A stretch of DNA of 64,000 nt, taken from positions 14,276,501-14,340,500 of the forward strand of contig OZ014411.1 in NCBI GenBank assembly GCA_963965975.1. Reading direction: 5' to 3'. This DNA comes from Xestospongia bergquistia (Eukaryota; Porifera; Demospongiae; Haplosclerida; Petrosiidae). Both the position numbers and the translations under genes were made by a program. Shown piece by piece: positions 1 through 64,000 of this stretch. The notes beneath the pieces were generated by a model. The model searched no databases, was not told the origin of the DNA, and saw only the letters and a program-made list of their open reading frames with translations. Positions within the stretch are counted from its first letter, which is position 1. Every line of letters begins with the position of its first letter.

Positions 1-3000
1 CAGCAGACTACAAACAAAAATATTGTGTCACATATTATACCAATTGTTAATAGGACATTCCAGACTTTTGTTTGACTGGTCAACCAATACTAAAAATCAA
101 TAAACAAAACCAAGCTATATATACAATACACTAACCAATCAAAATACATCTAATGAGTCTATAGCAACAGCCAATGAAATAGCTGGAATAAAATCCTTGA
201 CAGATGATAATTGGTTGAAGTGAGCAAGGTCGTTTTATTCTTCTAACCGGAGATCTCATCAGCAGACACGGCAGACATACTATTCACCCTCCAGTAAGCT
301 AGTGAGATAGAGCGTCCCACTGTTTAGTATTGGTTGTCCAGACAAACATAAAGTCTGAAATGTCCTATCATAGCTATTACCTCTCTGCCTAAGCCTTTTC
401 AACAATTATACCAATTGTTACTACATTGCCTATTTAATTCTCTGTTGCAGTTTTGCTTACAGATTTACTTCCTGAGTGTAAAGCATGCCTGCCTGGCTCT
501 CCCCCTATTAGTGTGGGGTAGATGTAAATATTTGTTGCATGATTCTTCCCTTACATCAGTATGTGTCAAAGAAACAAATTACACACTCTAACTGTCAAGT
601 TAATGGCTGAGTGAAGCTACTAGTGAATATTTAAAGGTATAAATATAAACCATATTCATCAACTCTAGAGTTGATAAGTTACATTTCAATGTGATAGCAT
701 CCTGATTTGAGAACCATTCCTTTAATGCAAGGAACCTATCTTTCAAATGATGAAGTGTTTATAGGTCAGACAAGAAGCTGATACTTTAGTATGTATAGTT
801 AATAGGTGGTGGGATCAGTTTACTTTATAAAGTATTGGCATTCCACAAAGACATTTAATGCAGAATTGATTAGAACATTTACTATTATTGTAGAGTGTTA
901 GCTTAGGGCATTCTTATGAGATATTCTATACTGTATCTTCACCTTTGAGTTTTGAAGATCATCTGTAGCAACAACTGCTACTCTTCTCCAATTAAAGTCA
1001 CTTAATAGTTTTAATCGTGCCATATTAATAGAACTTGGTTTGGTAGTAGTAGCAAAGAAAAATGGATATTTGTCATGATCTTCTAACAATGAGTCTGACG
1101 CTGAATAAGACACCTACAAAAAATAAAAATTGGATAATGTAGTTAAAATGGACGATGCTTCATTGCTTGATTTTATTGGTATACTACAGTGATAAGATCA
1201 TATTTATAAATAGTCACAATTCTAGCATCACACACATGTGCACAAACACACACGAACATATGTTTTTATTAATTATTATGTACATTTATTACGACTACAC
1301 TACATTGTAACCTTACCTAAATTAACACTATTATTGTTACAATTACTTCAGGTACTATAATCATTTGATTCAGTAAGAGTTTCACTGTTGTGACAGTGTA
1401 ACAGGTTAACACATTGATAATTATGTATTGCTGGTATTTGTGGATCTTTTAAAGGTATGACTTGCATTTCTGCACATTGCTTTAGTAAATCTATACATAC
1501 TTTTACAAAAATCACTGAAAAAACTTAACAGTCAGTGCATTTATTGTACCTGTTTACTATAGTCCTTTAAATTTAAATATCACCACATATAGAGACATAT
1601 ATTTAATCATTGTTACTACATACAACCATATTATTAGTATCTATACTCTAGACCACATTTATACACTATAATTTGTGCTTATTGGCGCATGTGACTTAAA
1701 AAAGAAAGGAATTTGTAGGTTTGTATTGTATAGTACATATTTTTGGCAATAGTAACAAATTGCATGCACTCATGTGTATCAATACATGTAATTATAGTAC
1801 TGCTTGAGTAATCATGAATGGAGGTCTAATTTACATATACATATCAGGTTATTATTAGTGAGTTGGGTATGAAAAGAACTATGAAATATATCCTAAAGTA
1901 ATATACTAAAAAAACACTTTTATTTCGGATCTTCTTACTATATAAATTGTTTTTAATGACACGATGATTGCATGCTATACAAAGTAATTTTTTAATTATG
2001 TATATTTTTGAGTAAGCTCTTCTTTGTATGTCATTCTTTGCATAGCTTATCTTAATATACACTAGATGACAGCTACCAATGAAGAAGTTTGATAATTCAC
2101 TCATGATAATAGCAAATATAATTAGTTTGTTGCCATGTGCACATGCTGTCAGTACGTACAGATAAATTATAATTGTTGGCCTTGTTGTACATACAATAAA
2201 TGAAGAAACAAACATACAAACTATAAATATTTACTAAATAACCCAAAACAATATATTACTGTCATGGTAGTGAGAAGATATAGACTTAACAACAATTAAT
2301 TTAGTAATGGTATTGCTTAAACAAATATGTACATCGTCTACTAATAATCAACATTGAAAACCCCTGGAAAGAACTTGATACTTGAGATCTACAGTTGTAT
2401 AGTTCCCAGTATTGCATTACGGCAAAATGCATTTATAATATTTAACTTACTGATAATTTCTTTATAGTCATTGCTGAGATATAACTGAATATTTCAGACA
2501 CATAAATATCAGGAGGTCCAATTGCTCCATGCATATGTAATGTGGGACTGTTGCGGTAAAGGTAAGGAAGACCAATAGTATGTGGAAGATCAGTCTATGT
2601 GTAGTAACAAAGACAACAAAAACATAACAAGAAATTCCATAACATTTATTTTATTAAGGCTGTAGTTTTAGTGTATGGTACTGGTATCTGCCAATAATTA
2701 GTAGCATCTAAGTTTGATTAAAGGAACTTACATGAGCTTCATTAAATGGAAATAAAAAGAAACAATAATTATTAAAAAAAGGAAGATCAACTCTTTTAAT
2801 TACACCAAAAACTCCTTGTAGCAATGCCACATGTACAAAAGCATCACACTCTCTTGGTGATATGTAGTTATGAATTGAGCAAGGTGAATATCCCAATATA
2901 GAAATGACTGTATATAGTGAACAAGGACAAGAGAATGAACTGGTAAAAGGAGGTAAATCTGTAAAATCAGGAGATGTTGGTGTTGCTGGTTGCTCTCCTG

Positions 3001-3100
3001 ATCCAGAATAATCTCCACTACTGTTAGTACTATTAGACACTCCAAAATATAGTATTGTTAATGACAGGCTTATCAGAACAAGAGTAAGTAGACGATTCAT
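1..3100 (-). CDS. GABA-B-like class C GPCR, copy R1 (partial, 5' exons only)
   Basis: The first exons of a receptor whose remainder lies beyond the left edge. Exons: E1 2732-3100, E2 2451-2594, E3 943-1113, E4 from 7 down to the edge. E1 encodes a signal peptide starting MNRLLTLVLISLSL, a Ser/Thr/Pro-rich stalk and a Cys-containing segment with the motifs CPCSL, GYSPC and SPRECDAF that all copies share. E2 and E3 encode lobe 1 of a Venus flytrap; E3 (SYSASDSLLEDHDKYPFFF, then FNWRRVAVVATDD) resembles GABA-B receptors. I chose the ATG at 3100 because the MNRLL start is shared by R1-R4; the frame upstream has no other ATG. All junctions are GT-AG and in phase. Introns 1114-2450 and 8-942 hold no further exon that I can see. 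The ligand is unknown. Confidence 0.82.
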
Positions 3101-3186
3101 ATTTACTTTGATCACATGCAGAAATGAATATATACTCGGTATTAGTCACCTTAAATAATAAAGTAAGTGGGGGGATCAACTTGGGC

Positions 3187-3422
3187 TTTACTGGAATTTG
3201 TACAGCCTGATCAGATTGCAGCATGGGTACGAAAACATGATTAAATTTATGCCATCTTCATGCCTCGAGTGTAGGAATGGCGGAAGTTATTGCGAGCTAG
3301 TACGAACTTCGCTGTTCGTCAACTAAGAATGTCTCTTGTCTGCCACACTTCTTCGAAAAGGCAAATTTCTTGGTCCTTACGTCACAAGTGTGACGTAACT
3401 CTAGCCAATCTTGACATTGGCT
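3187..3422 (-). promoter_or_regulatory. Putative R1 promoter: CRE palindrome and inverted CCAAT pair
   Basis: Upstream of R1 three elements are visible. A block ending GATCAGATTGCAGC (3205-3222) matches R2 and R4. At 3377-3398 a 22-base palindrome has TTACGTCACA and TGTGACGTAA arms around AG, so it carries two CRE-like TGACGTAA sites. At 3403-3422 AGCCAAT and ATTGGCT face each other across six bases, giving two opposed CCAAT boxes. CREB/ATF and NF-Y are the known binders of such sites; their use here is inferred. The CCAAT and TGACGT elements recur upstream of R2, R3 and R4. Confidence 0.55.
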
Positions 3423-4069
3423 ATTAACTTTAAAAGCAAAATTGATAAACTTTATACAGCTATATATCCATCATTATTAATATTTCGATTATCTAAGTCG
3501 CTGCTATTCATTGTTACTTTAATGGCTAGCTATTTAGCTAATGAATGTATCTAAAGAGAAATTCATCAAAGTACATGCTTAGGTGGGTTAATAAAGGGAG
3601 GTTATTTCTGTATTGAATCAAGAATGGAAATTATCTGTACCGGTATGACCTTAATTATGTGAATTAAACCTGTATGTATGAAATAGATGTTCCTCAATGA
3701 AAATTAAATAAAAACACATTGTTATTAAACTGTGCTCAAAGAACATCTCCATTTTTCTGTCTGTGCCAGGTTGTCCTAATTTTTTTTGGCCACCGGTTGA
3801 CAACATTTAGAAAATAACATGCATATCTCTTTGATGTTGGAGTTGATAAGGCATGCAATCTCCATGGTTACATCTGAGGAGGTGGAGGTCTCCATCTTTT
3901 ATCCTTAGTTAGGATGTGTGTATATAAAGAAGGTGTTCTTGCAGAGTGACCTTTAATAAGATTCATAATAGGTTTCATTAAATATGAAACAAGATTTGTA
4001 AGAAATGAAGAACCCAATTTATAGTTAAATTGCTAAGCTTTATGTCTTGTTCTGGAGTGCCAAAAGCAT
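3423..4069. other. Intergenic, nothing recognised
   Basis: AT-rich spacer between the R1 promoter block and the repeated 3' flank of R2. I see no coding exon, RNA gene or mobile element on either strand. Confidence 0.5.
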
Positions 4070-5176
4070 TAGTACCGATCTGTGATGATCACTTGTCTAG
4101 TGGTGATAGATTGATTCATTGAAGGACAGATGGACTGATAGATGTAAATCCATCACAGATTGATTAAATAAATAAAAAATGCAGACATTTAAATTAGGAG
4201 AATAAATTGATAAGTGAATAAAAAAGCAAGTGGATAGATAAATGAATTGATAATAAGGTGAACAGATTGGACAAACAGACATGTTATTAATTAGAGCTGA
4301 TTTACAAAGTGAATGGAATTTTGAGCAAATAAAGAATAGGATGAATAAAATCTTAGATTGAAAAATAGAGAAACAAATAGTTGAAAAATGATTTAACAGT
4401 ATATGATGGAATAGATTGAAATAAGCAAATTCATTTATTGAAGATAAATGACCTTAATAAGAAAGATGAACAAATGACTTAATGAGACAAACAGATTTAT
4501 TGTGACAGACAGACAGACATACTGAAAGTGAATAACATTCAAGACAAATAGAAGTACTGAGTTAAAGAGTGAATTTACAATATATATGATTGACAAAACT
4601 ACTTACTTTAAGCATATAGTATTTAGGACTATAATAAAGTGCCTGCCACCTCAGACAATTGTACCTTAATTCATATGAGCTTGCTACTAGAATTATCAGT
4701 ATATATATAGAATCATCTCTGGTAGGAGGAAGAAATTCTTAAAAATTATCTCAAGCTCCACATTTCGATGATAAATGTTTTAATGTTCAATACTTTAGTT
4801 TTGTCACACTAGTATTTGACAATACAAATTTGGTTCAATGTATACCTTGAACCTTTCAAATTTCCACTATATTTTTGAACTTTAACTAACTCTTGCAGTA
4901 TGAGATAAAAGTGTGAATACAGTGAAAGAATTCATTTTGACAGTCAAATTTCTTTTAGAATTAATTATGTATCCCAGTTTAAGTATCCTTTCTGCTAGTA
5001 ACTGTGGATGCTGATATCATATCAAAACAAGGTTAAATGAATTAAAGTTAAAAAATTAAAATGTAAGGGTCAACAACAATTTTAAAATCATTAAAAAACA
5101 AAACTATAATTATAATAATTTTTTTACATTAATTCACTTAATTATAACTGTTCAAATAGAGAAAGTGAAAAGAAAG
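4070..5176 (-). repeat. Duplicated 3' flank of R2
   Basis: Non-coding DNA downstream of the R2 stop that aligns with the flanks of R3 (16920-17798) and R4 (34345-35289). Shared marks include the run around TTGAAGGACAGA, the GACAGACATACTGAAA tract, and the segment reading CCTTGAACCTTTCAAATT in R2. It is part of the tandem duplication unit rather than an independent gene. The short open frame at 4097-4282 lies in low-complexity sequence here and is not supported as coding. Confidence 0.7.
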
Positions 5177-8100
5177 TCATTTAAGACTGTTACTTTTTTG
5201 TGTAACTGTCTTTGATCCACATCTTAACACTATATTGACACTATATTGTGTCTGTAGAATGAAAAATATGAAGTAAAATTTTTAAAGATACAGAAAACAA
5301 TGTTCCTTAGATACTAAAAGTTTAACATATTGACTTTATTCCATTGAAAATATGGAACGAGTTTATTTTAACAGTCATAACAACATGATATGTAACGTTT
5401 CAACCAACATACCTCAAGCTCCTTCCTTTATTTAGTAATATATAATATCATACCTGTTCTAATTTTGCCTTTAAACTTGTAATCTGGTTCAACTGCCTTT
5501 GGTAATGGATTTTCAATTCTTGCGATGTTTCTAGTATTTTTAGTGTTTTCTTATCTTTGTGCATCAATATGAACTGTCATGGAAAATACAAATCACTTAA
5601 AAATTGAATGTATTGAACTCACTTTTGGTATAAACAATCCCCCAAGAATAATAATTGGAAGACAAATGACAAAAATTAAATCAAACCAGAATACTACTTT
5701 TATGTCATCAGATGTCAATAACAACAATATCTTGATTACAAATAATGGAACCAAAAACAAGAAAATAACAAAAACAACTCGAGCTGCAAATTCTCCTTCT
5801 TGTACAATGTGAGTTGGAATTTTGGCATTTTGTAAAGATAAGAAGATAAGTCCAAAAGAGAGAAGAAAGTTGTATCCCATTAGAATACTATCCCACCACT
5901 CCTCACTGGAACCAGTAATAGTAACTAAATAAGTTTTAACAGACTCATCAACAATCTAAACAAAAGATACACATTTACAACTGATTATGTACTTAATTCC
6001 TGTATTTAATCTCTCTGCAGACTATAATACAAACAAGATCACTTACTATATTAGGACAATTATATAGTATCTTGGATTCATAATACTCATAAGGATGAAC
6101 TCCAGTCCAAATAAATAGTAGTAATATCACAGGAATAGTCAAACATATAATAATTAAAGCAACTGTCTTATCCAAAAGAAACTTCTAAAAGTGATAAATA
6201 CTGTTATGTATATATGTATATATTACAACATTAAACTCAATTTGCAAAACACTGTATAGTTCCACTGAAATTTTGTACGTATAGTTTAATAGTTAATAGT
6301 TATTTTGAGAATATACAGCTTTTATATCTATTAATAGATCTGAAAAATTAAATATTGAATGATCCTCTAATTTTAGCAGATGTCTCTAATTTTGTCAATG
6401 TTCATAATAATAGAACAACAGAAGACATTGAATGACCAGGTAAGAAGAATAGCTATCATTTTTTTTCTACACATACCAATTAAGATTCATAGCCAGTCTT
6501 TAACTTCGGACATAATTATACTTCATACTTATAAAATATTCTCTTTCTACATGCTCCTTACCAGCACATTTTTATTGCTTGTCATAATAATACCTTCTCA
6601 TTTTGTCAAACTAATTACATGAAGGGATTCTAACTCAGTGATATCTAAAATTGTATACCTAGCTGAACATTATAGGAATAAGTATGATAGAGCATTTTAG
6701 CAAATAACAAATACAATTATTGTACAGCGTACTATTTGAAGTAATTATATGTACATAGTATTGTAGTGATAATATAAAAACTTGACTGATCAGTAATATT
6801 TTGTTTTCAATAATACAATACTTCAATTTGTGAAACATAGTTTAAATATGAACATAAAATAGATGGGAAAATGGTTACCAAACACAACCCAAAAGCTCAC
6901 ATTTAATCAATTGCTGGATAGTCATCTTTTAAACAGAAAGTCTATGAAACAAGTGACCAGCTTGTCGTCCTTTGTGAGTATCAAATTTTATTGTTATTTA
7001 CCAGTTAATAATATCAATGATTGCATAAAAACTGCAAATATGTAAGCATTTGTCTGAAAGTTTGTGTTGGTATCATTTTGTAGATATATACATTTACATT
7101 GATTATATATCTATGTACTTTCAAGTAGTACGAAATGAAATTTAAGTGTAAAACTTACTCTTTTTCCAACTTTAGGATTATAGAAGATTTGATAGATTCT
7201 CCAATTTCTTGCAAATATTGTAGACAAAATAACTGTAATACCAATGTAGAATAACCACTTACTAATCTAATGATGAAAAAGACCAAATTAGGAAGATGTA
7301 TAAGATTTCATAGAAGTCATCTTCTACATTAATGAAAGGGTGTTTTTGTAAAAAAATGCCTAAAATTATCTTGATATGATTCTGTTCTAATCAGTCGTTT
7401 TAGCTATTATTGAAGACTAGGAGTTGAAGGAGCTGTAGGCTTAGTGCTACCAATTAAATACATTGTTTGAAGTTTTTTTCTGATCAAGCATGTAGAGTGT
7501 TTGTGGTAAGGATAAATTAATTAATTGGTTGCCATGCATGTTATCAGTCATTTAATTTAGAGGAGGTAATTTTACTAGTTAACTTTGATACAACCTAAGC
7601 TACCAAGATTTGATTTAAAGAACTGGCCTTTTAAAACAGTGACATAGTTTCCATTCTTTTTTTAATTCAAATAAAGTAAAATATAACTTACTCTTGTTAT
7701 ATTAACAAAAAATTGTACATTTCTTATTTTAATTATGCCATACTAACTAGTACTAAAGCATGCACCTAAAATATATATACCTCACAAAATGCTGGTATAG
7801 CTTTCTGTCTAATATTCACATTTTTAATCAATGGCCCAGAATAGGATAGAGCTGTAAATAGAGCTGCAGGATACATCAGTAAACTTCCAATAATGATAAC
7901 AACGTTAAACATAGGACTGGAGGCTTTTATGTGTCTAAAAAAGAGATATCATAAACATATATATGTAATTTAAGTATTAATCTTATTATGTACTCTATAA
8001 ATCCTAAATTTCAATTATGACATTACATTTTATTGCAAAAGGTGTATCATAATCATAAATGTATGAACTTGAATAGTAGAAAAAAAATGACTATTTGAAT

Positions 8101-8238
8101 GCAATGTAACAAAGCTATATGTTTTGAAGCACTATCGCACTATCAGACACCCACAGTATTGTAGTGTTTGATAGCTGATTTTTCACCTTGATTCACACAA
8201 TAATAAAAAAACTATGAAAAGCTGGCATACCTATATAT

Positions 8239-8304
8239 TCACACACTGCATGCACGCACACGCATGCCCACACTCACACAAACACAAGCACACACACACA
8301 CACT
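8239..8304. repeat. CA-rich microsatellite
   Basis: Imperfect CA/CACG repeat in intron 11 of R2. It explains the His/Thr-rich plus-strand open frames here, which are not genes. Confidence 0.9.
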
Positions 8305-9438
8305 CTCCCAAATCAGCTTCTCAAGTCACAAGACTATCACCTCAGCACAAGCCTCATTTTTATGTGCAACTATTATTGTTTGTCTTATATTGGGATCATA
8401 TGGGTTCTTAAGTTGGCTAGTGTGCCTTGGAAAAAAGGATGAAAGATGATCATGCCTGAGAAAAGACACATTCCTACACTGGCATATACAAAAAATATGC
8501 AAATACACATATATACCTCACAGCATGAAATAGTATAATTATAAGTCTATCTGGCATGAAAAGGGTACCAGGCCATAATACTTTCAAGGGCATCCAGAGG
8601 TGTACACTTATTGTCATAGATAGCATATCAATGATGGTCAAAGAAATGTAAATATTTTTAAATTGCTTACTTGTTTGATCTCATAACTATATTAAAGATC
8701 AGTAAGACTATAGACACAATAACACCTATAGTCACAATAACAGTAGTTATAGCAATCTCTACTACTCCTAGCTGATTGTAACATAAACAAGACTCATCAT
8801 AACATGCTCCATCAGTTGGAGGTTTCCATGATACAAGTGTTTCTAATCAAATAAAAGATTGCGTACACAAATCACGTAAAATGTCTTTTAAATTTATTTA
8901 TTTACCATTTTCTCCTTTCCATCTATAAGGACAAGGATAAGAGAAGTTATTATCAGTTATATTAAAATCAGTATAATTGACGAAGACTAGAGATGATGAT
9001 GAATTGAGATAAAGAGATTGACGTAATGGTTGTAGTTCTTCTAGTACACACTCTGAGTCAGATGAGTTATAATTCTTATATATTCCAATATAGCATTCCT
9101 TGTTATCTATGCAGAATAGTATCATGATATATAGTAGGTTATATTTAGTATTATGTGTTTGTATATATTTTTTGGTAATATAATTCCAAGTGACCTCATT
9201 ACTTACAGAAATATTCTTTATACATGTATTTCAAAGTTATTTATTCATATTAGTAGCTTCAGTCAAATGATCTGAATCAGAATTTTAGCCCAAACAATGT
9301 TGTCTAGAGCAATACTATATGTTTGTCATTTTTATTGCCTCATTTATTACTATTTGTGATATATACATTATAATATAATGTTTAACATTAATTATTGTAT
9401 GGCTAGGTAGTAAGAATGAAATGGGTAATATATATAAC

Positions 9439-9508
9439 CTTGAAATTGTGTTATCATTACTTGAACAAAATTATTGTGATCGTTTTGCTTTGAAAAAGTA
9501 TAGAAACC
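9439..9508 (-). CDS. Exon 9 of R2 (70 bases), example of an exon too short for ORF calling
   Basis: Without this exon, E8 (ending in phase 0 at TCA before GTAAGT) and E10 (starting in phase 1) cannot join in frame. This segment starts after TTTTTTAG and ends before GTTATA. It encodes GFYTFSKQND followed by FVQVMITQFQ plus one base, which fixes the phase. The same exon is at 21991-22060 (R3), 39123-39189 (R4, one codon shorter), 49129-49198 (R5) and 59425-59494 (R6). In GABA-B receptors the matching part of the flytrap runs G..F...GDR....I.Q.Q before the strand returning to lobe 1, so both the family and the phasing support it. Confidence 0.88.
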
Positions 9509-9565
9509 CTAAAAAAGAAGATAGCAAGAAAAGGAATTGTCATAATAATCTAGGGCAAACGGTTG

Positions 9566-9566
<1 letters not shown>

Positions 9567-9608
<42 letters not shown>
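9567..9608. repeat. (TA)21 microsatellite
   Basis: Perfect TA dinucleotide run of 42 bases in intron 8 of R2. Confidence 0.98.
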
Positions 9609-9612
<4 letters not shown>

Positions 9613-12600
9613 TAATTAAGTGAATGCAGTTAATAGCTCAGTAGTTATTACACAAGTCAGTTTGCTCTAATAGTTAGTATGTGAAAATTGTTGTAATTAA
9701 ATGAATGCACTTAAAACAAAGTAATTATAGTTATTAGACCAGATATTTAGGTCAATTTGATAGTCCATGTGTATGTTTATGCCAAAACTGACACTTTATT
9801 TAACTTACTGAGTTTCCAATATCTCCATCATCTTTTCATTTAATATGTCCTTTCCAGTCTACAGGAGTTATTAGGTAATTGCAAAATGAGTCATTGTCAT
9901 TAAATAAAGATGAATTCAGCAATTGTTCCACTGCCTTATGCCACACGTCAGCCCAAACTATAGCAGCATCATAAGCATTGAAAGCTTGAGAATGAATCAA
10001 ATACTGTTTGTCCTCTTCTGTTATGTTAGCACCTCTATAAATATAACTTTGTACTGCTTTTTTGTAAATTGTTGTTAATTTATCATATTGTTCCTGAAAC
10101 ATGTAATTACATAATTCATAAATAATTCTTAAATATTTTGTATAAGTACTATTTTGAAATAAACAATATTGACGAAATGTTTTAACAAAAGGTGTTTTTA
10201 TGATTCCTATTACTGTTTAATTTCTAAATATTCAAAATTATTTACAGATTACCTCACATATTAAGCAGTACTAATTAGGCAATACTTAAATAAGGCTTCT
10301 AAATATGTAGTATATATTATAAACCAACCTGTACCAATATAGTACATAATACTTGAAAAATAAGTTTTAAATTACTACAATAGAACCTGTACTGAGAATG
10401 TTTCACTTTCAAAATGATGTAAATGGGAAGTATCAATAAAGATCATTCCTTGAATGGCTTCGTTCATTTCCTCTTCAGTACATTCACAACCACATTTAGT
10501 TCCTAAACAAACATATTAATTAATATATTAATTAATTAAATAATATAATTATATATTTATACTAACTTGAATCACATGAACAGGTAGGCCACCATCTGTA
10601 ATCATATATACCTGGTAATATCCAAACATGATTATGAGTAGTTAGTCCTAATTTATAAGCCTAAATAAATAGTAAGTATAACATATTATTATGTATAATA
10701 TTATTAAAAACAGTATAATTGATTTTATAATATGAGCTCTCCTAGTTGAAATAGAATAACAACATATTTAAAAAGGGAATAATTTTATAATTTTCTATTC
10801 TAACATATAATTTTAGTATATAAAGTAACATTTAATTAATTTATAAAAAGAACCAAGAAGAAAAATAAAGTTACAAAATAATTGTTAATCAATTTTAGTA
10901 TTTTTGAAATTTTGTGTTAATTAATATATACTTTATTCACCCTATATTTTATTGATGTTTTCGTTCTACTACTATGAATTGTTTTAGCTACAAGTGACAA
11001 AACTAAATATGGACTAAAATGTTTGACAACTGTTACTAGAGTTACTACTGATTTGAAGCTATTTAGTTAAAACTACTACAAAAAGATCATAGCTATAAAT
11101 AAACAAAAGTTAATAAGTTTGCTATTGGTAAACACAATTAGTTTGCTAGAGAAGCTATGAGATATTTAATAAGTTAAAGTTACATTAGCTTTACTTAATC
11201 ATGCTAATATTTGTAATGCTTGCAAATTCAATTCATCGAAAGCAAATGTTGATATATAGAAAAGTATTTAATTACCTTGATTCTTAATTTCTTTCTTTAT
11301 TTTCACTCTTATTTGAAACATTATTTACATAATACTACAAGCATCAATCATAATTAACCAATTGTATGTTTCTTGAAATTTGTTTGTTTAGTTTTTCCTT
11401 ATGTCACAACTAACCTTACAAATGATCTCTCGACTTATATCACTCCAGAAAAACCCCATAAAAATACGATAGTCATCATTCTACAATAGAAAATGCAGTA
11501 AGTACATTACCATAATGTAAAAAACATGCTATATTAGGAAGACTTTACTTATCAGTAATATAAACTCTCTGTTAAGTGCATGGCTAAGTATAAACTAGAA
11601 CTATTTTAAAATTAACTTAGACAGTTACATATATTAGCATATTATTCTAAATTTTCTAAAATATAGAATAATGCTCCTTTTTAAGGAGAGTACAGGTCTC
11701 ATTTTCATATCTTTTACTGTTACAAACTAACTATAGTCAGAAAAGGCTGTATTATACCCAATGACTGTTGAACAATGTTATAAATTACTATTATGTGAGG
11801 TAGGTACATTACCTTAAAATGTTGGAGGAGAACAGTAGGATCATCATGAAAAGCACCAGGAAAATTGACATCTAGTGATAAGTTTGTCTGTGCTTGTTTA
11901 GTGAACTTTTCAGCAGACTATGAATAAAAAATTGTTGTGTCACATATTACACTAATTGTTACTATATTACCTATTTAATTCTATGTTGTAGTTTTGCTTA
12001 CAGCTTTATTTCCTGGCTGTAGAGCATGCTTGTCTGTCTTCTCATTTATATGGACTATAAGTAAATATTTGTTGTATGATTACTCCTTATCATTGTGAGT
12101 TATCAAAGCAAGAAATTATACACTCTAACTGTCAAGTTAATCATTGATTGGAGTTACTAGTGAATATTTAAAGGAATTATCATCATCAACACAAGAGTTG
12201 ACAAGTTACATTTCATTATCTTGCTTTGAGAGCCATTCCCTCAATGCAAGGAACCTACTTTTCAAATGATGCAGTGTTTATTGTCTAGAAAGAAGGTAAT
12301 ACTTTAGCATGTATAGTTAATAAGGGGTAGGATCAGTTTTATGCACATTAAAGTATTGGCTTTCTGCTGGATTAATAATCACTGCAATATGTACTTTATA
12401 ACTTTGCATTATAGTACATCTTTTATTATAGTAATTCTGAAAGTCTGTAAATGCCTTTATAGAAATTATAAGCTAATAATCAAGTTACAATATAAGCTAA
12501 TATTAATATTATAAAACCAATATTACAATCACAGTTTGCCATTATAATCACGATTATATACCTACAAACATTGTTGTAGCACACAATTGACTATTTTTTT

Positions 12601-13299
12601 GTTTAAAAGTGAAATTAGGAATGGAGTATACTAGTTTTTGTTTTAAAAATTAACAATAACAAATTGGAAAGTTTTACAATTTAAGAAAAAGGACAAATAA
12701 AATTCATTTTAAATTTTATACCTATTAATGTTATTATAATGTGTACTAACATACTTGTAATAACAAATGATAGTAAATTTTACTTAAAAAGACTACTCTT
12801 ATTAATTAATCCAATATATTCATTGCATATATACTTGTAATCTTATTATCCTACTATTGATGGTATAGCAAGGAATTCAACAGAATTATGTATAGTTAAT
12901 AGGAGGTGGGTTCAGTTTAATACATACTAAAGTATTAGTATTTAACAAAGATGTTTAATGCTAACTTTTAACAGGTGATTACAACATTTAACATGATTAT
13001 AGTGTTAACTCAGGGCATTCCTTACGAGACATTCTATGCTGTGATTTCACCTTTGAGTTTTGAAGATCATCTGTAGCAACAACTGCTACTCTTCTCCAAT
13101 TAAAGTCACTTAATAGTTTTAATCGTGCCATATTAATAGAACTTGGTTTGGTAGTAGTAGCAAAGAAAAATGGATATTTGTCATGATCTTCTAACAATGA
13201 GTCTGAGGCTGAATAAGACACCTACAAAAAATAAAAATTGGATACATGCAGTTAAAATGGATGATACTTATTGTATTATTATACAAATATACGATCCTT

Positions 13300-13315
13300 C
13301 ACACACACACACACA

Positions 13316-13351
<36 letters not shown>

Positions 13352-13402
13352 ACACACCCACACACACACACACCAACCCACACAAACACACACACACACA
13401 CA
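13300..13402. repeat. (CA)n microsatellite
   Basis: About 100 bases of CA repeat with a few interruptions, in intron 2 of R2 close to exon 3. It gives a spurious plus-strand His/Thr open frame. Confidence 0.97.
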
Positions 13403-15212
13403 TCATGATTGTTTATTAGTTATGTGTCGTAAGCTATCACACTACATTGTAGCCTTACACAAGCTAATTTATTGAGTGGAAATGTTACATGTCCACTATT
13501 ATAGTTACATTTACTTCAGGTATTGATTTTAACTGATGATAGAAAAAAATGATAGCAAGCAACATCATACAGTAGAAAGGCTGAATCAAATGCTAAATAA
13601 TATCATTTAATTAAGCCAATGAAAATTAAATTTAACCATACAAATGATTTACTGGTTGAGAACATTATTGTCATTGTAACTTAGTGTAACAGTTGTAAAA
13701 TTACATTTTTAATAGTTACCTGCACTTCACACAATAGTGTGGTTTTGTTTTTATATATTGGTTCAATCAACCAATCACTTTTTATAGTGATATAGCTCTC
13801 TATAGATTAATGACTCTAACTAATTCTTATATGACTAGCAAACATGATATGGATTCTAAATTTTATTTTATATATGACTATAACAGATACTATAATATTT
13901 GCTACTATATATAGATATAGTTAGTATCTTTGATGGTATTTCTTGTAACTACTTACAAATGGCCAGTGTTAGTGCCATAAGCCTGCGCATAGCTATATAC
14001 AGTAAATCTAACACTGCTAAAATATAAATTGGTTGCTTATACCAATTCATGTAACTTTGATTGCATAGAAAATAAATTGAAGTATATATATATGAGTTAT
14101 GTAGCAACAGCTCTAGTCCAACATCTCATCATCACAATTCTAAAAATATCTACATAAACAGTCCATTCCATATATACAACAGTAGTAATGACAACTGTAC
14201 ATCATATTTACTTTATTCCATCAAAAAATTTGCTACAAACATGTAACTTGTATAACCATATATTGGTTAAATCAATCAATTAATTTATACAGTGTTATTT
14301 ATCAAACCAATCAATGAACTTAAAAACTCACATATAATGTACCTGTTTACTAGTCCTTTAAATTTATATATCATCACATAATTAGATAGAAACTAATGAA
14401 TGCCATACTTATAAGAGAAATTTACATAGCATTTTTATATGAAAAAATGACATAGAACTTTTATGCAGTACATAATATACATAATTATAATGTTAAGTAC
14501 CTGTAAAACAATTCATTAAATTAACAAGTCATAAATAATTCGTTATCTGCATGTTACATGGTTTATTACATTATGTAATTATTAACTTTCTTACCAAGCA
14601 TCCTCTAGCTAAAATAATTTTACAAAGTCAGAAACAAGTACAAATGTGTACTTAATCATGGTTACTATTTAATTCTGCCATACTGTTAGCATCTATACTC
14701 TAAATCAATGGTTGTACTATTGTGGTCAAAAAAAAACAAGTGATATAGTAGTAAATATAATATACAGTTAGTGATGTCATCTGCTTTCACTACTACAAGG
14801 TTTTTGTATGTTTACTAAAATATTCAATTATGTTACATTATATATAAAACAGTTGTGATAAAACAATGTATAAGTTTACACATTGTTTTGATAATAGTAG
14901 TGTACATGTGATTAGAAAAATGTCATGATAGTATTGTGTAACTGGTCTTATATGGAGGTCTAATGTAATTATAAACACATTTATCTAGTTATCATAATAT
15001 TATAGTTATTATTGTTTTGAATATACATTATAAAAAAAACTGTAATGAATATGTTATTGTACACCATGCAATTATCATGTTATTAGAAACTAATTATGGT
15101 AGGAAACCCAAAATAAACCTGTGTTGTATGTTTTGTCTATTGATTAATAGGGTATTAATTACTATAAGAACTAATTTGTTATTTTGACATTTAAGATGTA
15201 GCTAAAAAGGAG

Positions 15213-15342
15213 GGATTACTATAGAATATAAGTTTCTTGTGAATTACTCACTGTGCAAATTGTTGGTAGGTTGTACTTTTACAAGCAACAAACTATATAG
15301 TGAGTAATTCGTTTGAATTCTAGATTCTATAGTAATTCATCC
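15213..15342. repeat. Imperfect 40-base inverted repeat (hairpin) in intron 2 of R2
   Basis: Arms 15213-15252 and 15299-15342 are reverse complements with a few mismatches. GGATTACTATAGAAT pairs with ATTCTATAGTAATTCATCC and GAATTACTCACT with AGTGAGTAATTC, around a 46-base centre. A related hairpin sits in intron 2 of R3 (about 26950-27060). The surrounding block is in opposite orientation in the two genes. It could be a MITE-like element or merely the arms that promoted an inversion. I see no transposase. Confidence 0.6.
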
Positions 15343-16147
15343 ATGTAATTATAATAGTATTGCATTATAGTATTATGTATGTATAATACTTAACTTACAG
15401 ATAATTTCTTTATAATCATTGCTGAGATATAACTGAATATTTCAGACACATAAATATCAGGAGGTCCAATTATTCCATGCATATGTAATGTGGGACGGTT
15501 GCGATAAAAGTAAGGAAGACCAATAGTATGTGGAAGATCAGTCTGTGTAGTAACAAAGACAACAAAAACATAGTAATAAAGTCAATAATATTTGTATTTT
15601 ATTAGAAATTTAGTCCGTGGTACATACTGATTTCTGGTAATAATTAATAATTTTGATATCTAAGTTTAATTAAAGAAAATTACTTGATCTTCATTGAATG
15701 GAAACGGAAAGAAGCAATAATTATTAAATAAATGAAGATCAACTTTATAAAGAAGACTAAGAAATGCTTGACGTAAAGCAACTTGTACAAAAGCATCACA
15801 CTCTCTTGGTGATATGAAGTTATAAAATGAACAAGGTGAATATCCCAATATAGAAATGACCATATCTAGTGAACAAGGACAAGAAAATGGACCAGTAGAG
15901 GGAGGTAAAGTTGAATAATCAGGAAATGTTGGTGTTGTTGGTTGCTCTTCAGAATTACCTCTGCTACTGTTAGTACTAACAGTCACTACAAAGTCTACTT
16001 TTGTCAGTGACAAGTTTATCAGAACAAGAGTAAGTAGACGATTCATATTTGCTTTGATCATATGCAGAAATGAATATAGTCTCTTAGTCTAGTAGACGTA
16101 TAGTTAGACGTACCGGAAAAGTGAGTGGAGGATCACTACTATAATTT

Positions 16148-16310
16148 GTGCAACCCAATCAGATTGCAGCATGGATATGAATACAATCAAATCTATGTGT
16201 TGACCTCATGCTCGAGGAATGGCGGATACGGATGTCCTAGCCTTCCAGACTGCCACGCCTCCAAACGTGGCAGTCTTGGTCAAGTGTGTAGTTTGGTGAC
16301 GTATAGCCTC
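16148..16310 (-). promoter_or_regulatory. Putative R2 promoter block (CCAAT, hairpin, CRE-like)
   Basis: The block CCCAATCAGATTGCAGC (16154-16170) matches those upstream of R1 and R4. It is followed by CTCGAG-AATGGCGGA, shared with R1. An 11-base perfect hairpin AGACTGCCACG / CGTGGCAGTCT with an 8-base loop lies at 16247-16276, and a CRE-like TGACGTA at 16297-16303. Regulatory use is inferred from conservation between copies. A further block shared with R3 lies at 16385-16510, with TTACGAGCTCCTC in common. Confidence 0.5.
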
Positions 16311-16919
16311 TAATTAATTAAATTTGGCAATCCCTATCAATATTATTACTTTAAAGTTAGTAAAATTAAGTAAAGAGCTGTCTGTCAAGTGTGGCATTGC
16401 TGATCCTTCGCTAAGAGAAAGAAGCTTTAGGGGCTGGGGACAGGTGTATTATAATTTTGCAGACCACAGAAACGCCTCATTCACTTACGAGCTCCTCCTT
16501 TTCACCTAACGCCTATTATAAAATAATGTTAAATAATATAACGTATGATTTATTATATATATTTTAAATAATGCATAATTTATTAAAATTATAAATAAGA
16601 AGTAAATCGAGAATTATTTAATATGTAATGACTTATTAAATATATGATAATAATTTTCCGATTTTGACACAAACGGTGCGGGGCCCCATAGTACTGACCA
16701 TATGGTGTATTACATGGAGTTGCTGCTGTGGTTTAAGATTCAAAACATTATTTTTATTATCAATAATGTATCAAACCATAACTACAATTAAAATTCCTCC
16801 TTTCTCTTTATTTGTGGCAAAAAAGCAAATTGTGCTAGTTAGGTATCATTCTATCCCTGATGGATATATACCAAATAACAAATCGACAAATAGATTGGCA
16901 AATAGTCGAAGAGTAATTA
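16311..16919. other. Intergenic, no gene; distal block shared with R3
   Basis: Up to about 16510 the sequence matches the R3 upstream region at 28438-28550 (GCTAAGAGA and TTACGAGCTCCTC motifs). The rest is AT-rich with no recognisable gene. The plus-strand open frames at 16125-16313, 16324-16509 and 16664-16927 show no family resemblance. Confidence 0.5.
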
Positions 16920-17798
16920 AACAATAAATGAAGGAATTTATTGAAATAAACAAATTCATTTAATGAAGATAAATAACCTGACTAAGATGAACAAACAGCT
17001 AAATGAGAAAAAAAAATTATTGAGAGAGACGGGCAGACATACTGAAAGTGAATGAAAAGATAAGACAGATAGAAATACTGAGTTAATATAAAAAGGAAAT
17101 TGATATATTGATGATTGATAAAAATACTTTAAAAAGCATACCTTCTTTTTTATAATAGAATTTGGGACCAGCAGACCACAGCTACAATGCAATAGAATCT
17201 TTATAAGGGCCTGGAACCTCATGCAATTGTACCCTAATTTATTTAAGGTTGCTACTAGAACGATTAGTACTACTGAATTATCTCAATGATATGAAAAAGA
17301 AGTTTTTAAAAATTGTCTCAAGCTCTACATTTGACATAAATGGCTTTAATGTTCAATAGTTTTATCACACAAATATTAACAATATATAATTTTGGTTCAA
17401 TATATACCTTGGACCTTTCAAATTTCCGATGTACTTTATGAACAGTAACTAAATCTTAAGTATGAGATCAAAGCGTGAATACAATGAAAACTTTCATTTT
17501 GACAGTGAAGTCTCTATTATAACTAATTGTTTATACAAGCGCAAGGCTTATACATAGGTTTTGCTGAATCAGTATCTTTCCTATTGTTAAATATGGATGC
17601 TAATATACTAACAAAAACAAAATTAAATGACTATTTAGAAAATTAAAATGTAAAGCTCAACAATGTGTTACAATCAATATTAAATAAAACCCTTATTATA
17701 ATGAAATTGCACTCAATTCTACATAATTCTACATTATTTTATATAATTATATTTGTTTAAGAAAGAATGTGAAAATATAGCCTTTGAGACTGTTATTA
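16920..17798 (-). repeat. Duplicated 3' flank of R3
   Basis: Aligns with the R2 and R4 3' flanks, but its left end begins later, at the AATTCATTTAATGAAGATAAAT segment. Non-coding. Confidence 0.65.
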
Positions 17799-20700
17799 TT
17801 AGATGTAACTCTTGTGATCATTGTACTTTGATTCAAGCCTTAGCTGTATGACATTATATTGTGTCTGTATAATGAGAAAATACATAGAAAATTTACAAAG
17901 ATACAGAAAACAGCATTTGTATGTTCAATAAGACGTTACTTTCATTTTATGTTCAAAGACATATGAGCAAGACAGTCTATAAAACATTGTATTTTTGTTA
18001 TGAATTACAATGAAGTTTATTTTACAACTCAATATGTTACATTCTTCATTAAGAGGATGTCCTTAGAGACAAATGGTGGCATAGATTGACTTTAATTCAT
18101 CCAAAATATAGAACTGGCTCATTGTGACTATTATAAAATCATATATAACACTTAAAACAGCTTATACCTTAAGTTCATTCCATTATTTAATATTTTATTT
18201 TGTAATGTCATACCTTTTCTAGTTTTTCTTGTAAACTTTTAATCTGCTTTTGGTAATTAACTTGCAATTCTTGTGGTGTTTTTTTTATTTTAAGTGTTTT
18301 CTTATGTTTGTGTATCAATATAAACTGTCATGGAAAATAAAAGTTATAAATTAAATGTAAATATACTTCACCTACTTTTGGTATAAACAATCCCCCAAGA
18401 ATTACAATTGGAAAAGTAACAATAAAAATTAAATCAAACCAGAATACTACTTTTATGTCATCAGATGTCAATAACAACATCTTGATTACAAATAATGGAA
18501 CCAAAAACAAGAAAATAGCAAAAACAACTCGAGCTACAAATTCTCTTTCTTGTACAAAGAGAGTTGGGAGTTTGGCTTTTTGTAAAGATAAGAAGATAAG
18601 TCCAAAAGAGAGAAGAAAGTTGTATCCTATTAGAATACCATCCCACCACTTCTCAGTGGAGCCAGTAATAGTAACTAAATAGGTTTTTATAGACTCATCA
18701 ACAATCTAAACAAAAGATATAAGATACACAATCAAATTGGATTATATCATTATATCATGTATTTAACATTTTATCTCTATATAGACTCTAATACAAACAT
18801 GTTAACTTACTATATTAGGACAATTATATAGTATCCTGGATTCATCATACTTATAAGGATGAACTCCAGTCCAAATAATTAGTAGTAATATCACAGGAAT
18901 ATTCAAACATATAATAATTGAAATAAGAGTCTTATCCAACAGAAACTTCTAAAAAGTAATAAATATTGTTATGAATATTAGTATATAATATTATTGCAAT
19001 TACAAACTAAAACTGTAAAAACTGTATACTTTTATTGAAAAATTGTACTTTTATTTTGAAAGTTAATTTTTTTGAGTATTTACAGCTTTTATCTCTATTA
19101 ATAGATATAAAAAATCAGTATTGAATAGTGCATTATTTTAGCAGATGTCTTATCTAAATAATTGACCTCTAAAAGTTGTTATTTTCACATAATTTAATGG
19201 AATAAATAAAATAGAACATTTTAGCAAATAGCAAACACAATTATTGAACATTGTACCTCTTAAACAAAGAATATATATACATATATAGATAGTGTAGTAA
19301 CAATATAAAGCATGGAAATATTATTTCTGATCAATGATATTATTATATTTTCAATAATACTCACACCTAAATAATAATATGCTTCAATTTGGCAAAAAGA
19401 ATTAAGTTATGAATATAACCTAAATGAGAAAATGGTTACTAAATGCACACAAAATGTTTAAAGTGCTCATTTTTAAAACAATCGCTACACAGTACACAGT
19501 CATCTTTTATATAGAAAGTCTAATTATAAACTTGATACAGGAGGCCACTTAATGTTCTTTGTGAATATCAAATTTATGGTCTTGTTGTTAATAATATTAA
19601 TGAATATGTAGCAACTTTATATATGCAAATGTTTGTTTGAAAGTTTGTGTTTGATATCTTTCTTGCACATATATACATGTACATTCATTATATAACTATT
19701 TACTTACAAATGGGACAAAACAGATTTTTAATACAAAACTTACTCTTTTCCAAATTTTAGGATTATAAAAGATTTGATAAATTCTCCAATTTCTCGTAAA
19801 TATTGTAGACAAAATAACTGTAATACCAATGTAGAATAACCACTTACTAATCTAATAGTGAAAAAGACCAAAGTAGAAAAATGTATAAGATTTCATAGAA
19901 GTCATCTTCAACATGAAAAATATATTTTTGCATAAAAAGATCTAGGGGTATCTTGTTGATGATTCTGTTATAATCAGTTTTTTGGGTTATTATTGAAGAC
20001 TAGAGAGTTAAAGAAATTGTAGGCTTTAATACCACTAAGAAAACCTTTCTTCAGATCAACCTTGGAGAGCATTTGTGGTGAGTATAAGTAAATTGGTTGG
20101 TTACCATGCATGTCACCAGTGAGTTAATTCACAGGAGTTAATTTTTAAGTCAGATTATACAACCTAGCTAGTAGCTATTATGAATTGGCTTAAAGAATTG
20201 GTCTATTTTAACAGTGACATGGTTTCCATTCTTAGCCTAATTTAAATAAATCAAATAAAAATTATTCTTATTATGTTAGTAAAAATTGGACATTTGTTAT
20301 TTTAATTATGTTATATTAAATACTAGTAATAAAGCATACATTTGAAATATATGTACCTCACAAAATGCTGGTATAGCTTTCTTTCTAATATCCTCTTTTT
20401 CAATTAATGTCCCAGAATAGGATAGAGCTATAAACAGAGCTGCAGGATACATCAGTAAACTTCCAATAATGATAACAACATTAAATTTAGGACTGGAGGT
20501 TTTCATGTGTCTAAACAAAAGAGGTCAATGTCACTATTAGTGTATTAGTGTACACTATAAATACTAAATTAATTTATTATGACATTATACTTTATTGGAA
20601 AAGTACAATCATAAAATAATTGACTTTTGCCATAAACATGAATGTATGAACCCAAATAATAGAGAAAAACAGAGTAATAGAATGTAAGGTAACAAAGCTA

Positions 20701-23700
20701 TATGTTTTAAAACATTATCAGTCACACACATTATTGTAGTATTCATGGTTGATTAATAATTGATTTGTTACCTTAGTTCATAAAATAAAATGAAATATTA
20801 AAGCTAACATATCTGTATATACACTACATGCACACACACACTTCCCCAAATCTGGTTCTGAAGGCCAATCACCACAGCACAAGCCTCATGTTTATGAGCA
20901 AGTATTACTATTCATCTTATTGGGAATCATATGGGTTCACTGGTTTGGCTGGTGTGCCTTAGGTAATGGGTATAGGGGGATAATGTTCACAAAAATACAA
21001 GATCCCTACAACTGGTATCTATTGAGGACAGCTAATAACTATATGCAAAAACATACATACACACTCACAACACGCAGCATGAAATATTCTAATTATAGGT
21101 CTTCCTGATATGCAAGGTGTGCAAGGCAATAAAATGTACAGACGTGTACTCTTATAATCTTAGGTAGCATATCAATAATCATCAAACAAAGTGCATATAT
21201 TTTTAAATTGCTTACTTGTTTCTTCTCAAACCAACAGTAAAAATCAGTAAGACTATAGATACAATAATACCTATAGTCACAATAATAGTAGTTATAGCAA
21301 TCTCCAATACTCCTAGTTGATTATAACATAAACAAGACTCATCATAACATGCTCCATCAGTTGGAGGTTTCCATGATACAAGTGTTCCTAATGAAATAAA
21401 AGAGTGTACACATAAATCATATAAAGTGTATTTTAATTTTATTTATTTATTTACCATTTTCTCCCTTCCATCTATAAGGACAAGGATAAGAGAATTTATT
21501 ATCAGTTATATTAAACTCAGTATAATTGACAAAGACTAGAAATGATGATGAATTGAGATAAAGTGATTGATGCAATGGTTGTAGTTCTTCCAGTACACAC
21601 TCAGAGTCAGACAAGTTATAATTCTTATATATTCCAACATAGCATTCCTTGTTATCTATGTAGAATAGCATCATATTAATGAATATGGTAAGTTATATTT
21701 AGCATCATGTTTTTATATATTTGTGAGTACTACTTCAATTCCACATTACTTCATATACTTCTAGAAATACTTCTTAAAATGTACTTTAAAGTTATTTATT
21801 AAAGTTAATAACTTCAGTCAAATGATTTGGATCAGATTTTTAGAGTAAGATAAAGTTGTTTAGAGTGACTTGACATGTTTGTCATTATTGCCTTATGTAT
21901 TATTATTTGTAAAGTATTAATTTTAATATAATGGTTAATATCAATTATTGTATGGTTAGGTATGTAGAATGAATGGTCAATATACACAACCTTGGAATTG
22001 TGTTATCAATACTTCAAAAAAGTTATGGTTATCATTTTGCTTTGAAAAATCATAGAAACCCTAAAGAAGAAGATAAAATATCAAAGTATCTATTTGGCAA
22101 GAAAAAGGAATTGTTGTAATAAACTAAGACAAATGGATGCTATAATGTCATACAAAATTGTGTCAGTATAATGAATAGTGAAGCTAGATCATGTATTGTA
22201 AGTGAAAATAGTTGTAATTAAATGAGTGCAGTTATAAAAAATAGTTATTAGACAAGTTATTTTATTCAATATGTTAATCTGTTTGTATGTTTCGCCAAAG
22301 TGACATTGTATCTAACTTACTGAGTTTCCACAGAAAACAGACTTTTCCAATATCTCCATCATCTTTTCATTTAATATGTCCTTTTTGTCAGATAGCCAGT
22401 CTACAGGATTTATTAGGTAATTGCAAAATGAGTTACTGTCATTAAATAAAGATGAATACAGCAACTGTTCTACTGCCCTATGCCACACATTAGCCCAAAC
22501 TATAGCAGCATCATAAGCATTGAAAGCTTGAGAATGAATCAAATATTGTTTGTCTTCTTCTGTTATAATCACATTTCTATCAATATAACGTTGTACTGCT
22601 TCTTTGTAGATTGTTGTTAATTTATCATATTGTTCCTATAATATACATAATAGTATCATATCAAAAAATGTTTGACAGCAAAGTGTGGAACATCTGTCTG
22701 CCAAATATAAGATACATAACTTAAAATACAATTTATAAGTTTGTACATTACACAAAAGTTACTATAGATATGCCAGTGTGTATTATAATTTCATAATTCA
22801 TAAATAATTATTGTTAAATATTGTGTGAGAGTACTATAAAAGTAAACATTATTGACTAAATTTTTTATTTACAAAAGCTTTCTTATGAATCATATTACTA
22901 TTTAATTTTCATAATATTCAAAATTATTTACAGATTACCTGACATATTAAGCACTACTAATTAGGCAATACTTAAATAAGGTTTCTAAATATGTAGTATA
23001 TATTATAAACCAACTTGTAATGAGTATGTTTCACTTTCAAAATGATGTAAATGAGAAGTATCAATAAAGATCATTCCTTGAATGGCTTCATTCATTTCCT
23101 CTTCAGTACATTCACATCCACATTTAGTTCCTAAGCAAACATATCAATTAATATATTAATTAATTAAATAATATAATTATATTAATACTAACTTGAATCA
23201 CATGAACAGTCACGCCACCATCTGTAATCATATATACCTGGTAATATCCAAACATGATTATGAGTAGTTAGTCCTAATTTATAAGCCTAAATAAATAGTA
23301 AGTATACAATATCATTATGTATATATTTGCTGTGTATTTGATATCTTATTTTATTATATTGAGTAACATTTTATTAATTTATAAAAGAACCAAGAGGAAT
23401 AATAAAATTATTAAATATTGTTCTAGTTCTTTGAGATTAGAACAAATTCCAAATTTAGTATTTTTTTTATTTTAATTGACTTACTTATTCAACCTATAAG
23501 TTTGTTATGTGTTAGTCCTACAACTATGAATTGCTTTAGGTAGAGGTGACAAAACTAAATCTGGACTAAAATGTTTTGAAAAATGTTACTAGAATTTCTA
23601 CTGATTTAAAACAAAATAATCATAGCTACAAATAAACAAAATGTTTATTATTGGCAAACACAACTAGTTTTTCTGGAGAAGTTATGATATATTTAATAAG

Positions 23701-26700
23701 TTACAGTTACAATATGTTTTAGTTAATCATGCTGATTTTTGTAACACTTGGAAACTCAATTCATTAATTAAAATGTGTGACAGTAGCTATTCTAAACAAT
23801 TTAATTTATTCTCAACAGTAGCACAAAAATACAAAATAAAATAGCATAACACAACCTGGCAAGCAAATGCGATAGACAGAATAAGTAATTACATTAATCG
23901 ATTTCTTAATTTTTTTCTTTATTTTTATCTCTTATTTTACAGCTTTATTATTTATGTAATACTACAAGCATCAATAATAATTAAATAATAATATTTTCCT
24001 TGAAATTTGTTTGTTTAGTTTTCTCATATCATAACTAACCTTACAAATGATTTCTCGACTCATATCACTCCAGAAAAACCCCATAAAAATACGATAGTCA
24101 TCATTCTACAATGAAAAATGTAGTAAGTACATTACCATAATGTAATAAACATGCTATATTAGGAAGACTTTAGTTATCAGTAATATAAACTCTCTGTTAA
24201 GTGCATAGATAAGTATAATGTAGAAACATCTCAAATTAACTTTGACTGTTACATATAAATTAGCATATCATTCTAAAATTTTCCATTATAATGTAGAAAA
24301 ATGCTCCTTGTAAGGTGAGTGCAGGTTTCATTTTCATATCTTTTACTGTGACAAACTTAATTATAGTCAGAAAAGGTTGCATTACACCCAACAACTGTTA
24401 AACAATGTTATAAATTACTATTATGTGAGGTAGGTACATTACCTTATAATCTTGGAGGAGAACAGTAGGATCATCATGAAAAGTACCGGGAAAGTTGATA
24501 TCTAGTGATAAGTTTGTCTGTGCTTGTTTAGTAAACTTTTCAGCAGACTACGAATAAATAATATTGTTTTGGTCACATGTTATACCAATTGTTATTATAT
24601 TGCCTATTTAATTCTATCCTGTTGTTTTGTTTACTACTTTACTTCCTGGCTGTTAAGGATGACTGGCCATCCACTCATAAGTATGGACTAGATGTAAATA
24701 TTCATTGTATGATTTTTCCCTGTCATCATGAATTATCAAAGCAACATATTACACACTCTAATTGTCAAGTTCAAAAGAGGAACTATAATCATCAAGTCAC
24801 AAGTTGATAAATTACATGTCAATATGATATTATCCTGTTTTAAGATACATTCCCTTAATGCAAGGAGCCTACTTTTCAAATGATGAAGTTTTTATTTAAG
24901 AAGCCAATAGTTTAGAATGTATAGTTAATAGGGGGTAGGATCAGTTTAATATAAAGTTAAGTATTGGCTTTCAGATGAATGAATAAACAATATAGCTTTG
25001 CATTATAGTAGATCTTTTCTATATAATAATTTTGAAAGTCTATAATATCTTTTATGGAAGGTATAAAGTAATAATCAAATAATAAATGTAATTCTAATAT
25101 TGTCAAAATGACAGTTTGCCAATCTAGATATGATTGTATGCCTAAAAATATTATTATAGCACACAGTTGACTAAAAATTTGTTTAAAGTGATATTAGGGC
25201 TGTAGTACATTTGTTTTTTAAATTGATAAAAATTGGGAAAGTTCTACAATTAAAAAAAGCACAAGTAAATTCATTTTAAATTTCATGCTTAATAATGTTG
25301 CTATAACGTGTACTGATGTACTTGCAATAACAAATGTTAGTATAGTGCATTTAAAACAACTCTTGTTATTAATCTAATATATGTATTGTCGTTTTGCAAT
25401 ATTATCATAGTATTATTGTTGGTATAATAAGGTATTCAACAAAGATAACTTTTAACAGTTGATACAACATTAGCTGTGGTTATAGTGCTTACTCAGGGCA
25501 ATATTTATGAGACATTGTATACTGTGATTTCACCTTTGAGTTTTGAGCATCATCTGTAGCAACAACTGCTACTCTTCTCCAATTAAAGTCACTTAATAGT
25601 TTTAATCGTGCCATATTAATAGAACTTGGTTTGGTAGTAGTAGCAAAGAAAAAAGGATATTTGTCATGATCTTCTAACAATGAGTCTGAGGCTGAATAAG
25701 ACACCTACAAAAAATAAAAATTAAATAATGTAGTTAAAATGGATGATGCTTATTACATTATTAAAACTGATGATACAAACAAATGATCCTTATATCAAGC
25801 AACATTATAAAGTAAATAAACTGAATCAAATGTCAAATAATATCAATAAATTAAGCCATTAAAAGATAAATTTAACAATACAAATGCTTTGCTGGTTGAT
25901 AACATTTGTATAATATTAAGTTAGTGCTATTTCATCACAATATTGATTTTGTTTTAATTTATTTACTTATAGTTAGTTTTTGGCCCTTGAACAACGTTTT
26001 GTTAGTTAGTTTTAATATCACTAAACTAAACTAAAGGTTTTTTAGTTATAGTAAACTCAAACAACACATACAAACACAAAAAAACACAAATATGGTCATG
26101 AATTTTTATTAGGTGTGCACTGTATGTTATTACACATTAAAACGTTACATGATGAGTGGAAACATAGGATGTCCATGTTATATTATATTATGTTATTATG
26201 TTATATTTACTTCAGGTTCTATAATCAATTGATTTAATAGGAGTTTAGCCTATTTTTTGTTGCAACAGTATGACAGGTCTAATGTACTTCCAGTCTATAT
26301 CTTTCCATTAACACACTGGTAAACATGCACTGCTAATAGTGGTAGATCTTAATATGCACATCATGTTGTTATTTGAATTTCATGTCACTTAGTAGTTTTC
26401 TTGTGCCAGGTCCTGATGGTTAGGAATGGCAAACAAAAAATGTAAATATAATCTAATACTACCATACTGTTAGTACCTATATTTGCACAAAACATTTAGT
26501 GTTTGGTGTTAGCTTAAGAAAAAAGATCCAATATCAACCACTTTATTGTTATTTGTATGATAAATACCAAAGACATTAAGATTTTATTTAAATATCAATG
26601 ATTTTACTGTTGCAGTCACAAATACAAGTGATATTATAATAACTATTGTATAAAGTTAGTGATGTCATTTCCTTTCACTACTCCAGCTTTTATTGTATGC

Positions 26701-28168
26701 TTATTAAAAATATTGAATTACGCTACATTAAATATGTAAACAGTTGTGATAAAAGAATATATAGGTTTACAAATCAAGTTAGTATACATGTGATTCAAAA
26801 CATGTAACTATAGTATTACATGACTGGTCTTATATGGACATCTAAAATTACCCACATGTATCTAGTTACTATACAATTGTATGTATGTACCACTGTATAA
26901 ATAAATATGTTATTTTGGCAATTTATAGCTTAGATGAATGTATTACTATGAAATATAAAATTTATGTGAAATACAATACAATTTGTTGCTTGTAAAAGTA
27001 CATTGTACAAACAAATTGCATGTTAAGTCACAAGAAACCTGCATTCCATAGTAATGCTTCCCTTTTAACTATGTACTAGTGGTTAAAATAACATATTAAT
27101 TATTATAGTGACGTGTACCCTATTAGTCAATAGACAAAACAGACAACACATGTTTATTTTGGTTTTCCCCAACATATAATTTATATTCCTGCATGGTTTA
27201 CAATGTAGTTAGTTATGCAATTATGTAGATTTTGAGTAAGTTTTTCTTGCTATTAATTTATATCCTCATTTTTTGCAAATCTTATTTAAGTACGCTAGAT
27301 GACAGTTACTAATGATACGTTTGATAAAAGCATAATGTTTACACAAGTAACACCAAATGTCATCCAATTCGTTGGTTTCAATGTACCTTTATTGTCAGAG
27401 CACAAATAAATTTTACTTCTTACCTTTGTCATATGTACAATAAATGAAAAAAAATATATACAAAGTTCCATAGTTCCCAAAATTGTATTATAGTAGTATG
27501 CATGCATAATATTAGCTTACTGATAATTTCTTTATAGTCATTGCTGAGATATAACTGAATATTTCAGACACATAAATATCAGGAGGTCCAATTATTCCAT
27601 GCATATGTAATGTGGGACTGTTACGATAAAAGTAAGGAAGACCAATAGTATGTGGAAGATCGGTCTGTGTAGTAACAAAGACAACAAAAACATAGTAATA
27701 AAGTCAATAATATTTGTATTTTATTAGAAATTTAGTCCGTGGTACATACTGATTTCTGCTAATAATTAATAATTTTGATATCTAAGTTTAATTAAAGAAA
27801 ATTACTTGATCTTCATTGAATGGAAACGGAAAGAAGCAATAATTATTAAATAAATGAAGATCAACTTTATCAAGAAGACTAAGAAATGCTTTCCGTAAAG
27901 CAACTTGTACAAAAGCATCACACTCTCTTGGTGATATGAAGTTATGAATTGAACAAGGTGAATATCCCAATATAGCAATGACCATATCTAGTGAACAAGG
28001 ACAAGAGAATGGACCAGTAGAGGGAGGTAAAGTTGAATAATCAGGAAATGTTGGTGTTGTTGGTTGCTCTTCAGAATTACCTCTGCTACTGTTAGTACTA
28101 ACAGTCACTACAAAGTCTACTTTTATCAGTGACAAGTTTATCAGAACAAGAGTAAGTAGACGATTCAT
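17799..28168 (-). CDS. GABA-B-like class C GPCR, copy R3 (complete, 907 residues)
   Basis: Exons: 27806-28168, 27521-27664, 25534-25704, 24443-24547, 24040-24105, 23193-23286, 23015-23130, 22321-22635, 21991-22060, 21455-21655, 21216-21387, 20357-20510, 19744-19851, 18811-18948, 18376-18705, 18214-18324, 17799-17864. They sum to 2724 bases, a whole number of codons, with no internal stop that I found. Signal peptide MNRLLTLVLINLSL; Venus flytrap to about residue 510; linker with several N-glycosylation sites; helix 1 about 573-597, helix 2 about 614-635, helix 3 in 657-692, helix 4 about 698-718, helices 5-7 within 739-848; coiled coil about 850-890; last exon ends KSYI. GABA-B receptors are obligate dimers coupled to Gi/o through such domains; partner and ligand here are unknown. 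Introns hold no other gene. Confidence 0.87.
26930..27190. repeat. Intron-2 block of R3, inverted relative to R2
   Basis: The reverse complement of this stretch matches R2 intron 2 around 15050-15350. Shared segments include CAAAATAAAC, TTTTGTCTATTGA, GTTTCTTGTGA and TACTTTTACAAGCAACAAA. R1 and R5 carry neighbouring segments in the R3 orientation, so R2 holds the flipped version. Confidence 0.55.
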
Positions 28169-28249
28169 ATTTGCTTTGATAACGTGCAGAATTGAGTATA
28201 GTCGGTCTTAGTCTCCTTTAGTTAGACGTACTGGACATCTACTGAATTT

Positions 28250-28396
28250 TAGCAGCCCAATGAGATTTTAGAGAGATAATTAAATTTGGTAAAAGTAATG
28301 TAGGGCATTCTATAATCCCCAGTCTGCCACGCCCCCTAGCATTGCGGTCTGATTCTTTGGTCAAAAAATGACGTTTAGTGACGCCTTGCACTCTAA
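28250..28396 (-). promoter_or_regulatory. Putative R3 promoter block
   Basis: Contains AGCAGCCCAATGAGATT (CCAAT type, 28251-28267), an imperfect form of the R2 hairpin (CAGTCTGCCACG ... GCGGTCTG, about 28320-28352) and TGACGT at 28369-28374 with a second TGACG close by. Order and spacing follow R2. Function is inferred. Confidence 0.45.
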
Positions 28397-29019
28397 ATTT
28401 CGATATCAACACGACTTTAAGCTTAAGAATTGTCATTCAAGTCTGACCCATCGCTAAGAGAGAAGGATCTGGGAACAATTGCATGTAAAAATCTTGGAGG
28501 TCACAGAAAAGCTTTGTTCATTTACGAGCTCCTCTTTTTCACCTGTTCAAGCTGAGTCAGCAATAGTTAATAAAGTCTTCAGCTACTCGACACTCTGCTC
28601 TTAAAGCAGTACAAGAAAGTTTAGTTAGTAAAGTACAGTCTGTGCTTCTATTTGAAAGATCAACTCCAATCATTTACTTTTTCTACCTCTCCTAACACGT
28701 GCTCAAGTCAAAGTATGCTCAGCCTACATCCATTCCAGCTCTGCCAGTCGGTCCTATATGTGCTTGTCCCCAGACCTTTATCAGGTTATTAACTTTAAAC
28801 GTAAATTACTGCAATCAAATAACTTTATCAACTATTGTTGATACAGTTATCAGTTATGATTTTCTAGTGATGTATATGTATGATTTTCTAGTGATCGTGA
28901 GTATACTTTATCAACATCTGTTTAAGGGTTTGATTCCACTTTTCATCCAATCCATTTGCCTATTAAATTTTACTCATAGTAATATATCATAAGCAACTGA
29001 CTACAATACCTGGGGATGA
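28397..29019. other. R3 distal upstream region and junction with the inserted block
   Basis: Up to about 28550 it matches R2 upstream DNA. Beyond that the sequence is unrelated to any other copy, so the foreign 5.7-kb block appears to start near 28560-28620. The plus-strand open frame 28699-28992 has no recognisable domain. Confidence 0.45.
28831..28875. repeat. 45-base direct repeat, left copy
   Basis: Starts ACTATTGTTGATACAGTTAT and matches 30941-30985 at 44 of 45 positions. A partial tandem copy of its end (ATGATTTTCTAGTGAT) follows at once. The two copies bracket the integrase fossil. Confidence 0.9.
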
Positions 29020-30720
29020 GAGGGTGTGGTATAGTGTCATTTTACATTAGGCAAGGAAATGGCCTCCACCCATTTTGTAAAATAATCTAAGAAAACAATT
29101 CTAACTTCTAGATGTTGGAGATACTGGGCTGACAAAGTCTCGGATGAAGCTCACAGTTAGTGACAATTAGGTTTTGTTCATCCTCATTACAGATATTAAC
29201 ATACATGATATAAACAACATTAAATTTTAAACAAACTTACCACCTCTTTAAAATCATTCCATACACATTGTTTTGCTTTCTTTTTCACAACTGGCAGGGA
29301 AATGGGTTAATTGTCTTATTATCAAGACAGTGACAAAGGTGGTCCCTTAATTGATGTTGAATATAGGTTATTTGTGTTGAGGTTTGCCAGCCAGAAATAG
29401 ATGTGTCAAAAGCTAACGAAATCCCCACAACCATTTGTACCATGTCCATCATGGTTTGATAGATATCTTTCAGAAATTTCTGTCCAACAGTGATGACTGC
29501 ATTACTCAGCAGCCTATCATTGATCAATGATTTCTGTCTAGATCTGACAGAAACAATGTTAATTCTTGTATCCAATCTAGGGTTGGGACATGCTTCTTGT
29601 TTGTTAGGTCCACACAGTCTATTGGAAAAGAGCTAAGTAGTGAAGTGAAACACTTAAAGTATACATACATTCAGAATTAAGGGATTTCTTTCTTGTCCAT
29701 TGCTGCTGTTTCCTCTTTTTAGCATCACTGATGACAGCTAATGCAGCTAATGATAAGCCCCTTTGATCAAGTCTTCCTTTACAATCTTTTTTATTAGTCT
29801 GATGTGAAGTACCTATTTAACCTGTGGGTAATATGGAGCTGTTTAGTGTTGTTTGATGTTGAGTTTTCTCATTAATTCTTTGCTTCAAACATTTTTAAAC
29901 TCTCTCCCTGATGTTATAATTCTTGGGAGATCTATAGTCATAAAAAGCTAGTAAAGGAATGAATGATTACCACTGTTTAAAATATTGATCTGTCATACCT
30001 TCAACAACTTATAAGCAACTCCTACATCGTCTTTTGTTAATAAAGCAGCTGCTGTGACCAATTTTGTGAAATAATCACTAATTGTCAATTTCCTGATTAA
30101 GACAGAGGTGACAATGGTCCAATATAATCATCCCCAATGTGGTGCCATGGTGAATAAAATAGTATAGAGTGTAGCTCTGGTCTCATAGTTGTCAACTTGT
30201 CTTTCATTCTTTGACATTCATCACATGAAGATACCTATAACAAGTCACAGTACAACATATAATAAGAACAAGGCATCAATTTCCTCACATTTTGTATGAC
30301 TCCATACAATGTAAATCTCTCAATAATTCTATTATAGTTCTTTTTTCACCAAGATGTCCGATGTTGGGTCAGCATGGCAACAGTGCACAATTTGTAAATT
30401 ATCAGTCTTTGATCGCACATACCCACTGAAAATAGAAACACTATTATAAATTATTGCAAGATAGTAAAAAAGAAATTGAAAAAAATAATATAAACTTGTC
30501 CTGGCTTTTTCTCATAGTACACTTCTCTTTCTCTCAATGTTAGCTTGTCAGCCTTTTTCCTAATTAAATGCTTCTTCCATTTAGCAGGACAATCTGAGGC
30601 ATATGTTCCATTTTCTATGTAGTTTATTGCCTCCTAATCATGTTCCCATCATCTCTCTCCTTTGACATTTTTCTGACACTTTGAAATTTCACCAGGTGGT
30701 TAAAGCTCTCCATTTAAGTA
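29020..30720 (-). mobile_element. Broken integrase-bearing retroelement fossil (Ty3/gypsy-type, possibly GIN/Ginger lineage)
   Basis: A degraded minus-strand element. Near 30500-30600 a charged segment (CPAKWKKHLIRKKADKL) resembles the leader of these integrases. Around 30180-30370 lie pieces of the HHCC zinc-binding region (GHLGEKRTI, then SCDECQRMK). Around 30020-30120 is the start of the integrase core (DYFTKLVTAAALL). A second core fragment (DYFTKWVEAISLP) at about 29030-29085 shows that at least two related copies or a rearranged one are present. No protease, reverse transcriptase or clear LTR was seen. It is broken in many places and looks old. Whether the parent was a Ty3/gypsy LTR element or a Ginger-like relative with the same integrase cannot be settled here. 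Confidence 0.65.
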
Positions 30721-30940
30721 GACACAGCCTAAGAAGTGATAAAATGATTTGTATGCGTTAAGTTTCATTTCTCTTTGCCTCTGACACCCTTACATCCAAA
30801 TATTGAAAGACGGAATTAATTTTGCAGCCTTTACATTGCAAAATTTTTCATGACAGGTAAGTGTATGATAAAATATTGCGTGACATAAAAAGAAGAAAGT
30901 TTCTGAGTAAAAATAATAATGGATATATCTATTTACATCT

Positions 30941-30985
30941 ACTATTGTTGATACAGTTATCAGTTATGATTTTCTAATGATGTAT
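30941..30985. repeat. 45-base direct repeat, right copy
   Basis: Matches 28831-28875 with one difference. It covers the last codons and the stop (30960-30962) of the kinase-DUSP gene. Confidence 0.9.
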
Positions 30986-33664
30986 TGTTCTCCTTGGGCC
31001 AACTACTATCAAAATTTCTCATTTCTAACATTAATATCTGAAATATAGCAAAAAATAGTAATAATATAGTAATTCATCATTATACCTGTCTATTATAAAT
31101 ACCAACATTAGGTAAAGTCTGGGTTAAATTAGTAAGTAGATCATAACTGTTTGTCATGTAACATTTCCACAGTCTACACTCAATAGTGTTAGATAAGTTG
31201 AATAGTTCTTTTCCCTTCTCAATAACAGTTTCTATTATAATAAAAATACATTACTCAGAGGATATTTATGACATACCTACAGTGTCAAATATATCAAATG
31301 ACCACAGTATTATATTATTAGTATTTGGATGTATACATAGTTTTAATTCAACCTTCTTTGGCCAACTACCATCAGGATTTCTTACTTCTAACATTAACAT
31401 CTACTAGAGAGAATGAAATTAATAACCTCATATATCATAATACCAGTCCTCCATAAATACCAGCATCATGTAAAGTCTGATCTAGATTAATATGTACTTC
31501 ATAGCTGTTTATCATGTAATGATCCCATAGTCTACATCCATCAGTTACAGGTATACTAAACAGTTCTCTTATCTTCTGTATAACAGTACCTACAATAATA
31601 GTTTAATGTCATGTAGTTAATTATGTCCTTGTTCTTACCAATTGTGGTTGCTCTACTAAAGTGAACATATTTGACATCATTGACATGTGGATACAAAGAC
31701 ACTTTAAGTTCAAGCAGATAGACATCAACCTTCAAATGCTTTACATAAGTACCATGTTCCACTACATACCTAATAGTAAATAATAACAGTATAGTATAAT
31801 ACTATCTTATTCTTACCTACAAATAGGTTGTGATCCTACTGAGAGTCCATACCAACTAACTAAGAGATCCCATACTGGTTTAGGGAGTAAAACATAGTCA
31901 AACCATTCAATTAGATCATCTCTTAAGGTGTTTGGTTTAATATCTGTATAATGAATAAAGCAAAGTGTAGATTCTCAAATATCTTACCTTTGAATAAATT
32001 TAGATTATCTAAAGGACCAGGATCACCAATCTCAATACCAGATTTCCACTGATCCCAGGAGTCAAATCCAGCATTAATCTTCCATTGTGTGAGCCATCTT
32101 TGATCAACCAAATACCTAATAACATGATAGAGAATTATAAAAGGGGTCAAATACATTTTACCAGCTATCTCCTTTTCTTAACTGTTGTACCAATAGTGGT
32201 TGTATGATATCTTTTTGATCTTGATATAAAGGAGCTGTTTGCAGTTCAGATTCTAGAATGTTAATTACATCATGTTTAGACTTTAGAGCATTTTCAAGCA
32301 CTTTGTTAAGTGATGTCACATCTGCTTTTAGCTGTACATTCTCATCTATTAGTGATTTCACTGTGATGTTTGCTTTATGTAACAACATTTCAGCTTTAGT
32401 TAGCTGTCTTTGAAGATGATCTAATTGCTGTTGTAATTCTAATGATTCACTTTCTTTTAGTCTAGTAACTTCTCTAGCTATACGTACTTGCTTTTGATAC
32501 TCCTGAGACTGTGTTTGAAGTTGTATTAGTTTAATGTGTTCATTTATTTCTTTTTGTTTAGAATTTGTCAATAGACTAGTTTTGTCTACAGCTGGTTCTC
32601 TCTTATCCTCATGAGTATGTTTGGTCCCTTGTTTAGACTTTTGAATCCTGTCTTGTAAACACACTACTTCACTTTCTTTAGATTGGACTAATTGTTGTAA
32701 ATCACTGATCTCTTTCATCATCTCTAGTTTATTCTTTGAAGGTGTGATTTCAGAGAGAGCACCATCAATACGCTGAATTGCTTCATTCATAGCTGGTCTA
32801 TTTTGGGGTTTATTGTCGAGACATTGTCTTGTAAAATGATAGAGAGGGTTATTTTGTAATTGTTTAGTGTACTTTGATCTTCTATCCCACTCTGAGACCA
32901 AATCAAAAGATGTCCATCTAAACCAACCAGTACTCGGGACATACTGATCAGTAGGTTTAGGCCATTGGTGTGTAAAGACATGGAGGATGAGACAGCCATA
33001 GGAGAAGACATCTAGCTTGTGATCATAACTTGGATTGTCCTTATGAGCTTCAGGAGGCATTACACTCCAATTACCTGGTGCTTTAGTAAATTCTTGTTGT
33101 TTGAAGGTATCTGCCATTCTGGACACACCTAAGTCAGTTATCTTGGCTATAAAGTTGGAGGTCAGCAATATGTTATTGGCTGTGAGGTAACGATGGACAA
33201 TGGGAGGTGTCTTACAATGAAGATAATTAAGACCCTTTGAAATATCAAGAAGAATGGAGTACTTGATTTGAAGTGGAAGATCTTGATGTGTTTCTAAACA
33301 GTGTGTTAATGACAGAGGAAGATACTCCATTACTAACATAGGTAGTCGAGAATGTTGAGAGAAATGGACACCCATTAACTGAACAATGTTTGGGTGACGT
33401 AACTGACTGTGACAAAGACACTCTTCAGCAAACTTAACTAATGTTTCACTCTAGGAAGAGATAACAAGATGTAGTGATTATTTCATTATTAACTAGTATG
33501 TGTACCTGTACAATAGCTTCATGTAGAGTCTTACCAGCACAAACCAGTCCACCCACTCTAACTTCAACTACCACACCATAAGCTCCACGACCTAATTCTT
33601 TACCAGTCTTCTTTACATTATCCAGTAACAAAGACTTAAGCTGATCCTGACGTCTTCCTGCCAT
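30960..33664 (-). CDS. (Pseudo)kinase - coiled coil - DUSP - UBL - UBL fusion protein, 775 residues
   Basis: Exons: 33506-33664, 32162-33450, 31988-32115, 31817-31943, 31639-31769, 31444-31589, 31277-31400, 31086-31231, 30960-31037; total 2328 bases, all junctions GT-AG and in phase. Start is the ATG giving MAGRRQDQLK; the frame upstream has only GTG. Kinase domain about 20-285: glycine loop GRGAYG 25-30, Lys45 in VCAGK, DLG 159-161, PPE 185-187, RP at 271-272. The catalytic motif reads HRY (Tyr141) instead of HRD, so catalysis is doubtful. About 290-478 is coiled coil. From about 480 a DUSP domain follows (YLVDQRWLTQWK, GFDSW, PGPLDN, LLPKPVWDLLVSWYG), as in USP4/11/15, then two ubiquitin-like domains each ending in a SWPK motif. 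No ubiquitin-protease Cys or His box is present. Likely cytosolic; a ubiquitin-linked scaffold role is inference. Confidence 0.88.
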
Positions 33665-33949
33665 TTTTACAAAGTCTATAACATCCACACCTCTCTCCTA
33701 ACCCACAATCAACCCATGAGGTAGAAAAAGTTTACACAAGGTTTTGTACAACTGTTAACTAAATAATTACTATTAAGAATTATACTAAGATCCCAATAAA
33801 GTAATACCATCATTACAAAACTGAATTGTAATCATATACTTTGAATCTGAAAATACTGCAATGTATTTGTTAATAAAACTGCATATAAAAATAACAGTGC
33901 TAATAAAGTTAAGAAATAATTAAATTTAGTATTACAATAAATGGCTTAA
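33665..33949. other. Probable upstream region of the kinase fusion
   Basis: AT-rich, with no exon seen. It separates the kinase start from the NHL fragment. It may hold the kinase promoter, but no motif is convincing. Confidence 0.4.
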
Positions 33950-34345
33950 CTAAAACACTAGCACATATTCTTTCTCCCAGTCACAAACACAAACAAGATC
34001 AACAGCAATACCACAAGGAGATTGTATGTGTCCTTTCCCTTTCTGACTAACTACTTGACCATCTATAGAGAAGACAGGCACATTTAAATCTCCCTTTTCT
34101 GTTATGTACATATTGTCTCCATTAACACAGATATCTTCAGAGTCTTTTCGTATGGGTTGTTCATCTTGCATATAAATATGATTTTGAAAACTACTGTTAA
34201 TATGACCTATTATTTGTACTCTATAGCTAGTATTAATAACATACATTTTGTCTTCATCATCAAAAGCTATATCCATACAATGAATGAATGATCCTGGTTA
34301 TTACCAAAACTACCAATTGAGACAATGAAGTCAAGTGTGTTAAGA
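33950..34345 (-). pseudogene. NHL-repeat beta-propeller fragment
   Basis: The open stretch 34276-33950 encodes MDIAFDDEDKMYVINTSY, then EDICVNGDNMYITEKGD, VFSIDGQVV and GIAVDLVCVCDWEKEYVLVF, which are NHL-type blades of the form gIAvD..g.vyV.D..n.rV.vF. Immediately upstream a further blade piece (DFIVSIGSFGNNQDH) is in another frame, so a frameshift lies near 34290. There is no start, signal peptide or companion domain. NHL repeats and kinases co-occur in some sponge proteins, so it may be the remnant of an N-terminal partner of the kinase gene below. It could also be an exon of a decayed TRIM-NHL-like gene. Confidence 0.6.
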
Positions 34346-35289
34346 TTATCCTTGATCACTGGTTAAGTAGTGACAGATTGGTTCATTGAAGGACAGACAG
34401 AAAGATAGATGTACATCCAACACAGATTGATTTATTAAGAAGAAAACATGCAGGCATTTAAATCAAGATAGTAAATTGATAAGTGAATGAAAAATAAAAT
34501 GGATGGATAGATGAATTGATAATGAGGTGAACAGATTGGACAGATTGATACATGTTATTAAATAGAGCTGATTTAGAAAGTGAATGAATCAAATAAATTG
34601 AAAGATGAGCAAATGAATAATGAGGCAAACAGATTTATTAAAACAGACAGACATACTGAAATGAGCAGACAGACAGACAGACAGAGATAATAAGTTAAAG
34701 AGTGAATAGATGATATTGATGATTGATAAAAATATACTTATTTAAAGCATATAGGATTGGGACCAGTGGATGATAAGTCCCTATGAATATAAAAGCCCCG
34801 AGCTCCACACTGACAATAAATGTTTTACTATGAGATTGTTACTGACAATACAAATTTTGTTCAACGTACACCTTGGACCTTTCAAATTCTTCAATATATG
34901 TTGTGAACTTTAACTAGTACAAGATCAAAGTACGAACACAGTGAAAAAGTTTATTTTGATAGTCAAATGTCTTTTATAATTATGTATACCAGTACAAGGC
35001 TGATATTTTTGTGGACTTTTCTAAGTATTCTTCCTGCTGTTAATTCCATGTGGGTGTTGATATCATAACAAAAACAAAATTAGATGACAAGTTAAATTAA
35101 AATGCAAGAGTCAAGAAAAGGTTTACAATCAATAATACAATCAATAATAAACAAAACCCTTGTTATAATGAAAATATGTTTTCAATAATTACATCTACTG
35201 AATTAATAAAATTCTTTGCACTTAATTATACATAATTAGACTTGTTTAAAAGGAATATGTGCAAATAAAAGCCTTTAAGACTTTCCTTT
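34345..35289 (-). repeat. Duplicated 3' flank of R4
   Basis: Aligns with 4070-5176. The start GATCACTGGTTAAGTAGTGA marks where the array resumes after the inserted block. Contains a GACA tetranucleotide run at 34665-34686. Confidence 0.7.
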
Positions 35290-38200
35290 TTAGGTGTAAC
35301 TCTTGTGATCATTGTACTTTGATCCAAGTCGTAACTGTATAACATTATATTGTGTCTGTATAATGAGAAAATACATAGAAAATTTACAAAGATACGGAAA
35401 AGAATGTTTGTATGTTCAATAAGACGTTACTTTCATTTTATGTTTTAAGACATATGAGCAAGACAGTCTATAAAGCATTGATTTTGGGGGGAATTACAAT
35501 AAAGTTTATTTGACAATCCAAATTCAAAACTCAAGGTGTTATATCCTTCATTAAAGGCGTATCAAATAGTGACATACATTGACTTTATTCCATCGAAAAT
35601 ATACTTATTTTGACAATCACAACAATATATATATATATATAGCATTTTAAGCAGCATACCTTAATTAATTAAATTAAATTAATTAATTCATTAATTTTAT
35701 TTAGTAAATTTATTATTAATGTAAAGTCATACCTGTTCTAGTTTTTCCTTTACACTAGCAATCTGTTTCAACTGCCATCGGTAATTGAATGTCAATTCTT
35801 GTGATGTTTCTTGTATTTTAAGTGCTTTCTTATCTTTGTGCATCAATATGAACTATTGTAGACAATACTAATCACTTTAAATACAATGATTCAACTCACT
35901 TTTGGTATAAACAATCCCCCAAGAATAATAATTGGAAGATTAACAATAAAAATTAAATCAAACCAGAATACTAGCTTTATGTTGTCAGATGTTAATAACA
36001 ACAATATCTTGATTACAAATAATGGAACCAAAAACAAGAAAATAACAAAAACAACTCGAGCTGTAAATTCTCCTTCTTGTACAAAGTGAGTTGGAATTTT
36101 GGCATTTTGTAAAGATAAGAAGATAAGTCCAAAAGAGAGAATAAAGTTGTATCCTATTAGAATACTATCCCACCATTTCTCAGTGGAACCAGTAATAGTA
36201 ACTAAATAGGTTTTAATAGACTCATCAACAATCTAAACAAAATATACACAATCTAATTTAATTATGTACTTATTTCTTGTATTTTAATATTTTATCTCAC
36301 TATAGACCATAATACAAACAAGATTACTTACTATATTAGGACAATTATATAGTATCCTGGATTCATCATACTTATATGGATGAACTCCAGTCCAAATAAT
36401 TAGTAGTAATATCACAGGAATAGTCAAACATATAATAATTAAAGCAACTGTCTTATCCAAAAGAAACTTCTAAAAAGTGATAAATACTGTTATGTATATA
36501 TGTATATATTACAATTATAAACTCAAAGTGTTACCAATTAATATTTACAACCTGTGTTCTACTTGGGATACTTCACACTTATAAAACATTTTCTTTTTAC
36601 ACAACCCTTGCCAACATTTATCTACTGCTTGACATAATGAGGCCTTCTAATTTTGCGAAGATAATTAATTATTTACCAAAAGGATATCTAACGTATTGAC
36701 CTCTAAAAATTTGTTATTTTTAAAACATTTGTATACGTAGCTGAACATTAAAGGAAGATGTATGATAGAATATTTTAGCAAACAACAAGAACAATTTTTT
36801 GTACACTGTAATATTGAAGAAAGTATATGTATAAAATAGTAGTGTAGTGATAATATAAAGCCTGGTAATATAATTTGACTGATCATTAACGTTATTTTAT
36901 ATTCAATAATACAATGTTTCATTTGGCAAAAAGATATGAGACCAAACATGCCCTAGAACTTTTGTCTTCACTTTTCAAAAGTTGCTACATGTACACAGGA
37001 AACTAGGTATACATGAAGGCCATTTATGAGTATCAAATTTAGTTTTAAATAGCACAAAAAGAAAGTTTAATTATAAAACTTACTCTTTTTCCAACTTTAG
37101 GATTATAGAAAATTTGATAGATTCTCCAATTTCTTGTAAATATTGTAGACAAAATAACTGTAATACCAATGTAGAATAACCACTTACTAATCTAATAGTG
37201 AAAAAGACCAAAGTAGAAAAATATATAAGATTTTTATAGAAGTCATCTTCAACATGAAAGAGTACACTTTTGCAAGAAAATATACAAGATTTTCTTGATG
37301 GTTCTGTTGTAATCAGAATTAAGTTTTTAGTGGTACTAGGAAAAACTATAGATTGTTTCATATTTTCTATTCTTTAGTCATTTTAAATAAAGTAAAATAC
37401 TACTTACTTTTATTATATTAACAAATAGTGTACATTTCTTATATTAATTATGCTATATTGAACTAGTACTAAAGCATGCACCTGAAATATAGTACCTCAC
37501 AAAATGCTGGTATAGCTTTCTGTCTAATATCCTCATTTCCAATCAATGTCCCAGAATAGGATAGAGCTGTAAACAGAGCTGCAGGATACATCAGTAAACT
37601 TCCAATAATGATAACAACATTAAATGTAGGACTGGAGGCTTTTATGTGTCTAAAATTAAAAAAAGAGATTATAAACATATATGTATGTAATTTCATTATT
37701 AATGTTAAAGTGTATACTATAAATCTCCTAAATTTCATTATGACATCACATTTTATTGAAAAAGTATAATCATAAAATAGTTGACTGTTTCCATAAACAT
37801 GAATGTATGTTTACCAATTGTAGAGGAGAACAGAGTAATAGAATGCAAGGTAACAATGCTAAATATTTTAACGCACTATCAGTCACCCACATAATTATAG
37901 TATTCATAGTGGATCAATAATTGATTTGTTACCTTAACAATAAAATTATCAATAAAAATTATCATACTTGTATGTACACTGTATACACTATATGCAAACA
38001 CACACACACAAACTCCAAATTTGAAGGCCATTACCTCAGCACAAGGCTCTTGTTTATGTGCATGCAAGCATTATCATTTGTTTTATTACACGATCATGTG
38101 CACGGGTTCACTGTTTGGCTGGTGTGCCTTGGGTAACGTATATTGGGCGATCATGTCAACAAAAGACAAGATCGCTGCACCAATATCTGCTGAGGATGCC

Positions 38201-41200
38201 CAATAATTGTATACAAAAAAAGATGCAGACACAAACACACCACACAGTATGAAATATTTTAGGGCATCCAGAAATGTACTCTTATCATCTTATATAGCTA
38301 GCATATCAAAGAATGTCAAATAAGATTTTTGTTTATTAAATTGCTTACCTGTTTGATCTCATAACAACATTAAAAATCAGTAAGACTATAGATACAATAA
38401 TACCTATAGTCACAATAACAGTAGTTATAGCAATCTCTACTACTCCTAGCTGATTGTAACATAAACAAGACTCATCATAACATGCTCCATCAGTTGGAGG
38501 TTTCCATGATACAAGTGTTTCTAATCAAATAAAAGAGTGTGCACATAAATCACATAAAATGTATTTTGATTTTATTTATACTTACCATTTTCTCCTTTCC
38601 ATCTATAAGGACAAGGATAAGAGAAGCTCTTATCAGTTATATTAAAATCAGTATAATTGACAAAGACTAGAGATGATGATGAATTGAGATAAAGAGATTG
38701 ATGTAATGGTTGTAGTTCTTCTAGTACACACTCTAAGTCAGATGAGTTATAATTCTGATATATTCCAATATAACATTCCTGATTATCTAGTTAGAATAGC
38801 ATCATATTAATGTATATAATAAGTTATATTTAGCATTATGTGTTTGTATATTATATTTGCGGGTTTTTAATTTCCAGTGACCTCATTTACTTACAGAAAC
38901 AGATTCTTCTACATGTACTTTAAAGTTAATTACTCTTGTTAATAGTTACAATCAAGTGACTTAGATTAGCCTGAGACAAAGTTATTTAGAGCAGCATGAT
39001 ATTTTTATCGTTTTTATTTCCTTATTTTATTGGTATTTGTGGTATACACATTATAATAATATTGGTTGATATTAATTATCACATGATTAGATAGCTAGAA
39101 TAAAATGGTCAATATATATAACCTTGAAATTGTGTTATCATTACTTGAACAAAATTATTATCACTTTGCTTTGAAAAAGTATAGAAACCCTAAAAAAAGA
39201 GAGAGAATACATAAGTGCTTTTTTATCAAGGAAAGGAAGTTGTCATAATAAGCTAGTACAAATGGTTGTTATATATAGACATAGCTGTACTAGATCATGC
39301 ATGTTCTAATAGTTAGTAAGTAAAAATAGTTGTGATTAAATGAATGTATTTATAATGAAAACAAGTTAATGTAGTTACAACATAGTAATTGTAATCATTA
39401 GAAAAGTCAATATGTTAGTCCACATGTTTATGCCAAAATTGACATTGTATCTGACTTACTGATCTTCCACAGAAAGTAGATTCTTCCAATATCTCCATCA
39501 TTATTTCATTTAATATGTCCTTTTTGTTAGATAGCCAGTCTACAGGATTTATTAAGTATCTACAAAATGAGTCATTGTCAATAAATAAAGATGAATTCAA
39601 CACATGTTCTACTGCCCTATGCCACACATCAGCCCAAACTATAGCAGCATCATAAGCATTGAAAGCTTGAGAATGAATCAAATACTGCTTGTCCTCTTCT
39701 GTTATAATCACACCTCTATTAATATATCGGTCTATTGCAGTTTTATAGATAGCTGTCAATTTATCATATTGTTCCTAAAATATACATAATAATTAATAAT
39801 GATTATTATATCAAACTAATAGATTGACTGCAAAGTGAGGAACATCTTTCTGTCAAATATAGCAGTGCATTGTAATTGATAGCACCATTTATAAGCTTAT
39901 ACCAATATTGTACACACAAGGATTACTACAGATATGCCAGTGTGCTTTATAATTACATATTAAACAAAATAATTTTTAAATACTACTTATGAAAGTTATA
40001 AAATGAATACTATTTACTAATTTTTTAAATTAAAGCTGCTCTAATGATTCAAATTACTATTTTATTTTCTTAATATTAAAATTTATTACAAATCACCTCA
40101 CTTTTTGCTAAGTACAGTATGGCATTTTGCCAATGTTAAGTAATTAGGCAATACTGAAATAAAGGACCAACCTGTATTGAGTATGTTTCACTTTCAAAAT
40201 GATGTAAACGAGAAGTATCAATAAAGATCATTCCTTGAATGGCTTTATTCATTTCCTCTTTAGTACATTCACATCCACATTTAGTTCCTAAACAAACATA
40301 TTAAGTAATATATTAATTAATTAAATAATATAATTATATTAATACTAACTTGAATCACATGAACAGGTACGCCACCATCTGTAATCATATATACCTGGTA
40401 ATATCCAAACATGATTATGAGTAGTTAGTCCTAGTTTATAAGCCTAAATAAATAGTAAGTCTACAATATCATTATGTATACTATTATAATGTAGAATACA
40501 TTTGAATTTATAATATATGAACATAGAGATGTTTGATTTATTATAAATGTATTTAGAGAAATATATTCATTAATTAATAACAAGAATCAAAAAGAACAAT
40601 GGAATTACTAAATTTTGTTTTAGTTTTTCACTTTTTTGATACTAGAGCTAATTTATTTTAGTATTTTTTTTTATTTTAGTCAGTTAAGTTTAATCAATCT
40701 AAAATTTTGGATGCTTTAAGTCTAGAACTACAAATTGTTTAGCTAAAAAACTTAATCTACTGATCAGAAACTATTTAGTGAAAAGTACTATAAAGAATAT
40801 TATAGCTATAAATAAATAATAGTTAATAGGGTTGCTATTGCTAAACACAATTAGGCTTGCAGGTGAAGCTATGATATATATTCAAAGATTACAGTTATGA
40901 AATGCATTAATCAATCATACTCATTTTTATAACACCTGCAAACTAAAGTCATTGATTATGATAAATGTCAACAGATTTTCTAAACAGCTTGTTTATTTGT
41001 TACAACTAGTACAGAACAAGAAATTATTTTTAAGACCAACTAGCATTAAAATTAGGATAGATAGAAAGTAATTACCTATACATTTCTTAATTTGTTACTA
41101 TATTAACTATTATTTTGAAATTTATTATTTACATATTTCTACAGCATCAATAGCAATTAACCAATTGTAATTCATGTGTTTAGTTCTTCATATCATAACT

Positions 41201-42819
41201 AACCTTGCAAATGATTTCTCGACTCATATCACTCCAGAAAAATCCCATAAAAATACGATAGTCATCATTCTACAATGAAAAATGTATGAAATACAATAAC
41301 ATAAGAAATGGTGTTAACTTTGATCTTATAAATTGCTGAATGACTTGAGGTTCATTATTGGTAATAAACATGTTATATTAGGATTATTTTAGTTATTGGC
41401 AGTACTGTGAAAATGCAGTAAATAACACACAGATATTGCAAGTTTTGCTCCTGTTTAAGCTTATTTGCAATTTTCAATTTCATATCTTTTATTGTTACAA
41501 TGTTAGCTAAGGTCAGGCAAGGATGCATTTATAAGTAATGACTGTCTAATAATGTTAAAAGTAATGTTACGAGTAATCACATTATGAGATAGGTAAATTA
41601 CCTTATAATCTTGGAGTAAAACAGTAGGATCATCATGAAAAGTACCAGGAAAGTTGACATCTAGTGATAAGTTTGTCTGTGCTTGTTTAATGAACTTCTC
41701 AGCAGACTACAAACAAGAATTATTGTGTCACATATTATACCAATTGTTACTATATTGTTAATTCAATTCTATGTTGTAGTTTTGCTAACAGCTTTACCTT
41801 CTGACTGTACAGCATGCATAGCCTATGCCTGTCCTCTTATTAGTATGGGCTACATCTAAATACTTGTAGTATGACTAATTTGGATTTATTTTCAGTGTTA
41901 ATTTGTCTGGCAAGAAGCCAATACTTTAGTGTGTATATTAAATAGTTGGTGAGGAACAGCTTAACAAAACTTTAATTATTGGCTTTCTGTTGCACAAGTA
42001 AACACTGCCTTCACAAAAGGTGGTTGGTTGCTAAATGGCAAAAGCTGAACTTGAACCATCTATATATACACTTTATAGCTTACAAACATATGCACTATAG
42101 TACATCTTTACTATATATAGTATTTCTGAATGTCTGTAGTAGCCTTCATGGAAGCTATAAGCTAATAGTCAAGTTGTAAATGTAAATTATTTGTTAGTGC
42201 AATTCTTTTGTTTCAAAAAGTGATAATAAAATTTAGATAAGTTTTACAATTTAAGAAACAGTACAAGTAAAATTCTTTTCAAATTTTATGCTTACTAATG
42301 TTATTATAACATGTACTATTCCACTTGAAATAATAACTGGTCATATATTGCCCTTATTAACTACTCTTATTATTAATATAATATATGTATTGCATATACA
42401 CTTGCTGTTTTGTAATGTTATCATACTATTATTGTTAGTATATATATAGTAAGGCATTCAACATATTTAACTTTAAACAAGAAATAAAACATTTGCATTA
42501 TTATAGTCTTAACTCAGGGCATTCTTTATGAGACATTGTATACTGTGTCTTCACCTTTGAGTTTTGAAGATCATCTGTAGCAACAACTGCTACTCTTCTC
42601 CAATTAAAGTCACTTAATAGTTTTAATCGTGCCATATTAATAGAACTTGGTTTGGTAGTAGTAGCAAAGAAAAATGGATATTTGTCATGATCTTCTAACA
42701 ATGAGTCTGAAGCTGAATATGACACCTACAAAAAAATAAAAATTGAATAATGTAGTTAAAATGGATGATAATTATTACATTATTATAACTGATGTTGTAG
42801 TTAACTAAAACGACGCACA

Positions 42820-42858
<39 letters not shown>

Positions 42859-44096
42859 ACAATAAAAAGTGATGGGTAGAAAGTACCCAAACGTTTGGGT
42901 CAAAACACCTGCAACTCAGGTAACCCATGTCTTGGATTAAAATAACCCAATGAAAATAATAGCTATAGCAACTGTCAAATGTATTGGTGAGTATAACCCA
43001 CACCTATAGTTAAAGTAACATCTGACATAAGTAGTTGAGGTAATTATAGCTGGCAATGAGTAATTAAAAATTTGATAAAATCAGAAAGTTTGGATAGTAG
43101 CACTCAATGTCACTATTAAATTAAATTGTTGGTTGTAATGTGCATCTACTGTCAGTACACACTGATAAATTTTATTTGTTGCCTTGTCACACATACAATA
43201 AATTATGATAAAGAGACATGCAAATTACTAATATATACTAAATAACCCAAAACAATATATGATTTTACCTAGGCTTAGAAGATACAAAATCAGCCAGTCT
43301 CTTTCCTAAGAACATATTATCAAGAAAGACAACTTCCCAGACAAATTCTTATAACACAAATGTTAGATAATTACTAACATTAATGCTAAGTGTATGACAA
43401 ATATAACTGAAACCTCCAGGAAAGAACTTGATACTAGTACTTGAAGGTTATGTGGTTCTTAGTGTTATCAATGTATAATAATAGTATTTAACTTACTGAT
43501 AATTTCTTTATAGTCATTGCTGAGATATAACTGAATATTTCAGACACATAAATATCAGGAGGTCCAATTACTCCATGCATATGTAATAATGGACTGTTAC
43601 GATAAAAATAAGGAAGACCAATGGTATGTGGAGATCAGCCTGTGGGTAGAATCAAAGACATAAGCAGAAATTTTACTAATATTTCTATTTTAATAAGTTT
43701 GCTGGTAACTGCTAATATCTAAATTTGATTAAAAGAACTTACTTCATCTCCATTGAATGGAAATGGAAAGAAGCAAAAATTATTAAATAAAGGAAGATCA
43801 ATTTTACTAATAAGACTAGAAAGTGCTTTCCGTAAAGCAACTTGTACATAAGCATCACACTCTCTTGGTGATAGTAACTTAAAAGGTGAACAAGGTGAAT
43901 ATCCTATTATATTAATGGCAGCAAGTGATGAACAAGGACAAGAGAATGAAGTGGTAGAGGGAGGTAAAGCTGTAAAATCAGGAGTTGTTGGTTGCTCTCC
44001 AGAATAATCTCCACTACTGTTAGTACTAATAGACATCCCAAACTGTAGTATTGTCAATGACAGGCTTGTCAGAACAAGAGCAAGTAGACGATTCAT
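35290..44096 (-). pseudogene. GABA-B-like class C GPCR, copy R4, 17 exons, one-base deletion in exon 2
   Basis: Exons: 43743-44096, 43497-43639, 42555-42725, 41602-41706, 41204-41269, 40350-40443, 40172-40287, 39460-39774, 39123-39189, 38586-38786, 38349-38520, 37496-37649, 37084-37191, 36332-36469, 35900-36232, 35733-35852, 35290-35355. The sum is 2723 bases, one short of a whole frame. The missing base is in exon 2: the plus strand reads TGTGGAGATCAG at 43627-43638, where the other copies have TGTGGAAGATCAG or TGTGGGAGATCAG. No alternative AG restores the frame. Everything else is open and close to R2/R3: Venus flytrap, seven helices, coiled coil, tail ending KSYT. With a single defect in an otherwise intact gene, a sequence or assembly error is as likely as real loss. 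Confidence 0.82.
42820..42858. repeat. (ACT)13 microsatellite
   Basis: Perfect trinucleotide run in intron 2 of R4. It gives a poly-Ser open frame on the minus strand that is not a gene. Confidence 0.97.
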
Positions 44097-44582
44097 ATTT
44101 GCTTTGATAAACACGGGAAACAAATATGACGTGGACGTGACAAGACGTCATTTGGAATTTGTGCAGCCCAATCAGATTGCAGTAATTGTACGGACATCCT
44201 ATATAGTCCTGCTGTGACCATGGGTGACGTAGGCTCTAGCCAATCAAATGTGACAACCACTAGCAATCACACGAGCCACATGATCGATGAAAGAAAAAGA
44301 TAGTAAGATCAAAGACTTTTAGAAAAGGTGATACAATCACTGATACTTGTGGCTTCTAATATTATGATAACAATTACAATATTAAATGACAATCAGGTAG
44401 TTAATAATCCAAAATGTAAGAATCAACAAAAGTTTTATAATCACAAATAAACAAACCAAATAACATCACATAATGCATATTAAAATGTATAGTTATATCT
44501 ACTGAATAAATAAAATCCTTGACCTTATTTCTACATGATTATAATATTATTTGTTCAAAAAAGATTGTACAAATAAAAACCT
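44097..44582. other. Short R4-R5 intergenic space
   Basis: Fewer than 500 bases between the R4 start and the R5 stop. Apart from the promoter block nothing is recognisable; the long repeated 3' flank of the other copies is mostly missing here. Confidence 0.5.
44161..44265 (-). promoter_or_regulatory. Putative R4 promoter block
   Basis: GCAGCCCAATCAGATTGCAG (44163-44182) matches R2, and TGACGTAGGCTCTAGCCAAT (44225-44244) combines a CRE-like site with a CCAAT box, as in R1. It lies 70-170 bases upstream of the start codon. Function is inferred from conservation. Confidence 0.5.
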
Positions 44583-47500
44583 TTAATACTGCTCTTTTTT
44601 GGTGTAGCTCTTGCAGTCATTGCACTTTCGTCCATATCTTAATTGTATCACACTATTTTGTGTCTGTATAATGAGAAAACACAGTAAAGTTTCCAAAGAT
44701 ATAGAAAATAATGTTAGCATGTTCAATAAGATGTCACTTCAATTTTATGTTTAAAGATATATATATTAGTTAGGCTGTCTACAAACATTGAGTTTTTGAT
44801 CTGAATCACAATCACTTTTTTCGACAAGCCAAATCCAAAAACTTAACATATTATGTCCTTCTTTAAAGGCTCACCTTAAAAACTAATAGTGGTATGCACT
44901 AAATTTATTCCATTCAAAATATAGAATCAGTTATTTAATAATCATGACAACATTAAATATAGTACATAACTCAAATATATGCCATTATTTAATAATATGT
45001 AATGCCATACTTCTTCTAGTTGTGTCTTTAAATTTGTAATCTGCTCCAACTGGGTTTGGTAATGGACTTTTAATTCTTGTGATGTTTGTTCTTTCTTAAG
45101 TATTTTCCTATCTTTGTACATCAATATGAACTGTTAAAAAACAAATCACTTAAAATATAATGTGCTCAACTCACTTTTGGTATAAACAATCCCCCAAGAA
45201 TTATAATTGGAAGACTAACAATAAAAATTAAATCAAACCAGAATATAAGTATTATGTTGTCAGATGTCAATAACAACAATATCTTTAGTACAAATAATGG
45301 AACCAAAAACAAGAAGATAACAAAAACAACTCGAGCTGCAAATTCTCCTTCTTGTACAATGTGAGTTGAAATTCTGGCATTTTGTAAAGATAAAAAGATA
45401 AGTCCAAAAGATAGAAGAAAGTTGTATCCCATTACAATACCATCCCACCACTTCTCACTGGAACCAGTAATAGTAACTAAATAAGTTTTAATAGACTCAT
45501 CAACAATCTAAACAAAAGGTACACAATTTAAAACTGATTATGTACTTAACTTTGCATTTAACATTTTATCTTACTATAGAGTATAATACAAACAAGTTAA
45601 CTTACTATATTAGGACAATTATACAGTATCCTGGATTCATCATACTCATAAGGATGAATTCCAGTCCAAATAATTAGTAGTAATATCACAGGAATTGTCA
45701 AACACATTATAATTAAAGCAACTGTCTTATCCAACAGCAACTTCTGAAATAAATAAAAATTGTTATATACTACAATTATAAACTGAAAGTACTAAACATT
45801 GTATAGTTCCATTAAAACTTTGTACTTCAGTATGAAAGCTAATAATTCAGCTTTTATCTCTATTAATTGATCTAAAAAATCAATATTGAATTGTAGTGTA
45901 ATTTTAGCAAATGTCTGTATTTTGTCAATGTGTATAATAAAGAACAACAAAAGACACAGAATGACCAGGTAAGAAAAATAGCTAACATTTTCCCAACACT
46001 TCCAAATAATGCTGAAGCCTGCCCTTTATATAGTTAAGATACTTCGTATTTATAAAGCATTCTCTTTTTACATACTCCTTGTCAACACTTATCTATTGCT
46101 TGTCATAATAATGCTATCTAATGTTGTCGAGGTATTTATTCACAAAAAGATATTCTAACTCATTGATCTCTAAAGTCTGCTATTTTCACATCATTTGTAG
46201 AATGTATTAAACAGAACATTTTAGCAAACAGCAACCACAATTATTGTACATTGTATTATTTAAGGTATGTATATAATTATACATAGTATTGTAATAACAG
46301 TATGAAGCCTGGTAATATCATTTGACTGATTAGTAATATTACTTAGCTGTTGCTAATACAATAATTCAATTTTGCAAAAAGATTTAAATGATGAATATAA
46401 TTTAAATGTGAAAATGGTTACCAAACATGCTCTAAAATATTTTGGTGCTCATATTTAAACAGTTGCTGCAGAAGTCAATGAAACTTGGAATACAGGAAGG
46501 CCATTCACTGTGCTTTGTTAATGTCAAAGTTTCTATTGGTTAATAATATCTAATGGTTGCATAGCAACTGCAAATATGCAAGTGATTGATTGAAATTTTG
46601 TGCATGGTGTCATTTTTGTACATACACACATATATACATATAATTTTATTATATATTTATGTACTTACAAATGGTACAAGTATAAACTTACTCTTTTTCC
46701 AACTTTAGGATTATAGAAAATTTGATAGATTCTCCAATTTCTTGTAAATATTGTAGACAAAATTACTGTAATACCAATGTAGAATAACCACTTACTAATC
46801 TAATAGTGTAAAAGATCAAATTAGGAAATGTATTATATTTCATAGAAATTATCTTCAACATGAATAGGTATACTTTTGTAAAAAAATGTCCAAGATTATC
46901 TTGATGATAACTCTGTTGTAATGTAATCAATATTTTCGGCTATCATTGAAGACTAGAGAGTTAATGAAGCTATAGACCTTAGTACCACTAAGAAAACTTA
47001 TAGATAGTTTGAAGTTTCTTATGATTAAGTAAGCATTACCTTTGTGGTATGGATAAACAAAAACTGTTGCTTGTCAAGGATGTTATCAGTCACTTAATTT
47101 ACAGGGTTAATTTTATTTGTTGGCTTTGATTCAACAAGAGCTACCATAAATTAATTGAAACAACTGGAATTTTTAACAGTGTTACATAATTTCCATTCTT
47201 TAGTTCATTCAAATGCACCTTACTCTTGTTATGTTAGCAATAAAGTTGGACATTTGTTATTTTCATTATACTATATTAACCTAGTAGCATATCATTCACC
47301 AGAAATATGTTTACCTCACAAAATGTTGGTATAGCTTTCTGTCTAACATTCACATTTTTTAACAATGTCCCAGAATAAGACAGAGCTGTAAACAGAGCTG
47401 CAGGATACATCAGTAAGCTTCCAATAATGATAACAACATTAAACATAGGACTGGAGGCTTTCGTGTGTCTAAAGAAAAGAGATTACGAACATATATATGT

Positions 47501-50500
47501 AATTTCACTATTAATGTTAAAGTGTATATTATAAATGTACATTATAAATTTAATGTGTACATTATAAATGCTAAATTTCATTATGACATTACACTTTATT
47601 GAAAAAGTACAATCATAAAATAATTGACTGTTGCCATAAACATTAATGTATGGACCCAAATATAGCAGAGAAGAGCAAAGTCATAGAATGCATGGCACAA
47701 GCTAAAGGCACCTACATTATTGTAACATTCGGTAGATGGAATATTTGATTGGTTATCTTATTGCATACAACTGTAAAAGAAACGGTAAGACAAACATATC
47801 CAATTTTCCAAATCTGGTTCTTAAGGCCATCACCTCAGCACAAACCTCATGATTATGTGCAAGAATTATCTTTTATCATAATATAGGATTATGTAAGCTC
47901 ACTGCATTAACTGATGTGCCTTGGGTGATGTGTATGGGAGGGTATCATGTCCAAAAAAGATAAGATCCCTACAGCAATTACTGCTGAATATGGTAGCAAT
48001 AACATGTAATAAACATGTAGACCGAAACATTCACATACATACCACATAGCATAAAATATTATAAGGCATCCTTATCATCTTAGCTTGCATATCAATCAAT
48101 ACAAAACAAAGTTTTGGTTTTTTGAAATCCTTACTTGTTTGATCTCATAACAACATTAAAAATCAGTAAGACTATAGACATAACAATACCTATAGTCACA
48201 ATAACAACAGTTATAGCAATCTCCAATACTCCTAGTTGATTATAACATAAACAAGACTCATCATAACATGCTCCATCAGTTGGAGGTTTCCATGATACAA
48301 GTGTTCCTAATAAAATAAAAGAGTGTACACATAAATCATATAAAGTGCATTTTAATTTTACTTATTTTACTTACCATTTTCTCCTTTCCATCTATAAGGA
48401 CATGGATAAGAGAAGCTATTATCAGTTATATTAAACTCAGTATAATTGACAAAGACTAGAGATGATGATGAATTGAGATAAAGAGATTGACGCAATGGTT
48501 GTAATTCTTCCAGTACACACTCTGAGTCAGATGAGTTATAATTCTGATATACACCAATATAGCATTCCCGATTACCTATGTAGAATAGTATCATGTTAAT
48601 AATAGTAAATTATATTTAGCAGTGTGTTTGTATACATTATGTGGGTTTTTTAATTTCCAATTACCTTATTTATTCATAGAAATAATTCTTATACATGTAC
48701 TTAAAGTTAATTACTCTTGTTAATAGGTACAGCAAAGTAATTAAGATCAGTGTTTAGCCTGAGACAAAGATGTTTAGGGTAACATGATATGTTTGTCATT
48801 ATTTAATTTTTTCAAACAAGATGATGAGCTATGTACACACACACACACACACAAATATGTATATATAGGTATTCATATTACCACCTTACAACTGACCACT
48901 TGGCCATTGAAACACTATATAAATATTTATGTAGATAAAATAAACTTTTAGGCATTGAAACACAATACATGCTTCTTATGCATATAATTTATATTAAAAC
49001 CTAATTAACTTCACATTTCTAAAAATTATAATCATACATATCAGGATAAGCAAGTGAATTGTAGGTCAGATGTTTATTGTTTTTTCTTTATCTAATAACA
49101 TTAACATGTAATGTACACATTAACTAACCTTGAAATTGTGTTATCATAATTTGAACAAAATTAATTGAATCATTTTTCTTTGAAAATGTGTAAAAACCCT
49201 ACAAATAACAATGAACCAATGTATTAATTACTTTTTATACAAAAAAGGGACATATCATGCAAAAAATTACATAAATTTCATTTCATGGTTATTAGTCACT
49301 ATTTATACAGATAACTACATATAAACATAACATCTAGATTATAAACAATTTAGATACTCTGTATACATAAATGTTTTGTCAGAATACTTCATTAGTGCAT
49401 AGCAAAAATTTCTAACTTACTGATCTTCCACAATAAACAGACTCTTCCAGCATCTTTATCATTATATCATTTAGCATGTCTGTTTCGTTAGAAAGCCAGT
49501 CTACAGGAGCTGTTAAGTAATTGCAAAATGAGCCACTGTCATTATATGAATTATTCAATTGTTCTACTGCTCTATGCCACACATCAGCCCAAACTATAGC
49601 AGCATCATAAGCATTGAAAGCTTTAGAATGAATCAAATATTGTTCATCTTCTTCTGTTATGTTCAGACCTCTACAAATATATCTGTCTACTGCATCTTTG
49701 TAGATAGCTGATAGTTTATCATATTGTTCCTATACAATTCAGTACAAGTCATAATGATTATCATAAGTCTCTTTACAATATTGCAAACAAAATGAATGTG
49801 CTTAGGCATTTAAAATTGAGAAATTAGCAAAATTATATTGTGTTGTATATTTTTTAAAATTATTATATTTTGTACTGACAAAATCACAGGCTAAATCTAT
49901 TACTTCTGATCTCTAATACATAATTTAATAATATTGACCAAAATAATATCTTATCACATTATTATTATTATTATTATTGTATAACCTAATCTATTAATAA
50001 AATTTAACATTCCCATAGTTATAAATCAAAGTGGCTAGTCCACTTAAAACATGCAAGACACCAAAGTATTTAGCATTATATGTTGTCACATATAGTGAAA
50101 TATATTATATCTATACATACATATTAACTGTCTATTGTGAATTTCCAATTGATAAAAGGCATATAATATGATATTAAAAATAGCTATTGCAGGTACAAGT
50201 ACATTTAATTATTATAGCTACATAACAAAATGCAAGCAGTATTCTATGTGTCAAGATATAGCAATGTATACATGCTTTATGTTTTAAGAAAGCACAAATA
50301 ACTGTTAGTTATGAGTCTTATTATAACTCTCCTATGCTTCCATTGTAATGGCTTAGATGTTACTTAACTTTAACTGATATTAAAATTTGAAAGGTGGAAA
50401 GTTTGTAGAAGATACAACGCTGCTAAATACTAGTTTCCTGACTTCTCAAATCATAAAAATTCAATTATTCATAACAAAATTTTAGAACTTAATTAAAGGA

Positions 50501-53500
50501 AAGACACTTGCAATTAGTACAAGTTTTATTAGTGACCACAAAGTTGATCACTTTGTAACATCAAATTTATGACAACAGATTGGTAAGTGAACTAGTTACA
50601 AACTATAAACCAACCTGTATTGAGTATGTTTCACTATCAAAATGATGTAAATGAGAAGTATCAATAAAGATCATCCCTTGAATGGCTTCTTTCATTTCCT
50701 CTTCAGTACATTCACATCCACATTTAGTTCCTAAACAAACATATTAAGTAATATATTAATTAATTAAATAATATAATTATATTAATACTAACTTGAATCA
50801 CATGAACAGTTACGCCACCATCTGTAATCATATATACCTGGTAATATCCAAACATGATTATGAGTAGTTAGTCCTAGTTTATAAGCCTAAATAAAGAGTA
50901 TGTATATATAATTATCATTATGTATATTGTAACAGTATATTCGATTTTATTATATATGTAATAATTCATTAATATATAAAATAGTATTGTTAAAAATGAT
51001 TGAATTACCAAGTGTTGTTTTAGGTCTTTGATATTATAACTACTATCAATTTAATATGTTTATTTTAGTTCATTCAATTTTATTTAACCTAGAATGTTTG
51101 TATGTTTTAGTTCTATCTAGGACTATGAATTGTTTCTATAGTCATAATTGTCAAAACTGAATCTGGACAAAAACATTTTGACAAATGTCCCTAGAATTAC
51201 TATTGACTAATCTGAAACTATTTAGTGAAGAACTACTACAAAAGATCATAACTATACCTAAACACAATTAATTTTGATGAAGAAGCAATGATATTATATT
51301 CAAAATTACACATATGAAATGCTTTCAATTAATCATGCTCATTTTTTAGCATTTATAAATTAAATTTATTGATTACAATGATTGTTAGCAGCTATTCTGA
51401 ACTTAATTTATTTGTTAACAGTAGCACAAAATAACAAAACAATGAAAGCAGTAAATTGCAGAACCCTTACTGCAGTTCTGTAGTAATGTTAGATTTTGGC
51501 AGTTGCCTTGCCCCCAATGTATAACAACTTAACTAAATACTTAATAGACTTAATAATATAGACAACAGAATTGCTTGTATACTTCTTAACTTTGTATAAT
51601 AAATGCAGGTGGTAGATAATGTTAGAACTATATGTGTTAAATAGGTATGTGTAACTTTTCTGATACTTACTATATCTGTAGTCTCACTACTGCAAAATCT
51701 TCTATATTATCTAATTACTGCTATAATTGTTGGCAAACAAAGCTGCCATGATAAGTAAAGTTTGTCATAACTTCAAACGAATCATTTAAACAAAAATTCT
51801 TATGTTGACTTTGCAATTGTTGACAAACAGAAAAAATTTATTATCTCGACTTCTTAATTTGTCACTTTATTTTTAATCCTAATTTGAAACCTTATTATGT
51901 TACATAATACTACAAGCACCAATTGTGTCTTCTCTTGTAATTTATGTGTTTAGTTTTCCTCATATTGTGATTCACCTTACAAATGATCTCTCGACTTATA
52001 TCATCCCAGAAAAATCCAATAAAAATACGATAGTTATCATTCTACAATGGAAAATGTAGTAAAAACTTGTAATAAACATGTTATATTAGGATTATTTTAG
52101 TTATCAGTATTACTGTATAAATTAGAGACATCTATAATTAATGTTGACTGTTAACAAAGTTAGCTAAGTGTCAGGAAATGATGCATTACCTTATAATCTT
52201 GGAGTAGAATAGTAGGATCATCATGAAAAGTACCGGGAAAGTTGATATCTAGTGATAAGTTTGTCTGCGCTTGTTTAATGAACCTTTCAGCAGACTACAA
52301 ACAAAAATTGTTGTGTCACATTGAAATGTGGGTGAACATATTTTTTTTTATTTCATGACATAAATGGGAAAATTTTACAATTTAAGAAACAGCATAAGTA
52401 AAATTCATCCTAAATTTCACACACCTACCAATGTTATTATAATGTTTACAAATGTTATTATAATGTGTATTAATTTCATTTCTATACTTGTAGTAACAAA
52501 TGATAGTACATTGTACTTAAAAAATACTCATATTATTAATCTAATTTAATATATAATTATACAGTAATCTTTTTATATTACTATTGTTGAAGGGTTTCAA
52601 CAAATGAATTTAATGCTAACTTTTAACAGGTGATTAGCCATGATAACAGAGAGTTAAATCAGGACATTATTGATGAGATATTCTATACATTGTCTTCACC
52701 TTTGAGTTTTGAAGATCATCTGTTGCAACAACTGCTACTCTTCTCCAATTAAAGTCACTTAATAGTTTTAATCTTGCCATATTAATAGAACTTGGTTTGG
52801 TAGTAGTAGCAAAGAAAAATGGATATTTGTCATGATCTTCTAACAATGAGTCTGAAGCTGAATAGGACACCTACAAAAACCATTGGATATATGTATCTAT
52901 AATTTGATGCCACTATTATTGTTATATTTACTTTAGGTATTACAACTAATTGATTCAATAAGAATTTAGCCTCTTTATTACTGAACCAGTGTGTGAAAGG
53001 TCCAATGCATTCATAGCCAGTCACTTTCCATAAGACATTGATAACCATCCATTGCTAGTAGTAGTGGATCTTCTAACGCATCAAATTCTTATTAGTTTCA
53101 TATCACTCATTAGTTTTGTTACCACATGTCCTGATGGTTAGGATTGGCAAACATACAATGTGATATATACACATTATGATTTCCTCATACATATATTAAA
53201 TAGCTCTCTATATAAAATAATATACATCATATTTAACTAGTTACCATATAACTTTTATTGACTGGCATATTCCCTACTATATAAACTAGTTTTTAATGAC
53301 ATGATAATTGTATGGTGTACAAAGTAATTATGTATGTTATTATGAGTATGTTCTTCTTGCTATTTATATGTATTTTCATTCTTTGGATATCTTATCTCAG
53401 TAGACTAGATGACAGCTACTAATGAGTGAGTTTGATAAAAGTATGATGTTTAGATAAGTAATACCAAATGTCCATAATATTTAACCAAAGTCACTGGTTG

Positions 53501-54225
53501 CAATGTGTCAGTGCACACAGATAATTTTGTTTGTTTCCTTTGTAACAGACATCCATAGTTACATAGTTATAGCTGTATGAATGTATAATGTTAACTTACT
53601 GATAGTTTCTTTACAGTCATTGCTGAGATATAACTGAATATTTCAGACACATAAATATCAGGAGGTCCAATTACTCCATGCATATGTAATGTGGGACTGT
53701 TACGATAAAAGTAAGGAAGACCAATAGTATGTGGGAGATCAGTCTGTGTGTAGTAACAAAGACAATAATTAGAAACATGAAAAGATCATTAGAGTATGAG
53801 ATTGTGATAGTGGTATTCTAGAGACTCTATCAATAATTAACAACACCTAAGTTTGATTTTTAAAAACTTACTTCATTTTCATTAAATGGAAATAGAGAAA
53901 AACAGTTATTACTAAACAAAGGAAGATCAACTCTTCCTAATAGACCTGAAGAAAATGCTTGCCGTAAAGCAACATGTATATAAGCATCACACTCTCTTGG
54001 TGAGATGAAGTTATGAAATGAGCAAGGTGAATATCCCAATATAGCAATTTCTGTATTTAGTGAACAAGGACAATTGGGAGATAAACTTCCAGAACCCAAA
54101 GATGATGCTGTGGGCTGTCTAGAGGAAACTCTGCTATTGTTCTTGTTAATATATTCACAATCTAGTATTGTTAGCGATGGGATGATCTGAGTAACAAAGA
54201 GTAGAGTAAGTAGAAGACAATTCAT
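44583..54225 (-). CDS. GABA-B-like class C GPCR, copy R5 (complete, about 911 residues)
   Basis: Exons: 53872-54225, 53600-53743, 52700-52870, 52190-52294, 51976-52041, 50793-50886, 50615-50730, 49421-49729, 49129-49198, 48375-48575, 48135-48306, 47315-47468, 46692-46799, 45606-45743, 45175-45507, 45011-45130, 44583-44663; total 2736 bases, in frame throughout. The start MNCLLLTLLFVTQ aligns with MNRLL of the other copies; an ATG 45 bases upstream (MQSLLKC) is also in frame. The exon 1 region after the signal peptide differs strongly from R1-R4, while exon 3 is nearly identical. Exon 8 is two codons shorter. The last exon runs on to a longer tail ending TKKEQY. It lacks the CCAAT/CRE block found upstream of R1-R4. 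Large intron 7 (49730-50614) holds no gene. Confidence 0.86.
48834..48853. repeat. (AC)n microsatellite
   Basis: Short AC run in intron 9 of R5. Confidence 0.9.
49958..49978. repeat. (ATT)7 microsatellite
   Basis: Perfect trinucleotide run in intron 7 of R5. Confidence 0.9.
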
Positions 54226-54743
54226 GTTTCTCTGGTTTAGGCGAACAAAACATTTAAGTAAGGATTGCATAGCCACACCTTATTTACACTATTAAAAATA
54301 TAACTATTGTTTGCTAATTAATTTTAATAATTAATTAATTAATTAATTATTAATTAATCAATTAAGGTTGCCATTGAGTTGTTCACTGATGCCGTTGAGC
54401 TAATTCTAGTGGCCAAAAGTTTCTACATAATTTAAAGAAAGCATCATTCTGATTTGTCATGATCAGTACAGGCACTATACATGGAATAGTGACCTATACA
54501 AGTTATACTAATTCTCAGATCTTTAAGTTACCAAATTAATAGATATTAAATTTTTGCACACATCTCCAAATATGAGAGCTGGCAATAAGAGATATAATCA
54601 TAATAAACAAAATGATATTGCAATAGTTGGTTATGACAAAATAGTTCATAACTATTATAAAAACTCTACAGGAATGTGTAGAAAATAGTTACGGAATTAT
54701 CTGAAGATAATTATAATAAAATATCCTTGATCTTGTATCTTCT
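54226..54743. other. R5-R6 intergenic space with TTAATTAA repeat
   Basis: About 0.5 kb between the R5 start and the R6 stop. A TAAT/TTAA repeat of about 43 bases (54316-54358) is the only structure. There is no CCAAT/CRE block like that of R1-R4. Confidence 0.55.
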
Positions 54744-57700
54744 TCAATTACATGTTACCTGGACAATTACATCTTTTTGGTCTACTTGTTCAATTCTTGT
54801 AAAAATTGATCCTTCTCTTATCATTGTGATAGTACATTGACTCTGTAGAAAACAAAAAAATAAAAAGTAATACATACTAATATTTTCAGAAAAAAATGTT
54901 TAATTGTAAATGTTATAGTATAAATCCATTAACTTAGGACATATTAAAATGCAAGGTTGGACATGTTTGGATATGGTGAGTGGTATGTGTCTCTCAATCT
55001 ATTTTTTATTGGTATTATTACTATCACTTGTAAATTACTACAAAGTAAACAAAGACATAAAAGAACATACTATGAAGGTTAAACTAGTATGAAAGCTAAA
55101 AAGCATGTATATAAAGTGTAAATCATTGAATATCATAAAAAGGTATAGCATTTATTAGTAGTGTCTAAGGTCCTCTGACATGGCCCTGTGATCTCAAAGC
55201 ATTTGTACACATTTTCTATGATGGTCTTCAATTAAGACTTTACTCTAATACCTCATCCTGGTCTTTTCCTTTTGAAATGGGTTCTTGCTGGGATAAAATG
55301 TGTATATAGCCATTTTTAACATGAATTTTAAATAAGATAAGTGCAAAGAAGTGATAACAGTCAGGTCAGATGTGAGATATTCAAGTAATTTGAAAAGTTT
55401 GTCATTGACTTTATAGGGAGACTTCTGAAACTATACTTTTGCTACCTGCAATGAAATTGTACTCAAATTTTCACTACACTATTATATCAAGAACTTCTAA
55501 CATATCACTTTAAGGAATAACTAGTGAATTATAAAGATATATTTTTTCTGTCTCCATTTGTTCATAGTATGTATATAAACAAACCTTCCTAAATGCTTAG
55601 AATTAACAATGTACAGAGCATGTTTTGCATGCGATGTAAGTCCATGATATTTCTTTATTATAACAAGATTAATGAAAAGGAATTGTAAAATTGATTTTAA
55701 TGATTGCAAATTAGATATAACATATGTGCATATGTACAACCACTTTGTCTATGTGTAGATTGAATTTTTTTCTTGTGTGGGATAGTGTAAAGAATGGGAT
55801 AAAAATTTTTAATAGAAAAATAATTAAAATTCTTGGTAATTCAGTAACATTCATAAATGTTGTAACTTCATTTTTACATGCATAATTATAATAATCTTAT
55901 TGTAGAGTACTTTAGCTCAATGATTTAAGCTACTATTAACCTTATTGACATCTTAGAATATCTAAAACTGATATTTTGTGGGGACTGTGCAAGGTTTGGA
56001 GTGAAAGGCAATGCTCCTTACAAATCCTTCACCACTTTATAACAACCAATTTAATTTATGCAGTATAGCTATAATACATATAAGCATGGTATATTTCCAT
56101 AGCTTATGTCTATGCTAGCCTTATTTACCAGCAAACAAACCTAGCCTGCCAACCAAATCATTATATCATTGCTTGAGCTCACATGAATGGAGATCACCAA
56201 ATACTAAGAAATTGTGGCAAAGTATGGCAACTTATTTCAATGATAAATAAGTTCATATTTACAAACTGAAAATAACACAACAGTGATATTAAAATATTCG
56301 TGTATGCATAAATGCAGTTTAAGTCTCAATGCATCATGTTTGATGTGAAATGATTGGTATGCCTGCAGCATATTACACAGTAGATTGGTATTTTAATAAC
56401 AAGAGGTAACTTTTGATTGACAAATGTGTAATAGTAAATGGTCGTTACAAAACGTTTTTTGATATTAATGCTATGGCTAACAACATTATAGAGCACTTAT
56501 GCCACTGTCTAAATTATTTACTGATTATGTTAACTAATACCATACCTGTTCTAGCATTGACTTCAACGATGCTATCTGTTCTAACTGTTTTTGATGAAGT
56601 AAAGTCATTTCTGGTGATATCTCTTCTCTTTTAAGTGTTTTGTATTCTTTTAAGATCAGTATGAACTATTGTTGAAAGAAATGAATGGTGCTTGTTAATA
56701 AAATACTTAGCACATGCTACAATGTTAAAAAACTGAAAAGTTTAAATAGTGAATAAGATAAGTTGAAAAATGCTGTAATGGGACTAAAGAATGTTAAAAG
56801 GCAGTTTGTCATTAGCAATGACATTAATATCATCAATGTAAGGGGTAGTAATTGTTTATAACATTATTGGGTTCTTATACCTGAATTTTTGGTTATGTAA
56901 TACCTGCATGTGTTACTAAAAATATTCAATACCATCAAGTTAGAGCAGTATGAACTGACCTTTGGTATAAACAATCCTCCAAGAATAATAGTTGGAAGAC
57001 TAACAATAAAAATTAAATCAAACCAGACTATTGGAAATCTGTTGTCTGATGTCAATAACAACAGTATCTTGATTAAAAATAATGGAACCAATAACAAGAA
57101 AATAACGAAAACAACTCGAGCTATAAATTCTCCTTCTTGTGCAAAGTGAGTAGTGATTTTGGCATTTTGTAAAGATAAGAACATGAGTCCAAAAGAGAGA
57201 AGAAAGTTGTATCCTATTAGAATACCATCCCACCACTTCTCACTGGAACCAGTAATAGTAACTAAATAGGTTTTAATAGAATCATCAACAATCTAAACAA
57301 ATGATACACAATTAAAAGCTGATTATATATCAATTCTATAGGCTGTACAACATGAATGTTATTCATAATAGTAATATAAGATCACTTACTATATTAGGAC
57401 AATTATATAGTATCCTGGATTCATAATACTCATAAGGATGAACTCCAGTCCAAATAACTAGTAATATTATCACAGGAATAGTCAAACATATGATAATTAA
57501 GACAAGATTTTTGTCTGACAGATAATTCTAATAAAGGAAAAAAATTGTTATGAATTATCAGCAATTGTATAATATTTTAGAAGTTTTGTAATTGTTATAA
57601 TTGTGTACATATCAACATATGATAACTAACCCTTTCTTCAATTCTAGGATTGTAAAAGATTTTGTAGATTCTCCAATTTCTTGCAAATATTGTAGACAGA

Positions 57701-60700
57701 ATGATAATCATGCCACTATAGGATAACCACTTAGTAATCTAATAGTGTATAAAGAAAAAAGAATTTTAACAATTATAAAAAATGAATTGGGTTTTATGGA
57801 AATTGACTTTAAATAACATTGTAATAATGTTCTCAATTACGATGTTAAAGTCACATTATATAATGACTTAACCTCTGGATAAACCAGAGAAAGTCATTGA
57901 AGTGTCAGTTACACATAGTTTAACACATACTATAACTGCCAAATATAGTCTCTACATACAGCCTAATATATTTGTCATCTTCAATTGTGCATATAATAAT
58001 TCAATTTAAATAGATAAGTCACATAGATATATGCACAAAACAATTGTAAAACTGCCTGGGACAAGAAGCATACAAAGGAATACAACAATTAACATAGTAG
58101 CTTTATCAGTGGTCAATTAGGGTTAAAACAGAGTGTCTAGAATTATTTTCTAAACCCTCTTGAAAATACCTAATACAAATATACTACTTAGCTTTAGCTC
58201 TTATTAAAGATTGCAATAGTATTGAAAGTTTAAACAGTATTAATCTAAAGAATGCATGTTATCCTCACAGTTTAATTGACATCAATATGGTAACATACCT
58301 CACAAAATGCTGGTATAGCTTTCTGTCTAATATTTACATTTCCAATCAATGTCCCAGAATAGGAAAGAGCTGTAAACAGAGCTGCAGGATACATTACAAA
58401 ACTTCCCATAATAACAAGCATATTAAACTTGGGACTGGAAGCTTTAATGTGTCTAAACAAAAGAATATATATATTTTCTATATCAATTTATATAACAACA
58501 TGCTAATGTTTTATTATAGAAGCAGACATGACACTCTGCATTATTTAAATACTAATTATTCATGCCAATTGCCATAGCATTCCATACACACTCATATATA
58601 GTTCACTAATTGCTATGTGTGTTGGTGTCAACTGTATTTCAACTATTTCATCAAGTCTTATTATAGTACAATATGTGCAATTAATGGTGTGTAAGCCATA
58701 ACTGATATACATAATACATCATCTGATTACCTGGCACATATGTATTATTAGGTAATAAATAAAAAAGATATTTAAGGTATCCTTGGAAATTTTAGAACAT
58801 GCACACATAACATCATCATTGTTAGTGTAACGTACATATTTGAATTACTTACTTGTTTGATCTCATAGCAGTATTAATAATCAGTAATACTATACTCACA
58901 ACAATACCTACAGTGACAATAAAAGAAGTTAAAGCAATCTCCAATACTCCTAGTTGATTATAACATAAACAAGACTCATCATAACATGCTCCATCAGTTG
59001 GAGGTTTCCATGACACAAGCATTCCTAATAAAATAAAAGAGTGTGCACATAAATCATATAAAGTGTATTTTAATTTTATTACTTTACTTACCATTTTCTC
59101 CTTTCCATCTATAAGGACAAGGATAAGAGAAGTTATTATCAGTTATATTAAACTCAGTATAATTGACAAAGACTAGAGATGATGATGAATCAAGAAAAAG
59201 AGATTGACGCAATGGTTGTAGTTCTTCCACTACACACTCTGAATCAGATGAGTTATAATTCTTATATATTCCTATATAGCATTCCCGGTCATCTGTGTAA
59301 AAGAATAATGAATTTCATAATGATGTAATATGTTAAGATATATTGCAACTTAAGGTAGTAATATTGGCACATGTCTCATACTCTTGTACAAAAGTGAGAA
59401 AATCATGAATTAATATTAACTAACGTTGTAATTGTGTTATCATAATTTGACCAAAATTATCTTTATCATTTTTCTTGGAAAAAGTATAAAAGCCCTAAAA
59501 GTAAAGAGAAAATGTACATTGCTTCTTATGACATATGTTCCTTTTCTAGAGCTGCTATATACAGATAATCAGGAAAATAACTGTTTAGTTATTATTTTAT
59601 CTTTTAATTGTTTGACAAATGCAGTAGGCACTGTTTTAGACCACATGGTTTTGTACTTGTATAAAGTATTTTGTTAAGAATTTCATACTTTGTTTTAATA
59701 GTTGTATTGATGTTTTGTATGTGACTAGCAAGTTTGCCAAAAAAATAACCTCCTTACATTGACTGATAGCAACCCAGAATTTAATTTACTGCGAGCATTG
59801 TCTTGTTGAGTGTAAATATTCAAAACTTTAGCGTTCTCTAACTTTAAAAAACAGTTCTAAGCATCACTATAGTATCTGTGAGTTCTCCAATCTTTGTTAC
59901 TTGATTTTAAGCAACAAAAAGAACCTTCTAAAACTTTTTACAATTATAATGTTGATATGGTTGATGTCATTCATTATGTACAAATCATCTTGGTACATGT
60001 TATGTGGCTGCATTCATAACAGTCATGAAAACATTGACATAAATTTGAAGCCAATCTAGCTTAAGTGATGTATAAATCATACATTTATATTTAATATAAA
60101 TGATTGTAGTGAATATCAATTCTTTAGGGGTACACGTTTTACATTATAGTATATTTAGTATCATTTAACTTCAAAAAAAGAGATGGAAATATTTATGAAA
60201 TGTTTTGTGCCAAGATTGATATTGTATAATTATCTAACTTACTGATCTTCCACAAAAAAAAGACTCTTCCAGTATCTCTATCATTATATCATTTAGTATG
60301 TCTGTTTCATCAGATAGCCAGTCTACAGGAGCTGTTAAGTAATTGCAAAATGAGTCATTGTCATTAAATAAAGATGAATTCAGCAATTGTTCTACTGCTT
60401 TATGCCACACATTAGCCCAAACTGTAGCAGCATCATAAGCATTGAAAGCTTGAGAATGAATCAAATATTGTTTGTCTTCTTCCTCTATATTTATACCTCT
60501 ATAAATACCAAGTAATCTTGCGTCATTAAAGATATAAATCAACTTATCATATTGTTCCTATAATGCACAGAACAAAAAGATCTAAATGTTATAGTAAATG
60601 TAATCATAAATATTAAAACAATACTTGGTATGTCCAGGTCTATTCACGTACACATAGTTGAAACTTTACTAATAGATAATTGTACTACAAAAGGTTTGAC

Positions 60701-61654
60701 TGTACCACTTTTACATAAATCAAGCATTTTTTTATAATTTTGCCTGATCTTAACAGTCACCAGTACAAATCATCAAAGAAACTAGATTTAAATTTTCAAC
60801 TTGATAATAATATAGAAATTATAATTTTGGCTAAATGATTAATTAGAATACTTTAGCTGTTTTTAATACCATAGATCATGAAACTGTTGTGTTACAAAAG
60901 TTTTGAACAGAATTACATACCATAAATATTCCCACTATAAATATTTCAATGCATAATCATCTCAGTCTGTTTATTTTTTATAAATTGCCCAAATTTTTTC
61001 TGACAATAAAGCTTACTCCATTTATGATAATGTCCCATTAAAGGAAAATTAAAAGATTAAAAAGATGTATCATGATTTCTAAACTTTAATATAGTATAGA
61101 CTTTAAATAATTACACTTAACTATTAATTTTATTGGTGTATAAATTAGTATTTATGGAGTAAATTGCTAACACAGTTATTCAAAATAATTTCTAAATTGG
61201 AATTCCAAATTTTTATACTGTAAAAATTAATATGTCATTAAAATGACACATTAATTTTACAGTGTAGGGAATTACAATAGCAAGAGCAAAAAATTAACTA
61301 CTTTTATATCATTAACTAAAATGATTGACACTATAGCCAGTAATACCAAATGTGATTAGTATATATATATTTATAATCCAACCTGTATTGAGTATGTTTC
61401 ACTTTCAAAATGATGTAAATGAGAAGTATCAATAAAGATCATCCCTTGAATGGCTTCATTCATTTCCTCTTCAGTACATTCACATCCACATTTACTTCCT
61501 AAACAAATATATTAATTAATATATTAATTAATTAAATAATATAATTATATTAATACTAACTTGAATCACATGAACAGTCACGCCACCATCTGTAATCATA
61601 TATACCTGGTAATATCCAAACATGATTATGAGTAGTTAGTCCTAGTTTATAAGC
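54744..61654 (-). CDS. GABA-B-like class C GPCR, copy R6 (partial, exons 6-17)
   Basis: Exons found: 61561-61654, 61383-61498, 60243-60557, 59425-59494, 59092-59292, 58853-59024, 58299-58452, 57631-57738, 57390-57527, 56960-57292, 56546-56665, 54744-54842. They cover the second half of the Venus flytrap, linker, seven helices and coiled coil, all open and in phase. This is the most divergent copy. The third intracellular region differs, intron 16 is about 1.7 kb, and the tail encoded by the last exon (SQCTIT ... VTCN) is about 32 residues, against 21-26 in the others. Exons 1-5 are not present up to 64000, although in other copies exon 5 lies only 0.75-1.1 kb upstream of exon 6. Either intron 5 is enlarged or the 5' half is lost. 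The last exon is assigned by position, acceptor site and partial similarity. Confidence 0.8.
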
Positions 61655-62345
61655 CTAAATAAATAGTAAGTATAACATATTATTATGTTATAATATTATT
61701 AAAAACAGTATAATTGATTTTATAATATTAGCTCTCATAGTTGAAATAGAATAACAACACATTGGAATAATTTTAGAATTTTCTATTCTAACATTACTAA
61801 GATAGAATCATATGTGACATTTTATTCTATATTGTTGTAAAGCATGAAGTTTAGTCATGCTAACCACAATCTATGACATTATGGTAAGTCTGATAATGAA
61901 ACAAACATGCTTAATTTTATAACTAGACAAGAACAACATTACAGAAAGTGTAAGCATTATTGCTAGCAGAGACCTGCATTACTACTTATCTAAGCAATGT
62001 TAGTGTAAATTTCTTTTGTCAAGAGACATTAGTACTAAGAAGCTGTTCTTAGCAACAAAAATTCATCATATGCCATATGTGTCAGCAGTGAAAATGTGCA
62101 GTTTGATTTTAATAGTTGCCATGATTACTTGCATATGACAATAGAATAGAGCAAACATAAAACATAGTACATATACATGTGGTTCAAATCAATCTTGCTA
62201 TACAAGCATGCCAGGATGATAATCAAAATATTAGCCTGTATATATTCCAAACTAATGTGACAAAACATTTGATAGTCAAAGGTAGTACAAAAAAACATAC
62301 ATGCCATGTCTAAAAGCTCAGTAATGATTGATTTGTGATAGGAGA

Positions 62346-62357
62346 GGGGGGGGGGGG
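62346..62357. repeat. G12 homopolymer
   Basis: Run of twelve G in very AT-rich DNA; length may be unreliable in the assembly. Confidence 0.9.
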
Positions 62358-62675
62358 TGAAAACAATAATTTTTTTCTTTGTAAAGTTGGAAATTTTTTC
62401 TGCTTTGTAATAATATATTTCCAAAGTCTTACAAGTTTGAAATTTGAGAAGGATAAACTAATACCATATAACAAATGACTTATATACCTTTATACAAAAA
62501 AATTTACACATGCACAGGTGATCAGGTTTGTTACCATATAATAACAGTGCTATCTAAACAGTTTAAACAATAATCACAAAACTCATAAATTACAAAGATA
62601 CACTAACATTTCAATTGAAGATAGTAGTAAATGCTTTGTTCATTAAAAATACTCCTACCTTTGAAAGGAATGCAT

Positions 62676-62753
62676 TATCAGGTTATATAAGGCTATATCA
62701 TGACATATCAGGTTACAATAGGCCATATCAGGACATATCAGACTATATCATCA
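62676..62753. repeat. 30-base minisatellite, about 2.6 units
   Basis: Units TATCAGGTTATATAAGGCTA..., TATCAGGTTACAATAGGCCA... and a partial TATCAGACTATATCA repeat with a 30-base period. Confidence 0.8.
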
Positions 62754-64000
62754 ATAACTTAATCAAATTGACCTGAATTCAAATACAGATTACTTACAAA
62801 TAACACTATAGGTCATACTTGTTTTTTTGCTAACAATGACACATAAGTAAGTGCTAGCATATTGATAAAAGTAACAGACTATTGATTAAAATGTTACAGT
62901 GAAAATTTGAAAAACAACTTATTGTGAACATTATCATAGCTAATTTGATATAAAACATTGAAAACTGCATATAAAATTCAATCCCATAAGCCACAAAATC
63001 AAGTTACAGTGTTAACTCTAACATGCAAGCTTAAAAGCATATGTTATAAAAAAATAATCCAGGGATTATATGGGTCTAGCTTAAGTTCAATGTACATCTC
63101 TCTGATAGTCAATCTACATAGTTCATTCTTAACTATGACATGATTCACTCAATTAGAGGTGAAAAGCAAATTTGAATCTTTGGGAAAGATGTCAGGTACA
63201 CTAAGCTATATATTACATAGTGTTTTTCAATGTTATTTCAAACAATAACCGATAACGACAATATTAAGAATTAGTGTTAAATTCTAGCTGGGAAGCATGC
63301 TAACTGTAATGACATGATCAACTGTTTTTATGCAAATAGAGGTCATCATAGCCTCTTAAGAGTAAACTCACTTATATTGGGACATATTATAAACTTACCA
63401 CAGACAACACATACTAAATACTATACAACAGGATTTTAGTTTAGTGATTTGGCAAATTTAAGTAAATGGTCCAAACTTAATCCTCGCAAATAGTGGCTGT
63501 GCCCATGTAAATATAAAGTAGTATTGTCAGATTTCAATGATTTTAAAATACAATGTATAATTTTGGAACCAAATTTCAAAAAATTTCTTTGCTAAATTTA
63601 CTCACTATATGTTAATTATAATTATGTTTAAACATATTCTGATCACTTATAAACAGGTGAAAGCATGTTTTAGATGAGTTATTTTGCATGAATAATGTCC
63701 ATAGCAACAACATAACAACAGACTAGACAGATCTTAATTGAATTCCTTGTCATATTGCACACTCTAAAGGTGAATAGTTGACATAAGACTTCCTGTTATT
63801 TTGTGTGATGTGGATAGAGGATTACATACATTTACTGTTATTATATACACTACTTAGTTGATGTATAAAATTATACATACAGACACTGCAGCCAACCATG
63901 ACCATCTTTAATTGCATATGCAAGAAACAACTAGCATGAATACTGTCTAATATATTACACATTATTTTTATTATATATTATGGGAAAACCACACATGAAT

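Follow-up and report, generated by a model that had tools for sequence, protein, structure and literature searches.

The described systems closest to the gene treated here are the deubiquitinases USP4, USP15 and USP11 on one side and the TKL kinases CTR1, TNNI3K, roco4 and IRAK4 on the other. According to excerpts of PMC4243247, the isolated DUSP-Ubl of USP4 supplied in trans makes the catalytic domain of this enzyme up to about ninefold faster (at 150 μM) and binds the insert of this domain with an apparent KD of about 44 μM; stimulation in trans required the module at high concentration and is stated to be conserved only in part in USP11 and USP15. The same excerpts report ten mutations that lowered USP4 activity, R40E being described as harmful, and name positions 24, 40, 51, 134 and 136 and the range 88–92, which we took as the ten. 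The binding site of SART3 on USP4 is the linker that connects DUSP and UBL (excerpt of PMC7935551). In PMC4624187, where Amphimedon serves as the outgroup for USP4/15/11, the four occurrences of 'kinase' found are all within the reference list. A kinase-DUSP-UBL architecture was not found among the matches listed in our search, which covered the literature. To our knowledge, a DUSP-UBL tail is not a feature of the TKL families named above.

The window, by which we mean the whole stretch of Xestospongia DNA analysed (C1:14276501-14340500, 64 kb), contains a gene in which these two systems are combined, at 30960..33664 on the minus strand. Re-reading of this strand gave nine exons in an open frame of 775 residues with the stop codon at 30960, all eight introns being bounded by GT-AG, and the continuous nine-exon model proposed by the first-pass annotation could in this way be rebuilt from the sequence. 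Its features, in window coordinates, are the following.

33506..33664, minus strand: exon 1, with the start codon, the glycine-rich loop (GRGAYG) and the ATP-anchoring Lys (CAGK)
32162..33450, minus strand: exon 2, a single ORF with the remaining kinase domain, the coiled coil and the USP-derived leader
33187..33189, minus strand: codon TAC of Tyr141, which replaces the catalytic Asp of HRD (HRY, residues 139-141)
32245..32733, minus strand: coiled-coil-like stretch, residues ~293-455
32162..32226, minus strand: USP4/15-type leader YQDQKDIIQPLLVQQLRKGDSW, residues 462-483, with base 32115 completing the Trp codon
32116..32161, minus strand: intron 2, phase 2, splitting the Trp codon, with an equivalent position in the C9 USP gene
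31988..32115, minus strand: exon 3, first half of the DUSP
31817..31943, minus strand: exon 4, second half of the DUSP
31639..31769, minus strand: exon 5, end of the DUSP, linker and start of UBL1
31444..31589, minus strand: exon 6, UBL1, 146 nt
31277..31400, minus strand: exon 7, last part of UBL1 and first part of UBL2
31086..31231, minus strand: exon 8, UBL2, 146 nt, equal in length to exon 6
30960..31037, minus strand: exon 9, last part of UBL2 with the stop codon

The predicted order of kinase, coiled coil, DUSP and two UBLs, with no protease, was borne out by profile searches of the 775-residue model, in which every domain scored above its Pfam cut-off: PK_Tyr_Ser-Thr with 127.6 bits against 23.1 (residues 20-280), DUSP with 62.9 against 29.3 (residues 480-571) and Ubiquitin_3 with 126.5 against 24, in two stretches, the best at 597-675. 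Among solved structures the DUSP and UBL1 match USP4 (E 4.2e-64), USP15 (~1e-62) and USP11 (2e-31), and the order of leader, DUSP and UBL1 is that of these proteases. The 163 residues between kinase and DUSP include only two Pro/Gly, 32% of them are charged, and their heptad signal was equalled by 20 of 5000 shuffles. None of the 117 UCH matches listed for the genome (a lower bound, with 149 of 166 candidates scored) falls in the window or in C5:1155001-1490000. The protein thus differs from USP4/11/15 in lacking a UCH match, in carrying an N-terminal kinase and coiled coil, so that the DUSP-UBL module is not N-terminal, and in having the UBL repeated.

As for the kinase, the label TKL-like is a fair one at the sequence level. 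Among the best 60 of 2140 matches to solved kinases, CTR1 (1.5e-26) and TNNI3K (1.3e-24) stand near the top and roco4 and IRAK4 follow, but TK kinases are mixed in with them, namely an EGFR entry (3.5e-26) and AXL. Besides this similarity of the whole domain, the window copy shares with the TKL kinases the Lys of CAGK and the DLG motif, and has PPE where APE stands; it differs from them in the missing Asp of HRD and in the DUSP-UBL tail.

In the 146 Mb of genome surveyed (21 contigs), 43 DUSP exon matches were found: 37 on C5, two each on C7 and C9, one on C11 and one in the window, 35 of those on C5 lying between 1.16 and 1.48 Mb. From the window and 20 + 1 + 2 selected stretches we obtained 28 DUSP start exons; the genome-wide search lists no DUSP match in the parts of C5 between the searched stretches, and a DUSP second half at C5:1377405, without a start exon among the 28, is uncounted. 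USP genes with UCH pieces downstream account for two of the 28, one of USP4/11/15 type (C9:2883457) and another (C7:8235001) which we take to be of USP32 type, its EF hands having been recognised by eye and part of its upstream region being masked. Apart from the 28, the DUSP on C11 has UCH pieces upstream of it. A full-length kinase precedes 23 of the 26 non-USP start exons, lying no more than 2 kb away on the strand that carries the exon, while at C5:1360481, C5:1467826 and C5:1475366 the upstream kinase is absent or a remnant. The predicted kinase-DUSP-UBL fusion is therefore present in at least 23 genes, 20 of them in the array at C5:1.16-1.48 Mb and three elsewhere (the window, C5:2240808 and C7:6652337). 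Because the same domain order recurs at 23 of 26 exons, and in view of the E-values given above, chance is excluded as its source. The number of UBL units per fused gene ranges from 0 to 6 as a tblastn lower bound, C5:1369234 and C7:6652337 having none at the tblastn threshold; the units have multiplied to six at C5:1184224 (L011-L012) and to four at C5:2240808 (L029). In bacterial contigs 52 loci were found that match in the kinase part only, their best segments being 22-38% identical, and a search of viral contigs for relatives found none.

The history of the family was probably one of a single fusion, followed by losses and swaps. In the kinase tree (31 rows) the 23 DUSP-bearing kinases do not form one group, four kinases without DUSP nest among them, and five changes are needed, at least three of which are forced by starred branches; 15 of the 28 inner branches of this tree are open, seven rows are long-branched and C5:1475366 was left out. 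The DUSP tree (29 rows, C7:6652337 being dropped as it lacks the DUSP second half) places the C9 USP, USP4/15, the window and the copies at C5:1.36 and 1.46-1.48 Mb in one unresolved group. Kinases of the same family as that of the window are followed by other tails or downstream ORFs. Over kinase exon 2, L031 and L032 are 71% and 70% identical to the window; L031, a C2 kinase, continues, as judged by eye, into an extended coiled coil and ends in a hydrophobic C-terminus, and L032 is followed by ankyrin and LRR ORFs, possibly of a separate gene. In L033 a Kelch match below the cut-off follows the kinase, and in L035 a strong one lies in an ORF downstream of the kinase ORF. From these four loci it appears that the tail of this kinase family is exchangeable, and that DUSP-UBL is one of several.

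At the ten USP4 positions the window protein keeps five residues (R40, F51, I88, D92, Y136), has three similar ones (M24L, D89E, E134D) and differs at two (E90W, L91F), while the C9 USP keeps seven, the others being M24L, I88M and D89E. Position 51 is aromatic in 22 of the 23 fused genes. Position 40 is R in seven, K in nine, L in one and acidic in six (five D, one E); since it varies in this way, one shared action for the whole family is disfavoured, and the way in which the USP4 module acts on a USP may not apply to many of the copies. The DUSPs of one array clade are 80–85% identical to that of the C9 USP with omega of 0.06–0.13; for C5:1464311 and C5:1478095 the identity is 85% and omega 0.08 and 0.06, values that rest on dS of 1.6–1.8, near saturation. 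For the copies near the USP, the sequence comparison supports docking of the DUSP-UBL on USP-type partners. The idea that the module has left the ubiquitin system and become one of several swapped protein-binding tails, in an array serving variable recognition (for example in immunity), would fit the other tails or neighbours of the four close kinases, the range of 0 to 6 UBL units, the diversity of the array DUSPs and the acidic residues at position 40, but it is opposed by the strongly conserved clade just described, which points to a kept partner, and on balance we regard it as rather unlikely.

Of the 23 fused genes, 20 retain the catalytic Asp of HRD (19 HRD, one HHD); the three that have lost it are the window copy (HRY), C5:1174826 (HRV) and C7:6652337 (HFG). 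CAGK is present in all 23 and DLG in 22, the window included in both counts, C7:6652337 having DLC. With HRY standing for HRD, the window copy is a probable pseudokinase; GAC and TAC differ by a single base, so an assembly error or a polymorphism is a possible origin of the change. The distant kinase-coiled coil-DUSP gene L026 (C7:6650314-6652618), whose kinase is 45% identical and has HFG and DLC, is a further pseudokinase candidate. The suggestion of the first-pass annotation that a kinase joined to a ubiquitin module links phosphorylation with ubiquitin consequently fits the relatives, most of which keep the Asp, better than it fits the window copy itself.

Selection appears to act differently on the two halves of the window gene. 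Median pairwise omega in the family is 0.36 for the kinase (231 pairs, 22 genes) and 0.39 for the DUSP (230 pairs, 22 genes), with the three DUSP units lacking a full kinase, C7:6652337 and the two USPs left out of the pair counts. The window kinase branch carries 34 nonsynonymous changes in 550 sites and 28 synonymous in 152 (omega 0.34; 0.31–0.35 in six three-way comparisons), and by these estimates the window kinase is under purifying selection. The window DUSP is nearly neutral in comparison with its five nearest copies (omega 0.67–1.08), though omega is 0.24 against C5:2240808 and 0.16 against the C9 USP. For the first DUSP exon, a possible excess of omega over 1 was dropped from consideration because it rests on very few synonymous changes. 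That the window gene is a decaying paralogue, with the catalytic Asp lost and the DUSP drifting, would agree with HRY, with the omega of the DUSP against its near copies and with the three non-USP start exons whose kinase is absent or a remnant, but it is opposed by the nine open exons, by GT-AG at every intron and by the low omega of the kinase branch, and we consider this reading rather unlikely.

The point at which the two parts are joined proved to be different from that assumed by the first-pass annotation, which had placed the domain boundary exactly at the split Trp codon and taken this coincidence as an argument for the fusion. Homology to the USPs begins about 22 residues upstream of this codon, within exon 2, and the matches to solved USPs likewise start upstream of the exon 2/3 junction. 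In the C9 gene of USP4/11/15 type an exon ends with YKTQKEEIQPLLSQRLKKGDEW and has its GT donor within the same Trp codon (exon end LSQRLKKGDEW, donor GTAAGA, near C9:2883160, a phase-2 intron in the same codon). Because the protease gene shares this intron, the USP part is its most likely source, and the real joint, as placed by the homology, is just upstream of the leader, inside exon 2. Support for the fusion therefore comes, in place of the junction, from the unbroken ORF and the relatives: judged from ORF ends, the kinase ORF continues unbroken into a leader ending in D-x-W in 17 of the 23 genes. In 18 genes the TG|GT donor together with the leader motif was picked up by a script, which missed the C5 copies 1169758, 1179239, 1189373, 1209538 and 1369234, of which C5:1369234 ends in DEW by eye; with acceptors read by eye, the split codon would be Cys instead of Trp in 1161412, 1169758, 1179239, 1189373 and 1209538. 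That the model wrongly merged a kinase-coiled coil gene with a separate, neighbouring DUSP-UBL fragment is highly improbable and was set aside, for although a stop codon right after DSW in the exon 2 ORF would end an unspliced kinase protein there, the leader stands in frame with the kinase inside exon 2 of the window, the single kinase-leader ORF of the 17 genes argues strongly against neighbouring genes, and the donor lies in the Trp codon in the 18 genes found by the script. The joining of the kinase to the DUSP-UBL of a deubiquitinase without its protease is confirmed at the level of the gene model.

Between 2442 and 61676 the window is occupied by the tandem repeat families D1-D5, with four or five copies each at spacings of 9–18 kb; in D5 a single step measures 20.8 kb, and a copy was probably skipped there. 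Similarity to 7tm_3 (class-C receptor) was seen in two ORFs of the repeats, with E 6.5e-7 and 6.3e-5, neither match reaching the cut-off. The kinase gene lies between two repeat copies, and its interval is the widest in D1-D4 (16.0–17.5 kb). The introns of the gene suggest that it reached this place at the DNA level rather than by way of a processed copy. On the same minus strand, short ORFs at 29000-30700 resemble an integrase or retroelement by eye, three of them having been Pfam-scanned with no match, and a 115-residue ORF at 33950-34297 resembles NHL repeats by eye, also with no Pfam match. Kinases are abundant in this genome, with at least 151 matches at E <= 0.001 after scoring of 150 candidates out of 369, and more clusters on C14, on C11, at C5:6.3-7.0 Mb and at C7:0.2-0.36 Mb.

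The explanation that we tentatively prefer, its probability as a whole being somewhat short of even, is a fusion made inside an exon and present in many copies, with DUSP-UBL docking on USP4/15 partners and a kinase-dead scaffold in the window. As read from the sequence, a TKL-like kinase with its coiled coil was joined to the front part of a gene of USP4/11/15 type, comprising leader, DUSP and UBL; the joined gene retained the intron of the USP and not its protease, and exists in at least 23 copies with a varying number of UBLs, of which that in the window, amid repeats of receptor-like genes, has lost the catalytic Asp. The products would oligomerise through the coiled coil, and their DUSP-UBL end would dock where that of USP4/15 docks, at the catalytic insert of the USP or at shared adaptors. 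Active copies would deliver kinase activity to this docking site, and the window copy may act there as a kinase-dead partner or scaffold, perhaps raising deubiquitinase activity in trans or competing for it. Confidence in this mechanism is lowered by the acidic residues at position 40; the near neutrality of the window DUSP against its nearest copies, the high concentrations required for the effect of USP4 DUSP-Ubl in trans and the two copies with no UBL at the tblastn threshold also count against it.

The finding shows the capture of a regulatory module of a deubiquitinase by a kinase family, with at least 23 genes in one genome carrying it. That these genes form a regulatory family, in which the DUSP-UBL freed from its protease acts in trans to recruit kinases or kinase-dead scaffolds to deubiquitinases of USP4/15 type or their adaptors and tunes the removal of ubiquitin, the array copies diversifying as a signalling repertoire, is a doubtful extension of the same idea. 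The gene fusion would provide a link between phosphorylation and the control of deubiquitinases that is directly testable, given the activation of USP4 in trans by its DUSP-UBL in isolated form (excerpts of PMC4243247), and the natural copies with and without the catalytic Asp would serve as controls.
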